Of a stretch of 64,000 bases of DNA, positions 1 to 64,000 are shown one piece after another. The stretch spans positions 1-64,000 of the forward strand of contig NZ_SPFO01000005.1 of NCBI RefSeq assembly GCF_005845035.1, in the 5' to 3' direction. The DNA comes from Collinsella aerofaciens (GTDB lineage Bacteria; Actinomycetota; Coriobacteriia; Coriobacteriales; Coriobacteriaceae). The notes below the pieces were generated by a model. That model worked only from the letters and a program-made list of their open reading frames with translations. It searched no databases and was not told the origin of the DNA. A program made the translations under genes and the position numbers. Positions within the stretch are counted from its first letter, which is position 1, and each line of letters begins with the position of its first letter.

Positions 1-33
1 AAGTCATAGATGCGGGCGTGTTGGCTAAAATGG

Positions 34-63
34 GTCGGCCGGGATTGGTCAATCTCGGCCGAC
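34..63. repeat. 14-bp inverted repeat, possible terminator
   Basis: Two 14-bp arms (GTCGGCCGGGATTG and its near complement, one mismatch) are separated by 2 nt, just downstream of the stop of the minus-strand DUF3990 gene. No clear T-tract follows, so terminator function is tentative. Confidence 0.4.
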
Positions 64-72
64 TATATTTGG

Positions 73-432
73 CTAAATTATTCCGACGCTAACAACGTCA
101 TAGGGAGAAATATCAATCAGGCAGTTATCCAGCAGATAACGAAGCCCCTCGCGTGCTACTGGCGTTGAAACATTAAACTCTCTGTTATTCGCCAGAATTG
201 CAAGCCAGTTGAGAATCGAGAACTCACCTGATTCCAAATCCAAAATCGCAAGGCCATCTAAATCAAGCTCATATCGATTGGCAATGCCATCAGACTCGGT
301 CCGACATGCCCACTCCATTGCCATTTCCTCATGCGGTGTGCAATAAAACCCGCGCCCATAGTCATTGAATTGCCTGCATTTATCCAACGATGGATGCTCG
401 ACAACAACCTCCGACCCGTGCCAAAGCTCCAT
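73..432 (-). CDS. DUF3990 family protein (possible toxin-like partner)
   Basis: The 119-residue protein starts MELWHGSEVVVEHP and continues with a YGRGFYCT segment; this HGS...GRGFYxT pattern is what I recognise as DUF3990, a family seen in small toxin-antitoxin-like operons and distantly resembling ADP-ribosyltransferase folds. The start is supported by TAGGAGG seven bases upstream. Family members usually run longer, so the end (YDVVSVGII) looks truncated. The usual small partner (DUF3791) is not visible here, though it could lie beyond the left edge. A doubled palindromic operator lies directly upstream. Family assignment is from memory of motifs; activity is not known. Confidence 0.65.
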   Translation of the reverse strand: MELWHGSEVVVEHPSLDKCRQFNDYGRGFYCTPHEEMAMEWACRTESDGIANRYELDLDGLAILDLESGEFSILNWLAILANNREFNVSTPVAREGLRYLLDNCLIDISPYDVVSVGII

Positions 433-448
433 ATCGACCTCCTAAAAA

Positions 449-495
449 ATATCACCCCAGTGATAGTTTACCAATAACTATCACTGGGGTGATAT
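449..495. promoter_or_regulatory. Perfect 20-bp inverted repeat, putative operator
   Basis: Positions 449-468 and 476-495 are perfect inverted copies separated by 7 nt. Each arm itself contains a smaller palindrome, TATCAC-CCCA-GTGATA, so the site looks like two dimer-binding sites head to head. It covers the expected promoter of the DUF3990 gene and probably mediates autoregulation by an unseen antitoxin or HTH protein. Confidence 0.6.
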
Positions 496-525
496 GAACG
501 GGGGCTTTTGACGGTTTAACCCTGA

Positions 526-1116
526 CTAGAGGCAGGCTTCGGCGATGCGGCGCTTGAGTTCGTCGATGCCGGTGCCAGTCTGGGAGCTTGTAATGATTAC
601 GTTCTCGGCCGGGACGTTGAGCTGCTTCTTGATGGCTGCCGCCTGGCGGGCCTGTTGGGTGCGGCTGAGCTTGTCGGCTTTGGTGAGGCAGACGATAAAG
701 TTGAACTCGTTGCCCTGCAGGTAGTCGATCATGTCATGGTCGAGTTTACTGGGGTCGTGGCGAATGTCCACCAGCGACACAACCAGGTTGAAGCTGCGCT
801 CGGAGTCGAAGAAGTCGCCAATGAGCTCGGCCCAGCGGTCACGTTCGGCCTTGGAACGACGGGCGAAACCGTAGCCCGGCAGGTCGACGAAGTGCACATC
901 GTCAGCCTCAAAGAAGTTGATGTTGCTCGTCTTGCCCGGCGTACTCGAAACCTTGACCAGGTTCTTGCGGCCAAAAAGCTTGTTCATAATCGACGACTTG
1001 CCCACGTTGGAGCGGCCGACAAAGCTCACCTCGGGGCAGGTGGACTCGGGAATCTGCGAAACCTTGCCATAGCTGGCGACGAACTTGGCAAGCTGGTAGT
1101 TAATGGAATCGGCCAT
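526..1116 (-). CDS. engB: Ribosome biogenesis GTPase EngB (YihA/YsxC)
   Basis: This 196-residue small GTPase acts in late assembly of the large ribosomal subunit. G1 is GRSNVGKSS near residue 34, the G2 region is STPGKTSNINFF, G3 is DLPGYGFA near residue 75, and G4 is TKAD near residue 145, all in the order and spacing of the TrmE-Era-EngA-EngB family. Length matches the usual 195-210. I chose the ATG at 1116 because AAGGAG sits five bases upstream; a GTG two codons earlier lies inside that ribosome site. It is followed on the same strand by no close partner; mtnN lies 38 bp upstream and may share its transcript. Confidence 0.95.
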   Translation of the reverse strand: MADSINYQLAKFVASYGKVSQIPESTCPEVSFVGRSNVGKSSIMNKLFGRKNLVKVSSTPGKTSNINFFEADDVHFVDLPGYGFARRSKAERDRWAELIGDFFDSERSFNLVVSLVDIRHDPSKLDHDMIDYLQGNEFNFIVCLTKADKLSRTQQARQAAAIKKQLNVPAENVIITSSQTGTGIDELKRRIAEACL

Positions 1117-1154
1117 GGACACTCCTTGGTCGTAGGTTCTTACAAATAGACGCG

Positions 1155-1895
1155 CTATTGCGCAGCGGCAATGCGGCGGACGATATCGAGCGTGATGTCA
1201 CTTGCGACACGCGCGTACTCGAACAGATCGAACTCGCGCTCGCAAATTGCATCGTACGCCTCGTCACAATTATCGCTGATAGCGCGCAACACCAGGCAAT
1301 CGACACCATTTTTGGTTGCGACATGGGCAATTGCCGCGCCCTCCATGCCGACACAATCGGCATGCGTCGCCTCGATAGCGTCGTTGCGCATGGTGGCGCC
1401 CGTCACAAAGCGGTTACCCGTGGCAATCGTGCCGACCAGGAACTGCTTGGTGCCCTCGTTCGAAGCGACTGCATTTTTCGAAGCGTCAACAAACCCACGC
1501 TCAGCAAGCACGTCGGCGGCAATATCGACCAGCGCGGGCGTCGAGCCAAACTCCTCGAGCCCCGGTGCGGACTCGGCGATAAGCGCGGTATCGGTATCCA
1601 GATAGCGTAGGCGTTTGCCAATGACCACGTCGTCGATATGGAGCTTGGGGTTCAAACCGCCCGCAATGCCCGAAAACACAACAGCCTGCGGAGCATACTT
1701 GCTAATGAGGTGCTGTGTTGCAGCGGCGGCGTTCACCGTGCCCATGCCCGCCGTTGTGGCGACAACTGTCAGGCCGTCGAGCTCACCGCTCACAACGGTC
1801 AAGCCTGCCTCCCGTGCCTCGCAAACGTCGCTCAGCTCTTCCTTAATCTGCATGATCTCTTTTTCGAGCGCACCGATAATCGCGATGGTAGCCAT
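1155..1895 (-). CDS. mtnN: 5'-methylthioadenosine/S-adenosylhomocysteine nucleosidase
   Basis: The enzyme cleaves the glycosidic bond of MTA and SAH, releasing adenine, in the activated methyl cycle and upstream of AI-2. The 246-residue protein begins MATIAIIGALEKEI, the standard Pfs/MtnN N-terminus with the catalytic Glu of LEKE. TTAGMGTVNAA (about residue 50), VFSGIAGGLN (about 78), VGMEGAAIAHVA (about 175) and LRAISDNCD (about 205) are the phosphorylase-superfamily substrate loops, including the catalytic Asp of SDN. A TTG four codons upstream would extend it, but GGGGAA ahead of the ATG at 1895 favours that start. It is adjacent to engB on the same strand. Confidence 0.94.
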   Translation of the reverse strand: MATIAIIGALEKEIMQIKEELSDVCEAREAGLTVVSGELDGLTVVATTAGMGTVNAAAATQHLISKYAPQAVVFSGIAGGLNPKLHIDDVVIGKRLRYLDTDTALIAESAPGLEEFGSTPALVDIAADVLAERGFVDASKNAVASNEGTKQFLVGTIATGNRFVTGATMRNDAIEATHADCVGMEGAAIAHVATKNGVDCLVLRAISDNCDEAYDAICEREFDLFEYARVASDITLDIVRRIAAAQ

Positions 1896-1973
1896 ACCAT
1901 TCCCCAAACCTATACGAAATTCTCAACCAAGGTATGGTACCAGCATTTTGTTTGACCTCGCCAAACGAACACG

Positions 1974-3061
1974 CTAAGCCAGTGCAGCTCGCGTATCAAA
2001 CAGAGCCTTTGCAATCGCAGCCGTAACCTCGCTCGAACGGTCACTCCATGGCATCGATGTCATGACGCTCATGACATAGGTACGGCCATCGATGTCGATG
2101 AGGCCTGCATCGCATGTCGAATAGTAACCACCCTCGCTAATCCAGCCTGCCTTGTTGCGCACCAAAACCTGCTCATCCGCAATGCCATCGCGAATAAACG
2201 AGCGCGATGTTGATGCCAGAAGGCCCGACAACCACTGTGAAGTCTCGGTATCCATGCTCAGATACTCGCTCATCTCGCGCCATAACCTCGCAGAAGTGCG
2301 CGGGCAGTAGGTCGGAAAATCACTCATCGGATCCAGTGCCGTATCGTAATCGATGCCAAGACCGACAATCCAATCCTCGTAACCGACACGGTCAAACGCC
2401 GCACGTAACGCAATAAACGAATCGTTGTCTGAATAAACGACCGCAGCCTCGATCAAGTCGCGCACCGCCTGCCAGCCCATACTGTAACCACCATACGTGG
2501 CTAAAGGCCAATCGAGCGACACCTGACCCGATTCGACCAACGTCTCGCAAATATAGAGCGCATGTAACTGCTCGCTCCATACACCTCGACATCGGCGCTA
2601 TACGTCACGCCTCTACCGCTCGATAGGTCGTAGAACACTACGCCCACTTCACCCAGCTCCTGCGCCCGGCTCAGGGCATCCTGGAGCGAAGCAAGGCTCT
2701 TATCCTCCAAGGTAGGAATCTTGTTATCCACCAACGAGAAGGTCTGAACGGTATCACTCGAAGGGATATCGTTGAAGTCCACCTTCGAAAGTCTCGTCTT
2801 GAGATCTGCCGACGCTTTGGACTTTGAAACCTTTTCGTTTTGCAGCTGTACCGTTGACGCATCTGAGCGCACCGTTCGCTCCGAGGCATAGGCTTTAGCG
2901 GTAATTCCGAGGATAATAACCGCTAACGCTAACATTCCTATGGCGGCAATCTTCGCCCCGCGAATGCGAGCGTCGGCAAGGCCACGCAAAGACGTGCCCT
3001 TCGTCTCATATCTGCTGCTATGCTGCGGCACATACTCATCCCGCGATGCGATGTTTCGCAC
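1974..3061 (-). pseudogene. Serine beta-lactamase-like protein, frameshifted at its SxxK motif
   Basis: Two overlapping frames make up one protein. The upstream frame (GTG at 3061 with AGGAG upstream) gives an N-terminal cytoplasmic tail, one membrane anchor (AAIGMLALAVIILGITA) and the start of a class A beta-lactamase/serine hydrolase domain ending near YGASSY. The downstream frame (stop at 1974) resumes with LVESGQVSLDW and continues to RNKAGW and the C-terminus. The join lies near 2565, at the position where the family has S-x-x-K; a base is missing there and the Lys codon is lost. Either the gene is inactive or this is a sequencing error. Anchored homologues are usually extracytoplasmic penicillin-recognising hydrolases; substrate unknown. 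Confidence 0.75.
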
Positions 3062-3224
3062 GTGGTCTCCTGACTGCTACCGTTTATATACGAGCAGCAT
3101 GATACCGAGCAGGCATTTCTTTCCAAAGATATTCAGCGGCGTTTAAGGTGTCTTTAAAGAAACCACAAGCGTATTTATCCAAATGGCACGATTCTGTTGC
3201 GCATCTCACCGCAACCTTGACCAG

Positions 3225-3300
3225 TCTTTTTGGGACGGGGCTCTTTGGCAATCAACTTGGTGCCCAGGGACATTCATTTAAGTCTGTCCCCAATGAGTGC
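3225..3300. repeat. Intergenic GGGAC/TGTCCC repeat region
   Basis: The 262-bp gap 3062-3323 has no gene. It carries TTTTTGGGACGGGGC at 3226-3241 and a short palindrome GGGACA-N12-TGTCCC at 3268-3290. The first string recurs as part of the 33-bp palindrome at 45681-45793. It lies 3' to pflA. Confidence 0.45.
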
Positions 3301-3323
3301 CTTTGGGGAGCGAAAATGGCTCG

Positions 3324-4142
3324 CTAGCCGATGGCGTTTTTGAGTTCAGCGCGGCGCTTTTTCATGCCCGTCATGACGGCGTTGCGCAGCTCGGGCATGC
3401 GCGCGGTATCCATCTGTGGAACGCCCTCGAGCTTATAGGGAATCCCCAGCTGCTCGTATTTGACGACACCCATGGTGTGATACGGCAGCATCTCCAGGCC
3501 GACCACGTTATGCCACGGGGCAATCAGGCGACCGAGTGCCTCGCACTCCTCCACCGTGTCGGTAATGCCCGGCACCACCACGTGACGGATAACGACCTTG
3601 ATCTTGCGACGTGCAAGCTCATCGCCAAACGCCAGGATGCGTGCGGGATCGCAACCGGTCAGCTTTTTATGCTCAGCCGGATCGGCATGCTTGATGTCGA
3701 GCAGCACCATATCGGTCTCGTTGAGAACGGCATCGAACTTCTCGGGGTGGTTGGGGTCAAACGCATATCCGCAGCTATCGAGGCAGGTATGCACGCGGCC
3801 ATCGGGATTGTTGTGCATTGCACGGAACAGGTCGGCCAAAAACTCGGGCTGCAGGAGCGGCTCGCCACCCGAAACCGTAATGCCGCCGCTGCGATAGAAC
3901 TCATGGTTGCTCTGGAACTCGTCCATCAGGTGCTCGACAGTCACCATGGTGCCGCCGTTAACAGACCAGGTATCGGGATTGTGGCAATACGCGCAGCGCA
4001 TGGGACAGCCCTGAACAAACACCACAAAGCGAATGCCGGGTCCGTCGACCGTTCCCATCGTCTCAATCGAATGTACGCGGCCCAGGGCAAACGCGGAGTC
4101 CTCGGGACGAGCGTCCACACCCTCGAGCGTCATCTCAGCCAT
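3324..4142 (-). CDS. pflA: Pyruvate formate-lyase-activating enzyme (radical SAM)
   Basis: A radical SAM enzyme that places the glycyl radical on pyruvate formate-lyase. The iron-sulfur motif CxxxCxxC is CPMRCAYC, followed by HNPDTW, and TVDGPGIRFVVF precedes it, as in PflA. SGGEPLLQ is the SAM-binding GGE motif. The protein is 272 residues from the ATG at 4142 (GGCAAGG upstream); an ATG seven codons earlier is possible but has no clear ribosome site. It lies about 9 kb from its expected substrate (catalytic subunit 13293-15344, glycyl-radical protein 12956-13207), on the same strand but separated by a sugar operon and an IS element. Confidence 0.93.
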   Translation of the reverse strand: MAEMTLEGVDARPEDSAFALGRVHSIETMGTVDGPGIRFVVFVQGCPMRCAYCHNPDTWSVNGGTMVTVEHLMDEFQSNHEFYRSGGITVSGGEPLLQPEFLADLFRAMHNNPDGRVHTCLDSCGYAFDPNHPEKFDAVLNETDMVLLDIKHADPAEHKKLTGCDPARILAFGDELARRKIKVVIRHVVVPGITDTVEECEALGRLIAPWHNVVGLEMLPYHTMGVVKYEQLGIPYKLEGVPQMDTARMPELRNAVMTGMKKRRAELKNAIG

Positions 4143-4264
4143 TCCCGCTACCTTGCCTCTCATTGGTTTTAGTTACATAAATGCCAGAGCCATTCTAGCC
4201 CATACGCATGATGGTGAAACGGTTTAGTGGTCAATTGAGTTGTTCTATTTGGCCCCACACAAAA

Positions 4265-4297
4265 GCGGCGGGAAGGTTGTCACAACCCACCCGCCGC
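4265..4297 (-). terminator. Intrinsic terminator after the DegV gene
   Basis: A GC-rich hairpin (GCGGCGGG...CCCGCCGC with a second paired block GGTTGT/ACAACC) is followed on the minus strand by TTTTGTGT. It lies 30 bp past the DegV stop codon. Confidence 0.8.
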
Positions 4298-4328
4298 CGA
4301 GGCAATAGATATCGATAGACGCCAGGCC

Positions 4329-5183
4329 TTACGCCTTAAGCGTAAGCACCGCGCCGAAGGCGGTCGGGCCGCAATGGCTCGAGATGACGCCGCCGACCTG
4401 AGTCCAGGTAATGTCCTTAAAGCCAAGATCGTGTGCATAGACTTCCATGTCGTCGCGCAACTCCTCGGAAAGACCCACCGAATACGCCAGGCCAATATGC
4501 GAGTAGTCGATCTCGCCCTTCTCTACCATGTGGTCAATGAAGGCGCGGGCGCACTTGAGCATAGAACCGCGGAACTTCTTGGTCGCCACGAACTTACCGC
4601 CCGTCACCTCAATGCAGGGCTTAATCTTGAGCAGATGGGCACCAAGGAATGCGACGTTGGACAAGCGACCGCCCGCCTTAAGGAAGGCAAGGTCCGTAGG
4701 AACAAAACCCAGCAACACGCGGTCCATGACGGAGTTCGTAAATGCAAAGATCTCGTCAACGGTGGCATCGGGATGAGCCTCAATATACTTGGCGGTCTCG
4801 ACGACAACGAGCGACTGGCCCACCGAGACAAAGCGCGTGTCCATGGAGAACACGTAGTCGCGCCCCTGAGCCGCAATCTTAGAGGACTGATGCGAACAGG
4901 TCGTGGCCTCGGAATATGCAAGATGCAAAATAGTCGCGTCGGGTTGCTCGGCATGGATGCGGTCGTACACATGCGCAAAATCCGCTGGCGAACAGCCACT
5001 GGTCTTGGGCATCACACCAAACTCGTTGCAGCGCGAATAAATCTCGAGCGGATCGATCGAGCCGTCCTCGACGGTCTCGTCACCAATCGTGACATGCATG
5101 GGCACGCGCACGATGCCGTAGCGCTCGCAGAGCTCCGGCGTTACATCCGACCCAGACTCAACCACGATTACATACTTGCCCAT
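4329..5183 (-). CDS. DegV family fatty-acid-binding protein
   Basis: DegV proteins bind fatty acids and, as FakB, deliver them to the fatty acid kinase FakA for phosphorylation at the membrane. The protein opens with YVIVVESGSDVTPEL (the family's D-S/G-x-D-L/V start), contains VPMHVTIGDE, SGCSPADF (family TSqPs/P position, about residue 85), and DTRFVSVGQSL near residue 125. The C-terminal half has CIEVTGGKF and HCGPTAFGAV, both typical. Length 284 fits. The ATG at 5183 begins at the conserved first strand; two upstream ATGs would add up to 24 residues. No FakA is visible nearby. Confidence 0.88.
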   Translation of the reverse strand: MGKYVIVVESGSDVTPELCERYGIVRVPMHVTIGDETVEDGSIDPLEIYSRCNEFGVMPKTSGCSPADFAHVYDRIHAEQPDATILHLAYSEATTCSHQSSKIAAQGRDYVFSMDTRFVSVGQSLVVVETAKYIEAHPDATVDEIFAFTNSVMDRVLLGFVPTDLAFLKAGGRLSNVAFLGAHLLKIKPCIEVTGGKFVATKKFRGSMLKCARAFIDHMVEKGEIDYSHIGLAYSVGLSEELRDDMEVYAHDLGFKDITWTQVGGVISSHCGPTAFGAVLTLKA

Positions 5184-5267
5184 TCTTATCACGACCCATC
5201 TCGACATTGGCTTTTCAATACATGACACGCGCGTCGCGCTGTTGCACAACGGCATCTAAGCGCCAAA

Positions 5268-5306
5268 GAGACGCCGCCCTTTGCACATAACAAAGGACAG
5301 CGTCTC
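5268..5306 (-). terminator. Hairpin at the end of the sucrose operon
   Basis: Imperfect 16-bp arms (GAGACG...CTTTG / CAAAG...CGTCTC) with a short A/T loop lie between the scrB stop and the DegV promoter. The T-tract on the minus strand is weak (CTTTGG). Confidence 0.5.
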
Positions 5307-5458
5307 CCTGGAAAACTCCGTGCTTAACTGAGATTTTACACGGTTTATTAAGGAGTGTTACTTATTCCGCAAACGGTCGCTATACGCGATAAACGGTAGT
5401 TGACCGCGGCAACTGCGACACATTCCGCCCAACAAGTCCAATCGTGCTCCATGCACGG

Positions 5459-6901
5459 TTAATGAGCGAGGCGGTAGAAATCCATCGACGCCGCGCCCTC
5501 GGCGTGCAGCGCCATCGCCGGAACCGCCGACGAATAGGTACGGCTCGTAAGTGCCGCCTCACCGCCGTTGGCAAAAATCTCGACCATCGTAGTGTCCGAA
5601 AGCACGCGCAGGTCGCGAAGCTCGCCGAGCTCAATCGACCTCTGGTCGCGCCCATAGCCTTCGTCACCCATGTCGAGGGTAAGCATCCCGTCCGCATAGC
5701 GCACAAAGACACCCTTGCGAATCTCGAGCTCAACCATCTTGGCGCCCTCACAGGAAACCACGAGATCAAACAGGCGGCCCGGCTCCTCAACGGTTTCACC
5801 GCCTGTCGTGCGAACGCAGTCGCCGCGCATCCTCTCAATCTCGTGCGCCGGCTGCTGGCAGAGCTTACCATCGTGCATGCTCAGCTCTCGCGGCACCGTC
5901 AACGCGCACTGCCACCCGCGCGCCACCGTCGGGTTTTCCGCCGTCGCATCGGGGCAACCCGACCATCCGATCATCAATCGCCGGCCTGCAGCATCCTCAA
6001 AGGACTGCGGAGCATAGAAATCAAAACCGGCATCGACCATCGGGGGCATGCCCTTCCCGACGATTTTAAAGCTCGGCGCCTCCCAATCGGCCTCGATGGG
6101 GAACCACACGCACTGATGCGGATTGCGGTAACGCCAACCATCGGCAGGCACACCCTGCGGACAGCAAACGAGAATAAGCTCGCCATCAAGCTCAAACAGA
6201 TCAGGGCACTCCCACATAAAGCCAAACTTCTCGCCCAGCTCAATGCGCGTCGCATAGCTCCAGACCCCTAAATCACGCGAAGTATAGACAAGCACGCAGC
6301 CACGGTCGTCTTTCGTACGAGCGCCCAGAACCATGTAGTAGATACCATCGTGCTCAAGGATCTTGGGGTCGCGCACGTGCGTACCGATATCGTCGGGGTA
6401 ATCGACTGGTCCAACAGCCATGCGCTTCTCGCCCAATTCGTCGGGATTCTCGGCAACCATATGAATCTGGTTTTGCTCACGGCCCGTCAACACGTAGTCG
6501 TAATCATCGCGGTCAAAATGCTTGACGTTGCCGGTATAGAAGTAGTGAATCTTGCCATCACGTACAAAGGCAGAACCAGAATACGCTCCGCTCGAATCCA
6601 AATCGGAATCGGGGAACAGCACGGGGCCGTGATTCTCGTACGTCACAAAATCCTTTGTCGTCAGATGGTTCCAAAGCACTGGACCGCCATGCGCAGCATC
6701 GAACGGATCGTATTGATGATAGATGTGATACGTATCACCAATCTGAACCAAACCGTTGGGGTCGTTGAGCCAGCCAAGCTCAGGCTCCACATGGAACAGA
6801 AGCCTATCGGGGTCGGACGCGATGCGAGCCGCCGTCTCATCCTGTCCGACACGCCACTGCTCATAGTCCGCGCGTGTCACCTTGTTTTTTTGATTTAACA
6901 T
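5459..6901 (-). CDS. scrB: Sucrose-6-phosphate hydrolase / beta-fructosidase (GH32)
   Basis: A GH32 hydrolase expected to split sucrose 6-phosphate, delivered by the PTS encoded next door, into glucose 6-phosphate and fructose in the cytoplasm. The nucleophile motif WLNDPNG is at about residue 45, RDPKILE (transition-state stabiliser) near 160, and the acid/base motif ECPDLF near 215. A C-terminal beta-sandwich with VEIFANGGEAALTSR follows, as in bacterial invertases. The 480-residue length is typical. It is the last gene of a three-gene operon; a hairpin lies in the 101-bp gap after the PTS gene. The ribosome site is weak. Confidence 0.92.
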   Translation of the reverse strand: MLNQKNKVTRADYEQWRVGQDETAARIASDPDRLLFHVEPELGWLNDPNGLVQIGDTYHIYHQYDPFDAAHGGPVLWNHLTTKDFVTYENHGPVLFPDSDLDSSGAYSGSAFVRDGKIHYFYTGNVKHFDRDDYDYVLTGREQNQIHMVAENPDELGEKRMAVGPVDYPDDIGTHVRDPKILEHDGIYYMVLGARTKDDRGCVLVYTSRDLGVWSYATRIELGEKFGFMWECPDLFELDGELILVCCPQGVPADGWRYRNPHQCVWFPIEADWEAPSFKIVGKGMPPMVDAGFDFYAPQSFEDAAGRRLMIGWSGCPDATAENPTVARGWQCALTVPRELSMHDGKLCQQPAHEIERMRGDCVRTTGGETVEEPGRLFDLVVSCEGAKMVELEIRKGVFVRYADGMLTLDMGDEGYGRDQRSIELGELRDLRVLSDTTMVEIFANGGEAALTSRTYSSAVPAMALHAEGAASMDFYRLAH

Positions 6902-6925
6902 CGCCGTTGACTTTCTCGTCTATGG

Positions 6926-6963
6926 GGAAGGACGCTCGACTCACACGAGTCGAACGCCCTTCC
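6926..6963 (-). terminator. Intra-operon hairpin between PTS and scrB
   Basis: Arms GGAAGGaCGcTCGACT and AGTCGaaCGcCCTTCC pair around a 6-nt loop between the EIIBC stop and the scrB start. With no T-tract it may be a processing or attenuation site that lets the upstream genes be expressed more strongly. Confidence 0.5.
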
Positions 6964-7002
6964 TCAAATGGACTTATCCTCAGATTACACTGAACGGCTC
7001 AA

Positions 7003-8454
7003 CTAGAAGCTAACGTCGAAGCCAGCGCCAGCGCCCTCTTCATCGGTGGTCGGCACGCCCTTTGCCTTGTTGTAGGCAAAGATCAAGACGATCGGCACGA
7101 TAAAGGCGATGAGATTGCCAGCCACATACCACACGAGGGTCTCGGGCGTGACGATGAGCAGGCCAAGCACGCCGGTCAGACCCTGACCGATAGCGCGCAC
7201 CTCAAAGAGCTTGACGAAGGCACCGCCGCAGCCTGCACCGATGCATGCGCAGATGAACGGAATGATCGAATAGCGCATGTTTGCAGCAAAGATAGCGGGC
7301 TCGGAGATTCCGACCAGCGTCGGGATAAAGGACGACATGCAGATGTTGCGCTCTTTGGAGTGCTTCTTGTGAATGAGGTACATACCGATGGCGCCGCCGC
7401 CCTGGGCGATGATGGAAACCGACCAGATGGCCTGGATGTAGTTGAAGCCAGTCGTGGCAACAAGGTTTGCCTCGATACCCTGGATGAACTGATGCGTACC
7501 GGTAACGACGAGCGGCTGCAGGAACGCGGCGAAGACAAAGGCACCAAAGACGCCCATCCTGTTGTACAGGATATCGATTACGCCGGCGAGGACGTCACCG
7601 ATCAGGTTGCCGAGCGGGCCGAACACGGTGAACAGGGCAACGTTAGCAAGAATCAGGGTAACGGTCGGGACAAAGACGAACGAAACGACCTCGGGGATGT
7701 ACTTCTGGGCAATCTTCTCGACCTTGGCCATAAACCAGGCAGTCAGGATTGCGGGGAACACACCGCCCTGGAAAGCAACCATGGGAATGGATAGCGGACC
7801 GAAGTTCCAGTACTCAGCACCCGTCGGGTCCATAACGAACGTGTTGCGGTTCATAAGGCTCGGGTGAACCATGACGATACCGACGAGGATGCCCAGGATC
7901 GGGTTACCGCCAAAACGCTTGACCGCGCTGTACATAACCAGGACAGGCAGGTAGTCGAACGTGGTGGCGATAATGGCAAAGAAGCTTGCGAGGTTCTTGA
8001 GGAACTCGCTGTGATCGGCGAGGCTGCCCTCCATGCCAAAGAGGCCGTTGGCAACGATCAGCGACTTAAGGCCGATGATGATTGCAGCGCCGACGAAGGC
8101 GGGAATGATGGGGATAAAGATGTCCGAGAATACCTTGAGGACCGAGAAGAACTTGCCCTTCTTGTCCGCCTCGGCGCCCTTGACCTCGGAAGCACTGATC
8201 TCCTTAACGCCCGTCAGAGCCATAAACTCATCGTAAACCTTGTTGACGGTACCGGTACCGAAGATGATCATGAGCTGGCCGCTGTTGTACAGCACGCCCT
8301 TGACGCCATCGATGTTCTCGAGCTCGGCCTTGTTGTATTTGCTCGTATCCTTGAGCACCAGACGCAGACGGGTCACGCAATGCGTGGCGCCCTCGATGTT
8401 CTCCAGTCCGCCGACGTTGTCGACGACTTGCTGGGACACTGCCTTGTAGTCCAT
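7003..8454 (-). CDS. PTS sucrose-type EIIBC component
   Basis: This integral membrane permease takes up and phosphorylates a sugar, probably sucrose given the flanking GH32 genes. Residues 1-80 form an EIIB domain with the phosphorylated Cys in EGATHCVTRLRL. The rest is an EIIC domain with about ten membrane segments and conserved GTHQF and GGGAIGMYLI motifs, as in the glucose/sucrose/trehalose superfamily. No EIIA domain is fused at the 483-residue C-terminus, so a separate EIIA (for example EIIA-Glc) is needed. GGAGAGG before the ATG at 8454 sets the start. Confidence 0.9.
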   Translation of the reverse strand: MDYKAVSQQVVDNVGGLENIEGATHCVTRLRLVLKDTSKYNKAELENIDGVKGVLYNSGQLMIIFGTGTVNKVYDEFMALTGVKEISASEVKGAEADKKGKFFSVLKVFSDIFIPIIPAFVGAAIIIGLKSLIVANGLFGMEGSLADHSEFLKNLASFFAIIATTFDYLPVLVMYSAVKRFGGNPILGILVGIVMVHPSLMNRNTFVMDPTGAEYWNFGPLSIPMVAFQGGVFPAILTAWFMAKVEKIAQKYIPEVVSFVFVPTVTLILANVALFTVFGPLGNLIGDVLAGVIDILYNRMGVFGAFVFAAFLQPLVVTGTHQFIQGIEANLVATTGFNYIQAIWSVSIIAQGGGAIGMYLIHKKHSKERNICMSSFIPTLVGISEPAIFAANMRYSIIPFICACIGAGCGGAFVKLFEVRAIGQGLTGVLGLLIVTPETLVWYVAGNLIAFIVPIVLIFAYNKAKGVPTTDEEGAGAGFDVSF

Positions 8455-8499
8455 GTTCCTCTCCATTCCTTTTCTAAATCATAAAACGGTTCGTTGCCG

Positions 8500-9882
8500 C
8501 TACAGAGACGCGATCGTTGCGTTTGCGCACTTGAGCGCACCGTCGGTGACGGTAAGCGCCACACCCTGGCCCTGCTTGTTGCAGAAGCGAGCGTTGAGCG
8601 CAACATCATCGACAAAGATGGTCGCGATGTCGTCGTCGACGACCAGACGCACATGGTGAGTGCCCTCGCCCTTAAAGAACAACGGACGCTCGAGGCCCAT
8701 GTTGTTGACCTGGAACCACGGGTACTGGGGAGCCGGCGTGAACTCGAGCTTGCCCTCGCGCAGGTTGGCGCGGAACTCATAGGCAAGACCAGTCTCGGCG
8801 TCCTCGGCGAACTTGACCGAGAAGCCGGCAGCGTTACCGCCGAGCTCAATGTCGGCATCGAGCAAGTAGGTGGAGCCGGCATCCGCGGCGAGCACCTGCT
8901 CGACCTTGCCCGACTCGCAGGAAAGCTCAAAGGTCTCGACAGCCTTGCCCTCGCCAAAGGCGCCAAGCATGCTGTCGGGGAGCTTGGTGCCGAGCGTTCC
9001 GTCGGCACGCTGAACGATCTCGAGGGGCATAAAGGTGCCACCCCACAGGTAAGAGCTGGGGTCACCGCCCTCGTCACGCGTAGGAACCCAACCAAAGAGA
9101 ACGCGGCGCTCACCATCAAATGCGGTACGCGCGGCATAGTACGCGCGGCCATCGAAGGAATCGTCCGCAGGAGTGATCCAAGGACCGTTGATAGAGCGAG
9201 ACATGCGGTAACGGGTCTTGTTGCCATCACTGTACTCGGAGAACACCAGATACCACCAGTCGCCCATCTTAAAGAGATCAGGCATCTCGAACATGGTGTA
9301 CAGGCCCGGATTCCACCAGTCGCCCTGGAACTCCCAGGTATCCAGGTCCTTGGAGGTGAACTTGACCAGACGACCGGTCATCAGACGCTTGTCCTCGCCC
9401 ACACGCGTGCCGAGGATGAGCATGTACTCTTCGTTCTCCTCATCCCAAAGCACAAAGGGATCGCGCCAGTTGCGGTCATCGTAACCCTCCCGGGGCGGAA
9501 GCAGCGTCTCGGCGATGTTCTTCTCCCACTTGACGGCGTCGTCACTCGTTGCGTGAAGAAGAACCTGCTTCATCAAGCGTGCCTTGACCTTATCGCGATT
9601 GCAACCAGTGTAGAGCGCATGGTACTTGTCGCCCACCTTAAACACCGTGCCGGCATAAACATACTGGTCGACTTCCTCGTCGCCGCCACGCTCAAGGCTC
9701 TCGCCAAAGTCTTTGTAATTGACGAAGTCCTTGGTTGTCGCGAGTGCCCAGCCAAACGGCTCTCCGAAAGGTCCGGGGTTTCGCGTGTCACGCTGATGAT
9801 AGAGATAGAACGTGCCGTCCTCGCCGTACGGCATGATGTCGCCTACCCAAATTCCCTCAGGCTGGTAATACACCTTGTGCAT
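8500..9882 (-). CDS. Second GH32-like beta-fructosidase
   Basis: A 460-residue five-bladed propeller hydrolase of the GH32/GH43 clan. The WMNDPNG motif is replaced by GIWVGDIMPYGEDG, which keeps the nucleophile-position Asp. NWRDPFVLW (about residue 130) gives the RDP motif and EMPDLF (about 175) the acid/base motif. The C-terminal half looks like the GH32 sandwich (GTHHVRLVVDDDIATIFVDD). The divergence from ScrB suggests a different fructoside, such as an oligosaccharide or phosphorylated variant. It is the first gene of the operon, with AAAGGAAG upstream of its ATG, immediately behind the operators at 9929-9962. Confidence 0.82.
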   Translation of the reverse strand: MHKVYYQPEGIWVGDIMPYGEDGTFYLYHQRDTRNPGPFGEPFGWALATTKDFVNYKDFGESLERGGDEEVDQYVYAGTVFKVGDKYHALYTGCNRDKVKARLMKQVLLHATSDDAVKWEKNIAETLLPPREGYDDRNWRDPFVLWDEENEEYMLILGTRVGEDKRLMTGRLVKFTSKDLDTWEFQGDWWNPGLYTMFEMPDLFKMGDWWYLVFSEYSDGNKTRYRMSRSINGPWITPADDSFDGRAYYAARTAFDGERRVLFGWVPTRDEGGDPSSYLWGGTFMPLEIVQRADGTLGTKLPDSMLGAFGEGKAVETFELSCESGKVEQVLAADAGSTYLLDADIELGGNAAGFSVKFAEDAETGLAYEFRANLREGKLEFTPAPQYPWFQVNNMGLERPLFFKGEGTHHVRLVVDDDIATIFVDDVALNARFCNKQGQGVALTVTDGALKCANATIASL

Positions 9883-9928
9883 CCGAGACTTCCTTTCTCA
9901 CGAGATACTAACTCGGTACAACTGCAAG

Positions 9929-10013
9929 ATATGTCAATCGTTTTCATATGTCAAACGTTTTCACACCAATACGTCTTTTCGCAGTTCCAGTCGTCGGCAA
10001 ACGGTTGACATAT
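9929..10013. promoter_or_regulatory. Triple LacI-type operator of the sucrose operon
   Basis: Two adjacent 17-bp direct repeats, ATATGTCAATCGTTTTC (9929-9945) and ATATGTCAAACGTTTTC (9946-9962), differ at one base. A third, inverted copy GCAAACGGTTGACATAT is at 9997-10013. Each has a near-palindromic AAACG(T/A/G)TT core, and TTGACA within each could double as a -35 box on the minus strand. The regulator encoded at 10067-11077 is the obvious ligand-controlled repressor. Confidence 0.75.
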
Positions 10014-10066
10014 GCCGGCGAACGGTCATCAGAGGTGTTTGAGGAATTCTTTTGGCACGGGATGAA

Positions 10067-11077
10067 CTACGCGGTTTTACCCTCAATGAGTTCAACGGGG
10101 AGCTTGATATTCGATTCGGGCTTTTCGCCGTTAATAAGAGCAATGATGGATTGCGCCGCGAGCTCTCCGATGCGATCGATATCTTGGCGTACGGTTGTTA
10201 AGTCAGGCATAAACGTCATAGTGCGGCGGGCACCATCCGCGCCCACGACCTTAATATCGCCCGGAGCGCTCAAGCCGCGCTGCTTCATCACGTTAAGACA
10301 GATAGCCGCCATCGTGTCGTCTCCCGCAAAGATGCCGTCAATATCGGGGTTCTCATCGAGGATCTTCGCAACGACCGCGCTCTTTTCGTCGTCGGGCTTA
10401 ACGAACTCAACCTCACGGACAAGCGCGGGCAAACCGGCCTGCTCAACAACATCGAGGTAGGCATCGGTACGCTTATTGGCAGGCATGCGCATGCGGCTAT
10501 TGCTGCGCAGGCACAGGATGCGTGAACATCCGTCATCGATCAGGCGACGCGTGGCAAGTTCGCCGATGCTATAGCTGTCGCTCGCAATCTGAACAGAGGC
10601 TTCGCCAAGGTCGCAGTCGATACCAACCAGACTCAAGCCCATCTCGGCATACGCCTCGGCACCGATATTAAGCGAGTTGACGATGACGCCATCAACCATA
10701 TTGCGTCGAAGCATGTCGATATAAGAGCGCTCAAGCTCGGGTCGATTGGCGCTATTGCACAGCAGCATCTTAAAACCGTTTTCGGCCAGGGTATGCTCAA
10801 TGACTTGAACCACTTGGGCATGAAACGGACTGCTGACATAGGGGACGATCATACCGATAAGATTCAGGCGACCGTTGAGCATGGCACGGGCGATATCGTT
10901 GGGCGTATAGTTGATGCGCTTCATCGCGGCATGGACCTTATCGCGGGTCTCTTGGCTAATATAGCCGCGATTATTAAGCACGCGAGATACCGTAGTAGGC
11001 GAAACCCCCGCCACCGCCGCAACTTCCTTGATGCCAGGCTTAGCCGTATCCTTAGAACGAGCACTCTCGCGAGCCAT
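10067..11077 (-). CDS. LacI-family repressor of the sucrose operon
   Basis: A 336-residue repressor. Residues about 15-60 hold the LacI helix-turn-helix and hinge (IKEVAAVAGVSPTTVSRVL, then NGRL), followed by a periplasmic-binding-protein-like effector domain (MIVPYVSSPFHAQVV; DGIFAGDDTMA; VVGADG). It lies directly upstream of and in line with the GH32-PTS-GH32 genes, with the operator cluster in the 184-bp gap, so regulation by sucrose or a phosphorylated sugar is likely. GGGGGAGG precedes the ATG at 11077; an ATG seven codons upstream is less likely. Confidence 0.9.
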   Translation of the reverse strand: MARESARSKDTAKPGIKEVAAVAGVSPTTVSRVLNNRGYISQETRDKVHAAMKRINYTPNDIARAMLNGRLNLIGMIVPYVSSPFHAQVVQVIEHTLAENGFKMLLCNSANRPELERSYIDMLRRNMVDGVIVNSLNIGAEAYAEMGLSLVGIDCDLGEASVQIASDSYSIGELATRRLIDDGCSRILCLRSNSRMRMPANKRTDAYLDVVEQAGLPALVREVEFVKPDDEKSAVVAKILDENPDIDGIFAGDDTMAAICLNVMKQRGLSAPGDIKVVGADGARRTMTFMPDLTTVRQDIDRIGELAAQSIIALINGEKPESNIKLPVELIEGKTA

Positions 11078-11230
11078 AGCACCCTCCCCCATCAACATGT
11101 CATACGTTTACATACGAACAAAGCATACCCCAACAAGAGCGGGAAGACGGTAACAGTACAAGTAAGTAAACGACTCATCCAAATAATTAGGAGAGTTCCG
11201 CCTAAAGGGTGACTCCAAAGGACCCCACAT

Positions 11231-11262
11231 GGCCGGTTTTGGGTTATTTTCCAAAACATCCC
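11231..11262. repeat. Left half of a palindromic repeat interrupted by IS110
   Basis: GGGTTATTTTCCAAAAC (11241-11257) is the inverted partner of GTTTTGGAAAGTAACCC at 12903-12919, with one mismatch, and pairing extends outward with a few more mismatches. The two halves are separated only by the IS110 element and an internal hairpin, as if one palindrome was split by insertion. The uninterrupted relative is at 47360-47484. Confidence 0.65.
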
Positions 11263-11264
11263 GC

Positions 11265-11545
11265 ACTGATATCTTCTGTATTGAAGACGTCGATGATGCA
11301 CCCGTATACCATTGACGTCGACACCATCAGATGCGGACCGCGCGGTGACCCCACATTCCGCTGGCGCCCACAGGGCTGCCCTCGTTTCCTGACATGTCCC
11401 GCGCGGGCCGCGGCGAGCCGAGACCGCCGCATGACCTAATAGGAGCATGGAGCGATACCGCGGACCCGAACAACCGCATTCTATCGCGCCCCGTCAGTGT
11501 GCCGTCTGCCCGGTCCAGGCGAGCACGGAAAGAACGGAGCGAGAC
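11265..11545 (+). ncRNA. Candidate bridge RNA region of the IS110 element
   Basis: About 280 bp between the inferred left end and the transposase ATG have no convincing gene. In the IS110 group this position encodes the bridge RNA whose loops pair with donor and target DNA. A short repeated GACGTCGA/GACGTCGACA string (11285-11322) and GCCCGCGGGCC near the ATG could form stems, but I did not fold it. The call rests mainly on family knowledge. Confidence 0.45.
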
Positions 11546-12835
11546 ATGAGAACCGAATCGACACCCGGCGCCCGCGGGCCGGTCTTCTGCGGGGTCGACA
11601 CCCACGCCGACTCGCACTGGCTGTGCGTCCTGGACTGGAGGGGCCGCAGGGTCCTGTCCCGCCGGTTCCCCGCCGACGCGGCGGGCTACGAGGCGCTCGC
11701 CGGGGCGATCGCGGCGGCCGGGGAGCCGGCCTGCGTCGCGATGGAGGGGACGTCGTCCTACGGGGCGGGCCTCACCAGGCACCTCGCGTCGCTGGGGATG
11801 CCCGTGCGCGAGGCGCTCTCCCCGGCGAGGACGCAGAGGAGGCGCCCGGGGCAGGGGAAGTGCGACGAGTCGGACGCGGAGAGGGCCGCCCGCGCGGCGA
11901 TGTCCGGCTCGAAGCTCGGGACCCCCAAGAGCCAGGACGGGTGGGTCGACGGGGTGCGCTGCATGCTCGCGGCGCGCTCCGGAGCGGTGAAGGCGCGGAC
12001 CTCGGCGATCAACACCGCGAGGTCGCTGCTCACCACCGCGCCGGAGGGGCTCAGGTCGAGGTTCCGCGGCATGGGAGGGCCGAGGCTGATGGAGGAGCTC
12101 CCCTCCGTGCGCTCCGAGGGCGCGCTGGGCGCCGCGCTCGGAGCGCTGGCGGACCTGTGGGCGGCGGCGCGCGACGCGGCGCTCGACATGGAGCGCGCGA
12201 TCGAGGCGTCCCTGGAGGAGAACTGCCCCGCGCTGCTGGCGATGTACGGGTGCGGGCCCGTGAGCGCGGCCAAGCTCGCGGTCGCGGCCGGGGACAACCC
12301 GGGCAGGCTGCGCTCCGAGGCGTCGTTCGCGGCGATATGCGGGGCCTGCCCCATCCCCGCCTCGAGCGGCAAGACCGTGAGGCACAGGCTCAACAGGGGC
12401 GGCGACCGGCAGGCGAACAGCGCGCTGCACGAGATCGCGAGGCAGAGGGTCATGCGCGACCCCGAGACCGCCGAGTACGCCGAGAGGGCCAGGGCGCGGG
12501 GGAAGAGCGACAGGGAGGTCATGAGGTGCCTCAAGCGCTACGTGGCCAGGGAGGCGTACCGGGCGCTGATGCGCCCGCACGAGATAAGGAGGCCGGCGGA
12601 CGCGTCGGAGCTCGTGGCGGCCAGGCGCGCGGCGAAGGTCAGCCAGGTGAGGGCGGCGTCCATACTGGGCACCAGCGAGAAGTACATCTCGATGCTGGAG
12701 AGGGGCCAAAGGGAGCTCAAGCCAATAAGGAGGGCCTACGAGGCGTGGGTCGAGGCGGGGCTCCCGCTCAATTGGGACAGGCAGGCGTTCGAGGCCGAGC
12801 GCAAAATGGATTCTAAAAAACACCTTGCCAAATAG
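11546..12835 (+). CDS. IS110-family transposase with C-terminal XRE-like HTH
   Basis: A 429-residue DEDD recombinase. The N-terminal RuvC-like domain shows GVDTHADSHW (Asp), AMEGTSSYG (Glu, about residue 70) and KCDESDAERAA (two Asp, about 107). The C-terminal Tnp domain has the serine motif region CGACPIPASSGK and GGDRQANSALHEIA. After about residue 345 there is an extra segment, AARRAAKVSQVRAASILG then SEKYISMLERGQREL, a cro/C1-type helix-turn-helix, making it longer than minimal IS110 transposases. GGAGCG before the ATG at 11546 sets the start. Similar tails exist on some actinobacterial IS110 proteins as far as I recall. Confidence 0.92.
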   Translation: MRTESTPGARGPVFCGVDTHADSHWLCVLDWRGRRVLSRRFPADAAGYEALAGAIAAAGEPACVAMEGTSSYGAGLTRHLASLGMPVREALSPARTQRRRPGQGKCDESDAERAARAAMSGSKLGTPKSQDGWVDGVRCMLAARSGAVKARTSAINTARSLLTTAPEGLRSRFRGMGGPRLMEELPSVRSEGALGAALGALADLWAAARDAALDMERAIEASLEENCPALLAMYGCGPVSAAKLAVAAGDNPGRLRSEASFAAICGACPIPASSGKTVRHRLNRGGDRQANSALHEIARQRVMRDPETAEYAERARARGKSDREVMRCLKRYVAREAYRALMRPHEIRRPADASELVAARRAAKVSQVRAASILGTSEKYISMLERGQRELKPIRRAYEAWVEAGLPLNWDRQAFEAERKMDSKKHLAK

Positions 12836-12842
12836 GAGCGTC

Positions 12843-12930
12843 AGGACGCAAAGGGCTCCGCCGCGCGAAGCGCGCAGCGGAGCCCTTTGCATGTCCGAGG
12901 ACGTTTTGGAAAGTAACCCAAGACGGCCCG
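12843..12930. repeat. Right half of split palindrome with internal hairpin; PFL operon terminator
   Basis: A GC-rich hairpin at 12849-12890 (GCAAAGGGCTCCGC / GCGGAGCCCTTTGC around CGCGCGAAGCGCGCA) is followed by ATGTCCGAGGACG and the right palindrome arm 12903-12919. The same order, including the GCATG(C/T)CCGAGGACG string, occurs at 47400-47456. On the minus strand the hairpin would terminate the PFL transcript. Confidence 0.7.
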
Positions 12931-12955
12931 GCGATCCTGCGGGAGTTAAACCCCT

Positions 12956-13207
12956 TTAGAACTTGTTGTGGAAGGTACGCGCAATGACCTCGTCCTGCTG
13001 CTCCTTGGTGAGCGTGTGGAAGTTCACGGCATAGCCGGAAACGCGGATGGTCAGCTGCGGGTACTTCTCGGGGTGAGCCTGAGCGTCGAGCAGCGTCTCA
13101 CGGTTGAAGACGTTGATGTTCAGGTGGTGGCCACCCTTCTCGGCGTAAGCGTCGAGCATGTGGACCAGGTTATCGGCCTGAGTCTCGGAAACTTCAGAAA
13201 CCTTCAT
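12956..13207 (-). CDS. Glycyl-radical domain protein, C-terminal piece of split PFL
   Basis: An 83-residue protein that corresponds to the last part of ordinary PflB. It has [33 protein letters not shown] and ending RTFHNKF; RVSGYAV carries the glycine that is converted to the catalytic radical. The partner at 13293-15344 lacks exactly this segment, and the two add up to about 766 residues against about 760 for a one-chain PFL. It has its own AAGGAGA ribosome site and ATG, 85 bp after the catalytic gene, so it is a real separate gene. It resembles GrcA/YfiD but lacks that protein's extra N-terminal part. Confidence 0.92.
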
Positions 13208-13292
13208 AATGTGTCTCCTTCGATTGATAGGCGCCGGCCGAAACCGGTGCGCTAATCAGTAATCGTTATTGTTAGTATAGCACTAACAATAG
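13208..13292 (-). other. Intercistronic hairpin between the PFL pieces
   Basis: The 85-bp gap contains TATTGTTAGTGCTATACTAACAATA (13265-13290 region, minus strand), a TATTGTTAG/CTAACAATA palindrome, and GCGCACCGGTTTCGGCCGG before the ribosome site. It may set the ratio of the two proteins by processing or attenuation. Only the palindrome is seen; its role is inferred. Confidence 0.4.
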
Positions 13293-15344
<2,052 letters not shown>

Positions 15345-15736
15345 TGTGTAACCACGCTCCTAGTTACGTGTAATGCGGCGCTCTCTCACACCGCTGCTTA
15401 TTGAATTCTTGAATGTTCGGCTTGCACTACCGGCTTCTTCCGTTCTTCACCACACATTGGTGCAGGGAAAACGTTTGTCCACCTTGGAACTACAACCCAA
15501 AACCCAAGATTTCACCCGTTTGAGAAGGATAACATAGCGACCCTCTCCATCTGGGCTGTTATATGTTTCTTTTTTATATCATAAGGGCGTTTTTACAAAC
15601 CCGCAGGAAATGCGAGCGCGAACAACTACCGTTCACCGATTTGTATGTTATTTTTCCTTGCCTTTGTACGACGTTCGCTCTAGCTGTTATGCCAGCTTTA
15701 GCAGGGTAAAGCGTCCCAGAGACCCTACAGAAACTG
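15345..15736. promoter_or_regulatory. PFL promoter region with CCGTTCAC motif
   Basis: About 390 bp without a gene. It is A/T-rich near 15530-15600 and holds TACCGTTCACCGAT at 15628-15641. The same sequence, give or take one base, occurs upstream of lacA, lacF and near the lacE/LacI gap. No fumarate-nitrate-regulator or riboswitch pattern was recognised. Confidence 0.45.
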
Positions 15737-15770
15737 CAGGGCGGCCACGGAATCCCCCGTGGCCGCCCTG
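15737..15770 (-). terminator. Terminator after kdgT
   Basis: Perfect 14-bp arms CAGGGCGGCCACGG / CCGTGGCCGCCCTG around AATCCC lie 39 bp after the kdgT stop. On the minus strand TTTCTGTAGG follows after a few bases, a modest T-tract. Confidence 0.65.
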
Positions 15771-15808
15771 TGGCATGGCTAGTTTTTAGCTTTGATTGCC
15801 GCTTGGCA

Positions 15809-16828
15809 TTAGGCGGCTGCGGCGGCCTTGTCGGCCGTTGCCTTGCTATCGCCGTTGCCCTGGCCCTCAAAATGCTTGTAGCACCAGCTGGTGACCAGCG
15901 GGGTCAAAATAGCCGTAACGATTGCGCAGGCAGCAACCTGTGCCGTAGCCGTCGCGAGCACCGCACCGCCGTACATGGCCCCGTTGACGCTTGCCATGGC
16001 AGCAGGCGTGGCCACATTGGCTCCGGCGCAGCTCGAAATGGCCGCACCTGCGACACCCGTACCACCCGTGAGCTTATCGACCGCGATGACGGGAATTGCA
16101 AAGATCACCGAGCAGATCACGCCGAGCAGGATGCCGGGAAGACCGCCGTTGATAAGCTGGCCAAAAGTCATGGTCGAGCCCATGGCAAAGAAGACGAGCA
16201 CGATGATGGCGGAAAGTGCCGGTGCCATCATCTTCTTAAAGCTGGGGAACAGGTTACCCAGAATAATGCCGACGACGATCGGCAGAATGGCGCCCACGAG
16301 CGACCAGCCGATCGGGGCCTGGCCGGCAGCGCCGAGCACGATCATCGTGACCGGAGGGCCGACAACCAGCGTGGTGATGGCGACAGCGCCACGCTCAGCC
16401 TCGTTGCCCATGGTACCCATCAGCCCAGCGTACATAGCGTTGTTGGCGCCGGTGCAAGCCGCCAGCATCACCATGGCAGAGATGCCAAACAAGTTGTCGT
16501 TGAACACATAAAGGATGAGCAGCGACATGGCAACGACCACGATCTGCTTGACGGCGATGATGATGGCGCCGCGGGCAGCGGCGGCAGGAGCGCTCTTAAA
16601 CGAAATCGTCGTACCGACGATGAGCAAAAAAGCGCCCACGAGCGGGCCAGCGCCCTGCTGGGTCATGCCAAGCGTAAAGCTGCCGAGCGTTTTGAACAGG
16701 TCGGGGAATAGCGTGTTGAGCAGACAGCCCAACAGAAGCGGCACCAAGATATTGGCGCCCGGGATGGAGGACATCTTAAAGAACGGCTCCTTTGCCGCCG
16801 GCGCCTCCACCGCAGTCGATTCACTCAT
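15809..16828 (-). CDS. kdgT: 2-keto-3-deoxygluconate permease family transporter
   Basis: A 339-residue membrane protein with about ten hydrophobic segments, of the KdgT/bile-acid-symporter-like fold. SSIPGANILVPLLLG, AACTGANNAMYAGLMG and AAISSCAGANVATPAAMA are the two glycine/alanine-rich inverted-repeat motifs expected for KdgT, a proton symporter for 2-keto-3-deoxygluconate. It follows the SDR dehydrogenase gene by 110 bp on the same strand with a hairpin between. The pairing suggests uptake and reduction or oxidation of a keto-sugar acid. Exact substrate is inferred from the family only. Confidence 0.85.
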   Translation of the reverse strand: MSESTAVEAPAAKEPFFKMSSIPGANILVPLLLGCLLNTLFPDLFKTLGSFTLGMTQQGAGPLVGAFLLIVGTTISFKSAPAAAARGAIIIAVKQIVVVAMSLLILYVFNDNLFGISAMVMLAACTGANNAMYAGLMGTMGNEAERGAVAITTLVVGPPVTMIVLGAAGQAPIGWSLVGAILPIVVGIILGNLFPSFKKMMAPALSAIIVLVFFAMGSTMTFGQLINGGLPGILLGVICSVIFAIPVIAVDKLTGGTGVAGAAISSCAGANVATPAAMASVNGAMYGGAVLATATAQVAACAIVTAILTPLVTSWCYKHFEGQGNGDSKATADKAAAAA

Positions 16829-16887
16829 ATATATATCTCCTTTGGATGCATGCGAATCGTAGCCGCATACGCCTATATCAGAAAGAA

Positions 16888-16919
16888 GGCGACGGTCCCG
16901 AGTCGCAGGAGCCGTCGCC
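16888..16919 (-). terminator. Hairpin between SDR gene and kdgT
   Basis: GGCGACGG/CCGTCGCC arms around a 16-nt loop, followed on the minus strand by TTCTTTCT. It probably terminates part of the transcripts after the dehydrogenase gene. Confidence 0.7.
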
Positions 16920-16938
16920 GAATAATCGTCGCGGAGTA

Positions 16939-17688
16939 TTACCCGTCCAGAACGATGCCACCGTCGCAGTCACCGATCTCGCCGTTCACGAAGCTGGCGA
17001 GGTCGGAAGCGAAGAACAGCACCATCTGCGCAGGCTCGCTGGCCTGGGCGGCGCGGCCCAGAGGAATACCGTTGATGATACGCTGAGAGTTCTCGTCAGA
17101 GAGAATCGAGGTCATATCGGTCAACGTGAGCGACGGGCACACGGCGTTACAGCGGACGCCAAACTTGCCGCCTTCCTTGGCGACTGCCTTGGTCAGGCCG
17201 TTGACACCGGCCTTAGAGCTCGCGTAGGCCGCGGTGCCGAGCAGGCCGCCACCGATCTTGCCAGCGACAGAGCTCACGTTGACGATAGTGCCGGCATGGG
17301 CCGCCTTAAAGTGCGGGTACACGGCGTTCATCATAGTGAAGGTACCGTTGAGGTTGATGTCGATGGTGCGACGCCACTCGGTGTCATCGATCTCGTCGAA
17401 CTTCTTGGTGCTGATGACGCCAGCGCAGTTGATCAGGATGTTGGTTTGCGGCAGGTCCGTAAAAATCTGCTCGACGGTCTCGCGCGCCTTGGGTGCATCG
17501 GCGACATCGAGCTGATAGAACTTGTTGCCCTCGCCAAGCTCGGCCACCGCGGCCTCGCCCTTAGCAGCGTTCCTTGCGATGAGCGCGACGTGTCCGCCGC
17601 CCGCAACGATGCCCTTGGCAATCTCGAGGCCAATGCCCTGAGTGCCGCCGGTAACGATCGCGGTTTTGCCCGTGAAGTCAAATGCCAT
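16939..17688 (-). CDS. SDR-family NAD(P)-dependent oxidoreductase
   Basis: A 249-residue classical short-chain dehydrogenase. The cofactor motif TGGTQGIG is at residues 12-19, NCAG near 86, the catalytic Ser in VNVSSVAG near 138 and YASSKAG (Tyr-x-x-x-Lys) near 151. These place it in the family of gluconate/deoxygluconate dehydrogenases and acyl reductases. Its neighbour kdgT suggests a keto-sugar-acid or sugar-alcohol substrate, such as a KduD- or IdnO-like reaction, but the sequence does not prove this. It is the first gene of the pair; GGGGGTTGGAG precedes the ATG. Confidence 0.85.
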   Translation of the reverse strand: MAFDFTGKTAIVTGGTQGIGLEIAKGIVAGGGHVALIARNAAKGEAAVAELGEGNKFYQLDVADAPKARETVEQIFTDLPQTNILINCAGVISTKKFDEIDDTEWRRTIDINLNGTFTMMNAVYPHFKAAHAGTIVNVSSVAGKIGGGLLGTAAYASSKAGVNGLTKAVAKEGGKFGVRCNAVCPSLTLTDMTSILSDENSQRIINGIPLGRAAQASEPAQMVLFFASDLASFVNGEIGDCDGGIVLDG

Positions 17689-17936
17689 GACTCCAACCCC
17701 CTTGATTCAGGTGTCTCCTTGCGGGAAGTTGGAGCATCGCACGTGGCGATAAATGAGTCCCAGTCGTCATGGTGGTGACAACCCCTCGCCTAACCGCGGG
17801 CATAATAGTTCTTTGAAACGCTTCAGCGATTGAATTTTTTACTCTTTATGCGCTCTTTATATTGCCCACTGCATGAGACCCGAATACGCGGGTATCATCT
17901 TTCACCGAAAATAGTTTCTAGTGTTAGGGGTTTTCG

Positions 17937-18386
17937 GTGGAAGATACCGATTTCCATGAGCTTGGGCGTCAGCTCTTTACCGAGTTTGGCAGCATGCACC
18001 AGCGCGTTTCGCGCTTTGCCGACCAGGCTCTGGGTGGCGAGATGGCCGTCATGCGCGCCCTCATGCGCGCCGGCGGCTCGCTCACGCCGAGCGAACTCGC
18101 CGATCGTGCCTGGGTCTCGAGCGCCCGTATCGCCAATATCCTGCGCGCCCTCGAGGCCAAGGGTTGGGTCGAGCGCGAGCACTCAAAGACCGACCGTCGT
18201 CGCGTACACGTCACGGTGACCGACAAGGGATTCCAGGTCATCGAAATCAAACGCCGGGAATTCGAGGACCGCACCGCGGCCTTCCTCGAGCAGCTCGGCG
18301 AAACAGATACCCAGGAGATGGTGCGCCTTCTAAGACGTGCCAACGAAATTATCGACCGCAATCAAGAAAGGAGAGATGCCGAGTGA
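17937..18386 (+). CDS. MarR-family transcriptional regulator
   Basis: A 149-residue winged-helix protein. LGGEMAVMRALMRAGGSLTPSELA leads to the recognition helix region SSARIANILRALEAKGWVERE, then the wing SKTDRRRVHVTVTDKG, all in MarR order. It starts with GTG 18 nt before the visible core and has AGGGG upstream. The stop codon overlaps the GTG start of the ABC transporter gene (GTGA), so the three genes form one operon and the regulator likely responds to a compound the exporter removes. The 248-bp gap to the divergent SDR gene holds no other gene. Confidence 0.9.
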   Translation: MEDTDFHELGRQLFTEFGSMHQRVSRFADQALGGEMAVMRALMRAGGSLTPSELADRAWVSSARIANILRALEAKGWVEREHSKTDRRRVHVTVTDKGFQVIEIKRREFEDRTAAFLEQLGETDTQEMVRLLRRANEIIDRNQERRDAE

Positions 18387-20749
18387 GGATTCTCAAGCTC
18401 TTTAAAAAACATATCCTGGCACTGTTCGCAGCTATCGTACTTATCGTAATCAGCTGCAACGCCGATCTGGCGCTGCCTACCTATATGAGCGACATCGTCG
18501 ACGTGGGTGTGCAGCAAGGCGGCATCGCGTCGCCCGTGCCCGACACCATCCGTGCCGAATCGCTCGACGACCTCGAACTCTTTATGAGCACCAAAGACGC
18601 CAAGTCTGTGGAGGCCGTGTTTAGCAAGGCGGACAATAACGGCATTCGAACGTACAAGGGCACCGAGGAGGAGCGCGCCGACGGCGGCAAGATTGCCGAC
18701 ATCATGAGTCTGCCCGAGACTGTCGTCCTTTCGTTCAACCAGGGTATTGACGCCAACTCCATGGGCGACATGATGGGCACGTCCGGTGAAAAAGACAACA
18801 GCGGCGCCCAGGCCATGCCCACGCCCGAGCAGACGGCGGCGATGACGCCCGAGCAACTCGCCGAGATGCAGCAGAAGGCCGCAGCGGCGCAGAGCATGCA
18901 AAAGCAGATTGATGCCGACGGCGGCAAGATCACCATGAAGAGTATGCGCCTAGGTGTCAAGGGCGGTCTGGTAGACCAAAGCAAGCTCGTCGAGGGCGCC
19001 AACGATATGGCGGACAAAATGGGCTCCATGTCGGGCTCCATCGTGACCCAACGCGCCGTGAGCTATGTGCAAGACGAGTACAAGGCGCAGGGCATCGACC
19101 CCGCCGACGTGCAGAACGCCTACCTGGGCCGCATGGCGACCACGATGTTTGGTCTGTGCCTGATCTCGCTCGTCGCCACCATCCTGACCGGTGCCGTGGC
19201 CTCGCGCACCGCCTGCTCCATCGCCCGCGACCTGCGCCGCGAGACCTTCAACAAGGTTATGCACTTCTCGCCGGCCGAGGTGGGCAAGTTTAGCCAGGCC
19301 TCGCTCATCACCCGCTGCACCAACGACATTCAGCAGATTCAGATGGCCGCAACCCTGTTTATCCGCATGTGTCTGATGGCCCCCGTCATGGGCATCGTCG
19401 CCGTCATGCGTGTCCTGGCCAACCACACCGGCCTGGAGTGGACCATCGCCGTGGCCATCATCGCGGTCTCGGCCGTCGTCGGCGTGCTTATGGGCCTCAC
19501 CATGCCCAAGTTCAAAAAGATGCAGAGCTTTGTGGACCGCGTGAACCTTACCGCCCGCGAGCTGCTCGACGGCCTTATGCCCATCCGCTCGTTCAACCGC
19601 GAGGAGCATGAGCTCGAGCGTTTTGACAAGGCTTCGCTCGACCTGATGACCACGCAGCTCTACACCAACCGAGCCATGAGCTTTATGATGCCGCTCATGA
19701 TGCTCGTCATGAACTGCATCACCGTGCTTATCGTCTGGTTTGGCGCGCAGGGCGTGTCCGACGGCGTGATGCAGGTCGGCAACATGATGGCGTTCATCTC
19801 CTACACTATGCAGATCGTCATGGCGTTTATGATCCTCACCATGGTTTCGGTCATCCTGCCCCGCGCCGAGGTCGCAGCTGAGCGCGTGGAAGAGGTCATC
19901 ACCTGCCCCACGAGCATCAACGACCCTGCCTCGCCCAAACTGCCCGCAGCCAGCGCGCCGCGCGGTGAGCTCACCTTCCGCGACGTGAGCTTCCAGTACC
20001 CCGATGCCCGCGCCGATGTCATCAGCGGCGTGAACTTCACCACACATGCCGGTCAGATGCTCGGCATCATTGGCTCCACGGGCTCGGGCAAGTCCACGCT
20101 CGTGCAGCTGATTCCACGCTTGTACGACGTCACGGGCGGCAGCATTTCGCTCGACGGCATCGACGTGCGCGACATGACCCTTTCCGAGCTGCGCCGCCGC
20201 ATCGGTTATATTCCGCAGCAGGGTCGTCTGTTCTCGGGCACCGTCGAGAGCAACCTCAAGTTTGCCGGCGACATGGTGAGCGATGATGACATGCGCCAGG
20301 CCGCGCGCATCGCACAGGCCGAGGACTTTATCGCCGAGCGTGAGGGCGGTTACGACTCCCCCATCAGCCAGGGCGGCTCCAATGTCTCGGGCGGTCAGCG
20401 CCAGCGCCTGGCCATCGCCCGCGCGTTGGCCAAAAAGCCCGAGGTCGTGGTGTTCGATGACTCGTTTAGTGCCCTCGACTACAAGACCGACGCGCGTCTA
20501 CGCGAGGAGCTGGCCAAAAACGTTACCGACGCCGCGCTCGTGGTCGTGGCCCAGCGCATCGCGACCATCATGCACGCCGACCAGATCATCGTGCTCGACG
20601 ACGGCCACGTAGTGGGCACCGGCACGCACGAGGAGCTGCTGCGCAGCTGCCCGGCGTACCTGGAGATCGCACAGTCGCAGCTTTCCGCCGAGGAGCTGGG
20701 GCTTACCCAAGAAGAAATTGCAGGCGTCATGGAAGGAGGCGAGCGCTAA
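18383..20749 (+). CDS. ABC exporter half-transporter with degenerate catalytic site
   Basis: A 788-residue exporter subunit: one membrane helix (HILALFAAIVLIVISC), about 200 extracytoplasmic residues, five more helices and a C-terminal ATPase. Walker A is GSTGSGKST, the signature is VSGGQRQR, and Walker B ends VVVFDDSFSALD, where the usual catalytic Glu is Asp. This is typical of the non-hydrolysing side of heterodimeric exporters. The insert between helices 1 and 2 is rich in Met, Gln and Ala. The start is the GTG at 18383 overlapping the MarR stop, with AAAGGAGAG upstream. It pairs with the following gene (TAATG overlap). Substrate unknown; drugs or lipids are typical. Confidence 0.92.
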   Translation: MRILKLFKKHILALFAAIVLIVISCNADLALPTYMSDIVDVGVQQGGIASPVPDTIRAESLDDLELFMSTKDAKSVEAVFSKADNNGIRTYKGTEEERADGGKIADIMSLPETVVLSFNQGIDANSMGDMMGTSGEKDNSGAQAMPTPEQTAAMTPEQLAEMQQKAAAAQSMQKQIDADGGKITMKSMRLGVKGGLVDQSKLVEGANDMADKMGSMSGSIVTQRAVSYVQDEYKAQGIDPADVQNAYLGRMATTMFGLCLISLVATILTGAVASRTACSIARDLRRETFNKVMHFSPAEVGKFSQASLITRCTNDIQQIQMAATLFIRMCLMAPVMGIVAVMRVLANHTGLEWTIAVAIIAVSAVVGVLMGLTMPKFKKMQSFVDRVNLTARELLDGLMPIRSFNREEHELERFDKASLDLMTTQLYTNRAMSFMMPLMMLVMNCITVLIVWFGAQGVSDGVMQVGNMMAFISYTMQIVMAFMILTMVSVILPRAEVAAERVEEVITCPTSINDPASPKLPAASAPRGELTFRDVSFQYPDARADVISGVNFTTHAGQMLGIIGSTGSGKSTLVQLIPRLYDVTGGSISLDGIDVRDMTLSELRRRIGYIPQQGRLFSGTVESNLKFAGDMVSDDDMRQAARIAQAEDFIAEREGGYDSPISQGGSNVSGGQRQRLAIARALAKKPEVVVFDDSFSALDYKTDARLREELAKNVTDAALVVVAQRIATIMHADQIIVLDDGHVVGTGTHEELLRSCPAYLEIAQSQLSAEELGLTQEEIAGVMEGGER

Positions 20750-22605
20750 TGGCCGACGAGACCAAGACTCAGATTCCCAAGCCCACCCGCCAGCGCGGTC
20801 CCATGGGCCGCATGGGCGGCATGCGTCGCGGCGAAAAGGCCAAGGACTTTAAGGGCACCATGAGGCAGCTGCTCGGCTATATCGGCCAGCACAAGATTGC
20901 CGTGTTTGCCGCCGTCGCCTTTGCCGTGTGCTCGGTCATCTTTAACATTGTGGGACCCAAGGTGCTCGGCCAGGTTACGACCAAGCTGTTCGAAGGCCTG
21001 GTCGCCAAGGTCAACGGCACCGGCGACGTTGACTTTGACTGGATCGCCAAGACGCTCGGCTTTTTGCTCTGCCTGTATCTGGCGAGCTCTGTCTGCAGCC
21101 TCATCCAGGGCTGGCTCATGACCGGCGTCACGCAAAAGATTTGTTACCGCATGCGCAAGGAAATCGCCGCCAAGATTGCCGTCGTGCCGATGAGCTACTT
21201 CAACGGCCACAGCAAGGGAGACGTACTCAGCCGCATCACCAACGACGTCGATACGCTGGGTCAGTCGCTCAACCAGAGCGTGACGCAGCTCATCACGTCG
21301 GTGACGCAGATTATCGGCGTGCTCGTCATGATGCTTTCGATCAGCCTGCCGCTTACCGGCGTCACCGTGCTCACGCTGCCGGCCGCCGCGATTATCCTGA
21401 CCGTAATGATTCACTTCTCGCAGCCGTACTTCCGCGAGCAACAGCAGGTTCTGGGCGCCGTCAACGGCATTATCGAGGAGGACTTTGCCGGCCAGAACGT
21501 CATCCAGGTGTTCGACCGCGCCGAGGCCTCGATCGAGGAGTTCGACCGCCAAAACGACCGTCTCTTTATTAGTGGCTGGCGCTCGCAGTTCCTGTCGGGT
21601 CTGATGATGCCGCTTATGAGCTTGGTGGGCAACATGGGCTACGTGGGCGTCGTCGTGGTGGGTGCACAGCTCGCGCTGACCGGCAATGCCACGCCCGGCG
21701 ACATTCAGAGCTTTATCCAGTACGTTCGCAACTTTACGCAACCCGTGCAGCAGCTGGGCAACGTGAGCAACACGATGCAGTCGATGGCAGCTGCCACCGA
21801 GCGTGTGTTTGAGTTCCTGGCCGCGCCCGAGGAGGAGCAGAAGGCCGACGCGCAGATTCCCGAGAAGCGCCCCGGCCACGTGGAGTTTGACCATGTCAAG
21901 TTTGGCTACACGCCCGACAAGACCATCATCCACGACTTTAGCTGCGAGGCGCAGCCCGGCCAGACCATCGCCATCGTCGGTCCCACCGGCGCCGGCAAGA
22001 CCACGCTCATCAAGCTGCTGCAGCGCTTCTACGATGTGGACGGCGGCTCGCTGCGCGTCGAGGGTGTCGACGTGCGAGACTGGGATCGTGCGGCACTGCG
22101 CGGCGAGTTTGCCATGGTGCTGCAGGATACTTGGCTGTTTAACGGCACGATCCGCGAGAACATCCGCTACGGACGTCCCGATGCGAGCGATGCCGAGGTC
22201 GAAGCCGCCGCACGCGCCGCACGCTGCGACCACTTTATCCATACGCTCGCCGGCGGCTACGACTTTATGATCAACGAGGAGGGCACTAACCTGTCGCAGG
22301 GTCAGCGCCAGCTCGTGACCATCGCCCGTGCCATTTTGGCCGACCGCCCGGCGCTGATTCTGGACGAGGCGACCTCCAACGTCGATACCCGTACCGAGGA
22401 GCTTATTCAGCGTGCCATGGATGCGCTGATGCAGGGCCGTACCAGCTTTGTTATCGCGCACCGCCTGTCCACGATCCGCAACGCCGACGTGATCTTGGTA
22501 ATTCGCGACGGCGACATCGTCGAGAAGGGCACGCACGACGAGTTGCTCGCCCAGGGCGGCTTCTACGCCGACCTGTACAACTCGCAGTTCGACGAAGCGG
22601 CGTAA
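20749..22605 (+). CDS. ABC exporter half-transporter, catalytically competent partner
   Basis: A 618-residue subunit with six membrane helices followed by an ATPase domain. Walker A is GPTGAGKTT, the signature is LSQGQRQL and Walker B is ALILDEATSNVD with the catalytic Glu present. It therefore supplies the active site to which the upstream subunit (DD instead of DE) contributes the second, degenerate site. The start codon overlaps the upstream stop by one base. The first 40 residues are Arg/Gly/Met-rich and cytoplasmic. A strong terminator closes the three-gene operon. Confidence 0.93.
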   Translation: MADETKTQIPKPTRQRGPMGRMGGMRRGEKAKDFKGTMRQLLGYIGQHKIAVFAAVAFAVCSVIFNIVGPKVLGQVTTKLFEGLVAKVNGTGDVDFDWIAKTLGFLLCLYLASSVCSLIQGWLMTGVTQKICYRMRKEIAAKIAVVPMSYFNGHSKGDVLSRITNDVDTLGQSLNQSVTQLITSVTQIIGVLVMMLSISLPLTGVTVLTLPAAAIILTVMIHFSQPYFREQQQVLGAVNGIIEEDFAGQNVIQVFDRAEASIEEFDRQNDRLFISGWRSQFLSGLMMPLMSLVGNMGYVGVVVVGAQLALTGNATPGDIQSFIQYVRNFTQPVQQLGNVSNTMQSMAAATERVFEFLAAPEEEQKADAQIPEKRPGHVEFDHVKFGYTPDKTIIHDFSCEAQPGQTIAIVGPTGAGKTTLIKLLQRFYDVDGGSLRVEGVDVRDWDRAALRGEFAMVLQDTWLFNGTIRENIRYGRPDASDAEVEAAARAARCDHFIHTLAGGYDFMINEEGTNLSQGQRQLVTIARAILADRPALILDEATSNVDTRTEELIQRAMDALMQGRTSFVIAHRLSTIRNADVILVIRDGDIVEKGTHDELLAQGGFYADLYNSQFDEAA

Positions 22606-22639
22606 ATTCTGCCGCAGGGAACGAATAACGCCCGAGAAC

Positions 22640-22671
22640 GGGGGCGCAGGACAACCTGCGCCCCCGTTTTT
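22640..22671 (+). terminator. Strong terminator of the MarR-ABC operon
   Basis: GGGGGCGCAGG-ACAA-CCTGCGCCCCC followed by GTTTTTGTT, 35 bp after the stop codon. Confidence 0.92.
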
Positions 22672-22726
22672 GTTCTGCGGCCCTTGAGCCGCCTCCCCTG
22701 GGACCTGATTGACAGCCCCTTCGAGG

Positions 22727-22964
22727 CCCCGTGGGCAAAAAAGGGCAAATATGAGTACTGTTACTTTTTTAGTATCAGCCAAAACAGCCTCAAACGACCT
22801 CCTTGCGGCCTCTATACGCCTTCAAATTAATCAAAACGCCCGTTAGCGGGCTTCTGCGTGCCAACGTTAATGAACATATTTTTCACTTTGTCTATTATCT
22901 TGCTAGACCGATATGATACTAAGATAGCAACCGTACTCATATTTGGCATTTTTTGCCCGCGGGG
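22727..22964. repeat. 238-bp element with 38-bp terminal inverted repeats (MITE-like)
   Basis: The ends 22727-22764 and 22927-22964 are inverted copies with five mismatches (shared core GGGCAAAAAA...CAAATATGAGTAC). Pairing resumes further in with TAGTATC/GATACTA. The middle has no coding frame with a ribosome site. It could be a non-autonomous transposon or a large hairpin; no clear target duplication was seen. Confidence 0.5.
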
Positions 22965-23035
22965 TGTTTCCTGGGGAACCGACAACAGCCTTAGGGTCGC
23001 GCGCGGTGCCACTCCCTCCCGACATCCGCCGACGT

Positions 23036-23090
23036 TTACCCAGATAAAACCTGCCAAAATAAACCTGTCCCTTTTTGGCAGGTTTCGGGG
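23036..23090 (-). repeat. Dispersed hairpin repeat, copy 1
   Basis: AAACCTGCCAAAA (23047-23059) and TTTTGGCAGGTTT (23073-23085) pair around a loop containing CTGTCCC. The whole string, with GATAAAACC on its left, recurs reversed at 26172-26229 and partly at 28499-28536. Confidence 0.65.
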
Positions 23091-23183
23091 TAACAAGGGC
23101 TTGCACTTTAGCGTGCGACAGCGGATAATGCCGAACACTCAACAGTACGCTTATTGCTCTTTCTATAGATTGAGGAGGCCCCT

Positions 23184-24215
23184 ATGGCCATGGAATTCAA
23201 ACGCAAGTTGCCGATCCCCATGGAGATCCGCGAGGAAATGCCGCTTTCTGCCGAGCTTACCGCCAAAAAGCAGGCATTTGACGCCGAGGTCGCCAAAGTC
23301 TTTACCGGTGAGGACGCACGCAAGGTGCTCATCATCGGCCCGTGCTCTGCCGACCGCGAGGATTCGGTGCTTGAGTACATGAACCGACTGGCCAAGACCG
23401 CCGAGGAGGTCAAGGACAAGCTCATCATCATTCCGCGCGTCTACACCAATAAGCCGCGTACCAAGGGCACCGGTTACAAGGGTCTTCTGCACAACCCCAA
23501 CCCCGAGGCTCCCGACGACCTGCTCGAGGGCGTCAAGGCCATCCGCCATATGCACCTGCGCGTTATTGAGGAAACGGGCTTCTTCACCGCCGACGAGATG
23601 CTCTATCCGTCCAACTACCAATACCTCGTTGATCTGCTGAGCTATGTTGCCGTGGGTGCACGCTCGGTCGAGAACCAGGAGCATCGCCTGGTGTCGAGCG
23701 GCATTTCGGTGCCCGTCGGCATGAAGAATCCCACTGCCGGCTCTACCACCGTTATGCTCAACTCCATTTACGCCGCGCAGGCGCACCAGAGCTTCATCTT
23801 CCGCAACTGGGAGGTCGAGTGCGGCGGCAATCCGCTCGCGCACGCCGTTATGCGTGGCTACATCGGTCTCGATGGGCGCACCTACCCCAACTACCACTAC
23901 GAACACCTGGAGCGCCTGGCCGAGCGCTATACCGAGCACGCCGGCTATGCCAATCCGGCAGCGGTCATCGACTGCAACCATGACAACTCGGGCAAGCGTC
24001 CGCTGGAGCAGTATCGCATTTGCAAGGAGGTGCTCGACAGCTGCCGCCGCAACGAGTCAATCTCCAAGCTGGTCAAGGGTTTTATGATCGAGTCCTACCT
24101 GGAGGACGGCAACCAGCCGGTCGACGGCGGCGTCTTTGGCAAGTCCATCACCGACCCGTGCCTGGGCTGGGAAAAGACCAACTACCTCATCCACGAGATC
24201 GCAGAGCGGATTTAG
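23184..24215 (+). CDS. aroG: 3-deoxy-7-phosphoheptulonate (DAHP) synthase, class I
   Basis: First step of the shikimate pathway: phosphoenolpyruvate plus erythrose 4-phosphate to DAHP. The 343-residue protein has IIGPCSADRED (phosphate/metal loop), PRVYTNKPRTKGTGYKG, GARSVENQEHR, PVGMKNPTAG and the metal-binding CNHDNS near residue 258, all class I-alpha (AroF/G/H type). It stands alone with its own promoter in a repeat-rich gap and TGAGGAGG upstream. Which amino acid inhibits it cannot be read with confidence. A structured repeat begins 1 nt after its stop codon. Confidence 0.94.
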   Translation: MAMEFKRKLPIPMEIREEMPLSAELTAKKQAFDAEVAKVFTGEDARKVLIIGPCSADREDSVLEYMNRLAKTAEEVKDKLIIIPRVYTNKPRTKGTGYKGLLHNPNPEAPDDLLEGVKAIRHMHLRVIEETGFFTADEMLYPSNYQYLVDLLSYVAVGARSVENQEHRLVSSGISVPVGMKNPTAGSTTVMLNSIYAAQAHQSFIFRNWEVECGGNPLAHAVMRGYIGLDGRTYPNYHYEHLERLAERYTEHAGYANPAAVIDCNHDNSGKRPLEQYRICKEVLDSCRRNESISKLVKGFMIESYLEDGNQPVDGGVFGKSITDPCLGWEKTNYLIHEIAERI

Positions 24216-24216
24216 A

Positions 24217-24370
24217 GTTACGGCGTTTTACCAAACGCCGTAACCGGCCGACGCTGCAAACCCGCCAGAGCGGCAATCTGCCTTTCAGCTTCGACGGCAT
24301 GACCAAAAGGTCAATGCCGCCTCGCTTCAAGGCACCTTGCTCGCTCTGGCGGGTTTTCGCTGACGTTTTT
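24217..24370 (+). repeat. Two-hairpin structured element, copy E1
   Basis: Hairpin 1 is GTTACGGCGTTT-TACC-AAACGCCGTAAC (24217-24244), 1 nt after the aroG stop. A linker with CCGACGCTG follows. Hairpin 2 has 15-bp outer arms (AAACCCGCCAGAGCG, 24258-24272, with 24342-24356) and inner paired blocks including GGCAT-GACC-AAAA-GGTC. Copies E2 (42417-42570) and E3 (56787-56927, reversed) share the plan. It may act as a terminator, a mobile repeat, or both. Confidence 0.75.
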
Positions 24371-24398
24371 CTACCAGCGTCGTTGCCAAAGCTGGCAC

Positions 24399-24525
24399 TT
24401 GGGGACGCTCCTTTTGGGGTAGTCGTTGGGGACATTCTTAAACGACTACCCAGAATGAGAGTGGATAATCTCCCGTTTTTGTGGCCTGCTTTTCGAGCGA
24501 AAGTGGGAGATTATCCACTCTCATT
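24399..24525. repeat. Two stacked palindromes with GGGGACA loop
   Basis: GGGTAGTCGTT (24417-24427) pairs with AACGACTACCC (24441-24451) around a loop with GGGGACA. Next, 24454-24474 and 24505-24525 are perfect 21-bp inverted repeats (AATGAGAGTGGATAATCTCCC minus its last base pairs in the loop side). The upstream string CTTGGGGACGCTCCTTTT is shared with the 48-bp repeats at 55184 and 56695 in reverse. The gap 24371-24672 has no gene. Confidence 0.65.
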
Positions 24526-24672
24526 GAACAAGTGTCCGAAAATCCACCCTCATTCCTTCTTAGGGCCCTCCGTCCCCGAGGGATCGAGGGTCGTCTGCCG
24601 AATGGTCGATACGGCAATCCTGCGTCCATGTCACACTCAGAGATGGCCTGACCCAACCTGGAAGGAGCCTCC

Positions 24673-25323
24673 ATGAGCCTTGACAACGTAACTCTGCGCG
24701 CCGCCACGCTCGATGACTTGACCGGCATCGCCGCCATTTACAACCAGCTGTGGTGCAACACACTACGCAACCGCGGCGACGTCGAAGCCGCCGATTTCTG
24801 CGCGCGCTTTAACATCGCTATGCAGCTGCAACGCTCTCCCATCGCACTCGTCGCCGAGGCCGAGGGCCGCACTATCGCCGCCTGCTGTATCGGCATCTTC
24901 GAGGACGGCAAGCCGCGCACCAATCCCACGTGGGAGCCCTGCTACGACGAGATGCTCGCCCAGGCAACCGAGATGGCAAAGACCGCCGATGCCAAGCTCG
25001 AGGGCTCGCTCTTTGGCGACAGTCGTGAAAAGGCCACGGCCGACCGCTTTGCCGCCACGGGCAACGAGTATGCCCAGGGCCAGCTCAACCTGATCATCAT
25101 CGTGCCCGAGTGGCAGGGCAAGGGACTCGGCCGCACACTCATCGACCTTTCGCGCGCCGAGCTCGCCAAGGCAGGCTGCACCAAGTTCTTCCTGATGAGC
25201 GACTGTAACTCCGATTGGCAGTTCTACGAGCACCTCAACATGAAGCGCATCCTGGAGGATCACAGCCAAGACACCGGCGACGGCTTTATCGTCTACATGT
25301 ACGGAGGCGACACGCAGGATTAG
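24673..25323 (+). CDS. GNAT-family N-acetyltransferase
   Basis: A 216-residue acetyltransferase. VTLRAATLDDLTGIAAIYNQLW is the N-terminal GNAT strand-helix, LIIIVPEWQGKGLGRTLIDLSRAELAKAG carries the acetyl-CoA pyrophosphate-binding loop (Q-G-K-G-L-G), and CNSDWQFYEHLNMKRI ends the domain. The acceptor substrate cannot be told. An insert of about 40 residues before the CoA loop is longer than in minimal GNATs. It stands alone between repeat-rich DNA and a decayed gene; GGAAGGAG precedes the ATG. Confidence 0.85.
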   Translation: MSLDNVTLRAATLDDLTGIAAIYNQLWCNTLRNRGDVEAADFCARFNIAMQLQRSPIALVAEAEGRTIAACCIGIFEDGKPRTNPTWEPCYDEMLAQATEMAKTADAKLEGSLFGDSREKATADRFAATGNEYAQGQLNLIIIVPEWQGKGLGRTLIDLSRAELAKAGCTKFFLMSDCNSDWQFYEHLNMKRILEDHSQDTGDGFIVYMYGGDTQD

Positions 25324-25358
25324 CCTGTGTGCCGCCTCACGGGCTTTCTCCAAGGCAG

Positions 25359-25871
25359 TCAGCAATCAGCCAAGAGAGCTAACAGGGTGCGCTCTCCTCG
25401 ACAGTAGGGACATTCATCCTGCGAAGCGTGATATAGATGACCGCGCGGACACTCAACCGTCTCAGACAGATACAGGGCGAGCAGGCGCGCCCATGTGCGC
25501 GCATCAAGGCGCTCATGCGCTTTGCCAAAGAGCGACCGGCGGAAAGCCTCGCCCATAAGGTTGCCAAAGTCATTGATCGCAAGAGCGTAACTAGGGACAA
25601 CATATCCGATCAGCGTCCCCACAAAGGAGCTGCGCCCATTGCACACGCAGCTATTGAGCGGAAGAGCCGGAATATCGTCGTCTAGGTCAAAAATTCTAGG
25701 TCCAGCTCGCCAGAACTGTACGGATGAATTCCGCGATTGAGCATCTTGAAGATATGGACCGCGAGTCCAAAGTCGTCCGTCTGAGGTGTAAACACCGGGG
25801 CATTCGTGGCGGCTGCCAGGCTCTCGAAATCGCTGATGCCGGCTATCTCCATGAGCTAAAGCACTCGGAGG
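25359..25871 (-). pseudogene. Remnant of a protein-kinase-like gene with C-terminal zinc ribbon
   Basis: Two frames are needed. From about 25852 to 25688 one frame reads PVFTPQTDDFGLAVHIFKML then RGIHPYS, which matches the C-lobe of a protein kinase-like family. It hits a stop, and the neighbouring frame continues with CNGRSSF, GEAFRRSLFG, LDARTWARLL and VECPRGHLYHASQDECPYC, the usual end of these proteins (a Cys/His zinc ribbon). The N-lobe and catalytic loop are missing. It is a truncated, frameshifted remnant; the original role is unknown. Confidence 0.6.
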
Positions 25872-25927
25872 CAATATAGCCGGGAGCGGCGCATGCAGTC
25901 CTATGTGTCACATCCGAAAGCGTAAAG

Positions 25928-26115
25928 CTATACGAGCGCCTTGATGGTATCCATGCCCGCACGCGCCGAAACCTCGCAGCCCTTCTGCCCGTTGAGCACG
26001 CACTCGAGTAGCGCATCGTATGCGCGCGGGGCTTCGGGGGCCAGGTGTGCCCTGTTAAACATGCCCTCGGGTCGCACGTTTCCCTTCGAGTCGATCATAC
26101 AAGCCCCCAATCTGT
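25928..26115 (-). pseudogene. Possible C-terminal fragment of a Gfo/Idh/MocA-like oxidoreductase
   Basis: The end of a minus-strand frame reads HLAPEAPRAYDALLECVLNG followed by QKGCEVSARAGMDTIKAL, which resembles the last helix region of Gfo/Idh/MocA oxidoreductases (D/AALL..VLNGQ...SARAGMDTIKAL). No upstream part is present; instead the frame runs into a dispersed repeat. Only a remnant can be claimed, with low confidence. Confidence 0.35.
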
Positions 26116-26171
26116 TTGGTTTCCCCAGATTGTGAGCCCGCACACCCAAGCCGCACGGCCCGCCGTTCAGC

Positions 26172-26229
26172 TGAAACCACCTGCCAAAAAGGGACAGGTT
26201 TATTTTGGTAGGTTTTATCTGGGCAAACG
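26172..26229 (+). repeat. Dispersed hairpin repeat, copy 2
   Basis: Reverse orientation copy of 23036-23090: CCTGCCAAAAAGGGACAGG, TTTATTTTGG(T/C)AGG and TTTTATCTGGG(C/T)AAACG align with only a few changes. It lies between gene remnants and the aguA terminator. Confidence 0.65.
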
Positions 26230-26245
26230 CCCAAGCCGCCACACA

Positions 26246-26280
26246 AAAAGCCCGCCGGCCATTGAAGCCGGCGGACTTTC
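26246..26280 (-). terminator. Terminator of the first agmatine deiminase gene
   Basis: On the minus strand a CCGCCGGC/GCCGGCGG hairpin is followed by GCTTTTTGTGT, 37 bp after the stop codon. Confidence 0.85.
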
Positions 26281-26317
26281 ATTTACGGATAATCAAACCC
26301 TGTTTACCAAGGAGCTA

Positions 26318-27439
26318 CTACTTGTGGCGCGCCTTGGGCTGCTGCTGGGTGATGCAGTGGATGTTGCCGCCGCCGTAGATAACCTCGCGAGTCATGATAC
26401 CGATGACTTCACGGTCCGGATAAGCAGCCTGGATATCCTTGAGCGCCTGGGCGTCGTTGGGGTCACCGAACTGCGGCACAAGCACCGCTCCGTTGATGGG
26501 CAGGAAATTGAGATAGCTCGGCTCGAAGGCGTCCTCGGGGGTACGCGGCAGCACGCCCTCGACGGGATCAATCGTGCTGGCCTCCTCTTCGGTCATATAT
26601 ACCGAAGTCGCAGGCATGATCACCTTGTGGATCTTGAGCTTGCGACCCTTGGCATCCGTGGACTCGGAGAGCGTCTTGTACGCCTCCTGGCACTCCTTGT
26701 AGAACTTATGGTTGGGATCATCGGTCCACATGCAGCAGACCTCGCCGGGCGCACTAAAGCATGCGACGTCGTCCACATGACCGTTCGTTTCGTACGGATC
26801 GATACCGTCCTTGATCCAGATAACCTTTTCGATACCGAGATACTCAGAGAGCTTCTCCTCAATCTGCTCCTTGGTGTACTGCGGGTTGCGGTCCTCGTTG
26901 AGCAGACACATCTCGGTGGTCACGACGGTGCCTTGACCATCACAGTTGAACGAGCCACCCTCGAGGATGTAGTCCTCGGGACGATAACGGTTAACCTGCT
27001 CAAGCTGTGCCACCTGCAGGCCAATGGAAGCATCCTTGTCCCACGGGAAGTACAGACCGTCAATGAAACCGCCGTAAGCATTAAAGTGGAAGTGCGAAAG
27101 GGCCACCTCCCCATTGTCATTAACGAGGAACGCCGGGCCGGGGTCGCGAATCCAGCTGTCGTTGTACTCCATGTGGATAACGCGCACGTTCTCAACACCG
27201 TCGAAGATCTCGCACACCGCGGGGAAGTCTTCGGTGTTGACGCCTACCGTGATGGGCTGAAAGCGTGCAACGGTCTTAATGATCTCGGTGAAGACCTTCT
27301 GCGCCGGCTTGGCGCCGCAGCGCCACACGTCGGAGCGGTGCGGCCACAGAATCCAGGTGCGCTCCTGTTCCTCATACTCGCCGGGCATATAGAACCCGTC
27401 CTTCTTAGGCGTGGATTCACTCTCGTAGATGGTCTTCAT
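26318..27439 (-). CDS. aguA: Agmatine deiminase 1
   Basis: Hydrolyses agmatine to N-carbamoylputrescine and ammonia. The 373-residue protein shows the peptidyl-arginine-deiminase-like features of AguA: RTWILWPHRSDVWR, NDSWIRDPGP, FHFNAYGG, ILEGGSFNCDG, TNGHVDDVA (catalytic His) and the final GGGNIHCITQQQP with the nucleophilic Cys. Length fits. A paralogue at 36901-38106 is about the same size with a roughly 20-residue insert, so the strain carries two. It stands alone, divergent from a soluble LuxR gene, with the palindrome around GGTATACC in the shared promoter gap. Confidence 0.95.
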   Translation of the reverse strand: MKTIYESESTPKKDGFYMPGEYEEQERTWILWPHRSDVWRCGAKPAQKVFTEIIKTVARFQPITVGVNTEDFPAVCEIFDGVENVRVIHMEYNDSWIRDPGPAFLVNDNGEVALSHFHFNAYGGFIDGLYFPWDKDASIGLQVAQLEQVNRYRPEDYILEGGSFNCDGQGTVVTTEMCLLNEDRNPQYTKEQIEEKLSEYLGIEKVIWIKDGIDPYETNGHVDDVACFSAPGEVCCMWTDDPNHKFYKECQEAYKTLSESTDAKGRKLKIHKVIMPATSVYMTEEEASTIDPVEGVLPRTPEDAFEPSYLNFLPINGAVLVPQFGDPNDAQALKDIQAAYPDREVIGIMTREVIYGGGNIHCITQQQPKARHK

Positions 27440-27524
27440 TTCAAGCTCCTAAATCTCGGTGCTTTTGCTTGACGAGACCATGATGCGGCCGCACCGAGAT
27501 GTTCTCAATAGTCCCTCGAGCCCC

Positions 27525-27554
27525 TTTCAGCGACCAACGGTATACCATTCGCTG
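27525..27554. promoter_or_regulatory. Palindromic site between aguA and the LuxR gene
   Basis: CAGCGA...ACGGTATACC...TCGCTG forms a pseudo-palindrome around GGTATACC in the 178-bp divergent gap. AACGGTATAC recurs at 41328-41337 in front of the second AguR-like gene. A LuxR-type binding site is plausible. Confidence 0.45.
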
Positions 27555-27617
27555 ACCTAAAGTTCTATTCAGGCCGAGAACATGACATACTGGGTTCCAC
27601 AATGGAAAGGACGCCCT

Positions 27618-28421
27618 ATGCCCCCATGCAATAAACAGCAGACTATTGAGTTGGACAGTACGACCTGGACTGCTCTCAACGAGCTCGCGCTTGCAATCCA
27701 CGCATCACACGGTGTCGATAAGCTGCAAAAGGAGACCCTCGAGGGAACGACAGGGCTCGTGCCCCATCGGATCGCCATGTTCGACCTGATCGAGGCGGCA
27801 GGCAGTGACGCCCCACGCTACGTCCACCCCGCAAGCAGCGGAATGGACGACCGCGCGCTGAGCGACTACTACAACCGCTACGCCGCGATGGACTATACAA
27901 CATGGAGCTTTGACCTACATAAGGTCGGCGTCTACCGCGACCTCGACCTCGTGGACGTCGAGCGACGCGATGCCACGCCCATCTATCGCAAATGGATGGA
28001 ACCGCAGGGCGTCTACTTTGGCTGTACGGCCACGCTCGCGCACAACGACAGCCCGCTAGGAAGCATCACCCTGTTTCGCGAACGCACGGCCGGAGACTTC
28101 ACCGACACCGAGCTCGCAATCCTGCTCGAAATCGCTCGGCACGCGAGCCTCGCGCTCGCCAACCTCTATCCTCGGGGCATTAATCTCACCCAGACCGAAG
28201 ACACAGACCAGCTGAATGCTTTCATTACAGAACATAATATCCAACCGCGCGAAGCCGAAGTCATGCAGCTCATGCTCGACGGCAAAACAAACAAACAGAT
28301 GGCAAACGAGCTTTTCATAAGCGAGTCAACCGTAAAGAAGCACGTCAACGCCATCTATCGCAAGCTCGGCGTCAGTAACCGACTGGGCCTTATGACTGCC
28401 GCGCAAAACATCCTGCGATGA
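27618..28421 (+). CDS. Soluble LuxR-family transcriptional regulator
   Basis: A 267-residue protein with an N-terminal sensor-like domain (about residues 1-190, with [14 protein letters not shown] and [20 protein letters not shown] as in GAF domains) and a C-terminal LuxR helix-turn-helix: [20 protein letters not shown] then [20 protein letters not shown]. Unlike the two other LuxR proteins here it has no membrane segments. It is divergent from aguA, so control of agmatine breakdown is likely. GGAAAGGAC precedes the ATG at 27618. Confidence 0.88.
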
Positions 28422-28422
28422 A

Positions 28423-28454
28423 AAAGGGCGCCTTCCATACGGAGAACGCCCTTT
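28423..28454 (+). terminator. Terminator of the soluble LuxR gene
   Basis: AAAGGGCG/CGCCCTTT arms directly after the stop codon, followed by GATTTCG. Confidence 0.75.
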
Positions 28455-28498
28455 GATTTCGCCATTTGAATTAGTGTCGGCTCTGGCTCAAAGAGTAG

Positions 28499-28709
28499 AC
28501 GGGGTTATTTTGGTAGGTTTTATCTGGGCAAATGTCAGCCGCCACGAGGGAGCTGCCTTCCCTCACGGCGGTCTTCCAGCAGAAAAACCAAGTGAGTAGG
28601 CTTTTTGCAGGAGGCCAAGCACGCCCCAAAACGCCACAGCTCTGACCTGCGGTTTTATTGAGCATTTGCCGCGGTGTGCTCGGCATATCCAAATAAGTCT
28701 ACTCACTTG
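28499..28709. repeat. Repeat cluster: partial hairpin repeat copy 3 and a 15-bp inverted repeat
   Basis: 28499-28536 repeats the right part of the dispersed repeat (TTATTTTGGTAGG, TTTTATCTGGGCAAA). CAAGTGAGTAGGCTT (28589-28603) and AAGTCTACTCACTTG (28695-28709) are inverted with one mismatch and enclose AGCTCTGACCTGCGGTTT, an 18-mer also found at 46911-46928. No gene is seen in 28455-28792. Confidence 0.55.
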
Positions 28710-28792
28710 CATCTAAGACGCACCAGATAGGCAAAAACCGCCGCAAAAAGGGGCCGGTTCCCTTCGCGGCTGTTGTTAATACGCCGAGCTTG

Positions 28793-29962
28793 TTATCGTA
28801 AAAGCCAATCACGCGCCGAAACCACACTACAGTCTTTCGACTCATACGTTGAGTCCACGCGGGCTACAACATAGCGCGCATCTTTTGCAATGTCGATCTC
28901 ATCGCATACAGTCTGTAGATGGCGGGCGTACTTATCGTGATACGTTCTGGATGATTTTATTTCGATAGCCTTGGGACTCCCTGAGTTTGTACAGTCGAGC
29001 AAATCGATTTCACGCTTGCTGTCGTCCCTATAGAAATACAGCTCGGGATTCTCGCCCACGTTGAGATGGCTCTTCGCCGTTTCGGAAACGATGAGGTTTT
29101 CGAAAACGGCCCCCAGATAAGGGCTCTCCAATAGTTGCTCCAGTGATCCAATTTTGAGCAAGTAGCAGAGCAGCCCCGTGTCGTAAAAATAGAGCTTGGG
29201 CGTTTTAGTTAGACGCTTCTTGGCATTTGCATAATAGGGCTGCAGCGAAAACGTCAGGTAGCTCTGCTCCAGGATGGACAACCAGCTTTTAATGGTCGAT
29301 ACGCTCACGCCCGTATCTCGAGAAAGCGAGGATATATTGATGAGGGCACCGACGCTCTGAGCAATTATGGACAGAAACTTATGAAACTCCGCCTTATTGC
29401 GCACATCAAGCAAGCCCACAACATCGCGCTCAACATAGGTATCGATATAGCTGGGAAAATAAACCGAGGACGGCATTCCGGCGGAACGCAGGCGAGGGTA
29501 TCCCCCTTCGAGCGCGAACAAATCCACTTCCAGCTGCCCCTGCTGGCCCCTCTCCGCTTCTCGAAACGATAATGGCAGCAATTTCAAGATCCCGACTCGC
29601 CCGGCAAGAGACTGCCCGATGCTTTTCATCATCAAAAAGTTTTGCGAGCCTGTAAGGATGTATTGACCGGCGTCTCCCCGCTCATCCGAAACAACCTGGA
29701 TCATTGAAAACAAATCCGGGGCGTATTGCGCCTCATCGATGATGAGTCCGCCCTTTCGGTTGCGGATAAAACTCACCGGATCCTCCAAGGCCGCGCGCCT
29801 CGTTTGAGGGTCCTCAAGCGTGACGTAGGAATAGTCGGGAAAGGTATGCCGAACCAGCGTAGACTTACCGCTCTGCCTAGGCCCTGTCAACGACACAACA
29901 GGAAACCAGCCTGCCATGCGAATGAGTAACTCATGCAAATCCCTGTTAATGAACTCAGCCAT
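28793..29962 (-). CDS. AAA+ ATPase with DUF4143 nuclease-like domain, copy 1
   Basis: A 389-residue protein of the widespread AAA_14/DUF4143 group. Walker A is LTGPRQSGKSTL near residue 30, Walker B is GGLIIDEAQ near 85, and sensor 1 is ILTGSQNF. The C-terminal DUF4143 part has YFYDTGLLCYLL, FENLIVSE and REIDLLDCTNSGSPKAIEIK, a PD-(D/E)xK-like nuclease pattern (D...EIK). Function of the family is not established. The chosen ATG at 29962 follows AAGGGG; an earlier ATG would cross the 23-bp iterated repeats. It sits alone among agmatine genes. Confidence 0.88.
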   Translation of the reverse strand: MAEFINRDLHELLIRMAGWFPVVSLTGPRQSGKSTLVRHTFPDYSYVTLEDPQTRRAALEDPVSFIRNRKGGLIIDEAQYAPDLFSMIQVVSDERGDAGQYILTGSQNFLMMKSIGQSLAGRVGILKLLPLSFREAERGQQGQLEVDLFALEGGYPRLRSAGMPSSVYFPSYIDTYVERDVVGLLDVRNKAEFHKFLSIIAQSVGALINISSLSRDTGVSVSTIKSWLSILEQSYLTFSLQPYYANAKKRLTKTPKLYFYDTGLLCYLLKIGSLEQLLESPYLGAVFENLIVSETAKSHLNVGENPELYFYRDDSKREIDLLDCTNSGSPKAIEIKSSRTYHDKYARHLQTVCDEIDIAKDARYVVARVDSTYESKDCSVVSARDWLLR

Positions 29963-29986
29963 ATCAACGCCCCTTATTGCGCTGTT

Positions 29987-30052
29987 ACCATAATCGGATA
30001 GTTTCATTCGCCATAATCTTATATTAGCGTTTACCACAATCTTATAGTAGCC
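29987..30052. promoter_or_regulatory. Three 23-bp tandem repeats in the ATPase promoter
   Basis: ACCATAATCGGATAG (29987), GCCATAATCTTATATTAGC (30010) and ACCACAATCTTATAGTAGC (30033) begin exactly 23 bp apart. They lie 25-90 bp before the ATG. Three in-phase copies suggest cooperative binding, perhaps autoregulation. Confidence 0.6.
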
Positions 30053-30101
30053 TAGTTCAAAAGCATTATTTATAGAGCCGAAATCTCAGACCCTAAATAA
30101 C

Positions 30102-30142
30102 AAAAGCCACCACAATGGGGGCTGTCCCCATTGTGGTGGCTT
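30102..30142 (-). terminator. Terminator of the MATE gene, GGGGACAG loop type
   Basis: Perfect 17-bp arms AAGCCACCACAATGGGG / CCCCATTGTGGTGGCTT, loop ACAGC on the minus strand, then TTTTGTTATTT. The stem core CCACCACAA and GGGGACAG are shared with the terminator at 49517-49558. Confidence 0.85.
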
Positions 30143-30190
30143 GCAGGCGAGTTAACTTGTTCGACTATCGTACGCCAGCCATGTCCGAGC

Positions 30191-31567
30191 CTAGAGCGTG
30201 GCAAGGCGCTTGGACTCGTGCGCGGCGAGCGCAATGGAGATGATGCCGGTAATGGCGTCGGCCACCACCAGGGCGATCCACACGCCCTCAACACCCATCA
30301 TGTTGCCGAGGAGGTACATAAGCGGCACTGAGCAGATCACATAGCGAAGCAGGCCGGTAAACGTGGCGACACCAACCTTCTCGACCGCCTGGAAATATAT
30401 CGACATGGTCATGGCAAGATAGCCCAGGGCAACAGCCAGGATGACGGTACGCGTGGCGTTGGCGGCAACCTCAACGAGCGCAGGATCGCTGCCGGCAAAG
30501 AAGGCGCACACCGGAGTGGCGGCAAGCCAGAGCGCGACGGTGACCAGCGCCAGCGTCACAACCTGGTACTTAAGCGTGCAAGAGAGCGTCTCCTTAAGGC
30601 GCGCCCAAGCCTTTGCGCCGGCGTTGAAGGCAGCGATGGGCTGCAGGCCATAGGAGAAGCACTGGGCAACCATCATGGTGATGTAGAGGATGTAGCCGTT
30701 GATCACGCCAAAGGCTGCGATGTAGAGCGAGCCCATGTCGCCGCCGAGCGAGCCCAAAAGCGAGTTGGCAACGGTGTTAAAGATAAAGGTCGCGCCCTGG
30801 ACCAGGAAGAACGGGAAGCCGATCTTGAGGATCTGGCCGCAGACGGCGAGGTCGAGCTTAAGGTCGGCCAGGCTAATCTGGAGCTGGGACTTTTTGCCCC
30901 CGATGAACCAGAAGATACCGATGGCCCAGATACCGATGGAAAGCCCGTAGTACACGCCGGCGCCCATAACGCCAAACTTGAGCACAAACGTAGAAAGCGC
31001 GAGCCAGCAGATGGCAACGATGGCTGAAACGGTCATGAGGTTGGCCTGGACCTGAACCTTCTCGTCCACACGCATCACAGCGGTGACCATCTGGCCAATG
31101 ACCGTGAGCGGCAGCAGCACGGCGAAGGTGCGCACGCCGGCAACGGTATCGGCCATGATGTCGGGCGTGGCGCCAAAGAATGCGCAGATGGGCTCGGTAA
31201 ACACGGCCATCACCACAGCAAGCAGCACACTCACAATCGTGGTGAGCCAAAAGCCCTGGCTAAAAGCCTTGCTTGCGCCCTTAATGTCGCCGGCACCCAA
31301 AAGGTTGCCCACCACGGCGGGCACGCCGGTGCCAAACAGGTTGCCAAAGGCCAGGTTGATGTACTCGACCGACATGATGATCGAGACGCAGGCCAGGCCG
31401 TGGGCACCCAGGCCCCAACCCATCACGAGGCCCTCGAGGACCACCATGATGATCTGGGCGAGCATGCCCTGGCCGGTGACGATGGTGTACTTACGCACCA
31501 GACCGGGAATCGGTTGGGAGGCGAGCTCGCGCTCCTCCTCCACGGCAGCGGTTACTTCTTCTGCCAT
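30191..31567 (-). CDS. MATE-family efflux transporter
   Basis: A 458-residue membrane protein with about twelve segments in two similar halves. GLVRKYTIVTGQGMLAQIIM opens the first half, GLACVSIIMSVEYINLAFGNLFGTG and FSYGLQPIAAFNAGAKAW are characteristic DinF/NorM-type stretches. MATE proteins expel cationic compounds in exchange for sodium ions or protons. The first 25 residues are acidic and cytoplasmic. AAGGAAAGGGGAG precedes the ATG at 31567. It is 87 bp after the amidohydrolase gene on the same strand, so the two may share an operon; the substrate is unknown. Confidence 0.9.
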   Translation of the reverse strand: MAEEVTAAVEEERELASQPIPGLVRKYTIVTGQGMLAQIIMVVLEGLVMGWGLGAHGLACVSIIMSVEYINLAFGNLFGTGVPAVVGNLLGAGDIKGASKAFSQGFWLTTIVSVLLAVVMAVFTEPICAFFGATPDIMADTVAGVRTFAVLLPLTVIGQMVTAVMRVDEKVQVQANLMTVSAIVAICWLALSTFVLKFGVMGAGVYYGLSIGIWAIGIFWFIGGKKSQLQISLADLKLDLAVCGQILKIGFPFFLVQGATFIFNTVANSLLGSLGGDMGSLYIAAFGVINGYILYITMMVAQCFSYGLQPIAAFNAGAKAWARLKETLSCTLKYQVVTLALVTVALWLAATPVCAFFAGSDPALVEVAANATRTVILAVALGYLAMTMSIYFQAVEKVGVATFTGLLRYVICSVPLMYLLGNMMGVEGVWIALVVADAITGIISIALAAHESKRLATL

Positions 31568-31654
31568 TGTTCTCCCCTTTCCTTGAGAGAGTAGTGCTGA
31601 ATGGATGTCAGGCGGCTGACAACTGGCGCCAAGCCGCCCAACCAAACGATGGCG

Positions 31655-33283
31655 CTAGGCCTCAAAGACCACCTTGCCGGCGATCATCGTAAGGGCCGCG
31701 GTAGCCTCGAGCACCTCTGCCGGCTCGCAGGTAAAGAGATTGCGGTCGAGTACGCAAATGTCGGCTTGCTTGCCGCAGGCGAGTGTGCCGATGCGGTCCT
31801 CAGCATGCATAGCGTAGGCGCTGCCGTAGGTGTATGCGCGCAGGGCCTCGGCCATAGTGATTCGCTCCTCGGGGAACCAACCCTCAGGATTAGATCCATC
31901 CTCGAGCATGCGGTAGACCGCTCCATAGACTTCCTCCATAGGCTCAAGCCCCACGACCGGGAAGTCGGAGCCCAGATGCACGCAGGCACCGCTCGCGAGC
32001 AGGCTATGAATTGGCCACGAGAGCGCCGCGCGCTCGGGACCAACGGCGTCGTCCTTTGCCAAGTCTGCCATATCAAGCAGCATATGCCACGGCTGCATGG
32101 CCGGACAGACGCCGAGCTCCGCATAGCGCGGCAAATCCTCAGGTTGAACAGTCTCGTTGTGCTCCATGGAGTGACGACAGCCCATAAGACCGTAACGCTT
32201 CTCGCCCTCCTCGAAGCAGTCCAGGATAAAGCGTACGGAACGATCGCCTATGGCATGGATGCGCGTGTCGACACCCCACTCAAGCGCTTTAAGGATGGCT
32301 TTGCGCACACGCTCAGGTTCCTCAGCCGGCTCGCCACAGGTCTCGGGAGCATTAGCATAGGGCTCGAGCATCCAAGCAGTATGATCGGAACACACACCGT
32401 CAATGAACTGCTTAAAGCCATGCCACTCGACTTGCGTGCCCGGGAAGTCGTATTTCGCCCGAATCTCCTCGAGCGTCATGGCCTCGTTCTCAAAAAGGTC
32501 TGTGTACATGAACACGCGCAACGGAAGTTCGCCCTTGCGGTTAAGCTCCGCGAGGAATTTATAGGGGTTATCCATGCTCACAAAAGTTGGGCTTACCATG
32601 CCGACTGTCGTAATACCGAGAGCGTTGGCACGATGCGCGGTCTTGGCAAAGGAAGCACTAGCCACCTCGGGGGCAGGATTGTATACCTCATCCAAGAAAA
32701 GGGATCCCGCGTTGTTCGAGAAGACCCCAGTGGGGTTGCCAGCTTCATCCCTAAGAATCTTGCCGCCTGATGGGTCTGGCGTTTCAGCAGTAATGCCGAT
32801 TTTCTCGATTGCGCAGGTGTTGGCACTAAACGTGTGCACGTCAACCTGCTGCAAAAAGACCGGACGGTCCGAAATGTACTCATCGATCATTGCCGCCGTA
32901 GGCATCTCGGGCACGTCCCACTGGAACTGGATAACCTGATAGCCCACGATCCACTCGTTGTTCGGGTGGTCTTCGGCAAACGCCTGCACGCGTTCCATAC
33001 ACTGCTCAAAGCTTGTGCAATCGATGAGATTGACGGCGAAATCGGGATCGGACACAAAGGCGCCCTGGGCATAGTGAGTGTGTGAGTCGATGATGCCAGG
33101 CATGACGAGCTTATCGCCATAGTCGCGCACCTCGGTATCGGGCCCGATAAAAGCGTCGAGGTACTTATCCTCGCCGCACGCAACAATCCTGTCACCTGCG
33201 ACGGCAACGCCGCCCTTGAACGGGGCCAGCCCGTCACCAGTGAACACAGCATTACTTTTGATGACTAAATCCGCTTTGTCCAT
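31655..33283 (-). CDS. Amidohydrolase (amidohydrolase-3 / YtcJ-like)
   Basis: A 542-residue metal-dependent hydrolase. VMPGIIDSHTHYAQG (about residue 65) has the HxH metal motif, DTRIHAIGDRSVRFIL near 340 and SDFPVVGLEPM near 440 supply further metal ligands, and ADICVLDRNLF at the end completes the composite beta-sandwich. These are the marks of the YtcJ/N-acyl hydrolase-like branch. The substrate is uncertain; an amide or N-acylated amine would fit the polyamine context. GGAGG before the ATG at 33283 sets the start. It is upstream of and in line with the MATE gene. Confidence 0.85.
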   Translation of the reverse strand: MDKADLVIKSNAVFTGDGLAPFKGGVAVAGDRIVACGEDKYLDAFIGPDTEVRDYGDKLVMPGIIDSHTHYAQGAFVSDPDFAVNLIDCTSFEQCMERVQAFAEDHPNNEWIVGYQVIQFQWDVPEMPTAAMIDEYISDRPVFLQQVDVHTFSANTCAIEKIGITAETPDPSGGKILRDEAGNPTGVFSNNAGSLFLDEVYNPAPEVASASFAKTAHRANALGITTVGMVSPTFVSMDNPYKFLAELNRKGELPLRVFMYTDLFENEAMTLEEIRAKYDFPGTQVEWHGFKQFIDGVCSDHTAWMLEPYANAPETCGEPAEEPERVRKAILKALEWGVDTRIHAIGDRSVRFILDCFEEGEKRYGLMGCRHSMEHNETVQPEDLPRYAELGVCPAMQPWHMLLDMADLAKDDAVGPERAALSWPIHSLLASGACVHLGSDFPVVGLEPMEEVYGAVYRMLEDGSNPEGWFPEERITMAEALRAYTYGSAYAMHAEDRIGTLACGKQADICVLDRNLFTCEPAEVLEATAALTMIAGKVVFEA

Positions 33284-33590
33284 ATGAGCCTCCTCAGACG
33301 TTACAGGACAATGGATGAGCGCCACGATACGACGCGCCCAATCGGTGAGGGAGCATTTGTCGCTCCCTACATGACACGTGCCTACGAGCGGTCGGGTGTC
33401 TGTCCAGCGCCCTACGCCCCGTGTCAACACCCATTGACGCACCTCCTGCACAAGCTGCCAAGATGGAAGCGAGCGAACGGACGGCTTAAGAAGGTTTACA
33501 CGTCTGAGCAGGTATTTTATTGTCAAAGTTTATTGTCGCTTCATTACGCCAAGTGGTCTGCGATACGCCGTCAGCCGAACCACTCCAGCC
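33284..33590. other. Intergenic gap, promoter of the amidohydrolase gene
   Basis: About 307 bp between an upstream minus-strand regulator and the amidohydrolase gene. A/T-rich stretches near 33510-33545 could hold the promoter. No hairpin, repeat or small gene stood out. Confidence 0.3.
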
Positions 33591-34583
33591 TTACGAGCGC
33601 CAGAATGTCTCAATCAAGTCGTCACGCGCCTTGACTTCGCTCTTTACATAGATGCGATGCAGGTGAGCCTTGACGGTACCCGGACTAATCACAAGTTCGT
33701 TAGCAATATTTTGGACATCGAGTCCACGCAATACGAGTGTAAGCACTTCCTGTTCACGCTTTGAAAGCCCATGCTCGTCCGAGAAAATCACAACACGCGA
33801 GACAAGGTCCTCCCGTGCATCACGGCGCTCTGTCGCTACCTCTTCATCGGCACGAGGGTGACGCGAGAACACACGTAAGATATGGCTGAACTGTTTAAAT
33901 AGCTGAACGGCTGCAGCCACAAACAATAAATTCTCTGAGATATTCCGCTCGCCCAGATACCATAAAAAGGCGCTCACCATCACGTTGTCAACGTCAGGCG
34001 TGCAGAATAGGATCATATAGGTATCCTCGATAACCACCATCACGGTAAGCACGCAGGCTATGCGAAAGAACGTCCGAGTGCGCTCAAGATCGAGCCGCTC
34101 AGCCCTATTCTCCGTCTTGCGATAGCGAGCGTAAGCATATACCAAACAGAATGCCATTCCCAAATCGCGCGTAAGCCAAAAAAGATATTGCTGAACCTGG
34201 CCCGCAAAGCCAGTACGAGGCACCAGAGCAAGCTGAAGCACGGCGATCGGTACGACATATGCGGCAACGCGCTTAACGGTCACCTCATCGTGTAAGCGAA
34301 ACGTTACCCAAAGCCATACGCACGCAAGAATCGCCACGCCCAGCGCGCAGCGCAGTAACGGATGTTGAAGCGGCTCATTAAACGTCACCACATAGTCATA
34401 TTTGAGCCGGTTGTACTCATCAAAGAAGATCACCGACATATCGAAGATATAAAGAAGGAAGCCCGCGGCCGCCACCAAACAATCGCGTCGACGAGTCATG
34501 AGCCATATTACGAGTGCAGTTGATGCCGTCACCAATCCAACGCCCATGACAAGAATCGTGTAGATAAAGAATGCGAAGCTCAT
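33591..34583 (-). CDS. AguR-like membrane LuxR regulator 1
   Basis: A 330-residue one-component regulator. Residues 1-225 hold about seven hydrophobic segments (FFIYTILVMGVGLVTASTALVIW and later LGVAILACVWLWV). The C-terminus is a LuxR helix-turn-helix: LSKREQEVLTLVLRGLDVQN then LVISPGTVKAHLHRIYVKS. The same architecture belongs to Lactococcus AguR, which senses external agmatine. It lies next to an agmatine-region permease, which supports an AguR-like role. GAGAGTAG precedes the ATG at 34583. A similar protein is at 41451-42416. Confidence 0.85.
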   Translation of the reverse strand: MSFAFFIYTILVMGVGLVTASTALVIWLMTRRRDCLVAAAGFLLYIFDMSVIFFDEYNRLKYDYVVTFNEPLQHPLLRCALGVAILACVWLWVTFRLHDEVTVKRVAAYVVPIAVLQLALVPRTGFAGQVQQYLFWLTRDLGMAFCLVYAYARYRKTENRAERLDLERTRTFFRIACVLTVMVVIEDTYMILFCTPDVDNVMVSAFLWYLGERNISENLLFVAAAVQLFKQFSHILRVFSRHPRADEEVATERRDAREDLVSRVVIFSDEHGLSKREQEVLTLVLRGLDVQNIANELVISPGTVKAHLHRIYVKSEVKARDDLIETFWRS

Positions 34584-34672
34584 ACTACTCTCATTCCGCA
34601 CACAACCAGCTTGATTCCGCATTACAGTTATGGTAAGACATCGAACGAATACCAAGATCGAAAGGAGATGCC

Positions 34673-34864
34673 ATGGCGCCGATTGCACCGCTCAAGATTA
34701 TTGTCGCGCCCGCCGCCAAGGCCATCGCCAAGATCGGTTCGACCATGACCTACGATGACGTTCCCTGCATCGTTGATGAGCGCAACGACAGCTGCCCTTA
34801 CCTGGGCCACGTCCCCTACTTTGCGCCTAAGCTCGCTTCCAATCCCGAGCACCGCGAACAGTAA
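34673..34864 (+). CDS. Small hypothetical protein (63 aa)
   Basis: A frame with ribosome site AAAGGAG seven bases before the ATG, in the gap between the divergent regulator gene and the convergent permease gene. The product (start MAPIAPLKIIVAPAAKAIA; later DDVPCIVDERNDSCPYLGHV) has two Cys and an amphipathic Ala-rich start. I recognise no family. The ribosome site and placement suggest it is real. Confidence 0.5.
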   Translation: MAPIAPLKIIVAPAAKAIAKIGSTMTYDDVPCIVDERNDSCPYLGHVPYFAPKLASNPEHREQ

Positions 34865-34899
34865 TCCAAGATGCGGCAAGCGCCGCGCAGCTCGCGGAG

Positions 34900-36327
34900 C
34901 TACTGTTTTGGTGCAAAGAAACGTTTTGGTGCAAAGAAACCTGTCCTTCTTGCACCAACGCCGGGATTGTCGACGCTGCGGCCGCGGCGCGATATGAGGC
35001 GCGAAACCTCGCCCAGCAACACGCCGATCACCACACCCACGAGAATGGGCAACTTTGCCATCTCGGCGGGCGAGCTGTTGAGTGGCACGATCGTAGCGAC
35101 GATCGAAAGCACGAGCTCTACCACGGGAATTGCGAGCGCCACGGCAAGCACCTTGCCCTCGAAGGGCGCACGAAACACACGCGGGCGATCGTCGTATTTG
35201 CGCAGGCGCCAAAACGCCGGAAACATCGGGATATAACTCATAAGCAGAAAGACGACGTTCATGGAAAAGAAGACCCAAAAGACGTCGGAGCCCTCGCCCA
35301 ACGGAATCTGGAGCAGCAACACCAGGCTGGCGAAACAGCCGTTGATGAGCGCCGAGCCGTTGGGCATGCCCGTCTTCTTGGACACCAGCGCAAAGGGGCG
35401 CGGCATGTTGCCGTGGCGCGCGGCATAGCTCGCCACGTTGTTAACGCCAAAACTCCAGCAGATCATGTTGGCGAACAGCGTCACCAAAAAGGCCATGCCC
35501 ACGATCATCGTTAGCGAGTGGGTGCGCCCCACCATAGCGGCGACCGCGTCCACAATGCCCGAATCGAGTGAAAGCTGTTCGGTGGGAACCGCGGCTCCAA
35601 TGCCAATGCCGCAAATGATGTAGATTGCCGCAATGGCCACGCCACCGGCGATAACCGCCTTGGGGATATCGCGCGACGGGTTTTTCATCGTACTGGCAAA
35701 GGTCGCAACCACTTCGAAGCCCATAAAGTTGAACAGGATGATCGATAGGTACGTCAACGAATTGGTGTCGCCCAAATCTGGAATGAAGGTCTCAAACGAC
35801 ATGTCGTTGGCAAAGCCGTTGTTGCAGGCAAACCAGATGCCGACAATTCCCACCACAGCGGTAATGAGTACTTTGATGACGGCACCGCCGTCCATAACCC
35901 AATCGGCCTCGGCCACCGGCTGCATCGCCATGAGCGTGACGTCCCACACAAAAGCAAGCTCGATGACGATCCGAGCGCCGAGCGAAAACTCAACACCCCA
36001 TACCGCATTGATAACGCTGGGGAACATGCAGGCGATGCTTGCCACCCACAGCGGAAAGTTGACCCAGTAGCACCAAGAGCAGCGGGCACCCCAACGGTCA
36101 CCCAGACCCAGGCGAACCCAGTCGTACAGGCCGCCCTCGGAATCGAATGCCGTGCCCAGCTCGGCCACCACCAGGCCATAGGGCAGCAAAAACGTGATGA
36201 TAAGGAAGATCCACCAGGAGAACTGCACGTTGCCCATGGCAGATGCCGGAGCCGCCGCCTCGATGGTAAACACGACGCAGATGACCGAGAGGATGACCTC
36301 GAAGAGGGAGAACTTTTTACCTGCCAT
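34900..36327 (-). CDS. APC-family amino acid/polyamine permease 1
   Basis: A 475-residue permease of the APC superfamily with about twelve membrane segments. FLLPYGLVVAELGTAF, GGLYDWVRLGLGDRWGARCSW and IILFNFMGFEVVATF are typical of the glutamate/GABA and agmatine/putrescine antiporter branch. Between a regulator and an agmatine deiminase, agmatine/putrescine exchange is the likely job. The start overlaps an upstream small Cys-rich frame by 11 nt, and GGGGGAG precedes the ATG. The last codons are an in-frame duplicated 18-bp unit (FFAPKR FFAPKQ; 34905-34940), absent from the paralogue. Confidence 0.9.
   Translation of the reverse strand: MAGKKFSLFEVILSVICVVFTIEAAAPASAMGNVQFSWWIFLIITFLLPYGLVVAELGTAFDSEGGLYDWVRLGLGDRWGARCSWCYWVNFPLWVASIACMFPSVINAVWGVEFSLGARIVIELAFVWDVTLMAMQPVAEADWVMDGGAVIKVLITAVVGIVGIWFACNNGFANDMSFETFIPDLGDTNSLTYLSIILFNFMGFEVVATFASTMKNPSRDIPKAVIAGGVAIAAIYIICGIGIGAAVPTEQLSLDSGIVDAVAAMVGRTHSLTMIVGMAFLVTLFANMICWSFGVNNVASYAARHGNMPRPFALVSKKTGMPNGSALINGCFASLVLLLQIPLGEGSDVFWVFFSMNVVFLLMSYIPMFPAFWRLRKYDDRPRVFRAPFEGKVLAVALAIPVVELVLSIVATIVPLNSSPAEMAKLPILVGVVIGVLLGEVSRLISRRGRSVDNPGVGARRTGFFAPKRFFAPKQ
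34905..34940. repeat. 18-bp perfect tandem duplication in the permease 3' end
   Basis: GTTTTGGTGCAAAGAAAC occurs twice in direct succession (34905-34922, 34923-34940), extending the permease C-terminus by six residues. Confidence 0.8.
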
Positions 36328-36499
36328 GGCACGCTCCCCCTACAGCAAAAAGGATGGCATCTGTACCGAAGGCGCAGCCCAAGGTAGGGTTGCAGGCCGC
36401 GTCACCGGTACAGGTGCCATCCCAAAGAGAGGAGAGAATGCAATTGTTGGACCAGCGCTCGCGGAACAGGCGCGTGTAGATAACGATACGCTGGTACAT
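36317..36499 (-). CDS. Small Cys-rich leader frame coupled to permease 1
   Basis: A 60-residue frame starting MYQRIVIYTRLFRERW with GGAG six bases before its ATG; its stop overlaps the permease start by 11 nt. The second half holds five Cys (CILSS, GTC, AAC, GC, AC). It could be a translational-coupling leader or a small membrane/secreted peptide. No family is recognised. Ribosome site and overlap are seen; function is unknown. Confidence 0.5.
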   Translation of the reverse strand: MYQRIVIYTRLFRERWSNNCILSSLWDGTCTGDAACNPTLGCAFGTDAILFAVGGACHGR

Positions 36500-36554
36500 A
36501 GAAACTCCGATCAAAACGGCCGCGCTCGCGACCGAAAACTTCTCGCAATTGAAG

Positions 36555-36623
36555 ACGCGTCTGACCTGGGAAATTCAAGCGAACAATTGGCCTAACCCGC
36601 AAAAAATCCCAGGTCAGACGCGT
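36555..36623. repeat. 17-bp perfect inverted repeat
   Basis: ACGCGTCTGACCTGGGA (36555-36571) and TCCCAGGTCAGACGCGT (36607-36623) enclose 35 bp upstream of the small leader frame. It may be an operator or a hairpin in the leader of permease 1. Confidence 0.6.
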
Positions 36624-36640
36624 ATTCAATCAAAGAAAAA

Positions 36641-36672
36641 GGGCACTCCGAAGTGGAGGCAACGGAGTGCCC
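36641..36672 (-). terminator. Terminator of the second agmatine deiminase gene
   Basis: GGGCACTCCG/CGGAGTGCCC hairpin followed on the minus strand by TTTTTCTTTG, about 230 bp after the stop codon. Confidence 0.85.
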
Positions 36673-36741
36673 AAAGAAAACCCAGCCAACCAAGACATCG
36701 AGCAAACTGACGCCATGCCCCGGACGAGTCAGCTGCCCCCT

Positions 36742-36797
36742 GTCCGATTGATCGGCTGGATATTCCTAACACCCAGCCGGTCCGATTGATCGGCTGG
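36742..36797. repeat. 18-bp direct repeat pair downstream of agmatine deiminase 2
   Basis: GTCCGATTGATCGGCTGG occurs at 36742-36759 and 36780-36797; each contains CCGATTGATCGG, a small palindrome. They lie in the 228-bp 3' region before the terminator. No gene is seen there. Confidence 0.55.
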
Positions 36798-36900
36798 GTT
36801 TCTGAGGTGCGGCAGATTCCCGTGAAAGAGGAGCGAAGCGTACTTTGGTACGCAAGCGACGAATGAACGGGAAGGTGCCGTGGCTCAGGAAGCCAGACGA

Positions 36901-38106
36901 TTAAGCGGACGGCTCCTGCTGCGTGATGCAGTGGATATTTCCGCCGCCGAAGACGACCTGCTCGGACTGGACGCCGACGCACTTGTAGACGCCCTCGCCC
37001 CAGACCTCGTCGTAGATCTTCTGGAGCGTGTCGACGGCCAGCTGGTCGTTCTCGTCGCCGTACTGCGGGACGATAACGCCGTGGTTGGTGACCAGGTAGT
37101 TCATGTAGGAGGCGATCAGCGGCTCGTCGGCAACGCGCGGCTCGGCGTTCTCGTCGGCGTCGATGGTGTCGCAGGAGGCCTGGTCCATGAACAGCGGGTT
37201 CACGGGCATGCAGAGCTTGTAGACCTTCAGCTTGCGGCCCTTGGCGTCGACGGCGTTGGAGAGGGTCTCGTAGGCGGCGTGGCACTGCTCGTAGAACGGG
37301 TACTCGGGGTCGTCGGTCCAGATGCAGGCCATGACGCCCGGGGCGATGAACGTGGCGACGTCGTCGATGTGGCCGTTGGTCTCCTCGGGGTCGATGCCCT
37401 CCTTGACCCAGATGACCTTCTCGACACCCAGGTAATCCTTGAGGTGCTCGTTCATGTACTCGCGAAGCTCCTCGCTCCAGGGCTCGAACTTCTTGTGGTA
37501 CTTGGGCCAGATGGACTCGGGATCCTCTTCCTCCTCCAGAACCGCAGAGCAGGTGCGGCCCGGGGAAAGCAGGCACTGGTCGGTAACGACGAGGGTGCCC
37601 TCGCCGTCGACGGTGATGGAGCCGCCCTCGAGGATCATGTCATCGGGACGATAGCGACGGCAGCCGGAGAGCTCAGCCATCTTAAGGGCGATCTGCTCGT
37701 CCTTGTCCCACGGGAAATAGAGGCCGTCGACGAGGCCGCCGTAGGCGTTGAAGTGCCAGTGGTTGGCGCGCTTCTCGCCCTTGCCGTTGATGACGTAGGT
37801 GGCGGCGGTGTCGCGGAACCAGGCGTCGTCGGTGGTCATCTCGATGACGGTGACGTTCTCGTCGTTCTCGAAGACGGCCTTGCAGTTGGCATAGTCGACC
37901 TGGTTGGCGCACATATAGACCGGGGTGAACTCGGAGATGGCGCGGGCGATGGCGGCATACTGCTTCTGAGCAGGCTTGGCGCCGTGGGCCCAGGTGTCGG
38001 TGCGGTGGGGCCAGCCCATCCACACGCGATCCTGCGGGGCGAACTCGGCGGGCATGAAGAAGCCGTCGGCCTTGGGGGTGGACTCGGACTCGGTGATCGT
38101 ACGCAT
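36901..38106 (-). CDS. aguA: Agmatine deiminase 2
   Basis: Second AguA: agmatine to N-carbamoylputrescine. The 401-residue protein has RVWMGWPHRTDTW, DDAWFRDTAATYV, HFNAYGG, ILEGGSITVDGEG, ETNGHIDDVA (catalytic His) and GGGNIHCITQQEP with the nucleophilic Cys. Compared with copy 1 it has an insert near residue 190 (EEEEDPESIWPKYH) and replaces DPGP by DTAA in the conserved R-D-x-x loop. GGAGGAAA precedes the ATG at 38106. It sits between two APC permeases on the same strand; copy 1 is 10 kb away, so they may be separately regulated. Confidence 0.95.
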   Translation of the reverse strand: MRTITESESTPKADGFFMPAEFAPQDRVWMGWPHRTDTWAHGAKPAQKQYAAIARAISEFTPVYMCANQVDYANCKAVFENDENVTVIEMTTDDAWFRDTAATYVINGKGEKRANHWHFNAYGGLVDGLYFPWDKDEQIALKMAELSGCRRYRPDDMILEGGSITVDGEGTLVVTDQCLLSPGRTCSAVLEEEEDPESIWPKYHKKFEPWSEELREYMNEHLKDYLGVEKVIWVKEGIDPEETNGHIDDVATFIAPGVMACIWTDDPEYPFYEQCHAAYETLSNAVDAKGRKLKVYKLCMPVNPLFMDQASCDTIDADENAEPRVADEPLIASYMNYLVTNHGVIVPQYGDENDQLAVDTLQKIYDEVWGEGVYKCVGVQSEQVVFGGGNIHCITQQEPSA

Positions 38107-38399
38107 AAGATTTCCTCCAAATCGAACGATCGTTTGCCGCGGGCGGGTTACCCGCAGCCTAAAACCAAGAGATGGTAGGCGCCCGTTCCCCGGCAAAGGT
38201 CGGGGCGCCCGGCGCCGGTTTTCACGGAGTCGCACCGGCAAGCGACGACGTAACCTGGTGCGCGGAGACAAAACGCACGAAGGATACGGAAGAGAGATTG
38301 GGGTAGGCGGTGGTTACCGGAGCAATAGCTCACACCCACCCCAGGGAATGGTTAGCAAACCTGTCGCTTGGGCACGCCTCCGAAGAGGCCGGAGTGCCC
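38107..38399 (-). other. Long GC-rich leader of agmatine deiminase 2 with a terminator hairpin
   Basis: About 290 bp without a gene. At 38370-38399 GGGCAC.CTCCG/CGGAGTGCCC forms a hairpin likely to end the permease 2 transcript. The rest, as minus-strand leader, is GC-rich with several potential stems (e.g. GGGGTGGG/CTACCCC). I could not match a known riboswitch. Confidence 0.4.
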
Positions 38400-38473
38400 G
38401 GAGTCGGGAGCGACAAGCCCGACGAAGCGCACGTTGGTACGCGAGGAGGATCGGAGCCCCAGAACCGGGTGCT

Positions 38474-39913
38474 CTAGTTCTCCTCGGCCTCGGCGGCCTC
38501 CTCAGCGAGACGCTGGGCTGCGAGCTCAGGGGTTAGACCCTTGTACTCTTCCTTGCGGCCCTTGGCGCTGACGACGCGGACGACCTCGCCGATGAGCACG
38601 AGCACGATGAAGATGACGATCATCGGGACCTTGTCGCCAATTTCAGCGGCGGAGAACGGTACCAGCGTTGCAACGATGGCAAGAACCAGCTCGATGCAGG
38701 GGATGGCCAGCATGACCTTCATCATGGCGCCCTTAAACGGGAACGTGAAGATGCGCTCACGGTTCGGGTCGTTCTTACGAAGGTTGAGGAATGCCGGGAA
38801 CATCGGGATGTAGGTGAGCAGCAGGAAGACGACGGAGGTGCCGAAGAGCATCCAGAAGACACCGTTGGAGATGGCGTCGATGGGAACGAGCTGCAGGCAG
38901 AGAACCAGGGAGGCAACGACAGCGTTGACCAGGTTGGCGCCGTTGGGCATGTCGTCCTCGGAGATCATCGAGGCGAAGACCTTGGGCATGTTGCCGTGCT
39001 CAGCAGCATAGCGAGCGACGGAGTTGACGCCGAAGGACCAAGCAGCCATGTTGGCGAACAGGGTAATCAGGAAGGCGATGCAGATGACCTTGAAGATCAT
39101 GGAGTCGCCCACCATGGTCTGGACTGCGACGATCATGCCGTAGTCGGGGTCGATGGAGTCGGCCGGCACAGCGGCGCCGATGCCGAAGCCAGCGAACAGG
39201 TAGATGACGGCAATAGCCACGCCACCGACAATGATAGCCTTGGGAATATCGCGAGCGGGATCGGCCATGTCGTCGGTCATGGTGCAGATGACCTCGAAGC
39301 CCATGAAGTTAAAGATGATGATCGACAGGTAGCCGAGAGCGTTGGTGTTGGTGAGCTCGGGCAGGAAGGTGGCAGCGGACATGTCGTTCGCAAAACCGTT
39401 CTCCATGGCATACCAAATGCCCAAAGCGCCAACGATAACGGCAACGGCGACCTTGATGATGGCGCCACCGTTAAGGACCCACTCGGAGTCGGCCGCCTTG
39501 GAGCGGCCCATGAGGTAGACGATCCACACAAAGGCAAGATCGATACCCATCTTGGCGATCAAGTTGAACTCGACGCCAAAGACCATGCCCAAAATGTCGG
39601 GGAACATGGTAGCCAGCGAGGCGATCCACAGCGGGTAGTTGACCCAGTAGTAGTACGAGATGCGGGCGCCCCATTTGTCGCCCAGGCCATCGCGTACCCA
39701 GTCGTAAATGCCGCCCTCGCCGTCATAGGTGGTACCGAGCTCGGCGACAACCATGCCGTAGGGAAGCAGGAAGGTCAGGATCAGGAAGATCCACCAGAAG
39801 AACTGCTGGTTGCCAATGGCAGCAGCAGGAGCGGCGGCCTCGCAAACGAAGACGACGCAGATGATGGTCGAAATGACCGTCAAGAAGGAAAGCTTTTTCT
39901 TTCCGTCGCTCAT
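38474..39913 (-). CDS. APC-family amino acid/polyamine permease 2
   Basis: A 479-residue paralogue of permease 1, with shared FLLPYGMVVAELGTTYDG, GGIYDWVRDGLGDKWGAR and IIIFNFMGFEVICTM stretches and twelve predicted segments. Between putrescine carbamoyltransferase and agmatine deiminase 2 on the same strand, it is a strong candidate for the agmatine/putrescine antiporter. It has an acidic C-terminal tail (AAQRLAEEAAEAEEN). Substrate is inferred from context. Confidence 0.9.
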   Translation of the reverse strand: MSDGKKKLSFLTVISTIICVVFVCEAAAPAAAIGNQQFFWWIFLILTFLLPYGMVVAELGTTYDGEGGIYDWVRDGLGDKWGARISYYYWVNYPLWIASLATMFPDILGMVFGVEFNLIAKMGIDLAFVWIVYLMGRSKAADSEWVLNGGAIIKVAVAVIVGALGIWYAMENGFANDMSAATFLPELTNTNALGYLSIIIFNFMGFEVICTMTDDMADPARDIPKAIIVGGVAIAVIYLFAGFGIGAAVPADSIDPDYGMIVAVQTMVGDSMIFKVICIAFLITLFANMAAWSFGVNSVARYAAEHGNMPKVFASMISEDDMPNGANLVNAVVASLVLCLQLVPIDAISNGVFWMLFGTSVVFLLLTYIPMFPAFLNLRKNDPNRERIFTFPFKGAMMKVMLAIPCIELVLAIVATLVPFSAAEIGDKVPMIVIFIVLVLIGEVVRVVSAKGRKEEYKGLTPELAAQRLAEEAAEAEEN

Positions 39914-40046
39914 GATGAGCTCCTTCGCTCAGTCTTGGACAGATCCGAGGCCCTAAGGTATTAAGGCAATTGCTTGGGCCTCGGTGAGCGGGCGACAGGA
40001 GACGAGCATCCGCCGCCCGCAAACGTGCTTTTAGAAGCCTTGAGGC

Positions 40047-41120
40047 TTAGAGCTGCTCGAGAGCCTCGAGAGCGGCGTGGAGCTCAGCCTTGGCGGAGTA
40101 CTCGACACCCTCGTCGTTGAGCGGGGTGCGCTTGCCCAGGGCGGCAAGGAGAGCACGGATGGAGTGCTTGCGGTTCTCGGCCTCGACCCAGCACAGGGAG
40201 CGCTCGGGATCGTCCATGACTTCGTCGACGACCTCCTCGTTGCGGGTGGCCGGCAGGCAGTGCATGAACTTGGAGTTGGGGCCGGCAAAGTTCATCATGT
40301 CCATGGTGACCTGATACTTGGGATAGAACACGTCCATGTAGTTCTCGCCCGAGACCTCCTCGTCGTACAGGCCATACCACACGTCGGTGTAGATGAAGTC
40401 GGCGCCCTTGATGCACTCGATGTCGTCGGAGATGACGACAGAGCCGCCGGAGACCTTGCAGTTCTCCTCGGCGATGGCCATCATCTGCTTGCCGAACTCG
40501 GCGCGCTCCTCGACGGTGCCAACGTGCAGGCCGCCGTCGGGGATCTGGTGGCCCTTAGGTCCAAACTGGACAAACTTCATGCCGACCTTGGAGGCGATGA
40601 ACATGAGGGAGACGCAGACCTGGGTGGCGTCGCCGATGAAGGCCAGGGTGCAGTCCTCGATCTTCTTGCCCTCGGGGAGGTTCTCGAGCATGGTCATGAG
40701 GTCGCCCATCTCCTGCGTGGGATGGTTGAACTCGGACATGCCGTTGATGACGGGCACAGCGGAGCCCTCGGCGAGGCCGACGACGTCCTTGTGACGGTCA
40801 ACGCGAGCCATCATGATGTCGAGCAGCGAGCCCATAACGCGAGCGGTGTCGCCCAGGGACTCGTGACCGCCGAGCTGGATGGTGCCAGGGCCATAGAACT
40901 GAGCATGGCCGCCGAGGTCGGTCATAGCGGTCTCGAAGGAAAGACGAGTGCGGGTGGAGACCTGCTGGAAGATCATGCCAAGGCTCTTGTTGCGGAGCAG
41001 GTGCGGATAATAACCGTCAACCTTGATGGCCTTCTTCATTGCCAGACCAAGATCCTCGATAGCCAGGATCTGCTCTTTGGTGAAGTCGTTGGTGTCGATG
41101 AAATCCTTAGGCAGTGCCAT
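40047..41120 (-). CDS. ptcA: Putrescine carbamoyltransferase (or ornithine-type)
   Basis: Phosphorolyses N-carbamoylputrescine to putrescine and carbamoyl phosphate. The 357-residue protein has [16 protein letters not shown] (carbamoyl phosphate loop), [25 protein letters not shown] and [11 protein letters not shown] near residue 280, all transcarbamylase motifs. The HCLPATR version and the neighbouring deiminases and antiporters favour putrescine over ornithine as substrate. Carbamate kinase, needed to make ATP from carbamoyl phosphate, was not found in the window. GAAAGGAA precedes the ATG at 41120. Downstream is permease 2. Confidence 0.88.
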
Positions 41121-41260
41121 GTCGATTTCCTTTCCGCCGGTCTTGCCGACTATTACTATGAGGCGCTCGAACATCACGCCTCGTGTTGACAAGACCATCA
41201 TTCACCCGTATGCAATTTTTACCTAGTTTATTCGGGATTAAAGACCGTTCATGGAGTTAC

Positions 41261-41340
41261 ACCCCCTCTAAACCAATATAAACCCGCAGGTCAAGAGTTT
41301 ACAGGGGGTTTACCATCTAGAACCGCGAACGGTATACGGC
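41261..41340. promoter_or_regulatory. Divergent promoter region of ptcA and the second AguR-like gene
   Basis: ACCCCCTCTAAAC (41261-41273) pairs with GTTTACAGGGGGT (41297-41309), one mismatch. AACGGTATAC follows at 41328-41337, the 10-mer also found in the aguA 1/LuxR gap. The 330-bp gap 41121-41450 has no gene; these sites could bind the adjacent regulator. Confidence 0.5.
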
Positions 41341-41450
41341 TATGCTGTATCTCGGCGCCTAATCCGCAATGAAACGAAGGGTTGAGACGTCTATATCCCA
41401 CAAGGTATACAGAGCTCGGCCATAGAATAAATGAGATGGGACGGTGACAG

Positions 41451-42416
41451 ATGAACACCCTGATGTTCTTCTATACCCTAGCGATACTCGTGATCTGTAT
41501 TGTGACGGCGGTGCTCTCGCTTGCCGCCTATGCCTCGTCTCGTCGACGCTTCTTTATCTATGGCAGCGGCGTATTTATCTGCTATGCCATCGAGATGACC
41601 GAGATTTTCTTTTTTGAATACACGCTGCAAAACCAGAGTTTTCCAGCCAGCGACTATTACTCAATTACCATGCCTGTGTTGCGGACCCTTGTGGCGACCG
41701 CTTCACAGGCTTTTATTTGGCTGATTGCCATGGATTTGCTCGACAAGCACTCTAAGAAGCTGTTCGTCATTCCCGTCGCAACGTTCTTGGTAAGCGAGCT
41801 GTTGATTATCGTCGCCGTCCCCTATGGTCCCATGCACCAGTGGCTTTACTACACCATGCGCCAGGTGTTCCTTGTCTTTGTGGGACTGTATATCTTTTGG
41901 ACGGCTCGCAAGAGTACGAAGGTTGAGCTGAAGGCACGTGTTAACAACCAAAAGAAACACCTGATTATCGGCGCCATTCTGGTTGGCTGCATCGTTGCCG
42001 AGGACTTCTACAACATCCTGGTAGTTCCCATGAGCCTGGCGCCCTCTTGGCTGCAGCTGTACCTGTCCGAGCGCAACTTTAGCGAGAACGTCTTCGCTTG
42101 CTACTTTGCCATCCTGCTGATCATCTACGCCTATCACGTGCTTTCAATCCGCATGCAGGAGGCTCCCGAGGAAAAGAACGTCAGCGATCTTGATCGACAC
42201 ATCGAAGAGCAGATGCCCTTCTATCGCAACGCCTACAAGCTCTCCAACCGCGAGACCGAGGTCATGCGCCTGGTTGTGCTGGGCAAGTCGAACCAAGAGA
42301 TCGCCGACGAGCTGTTCCTTGCCGTGGGCACCGTCAAAACCCACATCCACAACATCCTGGTCAAAACCGAACAGCAAAACCGCACGACCCTCATCCTCCA
42401 CTTCTGGAAAAGGTAG
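41451..42416 (+). CDS. aguR: AguR-like membrane LuxR regulator 2
   Basis: A 321-residue one-component regulator divergent from ptcA. Seven hydrophobic segments occupy residues 1-235 (MFFYTLAILVICIVTAVLSL; LVATASQAFIWLIAM). A C-terminal LuxR helix-turn-helix follows: LSNRETEVMRLVVLGKSNQE then LFLAVGTVKTHIHNILVK. This is the layout of Lactococcus AguR, which senses extracellular agmatine and activates the aguBDAC operon. The position next to ptcA supports that role; the symbol is assigned by analogy. A structured element begins immediately after the stop codon. Confidence 0.85.
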   Translation: MNTLMFFYTLAILVICIVTAVLSLAAYASSRRRFFIYGSGVFICYAIEMTEIFFFEYTLQNQSFPASDYYSITMPVLRTLVATASQAFIWLIAMDLLDKHSKKLFVIPVATFLVSELLIIVAVPYGPMHQWLYYTMRQVFLVFVGLYIFWTARKSTKVELKARVNNQKKHLIIGAILVGCIVAEDFYNILVVPMSLAPSWLQLYLSERNFSENVFACYFAILLIIYAYHVLSIRMQEAPEEKNVSDLDRHIEEQMPFYRNAYKLSNRETEVMRLVVLGKSNQEIADELFLAVGTVKTHIHNILVKTEQQNRTTLILHFWKR

Positions 42417-42570
42417 GTTACGCGGTTTTACCAAACCGCGTAACGGCTCGACGCTACAAACGTCCCAGAGAGGCAACCTGACGTTCAATCGTCGGTCGCG
42501 TACCAAAGTACGCTTCCCTCCTCTTTTACGTCATCTTGCTCGCTCTGGGGCGTTTTCGCTGACTTATGCT
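42417..42570 (+). repeat. Two-hairpin structured element, copy E2
   Basis: Hairpin 1 GTTACGCGGTTT-TACC-AAACCGCGTAAC (42417-42444) starts at the first base after the regulator stop. The CGACGCTAC linker follows, then hairpin 2 with AAACGTCCCAGAG pairing with CTCTGGGGCGTTT and an inner GCGTACcaaaGTACGC. The bases differ from E1 in matched pairs. Confidence 0.75.
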
Positions 42571-42599
42571 CTACCTGCAATTGTTTTGCTTTAGGTCGC

Positions 42600-44801
42600 C
42601 TATTCGCTGTAGCGGGTAGCGATGGCAGCTTGTACCATGCCGGCGCTCATGAGGTACGTCACCAGGAAGTAGCCACCATAGGCTGCCAGGAAGATTGCAC
42701 AGGTGAGGCCCACGGTGCCGCCGATGCTCATATCTCCGAATATGCTCACCAGCTCGATAATCACCTTGAGCGCCACAAAGGAGTGCGCCAGGCCCACTGC
42801 CAGCGGGAACAGGAAGAATACCGCTTGCTGCGCCATCACCGAATGGCGAATCTGGCGGTCGTCACAGCCGATCTGTGCCAGCACACGATAGCTGCGGCTG
42901 CCGTCGGCCACATTGGAGAGCTGCTGGATCGACAGTATCGCCGCGCACGCAACGACCAGTACAAAGCCAATGTAGATGGCCAGATAGCTAATCATGCCGT
43001 TCATCTGCGCCGCCTGCGTATACATCTCGGAGCGCGTCATAAAGACTCCCCATGACCCCGGCTTCTTGCCATCCACGAGCAGATCGTCGAGCAGGGTGTA
43101 TTTAATGCTCTCATCGGCCTTGGTCACATCCATCCCCTGCTTGTAGTTAACGAGCAGGTTGCTGGAATACGGCTGCAGGTTAAGCTGGGACAACAGCTCG
43201 TCGGCAACGACGACGGTACCCGGATTACTGCCCATCGCCGAGTTGGCGATGGCCGCCGTGTCCTTGTCCGACTTATCGGTTGCGGGCTTGAGCTCATGCC
43301 CGCCCAAGGTAAGGGTATGGCCGCCGGCCATGTATTTGGTGTACAGGTCGCCCAGCTCACCGCCCATATCACACGTAAGCAGGTACTGGTCGCGGCCAAT
43401 GCTCACCGGCTCCTCGTCCATCATCTGGCGCAGTTTGTTGTACTGGCTTGCCGGCGTCACAAACAGACCCATCGTATCGGCATTGCTACCCCCGAGCGCC
43501 TTGGGAAGCTTTTCGCCCATGGTTTTGCACATCTCACCCGCAGACACCGAAGGGTTCGAACCGCCAAATGGGTAACTCAGATACGAATCGATCTGCACAT
43601 GCTCACCGGCAACATCGGCGATATCGACCTTCTTGCCGGTCTCGTCGTTGTTGTCCGCCGACTTGCCCTTGCCGTGCCATGCAGGGTACAAATCGACCGT
43701 TGTATCGGCTAGCACCATGCGGTCGGCTTCAGACGGATTGACATATTCTTTGTAGTAGTCGAGCGTATCGGGCGTGTAATAGACATACGTCTGAGACACG
43801 TCAACAGGGTTATAGCGCTCCAGGTTTTCGTTCATCACATTGGCAATCGACATACCACACGTCACCGAGGTGATGGCCAAAAACAGGAGCATCGCGATGA
43901 CGCCCATCGAAAAGCACACCGTGTTGACCTTGGCCGCAAGCTGGCGCACGGTAAACATGTTGAGGCCGCGCCAATACACGCCGCGCAGGCTCTGCAGCAG
44001 CTTGATGAGCATGCCTGAGAGTCCCCAAAACAGGGCAAAGGTGCCCACGGTAACCATAGCGGTCGTAATACCAAACTGGTTCATGGCCTCTTGCAGCTTG
44101 CTGTCCGTCGCGGTTAGCGGGAACCCATCACGTAGCAGACGGTAATAGGCCACGCCCACAAGCACCACGCCCACGGCAAAGATGGCAATCGCGATCCAGG
44201 GGTTGCGTGTCTTGATGCTCTCGTTGCGACGCTCGGCACCCATAAGCTCGATGAGTTTGGTACGACGCACGGCGCGAAGGTTCAGCAGTAGCGTGAGCAC
44301 AAACATTACGAGCATGCAGGCAAGGGTCAGATTGAACGCATGCACCGAGAAAAAGAAGTGGAAATTGGCGATCTGTGTCTTAAAAAGCGAGGCCGTAAAG
44401 AACGTCATGAGCTGGGAGAGTCCCACACCCAGCACAATGCCGGCGACAAAGGCCACGACCGATACTATCACGGTCTCGAGCGCCATGATCGTGGCGACGC
44501 GCCCGCGCCCCATGCCGAGCACCTGGTACAGGCCAAACTCCTTCTTGCGGCGTTTCATGATGAAGTTATTGGCGTACACCATCAAAAAGGCCATGACACC
44601 GGCCAAAAAGTACGTCAGGTCGCCGAGTATGCTGCCCATAACCTGCGCCAAGCCCTCTTCATCGATTCCGGCGATGTCGACCTGCATCGAGATGGTGTTA
44701 AAGGCATAGAAGACCGTGACGCCCAGGGTGAGCGTCAGCAAGTAGACGAGGTAGTCGCGGCCGGCGCGGCGGACGTTGCCCCAAGCGAGTTTACAGAGCA
44801 T
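42600..44801 (-). CDS. FtsX-type ABC permease (BceB-like)
   Basis: A 733-residue permease with about ten membrane segments: four in the N-terminal third, a roughly 200-residue extracellular domain in the middle (residues ~330-570), and three or four at the end. LCKLAWGNVRRAGRDYLVYLLTL opens it, as in BceB-like antimicrobial-peptide detoxification transporters. It overlaps the ATPase gene by 11 nt, and GGTGAGGG lies before its ATG, so they are cotranslated. No two-component system lies beside it, which is unusual for the Bce group. Substrate unknown. Confidence 0.88.
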   Translation of the reverse strand: MLCKLAWGNVRRAGRDYLVYLLTLTLGVTVFYAFNTISMQVDIAGIDEEGLAQVMGSILGDLTYFLAGVMAFLMVYANNFIMKRRKKEFGLYQVLGMGRGRVATIMALETVIVSVVAFVAGIVLGVGLSQLMTFFTASLFKTQIANFHFFFSVHAFNLTLACMLVMFVLTLLLNLRAVRRTKLIELMGAERRNESIKTRNPWIAIAIFAVGVVLVGVAYYRLLRDGFPLTATDSKLQEAMNQFGITTAMVTVGTFALFWGLSGMLIKLLQSLRGVYWRGLNMFTVRQLAAKVNTVCFSMGVIAMLLFLAITSVTCGMSIANVMNENLERYNPVDVSQTYVYYTPDTLDYYKEYVNPSEADRMVLADTTVDLYPAWHGKGKSADNNDETGKKVDIADVAGEHVQIDSYLSYPFGGSNPSVSAGEMCKTMGEKLPKALGGSNADTMGLFVTPASQYNKLRQMMDEEPVSIGRDQYLLTCDMGGELGDLYTKYMAGGHTLTLGGHELKPATDKSDKDTAAIANSAMGSNPGTVVVADELLSQLNLQPYSSNLLVNYKQGMDVTKADESIKYTLLDDLLVDGKKPGSWGVFMTRSEMYTQAAQMNGMISYLAIYIGFVLVVACAAILSIQQLSNVADGSRSYRVLAQIGCDDRQIRHSVMAQQAVFFLFPLAVGLAHSFVALKVIIELVSIFGDMSIGGTVGLTCAIFLAAYGGYFLVTYLMSAGMVQAAIATRYSE

Positions 44802-45576
44802 CGGAGCCCTCACCGCCCATCATGGCAACGACCTCCATAATGCGGTCGAAGAACTCTCGGCGGTCGGTGTCGCCGCGGCGCAGCTCGGTGAAGATCTTGC
44901 CGTCGCGAATAAACAGCACACGGCTCGTGTAGCTGGCGGCAAAGCTGTCGTGCGTGACCATGAGCACCGTGGCGCGCAGGCGGCGATTCAGTGCCTCCAG
45001 GCTCTCGAGCAGCAGGCGGGCACTCTTGGAATCGAGGGCGCCGGTGGGCTCGTCGGCCATGATCATGGTGGGGTCGGTGACGAGCGCGCGGGCCGCGGCA
45101 ACGCGCTGCTGCTGACCGCCGGACATCTGGTAGGGATACTTGTCGAGCACCTGACTGATGGACAGGCGCGCTGCCACATCCTGCACGCGGGTCGAGATCT
45201 CTGCCGAGTTTGTGCGGGCAATGGTGAGCGGCAGGGCGATATTCTCGCGTGCCGTGAGCGTATCGAGCAGGTTGGAGTCCTGGAAGATAAAGCCGAGCTC
45301 CTCGCGACGGAACTGCGAGAGCTTGGTCTGCTTCATGCGCGTCACGTCCTGGCCGTTGATGCGGATCGTGCCGCTCGTGGCGCTATCGATGGTCGACACG
45401 CAGTTGAGCAGGGTCGACTTGCCCGAGCCCGAAGCGCCCATGATGCCCACGAACTCACCGCGGTTGACGGTAAAGCTGACGTCGTTGAGCGCGCGGGTCA
45501 CGTTGCCCAGCGCTCCGTATACCTTTTCGAGATGCGCGACCTCCAGTACCGGGGTCGCCATGTGCGTGGTTTGCAT
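44791..45576 (-). CDS. ABC transporter ATP-binding protein (BceA-like)
   Basis: A 261-residue ATPase with Walker A MGASGSGKSTL, Q-loop FQDSNLLD, signature MSGGQQQRVA and Walker B TMIMADEPTGALD. It is of the MacB/LolD/BceA group that energises FtsX-type permeases; the permease follows with an 11-nt overlap. AAAGGA precedes the ATG at 45576. It likely exports or detoxifies peptides. Confidence 0.92.
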   Translation of the reverse strand: MQTTHMATPVLEVAHLEKVYGALGNVTRALNDVSFTVNRGEFVGIMGASGSGKSTLLNCVSTIDSATSGTIRINGQDVTRMKQTKLSQFRREELGFIFQDSNLLDTLTARENIALPLTIARTNSAEISTRVQDVAARLSISQVLDKYPYQMSGGQQQRVAAARALVTDPTMIMADEPTGALDSKSARLLLESLEALNRRLRATVLMVTHDSFAASYTSRVLFIRDGKIFTELRRGDTDRREFFDRIMEVVAMMGGEGSDAL

Positions 45577-45680
45577 ACCGAGTCCTTTCTTGCAATTAGT
45601 CTACGGCATCTATAGTCGCAAGAAGATGAGTCGGCTACCATCGATATGGCTTACGCTTGCCTTACCGTTGTGTAAGGTAG

Positions 45681-45793
45681 GGGTAGTCTTTTTGGGACGG
45701 GGCTTTTTTAGCTACCCCATCTGAAACCTTCGAAGCATGAGGCGGCATTTGACATAGGGCAGCTAAAAAAGCCCCGTCCCAAAAAGACTACCC
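45681..45793. repeat. Perfect 33-bp inverted repeat with GGGACGGGG core
   Basis: 45681-45713 and 45761-45793 are perfect inverted copies around a 47-bp centre. Each arm contains TTTTTGGGACGGGGC, also present at 3226-3241. The element lies between the ABC operon promoter and the Nudix-Vsr gene. Confidence 0.8.
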
Positions 45794-45825
45794 TGTCATG
45801 TGTCGTTGTTGAGAGAGGACTCCTG

Positions 45826-46812
45826 TTGAAGACTGTTCATGTTGCCGCTGGGATCATTCGCAAGGAAGGATCCGATGAGCTGCTTGCCGTGCAGCGCGGC
45901 TACGGCAACATGCAGGGACTTTGGGAGTTCCCCGGTGGCAAGCTCATGCGCGGCGAGTCGCCCGAGGACGCCGTACGCCGCGAACTCATGGAAGAGCTGC
46001 AGGTCAAAGTCACCAACCTGCGTGACTTCTACACCGTTGAGTATGACTACCCCGATTTTCATCTCTCAATGGAGTGTTACTACTGCTCGCTGGCTAAAGA
46101 ATCCGATGAGCCTCAGAAGCACGACCGCCAGCTCGATATCCGCTGGATTCCGCGCACCTCGCTTGCCATGGTGGAATGGATGCCCGCCGACAAAGGGCTT
46201 ATCGATGCTCTGATTGAGTTGAAGGAAGATCGGCTCGAGGCAAGCTCCGCCGATGACGCCACGCCCACCACAGCCGACAAACCCGCCACCAAGCCCAAGC
46301 GCGCACCTAAGCGCCGCAGCAAGAAGCGCCCCAAGCCCGGCTTGCTGGACGGCATCGACACCTCGGACCTTTCCGCCGACGAGCGTGAGCTCGTGCGCCG
46401 TCGCGCCGCTATAAAAAAATCCATGAAGGGCAACAAGCGTGCGAACACCAAACCCGAGCTGCTCGTTCGCCAGCGCCTGCGGGCAGCGGGCCTTACGGGT
46501 TATCGCTTGGAATGGAAGGTTCCCGGCAAGCCCGACATCGCCTTCCCCGGCCGCAAGATCGCCATCTTCGTCAACGGCTGCTTTTGGCACCGCTGCCCCA
46601 AGTGCAATCCGAGCCAGCCCAAGCGCAACGTTGAGTTTTGGGAGGCAAAGTTCCGTCGCAACGTCGAGCGCGACCGCGCTGCCGTGGCAGCACTCACTCA
46701 AATGGGCTGGACACCCATAACCATCTGGGAATGCGAGCTCAAAAAAGACCGCATCGACGCCACAATGGAAAAGGTCATCGAGCAGGTGCGCGCCACAGAG
46801 CCGCAGCGCTAG
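45826..46812 (+). CDS. Nudix hydrolase fused to Vsr-type mismatch endonuclease
   Basis: One 328-residue protein with two repair-related domains. Residues 1-135 are a MutT-like Nudix domain with the box GGKLMRGESPEDAVRRELME. A Lys/Arg-rich linker follows (KPKRAPKRRSKKRPKP). Residues 190-320 are a very-short-patch repair endonuclease-like domain: ANTKPELLVRQRLRAAG, VPGKPDIAFPGRKIAIFVNG, CFWHRCPKC, RRNVERDRAAVAAL and TIWECEL carry the metal Asp and His positions of Vsr. It would sanitise oxidised nucleotides and nick T:G mismatches. It starts with TTG behind GAGAGGAC. No cytosine methylase gene is nearby. Confidence 0.88.
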   Translation: MKTVHVAAGIIRKEGSDELLAVQRGYGNMQGLWEFPGGKLMRGESPEDAVRRELMEELQVKVTNLRDFYTVEYDYPDFHLSMECYYCSLAKESDEPQKHDRQLDIRWIPRTSLAMVEWMPADKGLIDALIELKEDRLEASSADDATPTTADKPATKPKRAPKRRSKKRPKPGLLDGIDTSDLSADERELVRRRAAIKKSMKGNKRANTKPELLVRQRLRAAGLTGYRLEWKVPGKPDIAFPGRKIAIFVNGCFWHRCPKCNPSQPKRNVEFWEAKFRRNVERDRAAVAALTQMGWTPITIWECELKKDRIDATMEKVIEQVRATEPQR

Positions 46813-47066
46813 GAACGAGCCGTCCACACGCCCCACACAGGCGAGCCACATCCGCGCCACAAACCTTAGAAAGCCCTTAAGTTCAAAACCTCTCAAGAGT
46901 GTTACTCGATAGCTCTGACCTGCGGTTTCATCGTAATTGCAAACCTCATTAAGCCTTTCTTTAGCGCTTCTTTGCGACGTCCGCGGCATAATACTGCCAA
47001 CGCACGGGACCTAGCAGCACACCCCGTGCGCAACCTTTTGGTGGACATCGAGGAGGCCGCATAAGC
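46813..47066. other. Intergenic gap with a shared 18-mer
   Basis: About 250 bp without a recognised gene. AGCTCTGACCTGCGGTTT at 46911-46928 is also at 28638-28655. A GCATAATACT string near 46990 could be a -10 box for the small frame downstream. Confidence 0.3.
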
Positions 47067-47276
47067 ATGCATTCTTCCAATGACGCAGCACAGCAGCCAT
47101 CCCTAAAACATGCGGACCTTTTCTCCTTCCCCCCGACACAGAGAAACGGCCTCCTCGACTCCCCCACCACAAAAGCCAAACGCTCAACAGACCAGAGCCA
47201 CAACTTGCGAGCATCGTTCGAAAAGCTCCAAGCATCCCTAAACAAGTCATTCCCCAACCAAGCCCGGGCATACTAA
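47067..47276 (+). CDS. Small hypothetical protein (69 aa)
   Basis: A 69-residue frame starting MHSSNDAAQQPSLKHADLF with GAGGAGG eleven bases upstream. It is polar, rich in Ser, Lys, Gln and Asn, with no membrane segment and no family recognised. The ribosome site is good but the base composition is unlike neighbouring genes; it may be real or chance. Confidence 0.35.
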   Translation: MHSSNDAAQQPSLKHADLFSFPPTQRNGLLDSPTTKAKRSTDQSHNLRASFEKLQASLNKSFPNQARAY

Positions 47277-47359
47277 TCCCCCATCAGCAAAGAAGCCCTA
47301 ACGTTCCACCCATTTCCGCCCCAACGCCACAAGGGCGACGACCTCAAGCAGGTCAACTT

Positions 47360-47484
47360 GGGAGGGACGAGGGCTTAGTTCCCCAATCTTTCCGCAGGGG
47401 GCAAAAAGCCTCGCCGCACGAAGTGCGCAGCGAGGCTTTTTGCATGCCCGAGGACGATTGGGGAACTAAGCCCTCGTCCCTCCC
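47360..47484. repeat. Nested palindrome, intact copy (terminator of the aldolase gene)
   Basis: Outer arms 47360-47388 and 47456-47484 are perfect 29-bp inverted repeats. Inside, CAAAAAGCCTCGC / GCGAGGCTTTTTG forms a terminator-like hairpin around CGCACGAAGTGCGCA, followed by CATGCCCGAGGAC. The inner hairpin and the GCATGCCCGAGGACG string match 12849-12902, beside the IS110 element. Confidence 0.8.
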
Positions 47485-47517
47485 CGGGATATGTAGCGAG
47501 TCGGAGTACCCTTGCTG

Positions 47518-48375
47518 TTACTCTGCTTTGCCCACGGAGTTGAGGTTGGTCATGCGGATCTTAACCAGCTCGGTGATCTCACGCATACCCTCCTTGGCCG
47601 GCTTCTTGGGGTCGAAGCAGGCGGGGTTCTCGGCCATGTAGGCCATGAAGCCCTTGGTGTAGGCCTGACGCAGCTCGGTGGCGTAGTTAACCTTGCAGAT
47701 ACCGTTCTTCACAGCCTCGGCAACCTGCTCATCGGGCACACCGGAGGTGCCGTGCAGGACCAGCGGCACGTCAACGGCGTCGCGGATGGCCTTGACCACG
47801 GACTGCTCGATGTGCGGATCGCTCGTGTACACACCGTGGCTGGTGCCAACGCCAATTGCGAGGGAGGTGCAGCCGGTACGCTCGACGAACTCCTTGGCCT
47901 CGGCCGGATCGGTGTAGGGGCTCTCGCCCTCAACCGCGGGACCGTCGTCCTCCTTGCCGCCAACCTTACCGAGCTCAGCCTCGACGGGCACGCCCATGGC
48001 GCGGCCAGCGTCGGCGACGGACTTGGTCAGAGCGATGTTGTCCTCGAAGGACTCGTGCGAGCCGTCGATCATGACAGAGGTGTAGCCGGTGCGGAAAGCC
48101 TGCATGCAGCGGTCATAGCCATCGCCGTGATCGAGGTGCAGAGCGACGGGCACGGAAGCGCGCTCGGCGGCAGCCTTGACCATGCCGTAGAAGTAGTCCA
48201 GACCAGCGGTCTTAATGGTGCCCGGGGTGGTCTGCATGATGACGGGGGACTTGGTCTCCTCGGCAGCAGCCAAAACGGCCATAACAAACTCGAGGTTCTC
48301 GACGTTGAAAGCGCCAACAGCGTAGTGGCCGGCCTGAGCGTCCTTGAGCATCTTTTCGGTGGTAACAAGTGCCAT
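47518..48375 (-). CDS. Class II fructose/tagatose-bisphosphate aldolase
   Basis: A 285-residue zinc aldolase that splits a ketose 1,6-bisphosphate into dihydroxyacetone phosphate and glyceraldehyde 3-phosphate. HLDHGDGYDRC has the zinc His, DGSHESFEDNIALTK and EAELGKVGGKEDD are the catalytic loops, and LVLHGTSGVP and CKVNYATELR bind phosphate. It belongs to the FbaA/GatY-KbaY family. The 285-residue length and the presence of LacA, LacB and LacC elsewhere make a tagatose-bisphosphate role plausible, in place of class I LacD; fructose bisphosphate is possible too. It is divergent from the DeoR gene. GGGAGAGGAG precedes the ATG at 48375. Confidence 0.88.
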   Translation of the reverse strand: MALVTTEKMLKDAQAGHYAVGAFNVENLEFVMAVLAAAEETKSPVIMQTTPGTIKTAGLDYFYGMVKAAAERASVPVALHLDHGDGYDRCMQAFRTGYTSVMIDGSHESFEDNIALTKSVADAGRAMGVPVEAELGKVGGKEDDGPAVEGESPYTDPAEAKEFVERTGCTSLAIGVGTSHGVYTSDPHIEQSVVKAIRDAVDVPLVLHGTSGVPDEQVAEAVKNGICKVNYATELRQAYTKGFMAYMAENPACFDPKKPAKEGMREITELVKIRMTNLNSVGKAE

Positions 48376-48709
48376 GAGCGTTTGCTCCTCTCCCTCGCCC
48401 GCATCTGGACATCGGGCGTACGTGTCCGCAAGGCGTTTTACCTTGCGTTTTGCTGCGCTCATTGTATGAAATTCAGCGTCTTTGCACGTGCGAGATATTG
48501 AGCCCATGCAGGTCAATACCGTCGTTTTTGAAAAGTAAACGGAAGGAATTGGAGCCGAGTGGGCGTGTTCGATATTGAATTTTGGGCGTTGAGCGTCTTT
48601 CTTTTATAGAAAAGATAAGTAATCGAAAGGTGTTTTCTTACTCAAAAAGAAAATGAACGAAAATAGAGTCAACACAATTCCTGCAAATTTAGCCGAAAAT
48701 GGAGCAGAC
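48376..48709. promoter_or_regulatory. Divergent aldolase/DeoR promoter region
   Basis: The 334-bp gap includes A/T-rich palindromes CTTTCTTTTATAGAAAAG (48597-48614) and TTTTCTTACTCAAAAAGAAAA split over 48633-48653, candidate DeoR-type operators. No gene seems to occupy it; a possible ATG at 48653 lacks a good ribosome site. Confidence 0.45.
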
Positions 48710-49513
48710 ATGACCCAAGCTACCAACCGTGCTTTTGCCGACGAACGCCGCGCCGCCATCATGGAAATGCTCGATCATAACGCCTCGGTGCAGGTAGCAG
48801 AAATCGCCCAGACCTTTGGCGTGTCCTCCGTCACCGCCCGCGCCGACCTGGACGCGCTCGCCGAAGCAGGCAAGCTGCGCCGCACGCACGGCGGTGCCGT
48901 CTCGCTCCACAAACGCCTGACCGTCTCCACGCAGGATCGCCGCATCAATGTCAACGTCGCTGCCAAGCAGGCCATCGCGCAAAGCGCCATCGAGCTCGTC
49001 AATGACGGCGACACGCTGCTCGTCGACTCGGGCACCACGGCGCTCGAGTTCGTCCGGCTCCTCGACCAGCGCGACGGCATCACCGTCATCACGGCAGACA
49101 TTACCATTGCCGATTACATCGACGAGAGCATGCCCTCGGTCGATGTCGTCATGCTGGGCGGGGCGCTGCGCAAAGGCCATCGTTATTTGTACGGACCGCT
49201 CACTATGCAGGCGCTCCAAATGGTCCATGCCGATCTGGCCGTCATGTGCCCCGGCGCCTTTGTCTCCAGCTGCGGCTTTACGACCGACTTTCCCCAGATG
49301 GCCGAGACTAAAACGGCTATGATCGCCGCGGCCCATCAAAGCGTCGCCCTCATGGACGCCAGCAAGGTTAACGGACGCGGCATGTACCGCTTCGCCGAAC
49401 TTACCGATGTCGACACCATCGTGATGGACCGTGATCCCGATGGCTCCGTCGCTACCTCAATCGCCGAGGCCACCGACGTCGACGTCCCAACCCTCATCCT
49501 CGCCACCGCCTAA
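48710..49513 (+). CDS. DeoR/GlpR-family sugar operon repressor
   Basis: A 267-residue regulator. The N-terminal helix-turn-helix is ERRAAIMEMLDHNASVQVAE then FGVSSVTARADLDALAEAG, with the family's RRTHGGAV just after. The C-terminal sugar-phosphate sensor domain contains LVDSGTTALEF, TADITIADYI and LMDASKVNGRGM. LacR and GatR/AgaR belong here. Divergence from the aldolase, and TGTTCA-N8-TGAACA sites near lacA, suggest it controls galactose-6-phosphate catabolism. The ATG at 48710 follows TGGAGCAG. Confidence 0.88.
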   Translation: MTQATNRAFADERRAAIMEMLDHNASVQVAEIAQTFGVSSVTARADLDALAEAGKLRRTHGGAVSLHKRLTVSTQDRRINVNVAAKQAIAQSAIELVNDGDTLLVDSGTTALEFVRLLDQRDGITVITADITIADYIDESMPSVDVVMLGGALRKGHRYLYGPLTMQALQMVHADLAVMCPGAFVSSCGFTTDFPQMAETKTAMIAAAHQSVALMDASKVNGRGMYRFAELTDVDTIVMDRDPDGSVATSIAEATDVDVPTLILATA

Positions 49514-49516
49514 AAC

Positions 49517-49558
49517 AAAAACCACCACAAAGGGGACAGGCACCTTTGTGGTGGTTTT
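49517..49558. terminator. Bidirectional terminator between DeoR and flavodiiron genes
   Basis: Perfect 16-bp arms AAAACCACCACAAAGG / CCTTTGTGGTGGTTTT with loop GGACAGGCA serve both converging genes. It shares CCACCACAA and GGGGACAG with the terminator at 30102-30142. Confidence 0.9.
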
Positions 49559-49580
49559 GACGGTAGAAGCAAGCGCGTTG

Positions 49581-50741
49581 TTACTTGGACAGCTCGTCGG
49601 CGAGGGCTTCGATCTGGGCGCGCGAAGCGTCGTTGAGCGAGCCCAGGACGGTCACCTTGTTCTGCGTCAGGGTGATGTCCTTCATGCCCTCGAGCTCCTT
49701 GGTCATAACCTTGGCAGCGGTGGGCGCCCAGGAGCCGGCCTCAACGAGCGCCACCGTACGGTTCTGATAGGCGTGCTCGGCAAGCGTGTGGATAAAGGTG
49801 CTCATGAACGGAAAGATCTCGCCCTGATAGGTGATGGAGGCGAGCACCAGACGGTCATAGCGGAACGCGTCCTCAACAGCCTCGGCCATATCGTCGCGTG
49901 CCAGGTCAAAGACGGAGACCTTCTGGCCGCGGGCCTCGAGCGCAGATGCGAGCTCCTCAACGGCAGCCTTCAGATGGCCATACACACTCGCATAGGCGAT
50001 CGTGATGCCCTCGTCCTCGGGCTGGTAGCTCGACCAGGTGTTGTAAGTGTCGAGGTAGTAGCCCAGATTCTCGGTCAGCACGGGGCCGTGGAGCGGGCAG
50101 ATAATCTGGATGTCCAGGTCGGCGGCCTTCTTGAGCACGGCCTGCACGAACTTGCCGAACTTGCCGACGATGCCAAAGTAGTAACGGCGCGCCTCGCAGG
50201 CCCAACCCTCGGGATCCTCGATGTCGTTGGCGCCAAACTTTCCAAAGCCGTCGGCGCTAAAGAGCACCTTATCGGTGGACTCGTAGGAGAAGAGTACCTC
50301 GGGCCAGTGAACGTTGGGGGCGCCGACAAACGTCAGGCTGTGGCCGCCCAGGTCGAGCACGTCGCCATCTTTGACGACCATCTTGCGCTCGGGGAAGTCG
50401 GTGCCAAAGTAGTTGACCATCATGCGGAAAGCGCCCATGCTGGCCACAATCTGTGCCTGGGGATAGCGCTCCATAAAGGCGGCGATACCGGCGGAGTGAT
50501 CGGGCTCCATGTGATGGACAACCAGGTAGTCGGGCGTACGGCCGTCGAGCGCGGCCTCGAGGTTGCCGAGCCACTCATCGACAAAGCCAGCGTCAACCGA
50601 ATCGGCGACGGCGATCTTGTCGCCCAAGATAACGTAGCTGTTGTATGCCATACCATTCTCGGACACGTCATACTGGCCCTCGAACAGGTCAATGTCGTGA
50701 TCGTTGACGCCAATGTAGCGGATATCCTTGGTGATCTCCAT
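49581..50741 (-). CDS. Flavodiiron protein (FprA family)
   Basis: Reduces oxygen to water or nitric oxide to nitrous oxide, protecting anaerobic radical enzymes. The 386-residue protein has an N-terminal metallo-beta-lactamase-like domain with the diiron motif HHMEPDHS (H-x-E-x-D-H, about residue 80), GAPNVHWPEVLF, SADGFGKFG and CPLHGPVL, then a C-terminal flavodoxin domain (IAYASVYGHLKAAVEELASAL; GSWAPTAAK). No rubredoxin or extra domain is fused. GGAGG precedes the ATG at 50741. It lies next to the galactose genes without an obvious functional link. Confidence 0.93.
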   Translation of the reverse strand: MEITKDIRYIGVNDHDIDLFEGQYDVSENGMAYNSYVILGDKIAVADSVDAGFVDEWLGNLEAALDGRTPDYLVVHHMEPDHSAGIAAFMERYPQAQIVASMGAFRMMVNYFGTDFPERKMVVKDGDVLDLGGHSLTFVGAPNVHWPEVLFSYESTDKVLFSADGFGKFGANDIEDPEGWACEARRYYFGIVGKFGKFVQAVLKKAADLDIQIICPLHGPVLTENLGYYLDTYNTWSSYQPEDEGITIAYASVYGHLKAAVEELASALEARGQKVSVFDLARDDMAEAVEDAFRYDRLVLASITYQGEIFPFMSTFIHTLAEHAYQNRTVALVEAGSWAPTAAKVMTKELEGMKDITLTQNKVTVLGSLNDASRAQIEALADELSK

Positions 50742-50870
50742 CAGGCAAAGCCTCCTAGATAGACAAAAGAGCCCGTCTATCATAACACTCGTCTCCATAG
50801 CCACGGCTATCTGCCAACATCCTTACCGATTGTTATTGAGGCGGAATATACCGCCGTTGACCTGCAAAAA

Positions 50871-51902
50871 CTATGCGAGCGGCTCTGCTGTGGTATGTCG
50901 AACGATGAGCTGACCAGGGATGCGAATGGCGACGGTTTTGTCCGTTGCCCCCTCCTTGGGAACCGCATGCTCAAACACCTCGCGACCGCGCTGGTGCAGA
51001 TCGAACCGGACGGTCGTGAGCTCGTTGTGTGCCACAAAATCATCGAGCGAATCGTCGACGCCCACCACGCTTACGTCCTCGGGCACGCGCAGGCCGCTAT
51101 CACGCAGCGCGGCAATCGCGCCATTTGCCATCTGATCGTTTGCCGCATAGATCGCCGTCATGGTGTGATCGTGCTCGGCCAGGTACCTGCCGGCCTCGTA
51201 GCCGCTGTTGGCAGACCAGTCGCCCTCGAGCGGCTCTGCCGGCTCGATGTGTTTACGCTCGAGTGCATCCTGCCAACCGGCGCGACGAAATTGCTCGTCG
51301 ACCGAGAACGACGGGCCGCCAATATAGCGAATCTGCTCGTGCCCCAGCTCAAACAAGTGATTCATAAGCAAGAGCGAGCAGCCGTAATGGTCGGAGTCGA
51401 CCGTGGTCACCCGCGGGTGCGCGTACATGGTAACGACGACCGTGCCAATGCCCGGCAGTGGATCAAACGTCTCAAAATCGGGCGCCATGCGGCTCATGCC
51501 GATGATGATGCCGTCCACCGGCAATGCGGCCATACGACGCGTGGCCTCGGCAAGCGAGAATTCCTCGGTCTTGGACATCTCGACCAGCGTGATGGCGCAA
51601 TTATGCTCGCGAGCAGCGCTGGCGATGCCGTCGATCATTGAGAGGTTGCCAAACTTGGTGACATCGTTGATGCATAGGCCGACCGAATGGTAACGGCCGT
51701 CGCGCAGCGAGCGACCGGCATAACTCGGACGAAAGCCGAGCTCTTGCATAGCGGCCTGCACGCGCTGGCGCGTCTGCTCGTTGACGTTAGGAAGGCCGTT
51801 GGCAACGCGCGAAACCGTCTGCTGCGAAACACCGGCAGCGCGGGCAACGTCGGCCATGGAAACCGGGCGCGTACCTGTATCATTGGAAGGGCGCCTTGCC
51901 AC
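50871..51902 (-). CDS. galR: LacI/GalR-family repressor of galKT
   Basis: A 343-residue repressor: N-terminal helix-turn-helix VSMADVARAAGVSQQTVSRVANG and hinge, then a periplasmic-binding-protein-like domain (SVGLCINDVTKFGNLSMIDG; AIYAANDQMANGAI; VVGVDDSLDDFV). It is divergent from galK across a 338-bp gap holding three copies of GTTAACGTACTC, the likely operator. It starts with GTG at 51902 behind GAAGGTG. The similar repressor at 62028-63032 shares the GVDDSL signature, so they are related. Confidence 0.88.
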   Translation of the reverse strand: MARRPSNDTGTRPVSMADVARAAGVSQQTVSRVANGLPNVNEQTRQRVQAAMQELGFRPSYAGRSLRDGRYHSVGLCINDVTKFGNLSMIDGIASAAREHNCAITLVEMSKTEEFSLAEATRRMAALPVDGIIIGMSRMAPDFETFDPLPGIGTVVVTMYAHPRVTTVDSDHYGCSLLLMNHLFELGHEQIRYIGGPSFSVDEQFRRAGWQDALERKHIEPAEPLEGDWSANSGYEAGRYLAEHDHTMTAIYAANDQMANGAIAALRDSGLRVPEDVSVVGVDDSLDDFVAHNELTTVRFDLHQRGREVFEHAVPKEGATDKTVAIRIPGQLIVRHTTAEPLA

Positions 51903-51995
51903 AAAATCACCTTCGCTCTCGCAAGATCTGAATAGCGTGAATGTCGGCCCGAGCGGAAGCACGCCCCGCACCGAGGCCCGCTATCGTCGGACGCA

Positions 51996-52199
51996 TGTTA
52001 ACGTACTCTACTTTTTCTATCAGCGGTTCTTTTGCTCCATATGTCCATACGGCTACACCGTTCACGGCCGAAAATCTACCGATTACCAGATTCTCAGAAA
52101 TAGATATGCGTTGTGTTATGAGTACGTTAACATACCTATTAACGTGCAGCGCTGCGACCGTCTGGTTTGTGGTGCTCAAAATTGTTAACGTACTCATAA
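51996..52199. promoter_or_regulatory. Three GalR-type operator copies upstream of galK
   Basis: TGTTAACGTACTCT at 51996-52009, TTATGAGTACGTTAACA (inverted) at 52116-52132 and TGTTAACGTACTCATAA at 52183-52199. The last two are mirror images, 50 bp apart, suggesting looping. They fit the divergent galR/galK promoter region. Confidence 0.75.
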
Positions 52200-52240
52200 T
52201 GACACGGACCAATCTCTCCCGCGTCAAGGAAAGGACCCAT

Positions 52241-53446
52241 ATGACCGCCCCCGACGAAAAGACACTCACCACGCTCACCAGGCTGTTCGAGGAGGAGTTT
52301 GGCCCCATCGGCGACCGCCAGGTGCTCTACGTACACGCGCCCGGGCGTTCCGAGATCAGCGGCAACCACACCGACCACGAGGGCGGCCACGTTATCGCCG
52401 GCTCGCTCGATGTCGCCGTTGACGGCATCGCCGTGGCAACCGACTCCAACAAGATTCGCGTCGCCGACGAGGGCTATCCTACGTTTGAAATCATGCTCGA
52501 CACGCTGGATATTCAAGAGTCCGAGAAGGGCACGTCCGCGAGCCTCGTCCGCGGCATGGCCCACGAAATCGCTGCTCTGGGCGTTGAGCCCCAGGGCTTC
52601 GACTTCGCCTTCACCTGCTCCGTCCCCTCGGGTGGCGGTCTTTCCAGCTCTGCCGCCGTCGAGGCCGCATACGGTCGTGCCATGGAAACCCTCTGGGGCG
52701 CACCCGCCATCGAGCCCGTCGCGCTCGCGCAGATGAGCCAGCGCACCGAGAACAACTATTACGGCAAGCCCTGCGGTCTGATGGACCAGGCCGCCGTGTG
52801 CCTGGGCGGCCTTGCCTACATGGACTTTGAGGACCAGGCTCAGCCTAAAACCCAGAAGCTCGAGCTCAACTTTGAGGATCACGGCTATGCGCTCGTGCTC
52901 GTTAAGGTCGGTGCCGACCACGTGGCCGCCACCGACGACTACGCCGCCGTTCCGCGCGAGATGCAGGACGTTGCCGCCGAGTTTGGCAAGGCACGCCTGT
53001 GCGAGGTCGACGTTGCCGATTTTGACGCCAGGCTCCCCGAGCTGCGCGCCAAACTGGGCGACCGTGCCTGCCTGCGCGCCGTTCACTACTGGTACGAGAA
53101 CGGCCTGGTCGACAAGCGCTGGGCAGCTCTGAACGCCGGCGACATCGACCAGTTCCTGGTCCTGACGCGCGAGTCCGGCGCCAGCTCTGCCATGTACCTG
53201 CAGAATGTTGTTGCCAAGCTGGGTTCCGAGCAGCCTTCCATGTATGCCCTGGCGCTGGCCGAGCACGTGCTCGACGGCCGCGGCGCCGTCCGTATCCACG
53301 GTGGCGGCTTTGGTGGCACCATCCAGGCCTTCGTGCCGCTCGACCTGGTCGACACCTTCATTGCCAAGATGAACGGCTGGCTGGGCGAGGGCTCTGCCCG
53401 TCACTACGCCATCTCTGACAAGGGGGCTTACGCGGCATGGCTGTAA
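52241..53446 (+). CDS. galK: Galactokinase
   Basis: Phosphorylates galactose to galactose 1-phosphate (Leloir pathway). The 401-residue GHMP kinase has APGRSEISGNHTDHEGG (galactokinase signature, in its variant form with N-H-T-D-H), CSVPSGGGLSSSAAVE (ATP loop, about residue 130) and HGGGFGGTIQAF near the end. The ATG at 52241 follows AAGGAAAGG; the frame continues upstream of it without a ribosome site. galT overlaps its 3' end by 10 nt. Confidence 0.93.
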   Translation: MTAPDEKTLTTLTRLFEEEFGPIGDRQVLYVHAPGRSEISGNHTDHEGGHVIAGSLDVAVDGIAVATDSNKIRVADEGYPTFEIMLDTLDIQESEKGTSASLVRGMAHEIAALGVEPQGFDFAFTCSVPSGGGLSSSAAVEAAYGRAMETLWGAPAIEPVALAQMSQRTENNYYGKPCGLMDQAAVCLGGLAYMDFEDQAQPKTQKLELNFEDHGYALVLVKVGADHVAATDDYAAVPREMQDVAAEFGKARLCEVDVADFDARLPELRAKLGDRACLRAVHYWYENGLVDKRWAALNAGDIDQFLVLTRESGASSAMYLQNVVAKLGSEQPSMYALALAEHVLDGRGAVRIHGGGFGGTIQAFVPLDLVDTFIAKMNGWLGEGSARHYAISDKGAYAAWL

Positions 53447-55065
53447 TGACTGACGTGCGCGAGGCCGCACAGAACCTGATCGAGTACGCTATCCACCGGT
53501 CAATGATCGGCCAGGACGATCGCATCTGGGCATACAACACCATTTTGGAGTGCATCGGCACCACTGGTCCCGCACTCGACATGGCTTGGGCGATCAAGAC
53601 CGAGAAGCTCTCGCTCTTGCACCCCGATACCCTGCCCGACTTTGACCTTGAAGGCACGCTTGCCGCGCTTTCCGAGGCCGCCGTTGCCAACGGTGCTGCC
53701 GAGGACACGGCATCGGGCCGCGACCGCATCGCCATGCGCATCATGGGCGTGCTCATGCCGAGGCCTTCGGTTGTAAACGAAGAGTTCAACGGACGCATGG
53801 GCGTCAACGAGCCCCGCGCCGCGACCGACTGGTTCTATGGTCTGTGCTGTGATGCCGGCTACGTGCGCCGCGCCGCCATCGCGCGCAATATCAAATGGAG
53901 CACCCCCACCAACTGGGGCGACCTGGAGATCACTATCAACCTGTCAAAGCCCGAAAAGGACCCGCGCGATATTGCCGCGGCCGGTGCCGCCAAAAACACG
54001 AGCGAGAAGTATCCCGCCTGTCAGCTGTGCATCGAGAACGAAGGCTACCCTGGACGCTCCGCCGCAGCCGACGGCGGTGCCCATCCCGCCCGTCAGAACC
54101 TGCGCATTATCCCCATCCAGCTCGACGGCGAGCGGTGGGGCTTCCAGTACAGCCCGTACGCGTACTTTAACGAGCACTGCATTGCTATGAGCTCCGAACA
54201 TCGCCCGATGCACGTCGACCGTACGGGACTGACCTGCCTGCTCGATTTTGTGGACCTGTTCCCGCACTACTTTATTGGCTCCAACGCCGACCTGCCCATC
54301 GTGGGCGGCTCGATCTTGTCGCACGACCACTTCCAGGGCGGCGCACACGAGCTCCCCATGATGCACGCCGCTGAGGTCTCGCAGTTTAGCGTGCCCGGCT
54401 TTGACCAGGTCAGCGGTACCGTGTTGCAGTGGCCGCTCTCGGTGCTGCGACTGCGTTCGCACGACCGCGCCCAGCTGCTCGACGCCGCCGAGAAGATTAT
54501 CCTTGCCTGGCGCGAGTGGACCGATGAGTCGGTTGGCGTCGTCGCGCACACAGCCGATGGCGTGGCGCACAACACCGTGACGCCCGTCATCCGCCGCGTC
54601 GACTCCCGCGGCAATGCCGGCGGCGAAATCTACGAGGCCTACCTGGCGCTTCGCTGCAACATCACGACCGACGAGCATCCGCTGGGCGTTTTCCACCCGC
54701 ATGCCGAATACCACCACATTAAGAAGGAGAACATTGGCCTGATCGAGGTCATGGGCCTGGCCATTTTACCGCCGCGTTTGGTTCCCGAGCTTGGTGCCGT
54801 TCGCGAGCACCTGCTGGCAGCCAAGGCTGACGCAAGCTACGATCTTGCCGCCGCACTCGAGGGCGACGACCTTTGCCGCAGCCACACCGCGTGGGCCCTG
54901 GACGTCTACACCCGTCGTGCCAATGAGCTTACGGCCGATAACGCCATCGACATCCTGCACGAGGAGGTCGGCGTGGTGTTTGGCCACGTGCTCGACAACG
55001 CCGGCGTCTTTAAATGGGACGGGGCAGGACGCGCCGCCCAGCAGCGCTTTATCGACTCGCTGTAG
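53437..55065 (+). CDS. galT: UTP-hexose-1-phosphate / UDP-glucose-hexose-1-phosphate uridylyltransferase (type 2)
   Basis: Exchanges UMP between UDP-glucose and galactose 1-phosphate. The 542-residue protein is of the GalT type 2 family seen in lactobacilli, longer than the Escherichia type. RIIPIQLDGERWGFQYSPY, HYFIGSNADLPIVGG and SILSHDHFQGG (the catalytic His region) are recognisable, and EYHHIKKENIGLIEVMG is near the end. The ATG at 53437 overlaps galK; the ATG at 53446 (TAATG) is an alternative. GalE is not in the window. Confidence 0.9.
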   Translation: MAVMTDVREAAQNLIEYAIHRSMIGQDDRIWAYNTILECIGTTGPALDMAWAIKTEKLSLLHPDTLPDFDLEGTLAALSEAAVANGAAEDTASGRDRIAMRIMGVLMPRPSVVNEEFNGRMGVNEPRAATDWFYGLCCDAGYVRRAAIARNIKWSTPTNWGDLEITINLSKPEKDPRDIAAAGAAKNTSEKYPACQLCIENEGYPGRSAAADGGAHPARQNLRIIPIQLDGERWGFQYSPYAYFNEHCIAMSSEHRPMHVDRTGLTCLLDFVDLFPHYFIGSNADLPIVGGSILSHDHFQGGAHELPMMHAAEVSQFSVPGFDQVSGTVLQWPLSVLRLRSHDRAQLLDAAEKIILAWREWTDESVGVVAHTADGVAHNTVTPVIRRVDSRGNAGGEIYEAYLALRCNITTDEHPLGVFHPHAEYHHIKKENIGLIEVMGLAILPPRLVPELGAVREHLLAAKADASYDLAAALEGDDLCRSHTAWALDVYTRRANELTADNAIDILHEEVGVVFGHVLDNAGVFKWDGAGRAAQQRFIDSL

Positions 55066-55112
55066 CACGCGAGCTCGAACGCACGCACTTAACGAATAGC
55101 GCCTACACGACC

Positions 55113-55148
55113 ACGGCGCCCGCCGGCAACATCGCCGACGGGCGCCGT
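55113..55148 (+). terminator. Terminator of galKT
   Basis: ACGGCGCCCG/CGGGCGCCGT arms, then TTTCTG, 47 bp after the galT stop. Confidence 0.85.
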
Positions 55149-55183
55149 TTTCTGATGCAAGGGTAACTAATTTACACCAAAGC

Positions 55184-55231
55184 AAGGAGTGTCCCAAACT
55201 GCCGGCAGAAAAGGAACGTCCCCAGGTGCCG
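55184..55231 (+). repeat. 48-bp direct repeat flanking ATPase copy 2, left
   Basis: AAGGAGTGTCCCAAACTGCC and GGCAGAAAAG(G/A)AACGTCCCCA are repeated at 56695-56742 with few changes, in the same orientation. It contains GTCCC twice. Together the copies bracket the ATPase gene. Confidence 0.75.
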
Positions 55232-55242
55232 ACCTAAACCCA

Positions 55243-55341
55243 CACATTATTCGAAGGAAAAACGTGGATGCCTCCCACATTATTCGATGGAAAAACGTGG
55301 TTTACTCCCACATTTTTCGATGGAAAGACCAAAACGATCTT
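55243..55341. promoter_or_regulatory. Three 33-bp tandem repeats in the second ATPase promoter
   Basis: Units start at 55243, 55276 and 55309. Each includes CACATTATTCGATGGAAAAA and CGTGG, a pseudo-palindrome CCACRTTwTTC-N4-GAAwAAYGTGG on the complementary reading. The 33-bp spacing is three helical turns. The third unit is less complete and runs into ATCTTATACTAACC before the GGAGG ribosome site. Confidence 0.65.
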
Positions 55342-55369
55342 ATACTAACCATGATCGTTAGGAGGCAGT

Positions 55370-56671
55370 ATGCAGCGACAGCTAATGGACGAACTCATCG
55401 CTTGGAAATCTAGGGCAAACCGCAAACCCCTCCTACTTAAGGGGGCCCGCCAGACGGGAAAAACCTGGCTTCTCAACGAATTCGCAGGCCAGCAGTATCA
55501 AAACGTCATCCGTTTTGACTTTATGCTCGAACCGGGCGCACGTTCGCTGTTCGACGGAAGCCTTGACCCCAAACGCATCATCTCCCAGATAGAGCTCCTG
55601 CGCGGCCAGACCATAACGCCGACAGACACGCTCATCATCTTCGACGAAATCCAAGAGGCACCGCGTGGCATCACCTCGCTCAAATACTTCAACGAGCTGG
55701 CGCCGGAATACCATATCGTGGCAGCCGGCTCCTATATGGGGCTCGCGCTCCGACGCGAAAACGAGTCGTTCCCCGTCGGCAAGATCGACCAGCTTACCAT
55801 GCGCCCCATGGGGTTTGTCGAGTTCGTTCGTGCCGTCGATGGCGATCCGCTCGCAGATGCCATCCTTGCCGCAAACATGGACCTGCTGGCAAACGTTTCC
55901 GAAAAGCTCGAGCGCCTGCTCAAGGAATACCTCGTCGTCGGTGGCATGCCAGAAGTTGTCTCCGCTTTCGCCGCCTCCCACGATTTCATCGAGGCCCGCA
56001 GGCTTCAGCAGCAAATCATCGAAGCTTATGAATCCGATTTTGGTAAGCATGCACCAGCCCGCATCGTCAAGCGCATGAGGCTGGTTTGGAAATCCCTTCC
56101 CGGCCAGCTCGCAAAGGAAAACAAGAAGTTCGTCTACGGCGCGCTTCGTCCCGGGGCGCGCGCACGCGATTTTGAGGAAAGCCTCCAGTGGCTCATGGAC
56201 TATGGAATCGTTCATAAGGTACCACGTGTTTCCGCCCTAAGAGCACCGCTCACAAGCTACGAGGATCTCTCGGGCTTCAAGCTGTTCTGCATCGACACCG
56301 GCATCCTCGGAGCACTCTCCGGCCTCTCGCCAGCCATTGTTCTGAACGGGCCCGCTGTTTTTACGGAGTTCAAAGGCTCGCTGACCGAGCAATACGTCGC
56401 ACAGGAGCTTTTGCTCCAAGGCAAAACTCCCGCGTATTGGTCATCCTCCTCCGGCAATGCAGAGACTGACTTTGCCATCGACCATGCGGGGACCGTGCTT
56501 CCGCTCGAGGTCAAGGCGGCAGAGAACCTCAAAGCAAAGAGCCTGAGGATTGCCTGCGAAAAGTTCAAGCTCGAGCGCTGCGTGAGAACATCGTTAGCGA
56601 CATATAGAGACGAGGGCACGCTCGTCAACATTCCGCTCTGGGAGATTGGGCAAATCGACAAGCTGGCGTAG
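55370..56671 (+). CDS. AAA+ ATPase with DUF4143 nuclease-like domain, copy 2
   Basis: A 433-residue protein of the same family as 28793-29962. Walker A is LLKGARQTGKTWLL near residue 25, Walker B is TLIIFDEIQ near 90, and sensor 1 is HIVAAGSYMG. DUF4143 follows: FKLFCIDTGILGALSG, EQYVAQELLLQGK, and SSSGNAETDFAIDHAGTVLPLE(VK), a PD-(D/E)xK-like pattern. It is inserted between galT and the lac operon, flanked by 48-bp direct repeats, and has its own iterated promoter. Family function is not established. Confidence 0.88.
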   Translation: MQRQLMDELIAWKSRANRKPLLLKGARQTGKTWLLNEFAGQQYQNVIRFDFMLEPGARSLFDGSLDPKRIISQIELLRGQTITPTDTLIIFDEIQEAPRGITSLKYFNELAPEYHIVAAGSYMGLALRRENESFPVGKIDQLTMRPMGFVEFVRAVDGDPLADAILAANMDLLANVSEKLERLLKEYLVVGGMPEVVSAFAASHDFIEARRLQQQIIEAYESDFGKHAPARIVKRMRLVWKSLPGQLAKENKKFVYGALRPGARARDFEESLQWLMDYGIVHKVPRVSALRAPLTSYEDLSGFKLFCIDTGILGALSGLSPAIVLNGPAVFTEFKGSLTEQYVAQELLLQGKTPAYWSSSSGNAETDFAIDHAGTVLPLEVKAAENLKAKSLRIACEKFKLERCVRTSLATYRDEGTLVNIPLWEIGQIDKLA

Positions 56672-56694
56672 GCGCTGTGGAGGGGGTGCCCCGT

Positions 56695-56742
56695 AAGGAG
56701 TGTCCCAAACTGCCGGCAGAAAAGAAACGTCCCCATCTGCCG
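56695..56742 (+). repeat. 48-bp direct repeat flanking ATPase copy 2, right
   Basis: Second copy of the string at 55184-55231, starting 24 bp after the ATPase stop codon. Confidence 0.75.
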
Positions 56743-56786
56743 CATTCCCGAAGCAAGGCAACGCCGATGTCTTGGCAACGGCAGCG

Positions 56787-56927
56787 AGCGGGCCGCATTT
56801 GAGACAAGGTGACGTGAAACGAAAGGGCGCTGACCTTCTGGTCGCGCCCTTGAAGTTGAACGTCAGATTGTCCAAATGCGGCCCGCTCAGCGTCGGCCGG
56901 TTACGGCGTTTGGTAAAACCGCGTAAC
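56787..56927 (-). repeat. Two-hairpin structured element, copy E3
   Basis: In minus-strand reading it begins 1 nt after the lacC stop with GTTACGCGGTTT-TACC-AAACGCCGTAAC (56900-56927), where the two arms mix the E1 and E2 versions and so mismatch at the centre. Hairpin 2 has perfect 15-bp arms AGCGGGCCGCATTTG / CAAATGCGGCCCGCT (56787-56801, 56873-56887) unlike E1 or E2 in sequence, and an inner stem around GCGC-GACC. Confidence 0.7.
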
Positions 56928-56928
56928 T

Positions 56929-57864
56929 CTAAAGCTCCGTTACTTCAACGCTGTTGTAGACCTCATCCCAGCGGTCCATGACCAGGTGGCCGGTCTTGGG
57001 ATCCATGGCGTTGAGCTTGCCGCAGGTGTTGGCTGTCTTGAGCACGGTGACATCGTCGGCGCCGGCAGCGATGGCATGCGCAAAGCCAGCGATCGTCGAG
57101 TCGCCGGAACCCGTCGCGTTGACGGCGGCAATCGCGGGCGTCTTGGCACGGAACGCACGGCCCTCATGGAAGCCCACCGAACCGGCAGCACCCATCGAAA
57201 CGACAACCCAGGGAATACCGGCAAAGCGGCCATCGGCGGCAAGCGCCTCGCGCAGGGCATCGACATCATCGGTCGTAAAGGACGTACCCAGTAGGCCGTT
57301 AATCTCGGTCAGGTTGGGCTTTACGAGCTCAGGCTTAGCGTCGGACTCCAGCGCGGCCTCCAGCGATGCACCCGAGGTGTCAAGCAGCACCTTGGCGCCC
57401 GCCTCCTCGGCGATCTTGACGAGCTCGGTATAGTAGCCGGCATCGACGCCACGCGGCAGCGAGCCCGAAAGCGTCACGACGTCCGCCTTAGCAGCAAGCT
57501 CGGCGAACTTTGCCGTAAAGGCGTCGAGCTCGGCAGGCGCGATCTGCGGACCGCTCTCCAGCAGCTCGGTCTGATTGCCCTCGTGCAGGATGTTCAGGCA
57601 AATGCGCGTCTCACCGGCGATGGGCACAAATTCGTTTTTGACGCCGTCGGCATCCATAAGCTCTGCCATATAGGCGCCCATGTGGCCGCCGAGCAGACCG
57701 GTTGCGAGCACGTCATCTCCCAGCTGCAACAGCACGCGGCTCACGTTGAGGCCCTTACCGCCAGCGGTCTTTTCGGGCGTCACGCGATTCACGTCGTCGA
57801 TAATCAGCTTGTCGAGCTGATAGCGCGTATCAATCGACGGGTTCATGGTAACGGTCAGAATCAT
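56929..57864 (-). CDS. lacC: Tagatose-6-phosphate kinase / 1-phosphofructokinase family
   Basis: A 311-residue PfkB kinase. MILTVTMNPSIDTRYQLDKL and TAGGKGLNVSRVLLQLG bind substrate; VNATGSGDSTIAGF near residue 250 has the anion hole and catalytic Asp. LacC and FruK are hard to separate by eye; position last in lacAB-galM-lacC points to tagatose 6-phosphate, giving tagatose 1,6-bisphosphate. GAAACAGGAG precedes the ATG at 57864. Confidence 0.9.
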   Translation of the reverse strand: MILTVTMNPSIDTRYQLDKLIIDDVNRVTPEKTAGGKGLNVSRVLLQLGDDVLATGLLGGHMGAYMAELMDADGVKNEFVPIAGETRICLNILHEGNQTELLESGPQIAPAELDAFTAKFAELAAKADVVTLSGSLPRGVDAGYYTELVKIAEEAGAKVLLDTSGASLEAALESDAKPELVKPNLTEINGLLGTSFTTDDVDALREALAADGRFAGIPWVVVSMGAAGSVGFHEGRAFRAKTPAIAAVNATGSGDSTIAGFAHAIAAGADDVTVLKTANTCGKLNAMDPKTGHLVMDRWDEVYNSVEVTEL

Positions 57865-57920
57865 CTTGAACTCCTGTTTCCGGGGCACGACATGTGCGTC
57901 CCCAAACATACGATAGCTCT

Positions 57921-58802
57921 TTAAAGGATCTCGATCTCAAAGCCGCGGGTGACGGTCTCCCCCGGCTTGGCCACCAGGCAGCCACGCTTGTGCTCCAGAA
58001 TATCGTCCTCGTCGGAGCAGGTGGACAGGCCGCCCCACGGTTCCACGGCCACAAAGTCGCCCTCGGGCTTGCTCCACACAATCAGGTACGGCATATCGGG
58101 GAACGTCAGGCGCACGCCCTTGTCCTCGGTCTTCTTGGTCAGCGTAACCACGCGGCTCTCGAGCACGTCGAAGATAGTCTCGGCAAAGTCAAAGAGTTCG
58201 TGGGTAAGCGGTAGGTTCTGGCCGATCATGGGGTTCTTGCTGCGATGCTCAACATCAATCAGGCCCGTCGAGGGAACGGCAGTACAGAGCTCGGCGGCCT
58301 CACGCTGCTCAAAACGAAGCTCGTAATCGTCGTAGGACTCGCCCTCGTCGAGCGGGCACTTAAAGCCGGGGTGACCGCCCACAAAGAACGGCATGTCCTC
58401 GGTGCCCTCATTGGTCACCTCGTACGACACGGCCACCTTTTCCGAATCGATCGTGTAACGAGCGACGATCTTAAACGGATACGGGTGCTGCTCGAGCAAC
58501 TCAGCATGGTCGGCAGAGCTTAAGCTCAGCGCAACCATGTTGTCGCTCTGCTCCTCAAGCTTCCACTCCTGTTTGCGCGCAAAGCCGTGGCGGGCGAGCT
58601 TTACCTCGCGACCGCCCATGGTCATCGCGCGGCCGTCACGAAGGCCACCGCAGATCGGGAAGCAAATGGGCGCCTGACCCGACCAGACCGACGGATCGCC
58701 CTGCCACAGGTACTCACGACCATTTGCCGTAATAGAGGTAAATGAGCCACCCGCCGTGCTTAGCGCTATGCGGATAGAACCGTTATCAAGAACAAACTCC
58801 AT
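57921..58802 (-). CDS. Aldose 1-epimerase family (GalM/LacX-like)
   Basis: A 293-residue mutarotase-like protein. VLDNGSIRIALSTAGGSFTSI opens it, LARHGFARKQEW carries the conserved H-G-F, FFVGGHPGFKCPL the catalytic His, and LIVWSKPEGDFVAVEPWGG the Glu region. The shape fits the LacX/YeaD branch, which acts on hexoses or hexose 6-phosphates. In the lac operon it would speed alpha/beta interconversion of galactose or its phosphate. AAGGGAAGG precedes the ATG. Confidence 0.88.
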   Translation of the reverse strand: MEFVLDNGSIRIALSTAGGSFTSITANGREYLWQGDPSVWSGQAPICFPICGGLRDGRAMTMGGREVKLARHGFARKQEWKLEEQSDNMVALSLSSADHAELLEQHPYPFKIVARYTIDSEKVAVSYEVTNEGTEDMPFFVGGHPGFKCPLDEGESYDDYELRFEQREAAELCTAVPSTGLIDVEHRSKNPMIGQNLPLTHELFDFAETIFDVLESRVVTLTKKTEDKGVRLTFPDMPYLIVWSKPEGDFVAVEPWGGLSTCSDEDDILEHKRGCLVAKPGETVTRGFEIEIL

Positions 58803-58919
58803 AGGAGCCTTCCCTTTCTTACGCCAGCCCGCCGAGTCAATGGGCTGATAGAAAACCGGCCCGCGCCCCTCACAGAAACGCGAGCCGTCAACGGACTAGT
58901 TAATTACGCCGGATACCCG

Positions 58920-59444
58920 CTAATCATGGTATTCGCCGCGGTCCCACTTCTCGAGGAACTCGTCAAAGAAGTGCGGGTCAGCCTGAGCCTCGGCGTCGGC
59001 CTTATTGCAGGCGTCGATCTTGGCGATCAGGGCGTCGTGCTCGGGAGTCTTCTCGTAGGGCTCCTCCAGGAAGGCAAGCATGATATCGGCCATCAGGAAC
59101 TCGCCGGTGATCTTGCCGCCAAAGCCCACGATGTTGGCGTTGAGCTCGCGACGGGCATACAGGGCAGAGGTCATGTCGCGGACCAGGGCGCAGCGGGCGC
59201 CGGGGACCTTGTTGACGGCGTTGGTGATGCCGATGCCGGTGCCGCACAGGGCCACGCCAAAGTCGGCCTTGCCGCTGGCAACAGCCTCGCCCACGGCCTT
59301 GCCGTAGATGGGATAGTGCGTGCGGCTGTGGCTATAGGTGCCGCAGTCGAGCACCTGGTAGCCAGCCTGCTCCAGGCGGTCGGCCAGATAGATCTTCTCG
59401 TCCGTAACGATATGGTCGCAACCGATTGCGATGGTCTTCTTCAT
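58920..59444 (-). CDS. lacB: Galactose-6-phosphate isomerase subunit B
   Basis: A 174-residue RpiB-type isomerase. [38 protein letters not shown] (active Cys and anion loop) and [14 protein letters not shown] are distinctive of LacB. With LacA it converts galactose 6-phosphate to tagatose 6-phosphate. It lies 63 bp after lacA. GAAAGGACG precedes the ATG. Confidence 0.94.
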
Positions 59445-59507
59445 CAGAACGTCCTTTCGTCTGAATTCACAAGTTGAGGTAGAAGTTCGAGTTCTCGGTG
59501 GCTCTCG

Positions 59508-59936
59508 TTAGGCCATCTTGTTGAGCATGTCGACACGGATCTGGTGACGGCCGCCGGCGTACTGAGCGCGCAGGAACTCGCGGGCGATCTTCTTGGCGAC
59601 CTCGGTGCCAACGACGCCCGGGCCCATGGTGACCATGCGCGAGCCGTTGTGCTCGCGGGTCATGTAGGCGGAACGCTCGTCGGAAATGTTGGCGACGACC
59701 ATGCCCTTCATCTTGACGGCGGCCATATAGGAACCGACGCCGTACTTATCGAATGCGAAGCCCTGGGAATCCTTGTGCTCCAGCAGGTCCTTGGCGACGG
59801 CGGTCGCGGAATCGACAAAGTCCGCGGCAGGGGTCTCGGAATAGTCGACGACCTCGTGACCGTCGGCGATGAGCATCTCCTTGATGGACTCCTTCATCGA
59901 CATACCGTCGGCATCGGAAGCGATTACAACCCTCAT
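59508..59936 (-). CDS. lacA: Galactose-6-phosphate isomerase subunit A
   Basis: A 142-residue RpiB-type protein, the usual LacA length. MRVVIASDADGMSMKESIKE, EVVDYSETPAADFVDSA, FDKYGVGSYMAAVKMKGM and MGPGVVGTEVAKKIAREF match LacA; the active-site Cys present in LacB is replaced, as expected for this subunit. It is the first gene of lacA-lacB-galM-lacC. CTCAAGGAGG precedes the ATG. Confidence 0.93.
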   Translation of the reverse strand: MRVVIASDADGMSMKESIKEMLIADGHEVVDYSETPAADFVDSATAVAKDLLEHKDSQGFAFDKYGVGSYMAAVKMKGMVVANISDERSAYMTREHNGSRMVTMGPGVVGTEVAKKIAREFLRAQYAGGRHQIRVDMLNKMA

Positions 59937-60030
59937 GACATCCTCCTTGAGAGATACGCAGGTGCGTAGTTTCTGTTTGGAAGTGTTGAATCGCGTTCAG
60001 GTCCGGGCATCTGAATGTGCGGTTCTTCAC

Positions 60031-60118
60031 TGTTCATGTTTATTTGAACACATTCGAACAGCGACTGCAACAACTATTTGTTTATCTTTGTTCTTTTTTG
60101 AACAATTACCGTTCACGG
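60031..60118. promoter_or_regulatory. lac operon control region with DeoR-type sites
   Basis: TGTTCA-N8-TGAACA (60031-60050) and TTGTTC-N6-GAACAA (60088-60105) are palindromes of the LacR type. TACCGTTCACGGAT follows at 60108-60121, the motif found in front of PFL and lacF. The repressor encoded at 48710-49513 is a candidate ligand. Confidence 0.6.
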
Positions 60119-60170
60119 ATGATTTCAGACCGTTAGGTCTGACGGAGGCGCGAACGCTCACGCACTCAAC

Positions 60171-60209
60171 AAAAAAGGCGACCGAGAACGCATCTCGGCC
60201 GCCCTTCTT
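60171..60209 (-). terminator. Terminator of the membrane protein gene
   Basis: GGCGaCCGAGA/TCTCGGcCGCC hairpin; on the minus strand CCTTTTTTGTTG follows. It isolates the lac operon promoter from the upstream gene. Confidence 0.88.
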
Positions 60210-60242
60210 ACGGTTCGGTCTTCCAAAAACGCGCCTTGTTGA

Positions 60243-61256
60243 TCACTCAGCCTGCCCGCTCTTCTTGGCATGCTTGGACGGAGCGCTCAGAAAACGGCCC
60301 GTCAGGTAGTTCGCGGGACCGGAGATATCAATCCCTAGCAGGGTATGGCCCAGCCACAGAAACGCCACGAGCACCAGCAGCGGGATGACGCACGAGGTCA
60401 CGATCATTACGATGACGCCTTCGATCAGGTCGGTCACCTGCTGCACGATCTCGTCGGTCATCTGCTTGGCGCCGCTGGTCACCGTCGTGACAAGACCCGA
60501 GGCACCGTCGGCAAGCTGCTCAAGCACATTCTTGGACTCCGTGGCCTTGGACTTTTTCTTGCTTGTTTTGGAGCTGGCATCGGTCGATTTCTCCGCAGCA
60601 TCCTCCGCCTTTTGCTCGGCCTGCTCAATGCTGACACGATATGTCTCGTCGACCTTTTGCGATACCCACACACTCACGGGTACAAGCGCCATGCCGATCA
60701 TAGCAACCACCAGCACGCGCGTTGCCACACGGCGCAGGACAGCGCTGGTGCTCCAGCGTCCGTGAATGCCAAGCGACACCGCAAAGAGTACGAGCGAAAA
60801 CGGGATCAGGATGCCCAGCCCGACCGACCATAAGATAGTAAGCAGGTATTTCTCGAGGTAGAGCACGGCGAGCACGATGCCCAGGTTGCCCGAAAGCTGT
60901 GCGAGCTGCTCGGCCACCGGCGTTCCTGTGTCGCCCGGCAGTGCGGTGATACCCGCAGACAACGCTACGCACGACGTCGTGAGCGCCAGCACGTTGCCCT
61001 TCTTTTGGTCGATGACCTCGATGGTGGAATCCCAGGTCTTGGTGTCTGCAAAATGCGGGCGCGCGACAAAGCCCGACAGAAGTGCCAGCACCACGAGCGC
61101 GACGATGAACCCGATCTGCAACTTTTTGTTTGCGCACACGACATCGGACAGGCTGGGTTGCAGCTCCGTCACTGTCGTATGCTCGGTTATTTGGACAGGG
61201 CGCCCGTGAGACATCTCATGCGCGCCTTTCTTTTGAATCGATCCATTGTCCGGCAT
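60243..61256 (-). CDS. Conserved membrane protein of unknown function
   Basis: A 337-residue protein with about six membrane helices (IGFIVALVVLALLSGFVA; YLLTILWSVGLGILIPFSLVLFAV; LVVAMIGMALVPVSVWV; VIVMIVTSCVIPLLVLVAF) and a charged extracytoplasmic coiled stretch of Glu, Lys and Ser between helices 5 and 6 (residues ~220-270). I recognise no family. GGAGG seven bases before the ATG and a terminator after it show an independent gene. It is flanked by sugar operons, but nothing in it suggests sugar metabolism. Confidence 0.75.
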   Translation of the reverse strand: MPDNGSIQKKGAHEMSHGRPVQITEHTTVTELQPSLSDVVCANKKLQIGFIVALVVLALLSGFVARPHFADTKTWDSTIEVIDQKKGNVLALTTSCVALSAGITALPGDTGTPVAEQLAQLSGNLGIVLAVLYLEKYLLTILWSVGLGILIPFSLVLFAVSLGIHGRWSTSAVLRRVATRVLVVAMIGMALVPVSVWVSQKVDETYRVSIEQAEQKAEDAAEKSTDASSKTSKKKSKATESKNVLEQLADGASGLVTTVTSGAKQMTDEIVQQVTDLIEGVIVMIVTSCVIPLLVLVAFLWLGHTLLGIDISGPANYLTGRFLSAPSKHAKKSGQAE

Positions 61257-61331
61257 TTGGATACCTCCTCAGTCCGGCCTGTATTGCGGATGGAAGTATA
61301 CCCACGAAGCAAAATGTCCAACAGCGCCCAA

Positions 61332-61402
61332 TAAGTTGCGGTGAAATAGGGACTGTTTTATGCCTGCCAACCCCTTTCCAGTCCCTATTTCACCGCAACT
61401 TA
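61332..61402. repeat. 24-bp perfect inverted repeat with GGGACTG core
   Basis: 61332-61355 and 61379-61402 are exact inverted copies around 23 bp; the arm holds GGTGAAATAGGGACTG. It belongs with the GGGAC palindromes at 30102, 45681, 47360 and 49517. It lies between a gene start and a terminator. Confidence 0.8.
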
Positions 61403-61415
61403 GGCTGAGGGACAG

Positions 61416-61447
61416 AAAAGCCCTGTCGCGGATGCGGCAGAGCTTTT
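61416..61447 (-). terminator. Terminator of lacF
   Basis: AAAAGCcCTGtCG/CGgCAGaGCTTTT hairpin, ending in TTTTCTGTCC on the minus strand, 28 bp after the stop. Confidence 0.85.
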
Positions 61448-61474
61448 GGAAGGAGACTTGGTTGTGAGGGCTCG

Positions 61475-61813
61475 TTAGGCGAGCTTGGCCTCGAGCTCGG
61501 CAATGCGCTTGTAGGCATCGATGGTAAAGCGGGTCTGCTTCTCCAGAATCATGGTGGTCATCAGGGTGTCCTGAGCGTGGGCCATGATGAAGGTCATCTC
61601 CATCTCGCCGCCGCCGGCCTCCTGCGAAAGCAGCTTGGTCTGCGTGTCGTGAGCGCCGATGAGCGCGTCGCTGGCATCCTTGTGCAGCTGCTCGGCCTTC
61701 TCAAAGTCACCCTCGCGGGCGGCATCGAGCGCTGCAAGCAGGTCGGTCTGGGCGTCACCCGCGTATGCGACGATCTCGAATCCAACCATCGAGATTTCTT
61801 CTTTGGTTGCCAT
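61475..61813 (-). CDS. lacF: PTS lactose/cellobiose-specific EIIA component
   Basis: A 112-residue soluble phosphocarrier. FEIVAYAGDAQTDLLAALDAA opens the three-helix bundle, and FIMAHAQDTLMT carries the phosphorylated His. In trimeric form it passes phosphate from HPr to EIIB-Lac. The EIIC (63390 onward) is on the opposite strand 1.6 kb away; EIIB was not found before the window's end. GAAAGGAAC precedes the ATG. Two CCGTGAACGG motifs lie 120-155 bp upstream. Confidence 0.93.
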   Translation of the reverse strand: MATKEEISMVGFEIVAYAGDAQTDLLAALDAAREGDFEKAEQLHKDASDALIGAHDTQTKLLSQEAGGGEMEMTFIMAHAQDTLMTTMILEKQTRFTIDAYKRIAELEAKLA

Positions 61814-61934
61814 ATTGCGTTCCTTTCACATATGAACCAACGGAGAGCATCGCGTCCGGGCATACGCGCTGCGCTGTGTATGACAGAAACAATAACATTC
61901 AAACAAAAAGGAACAATGCAAACCGTTATTTCGA

Positions 61935-61969
61935 GCCGTGAACGGTCTTTTTTCGCCCGTGAACGGTTT
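61935..61969. promoter_or_regulatory. Two CCGTGAACGG motifs in the lacF promoter
   Basis: GCCGTGAACGGTC (61935-61947) and CCCGTGAACGGTTT (61956-61969) are 20-21 bp apart. The inverse (ACCGTTCAC) is upstream of pflB, lacA and near lacE. CCGT-GA-ACGG is a small palindrome, so a shared regulator is possible. Confidence 0.55.
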
Positions 61970-62027
61970 CCAAACCATTTCGAACAATATCAAACATGAT
62001 TAGCGGAAACCCAAACAGGACCGCACC

Positions 62028-63032
62028 CTAACGCAAATCGCGTACCGTATCGCCCTCCACGAGCACGCCGGGGATCAGCATGTGCTCCACGCCAGACACA
62101 ACGCCCTCGGCGCCGGCGATCTTGTCGACCGCCCACATGCCGACGCGCCTGTTGTCAAAGCGCACGGTGGCCAGGCGACGATCGGGCACGATGTCGCCCA
62201 GACTGTCATCAACACCCACCACACTCACGTCCTCGGGCACGTGCTTTCCGCGCGACTCGAGTCCGCGAATGCAGCCGTAGGCCATGGCGTCGTTGGAAGC
62301 ATAAATGGCCGTACAGGTCGGATCGTCCGCCAGAGCCTGACCGGCAGCATACCCGCTCTGTGCCGTCCAATCGCCACGAACGAGTCGCGGCGGCTCAATA
62401 CCATGTGCGTGCAATGTCTCGCGCCAGCCTTCCTCGCGCTGCATGCCCGAAAGCGAGCGCTCGGGACACGAGATGAAATGCACGGTCTTGTGCCCCTGCC
62501 TCAGCAAGTACTCGACAACCTGGCGCGAGCAATCGAACTGGTCGTTATCGACCGTTGAACAGAGCGGGTGCTCCAACATCGTAACGAGCACTGTCTGCAT
62601 GCCGGGCAGTGGCTCGAAGGTTCCAAAGTCCGCCGGCATGCGATTCATGATCACGACCATGCCATCCACCGGCAGTGCGCTCATGCGCGACGATGCGCTC
62701 TCGAGGGTATACGGATGCCCATCTACTTTCGTGAGGGTAATGGCGTATCCGTGCTTATCGGCGGCGGCAGCAAAGCCCTCCATACGGTCGAGGTTGCCGG
62801 TGCCGGTAATGTTGAACATGGCGACGCCGACGGTCTTAAACTTACCGCGGCGCAGCGATCGACCGGCAAAATTGGGGCGATACCCCAGCTCGCGCATGGC
62901 GGCACGCACGCGCTCCTTGGTCTCGGGGCGCACGCTGGGCGAATCGTGCACCGTACGCGAGACTGTCTGCTCCGAGACGCCCGCGAGACGCGCCACATCC
63001 TTAACGGAAACCGATTTTTTAACAGCGGCCAT
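62028..63032 (-). CDS. LacI-family repressor next to the Lac PTS genes
   Basis: A 334-residue repressor. VSVKDVARLAGVSEQTVSRTV is the helix-turn-helix, RRGKFKTVGVAMFNITGTGN leads into the effector domain, and AIYASNDAMAYGCI and VVGVDDSLGDIVPD follow. It resembles the galactose repressor at 50871-51902. It is divergent from lacE, so control of lactose or galactoside uptake is likely. Its ATG at 63032 has AAAGATCG upstream, a weak ribosome site. Confidence 0.88.
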   Translation of the reverse strand: MAAVKKSVSVKDVARLAGVSEQTVSRTVHDSPSVRPETKERVRAAMRELGYRPNFAGRSLRRGKFKTVGVAMFNITGTGNLDRMEGFAAAADKHGYAITLTKVDGHPYTLESASSRMSALPVDGMVVIMNRMPADFGTFEPLPGMQTVLVTMLEHPLCSTVDNDQFDCSRQVVEYLLRQGHKTVHFISCPERSLSGMQREEGWRETLHAHGIEPPRLVRGDWTAQSGYAAGQALADDPTCTAIYASNDAMAYGCIRGLESRGKHVPEDVSVVGVDDSLGDIVPDRRLATVRFDNRRVGMWAVDKIAGAEGVVSGVEHMLIPGVLVEGDTVRDLR

Positions 63033-63140
63033 AGGTCGATCTTTCTATGTCGACGATGCCATTGGTGGCACCCTACGCAGTCATTTTTAACGCCTTCAAG
63101 TATATCCAACGCCTCCCCCACCATACGCTCACCACCCAAA

Positions 63141-63332
63141 ACCTACCGTTCACCGACATTTTTGCTTCCCCGAACGGCTTTTGTCGCCCAAATGTTAACG
63201 TTGCCATTGTGCAAACACAGAGCCACCGGGCGGCTCAAACGTTTACGCGCAAGGAATCGACGGTTCGCAGGCACAGGAACCACCGGTTCGCGTCTTTTTT
63301 TGTGTCGCAAAATGGCAACGTCAACATTTTGG
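63141..63332. promoter_or_regulatory. Divergent LacI/lacE control region with a 30-bp inverted repeat
   Basis: 63187-63218 and 63302-63332 are imperfect inverted copies (AAATGTT(A/G)ACGTTGCCATT core) separated by about 84 bp; TACCGTTCACCGA lies at 63145-63157. Paired operators with DNA looping is one reading. The 357-bp gap 63033-63389 has no gene. Confidence 0.55.
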
Positions 63333-63389
63333 CAAGCAAACGTCAAAAGCTACCATCGTTGCTAACCCACCGACTCTTAGGAGCTTTGC

Positions 63390-64000
63390 ATGGAGCAACT
63401 CATCGCCACTATCGAAAAGGGCCAGCCCTTTTTCAACGCGATCGCCCGCAACAAGTACCTCAAGGCGATCCGCGACGGTTTTATCTCCGTCATCCCCATC
63501 ATCATCTTCTCTTCCATCTTCTGCCTCGTAGCCTCGGTCCCCAACATCTGGGGTTTCTACTGGCCCGATGACATCAACAACGCCCTGTGGAAGTGCTACA
63601 ACTACTCCATGGGCATCCTGGCCATCGCCTGTGCCGCCACCACCGCCAAGCACTTCGCCGACGCTCAGAACCGTGACCTGCCCAAGAATAACCAGATCAA
63701 CTTTATCTCGTGCATGTGCGCGGCCATCATCGGCTTCTTGCTCCTTTCGAGCGACACCATCGCCACGGACGCCGCCAGCGGCTTCAACACCACCTACCTT
63801 GGTTCCAAGGGCCTGCTGACCGCCTTCATCGCTGCGTTTGTGACCGGCATCATCTACAAGTTCTTTATCAAGCGCAACATCACCGTCAAGATGCCCGAGC
63901 AGGTTCCGCCCAACATCTCGCAGACCTTTAAGGACATCATCCCCTTCTCCGTCTGCATCGCCGTCTTTTGGGTCTTTGACATCGTCTTCCGCGCTGCTTT
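63390..64000 (+). CDS. lacE: PTS lactose-type EIIC component (partial, runs off the right edge)
   Basis: The first 203 residues of a membrane permease. It opens MEQLIATIEKGQPFFNAIA then LKAIRDGFISVIPIIIFSS, the standard start of lactose/cellobiose-family EIIC proteins, and has at least four membrane segments. The frame is open to the last base. GGAG lies seven bases before the ATG at 63390. An EIIB domain or gene, if present, is beyond the window. With LacF it would import lactose or another beta-galactoside as the 6-phosphate. Confidence 0.88.
   Translation, partial: MEQLIATIEKGQPFFNAIARNKYLKAIRDGFISVIPIIIFSSIFCLVASVPNIWGFYWPDDINNALWKCYNYSMGILAIACAATTAKHFADAQNRDLPKNNQINFISCMCAAIIGFLLLSSDTIATDAASGFNTTYLGSKGLLTAFIAAFVTGIIYKFFIKRNITVKMPEQVPPNISQTFKDIIPFSVCIAVFWVFDIVFRAA

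Follow-up and report, generated by a model that had tools for sequence, protein, structure and literature searches.

A Nudix domain fused to a Vsr-like endonuclease in Collinsella, a candidate two-stage guard against 5-methylcytosine

Results

Architecture of the fusion gene

We investigated a gene at 45826..46812 (forward strand, stop codon included) of the window, i.e., the whole 64,000-nt stretch of Collinsella aerofaciens DNA that was analyzed. The reading frame runs uninterrupted from a TTG start to the stop and encodes a single chain of 328 amino acids. A putative ribosome-binding site (GAGAGAGG, 45811..45818, forward strand) is kept across C. aerofaciens genomes, and the TTG is kept at the equivalent position in six further genomes of the species; the homologous start in other, more distant species is ATG or GTG. 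The gene neighbors in the window encode an ABC transporter and an aldolase, and the existing NCBI annotation of one C. aerofaciens copy names just Vsr. Elsewhere in the window, 41451..42416 encodes a 321-aa protein that, judged by eye, apparently joins a hydrophobic membrane N-terminal part to a LuxR-like C-terminal segment.

Residues 1–131 (45826..46218, forward strand) form a Nudix domain of the MutT superfamily, which matches Pfam NUDIX (PF00293) over residues 5–123 above the curated cut-off (1.6e-18). The Nudix box GX5EX7REUXEE (G38–V60, GKLMRGESPEDAVRRELMEELQV, 45937..46005, forward strand), with the catalytic glutamates E53, E56, and E57, is complete in sequence and invariant in the alignment of fusions, and a Nudix fold is predicted; in the AlphaFold2 model, pLDDT is above 90 for the Nudix and Vsr domains alike. 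Residues 132–193 (46219..46404, forward strand) are a disordered, fast-evolving linker rich in lysine and arginine (about 61 residues, 16 of them K/R; pLDDT below 50 at residues 143–162). Because its length varies from 12 to 115 residues across Collinsella, the linker is a tether rather than a conserved module; the basic linker described in the earlier note thus holds for the window's protein, with no fixed length in the genus.

The Vsr endonuclease domain occupies residues 194–322 (46405..46791, forward strand). It matches Pfam Vsr (PF03852; residues 196–256, 4.5e-17, score 62.1 against a cut-off of 27) and NCBIfam TIGR00632 vsr (2.9e-31, 108.2 bits, above the cut-off of 97.85), and when the C-terminal 144 residues were predicted alone, the top structural match was 1cw0, the E. 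coli Vsr with DNA (E = 2.6e-9, TM = 0.77). The residue roles given below follow the 1cw0 and 1vsr structures. Asp237 (46534..46536, forward strand), the equivalent of the E. coli catalytic Asp51 in the 1cw0 alignment, is invariant among the fusions. The core FVNGCFWHRCPKC (residues 248–260, 46567..46605, forward strand) contains the wedge Phe253–Trp254, His255 (E. coli His69), and zinc-ligand cysteines, the last zinc cysteine being Cys303 in the motif WEC; all of these are invariant or nearly so among fusions. The protein differs from E. coli Vsr in that the domain stands behind a Nudix domain in one chain, with no adjoining dcm-type gene, and in having Asn at the His64 position, as Vsr proteins encoded next to C5 methylases usually do. 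The profiles, the intact box, and the predicted 1cw0-like fold therefore bear out the earlier note, which had read a Nudix box and a C-terminal Vsr domain in this chain and had named a missing Vsr fold as what would refute it.

Conservation in the genus and the family

Of 44 Collinsella genomes, 43 encode the two domains in a single frame; across the family, with five genera, the count is 61 of 66 genomes. Thirteen Collinsella stretches were compared in addition to the window, and in 12 of them the gene adjoins one and the same FtsX/ABC-transporter pair. These counts and the conserved locus rule out a single-strain fusion or assembly error, the second objection that the earlier note had raised, although a sister genus does encode the genes apart. 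Both domains are under purifying selection (dN/dS of 0.04–0.29 in the Nudix half and 0–0.16 in the Vsr half), and the linker is less constrained, with values up to 0.9.

The sister genus g2 (four genomes, G597–G600) has an unfused Vsr gene, with the Nudix gene on a separate contig in two of the four; this arrangement is probably the pre-fusion state, and it offers a natural comparison with the fusion. The small-genome Collinsella species G025 has lost Vsr and still has the FtsX/ABC-transporter pair. At its corresponding locus (L153:6815-8566, G025:C1), the equivalent Nudix domain forms an in-frame fusion of 583 aa with a Gfo/Idh/MocA oxidoreductase. Several Collinsella genomes (G008:C13, G009:C16, G010:C1, G021:C1, and others) carry a second, stand-alone Nudix protein of about 133 aa that is related to the fused domain and is absent from the window's genome. 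Two seeming in-frame TAG stops (L111 and L112) both lie past the end of the protein. A mobile or viral origin was rejected, as no fused match was found in IMG/VR, phages, or plasmids, with the exception of one large C. aerofaciens replicon among the plasmid-listed sequences.

The Nudix half groups with a 5-methyl-dCTP pyrophosphatase

The earlier note had called the Nudix box MutT-type, and one explanation of the fusion is that its Nudix half is the family's MutT, hydrolyzing 8-oxo-dGTP, so that two general mutation-avoidance enzymes have been joined. The fused domain is the sole MutT/NudG-like Nudix in the window's genome, the only other Nudix protein (C9, 234 aa) being of the NudF/ADP-ribose pyrophosphatase type by eye, and it could therefore also do MutT's job. 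MutT structures rank high in the fold comparison, other MutT-like proteins scoring slightly above 3GWY by structure alone, and TIGR00586 mutT matches across the whole domain. The score of that match is, however, below the cut-off (81.0 against 97.9 bits), and Asp122 (46189..46191, forward strand) occupies the position of E. coli MutT Asn119, the base-reading residue of that enzyme; Asp is also found there in 3GWY, NudG, and MutT2. Collinsella, a genus of gut bacteria, is an obligate anaerobe in which a low 8-oxo-dGTP load is expected, and an 8-oxo-dGTPase would leave the specific pairing with Vsr unexplained. We consider this explanation unlikely, and MutT-type in the 8-oxo-dGTP sense is not supported for the domain, which shares the Nudix fold and box with E. 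coli MutT but lies farther from it in the tree than from the protein described next.

Searched alone, the Nudix half finds Bacteroides fragilis 3GWY as its best match among PDB sequences (1e-16), and a profile search with the Nudix alignment also placed 3GWY ahead of MutT (1e-33 against 1.4e-21). MutT, NudG, and MutT2 fall outside a clade that unites the fused, Vsr-linked, and 3GWY Nudix domains (support 0.97 in FastTree, 97 in SH-aLRT) and in which 3GWY represents a subfamily sister to the fused domains. 3GWY (Q5LBB1) is a measured 5-methyl-(d)CTP/5-hydroxymethyl-dCTP pyrophosphatase, with kcat/Km of 4.8e6 per M per s on 5-Me-dCTP, 6.7e6 on 5-Me-CTP, 4.4e6 on 5-hydroxymethyl-dCTP, and 8.5e4 on 5-hydroxy-dCTP, the last being about 50-fold under 5-methyl (PMC5158307). 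E. coli NudG/Orf135 and mycobacterial MutT2, which belong to the same wider family, are CTP, dCTP, and 5-methyl-dCTP pyrophosphatases (the MutT2 structure was solved with 5mdCTP), but they have a single domain each and do not join the fused domain's clade. Phylogenetic bracketing thus makes a 5-substituted dCTP the likeliest substrate of the Nudix half. 3GWY shares with it the clade, the Nudix box, and the Asp at the specificity position, but is a stand-alone protein with only about 30% identity. Since the subfamily of 3GWY is sister to that of the fused domains, and the Prevotella proteins closest to 3GWY show no Vsr linkage, the substrate could have shifted.

Recurrent linkage of Nudix and Vsr in Prevotella

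Prevotella also has fusions, in two genomes (L032/L356 and L357). Collinsella Vsr groups with Coriobacteriia Vsr in the Vsr tree, and the Vsr of the Prevotella fusions with Prevotella Vsr; a single origin of the fusions is rejected by this tree (AU test: P = 0.00016) and by the Nudix tree as well (P = 0.0017), where the two Prevotella fusions fall into different well-supported subclades. One misaligned Prevotella row (L374) was excluded from the second tree. The trees rule out one fusion passed by transfer between Collinsella and Prevotella and indicate that the fusions of the two groups arose independently.

The linkage extends to unfused genes. In 249 Prevotella genomes, the linked Nudix subfamily occupies 78 places, and at 19 of them a Vsr gene is no more than 3 kb away, against 0.13 expected (binomial P ~ 5e-36). 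The search profile included seven Nudix sequences discovered through their nearness to Vsr, two of which come from counted genomes (G045 and G046), and the P value overstates the independent events because related genomes share ancestry. Countering the latter caution, linkage must have changed at least four times on the Nudix tree, as its starred branches require. The two genes are on one strand in 18 of the 19 pairs and occur in both orders, with Nudix first (mostly touching) or Vsr first. As a control, a paralogous Nudix subfamily of those Prevotella genomes is near Vsr in 1 of 34 cases. An unbiased sample of 60 Bacteroidales Vsr loci had Nudix linkage in 2 of 59 besides the seed, so linkage is a property of one Nudix subfamily, mostly in Prevotella, and not general for Vsr. 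Given the 19 of 78 places in both orders, the unlinked paralog, and the separate origins, the Nudix–Vsr link is recurrent and probably functional.

Cytosine methylases in the neighborhood and in the genome

The earlier note had observed that a Dcm-type methylase is absent and had proposed a repair role detached from cytosine methylation. No cytosine-5 methylase adjoins the fusion in the neighborhood examined in the window, which agrees with the note. The genome-wide search that it had proposed did return one, away from the fusion on contig 10. There, a C5 methylase whose N-terminal domain is a helix-turn-helix is divergent from a SinI-type restriction endonuclease (PF09570) (L001:1402-2751 and 2815-3726, G000:C10).

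A C5 methylase is present in 30 of the 44 Collinsella genomes and was not detected in the other 14. In the Collinsella genome G043 (L152:5171-6938, G043:C1), the fusion is separated from the ABC transporter by an Eco29kI-type nuclease and a C5 methylase, both oriented like the fusion. The 14 genomes lead us to conclude that the fusion is independent of a cognate adjacent methylase; it lives in lineages where C5 methylases come and go. The proposed detachment from cytosine methylation is consequently half right. No adjacent cognate methylase is needed, but the genome's own SinI-type methylase, the 30 of 44 genus members, and the adjacency in G043 speak against a role without any such tie. In Prevotella, a C5 methylase was found at a distance of up to about 6 kb from 6 of 20 Nudix loci linked to Vsr and from 0 of 60 unlinked ones, which is weak evidence because Vsr genes alone often have one (34 of 60 sampled Bacteroidales Vsr loci); the enrichment may thus be due to Vsr alone.

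Retention of the fusion in the 14 genomes is also what would be expected if it were a general guard against damaged pyrimidine nucleotides such as 5-hydroxy-dCTP, paired with a Vsr of relaxed specificity that nicks any T:G, with nothing special about 5-methylcytosine. Most Vsr genes of the class in the stretches examined have no methylase alongside, and 3GWY does take 5-hydroxy-dCTP, but its roughly 50-fold preference for the 5-methyl group (PMC5158307) and the Vsr homologs with the same core motif that adjoin C5 methylases elsewhere point the other way. We find this explanation somewhat less probable than the 8-oxo-dGTPase discussed above.

A possible two-stage guard against 5-methylcytosine

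Cells with C5 methylases pay a mutational price, to which the known bacterial answer is Vsr. We observed that both domains have intact catalytic residues and evolve under purifying selection, that the family conserves the fusion, and that linkage arose repeatedly and independently. From these observations we infer a common pathway, taking the Nudix substrate from its relatives and the Vsr activity from fold and residues: one protein would hold two enzymes that guard against 5-methylcytosine, first in the nucleotide pool and then in DNA. We give this reading an even chance. The Nudix half would hydrolyze 5-methyl-dCTP and related 5-substituted dCTPs to the monophosphate, which would keep the 5-methyl-dC of degraded methylated DNA from random incorporation into the chromosome. 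The Vsr half would nick on the 5′ side of the mispaired T where deamination of 5-methylcytosine has left T:G, and so start very-short-patch repair. Being fused or in one operon would keep the two enzymes at matching amounts; nothing points to a hand-over of substrate between them. The deoxynucleoside kinase PF01712 was not found in the 44 Collinsella genomes, which weakens salvage as the source of 5-methyl-dC.

The two-stage guard is favored by the 3GWY clade, the Vsr fold, the recurrent linkage, and the C5 methylases in the genome and beside the G043 fusion, and the separate origin of the same pairing in Prevotella suggests that both halves guard against 5-methylcytosine. Counting against it are the possible shift in substrate, the 14 of 44 Collinsella genomes that keep the fusion with no C5 methylase detected, the methylase enrichment near linked Nudix genes that Vsr may explain by itself, the lack of another MutT/NudG-like Nudix in the genome, and the missing PF01712 kinase. 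The link between pool cleaning and mismatch nicking drawn in the earlier note is supported, in a gene under selection, for activities that are those predicted from the two domains.

We extend this reading, tentatively and with slightly less than even confidence, to a dedicated 5-methylcytosine sanitation enzyme that departed from its methylase and evolved independently in Coriobacteriaceae and Prevotella. Such an enzyme would exclude 5-methyl-dCTP from DNA, repair T:G arising from misplaced 5-methylcytosine, and protect lineages with transient C5 methylases. If the fused Nudix is a 5-methyl-dCTPase, it would add a second, upstream line of defense physically tied to Vsr, and would point to a physiological role, testable by mutation spectra, for the unexplained 5-methyl-dCTPases 3GWY, NudG, and MutT2. 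Repeated and independent in two phyla, the linkage argues strongly that pool cleaning cooperates with very-short-patch repair. The Nudix and Vsr domains are each already known, and the interest lies in their recurrent pairing and in the testable connection to 5-methylcytosine; a search of an open-access library found no paper on a Nudix–Vsr fusion and none that connects pool cleaning by such a Nudix enzyme with Vsr repair.

Antiphage defense, in which the Nudix half would destroy phage pools of 5-hydroxymethyl-dCTP and 5-methyl-dCTP and the nicking half would attack DNA with modified cytosine, is very improbable, for although 3GWY is as fast on 5-hydroxymethyl-dCTP as on 5-methyl-dCTP (PMC5158307) and PADLOC flags both halves (PDC-S07 and Vsr), the gene is single-copy and fixed at a conserved locus, unlike defense genes, no fusion was found among phage or viral collections, and PDC-S07 is unspecific (125 bits for E. 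coli MutT, 147 for NudG, and 126 for the window's protein). Defense surveys that use PDC-S07 (PDLC04899) may accordingly count housekeeping Nudix enzymes, as the model gives MutT and NudG scores as high as those of its other matches.
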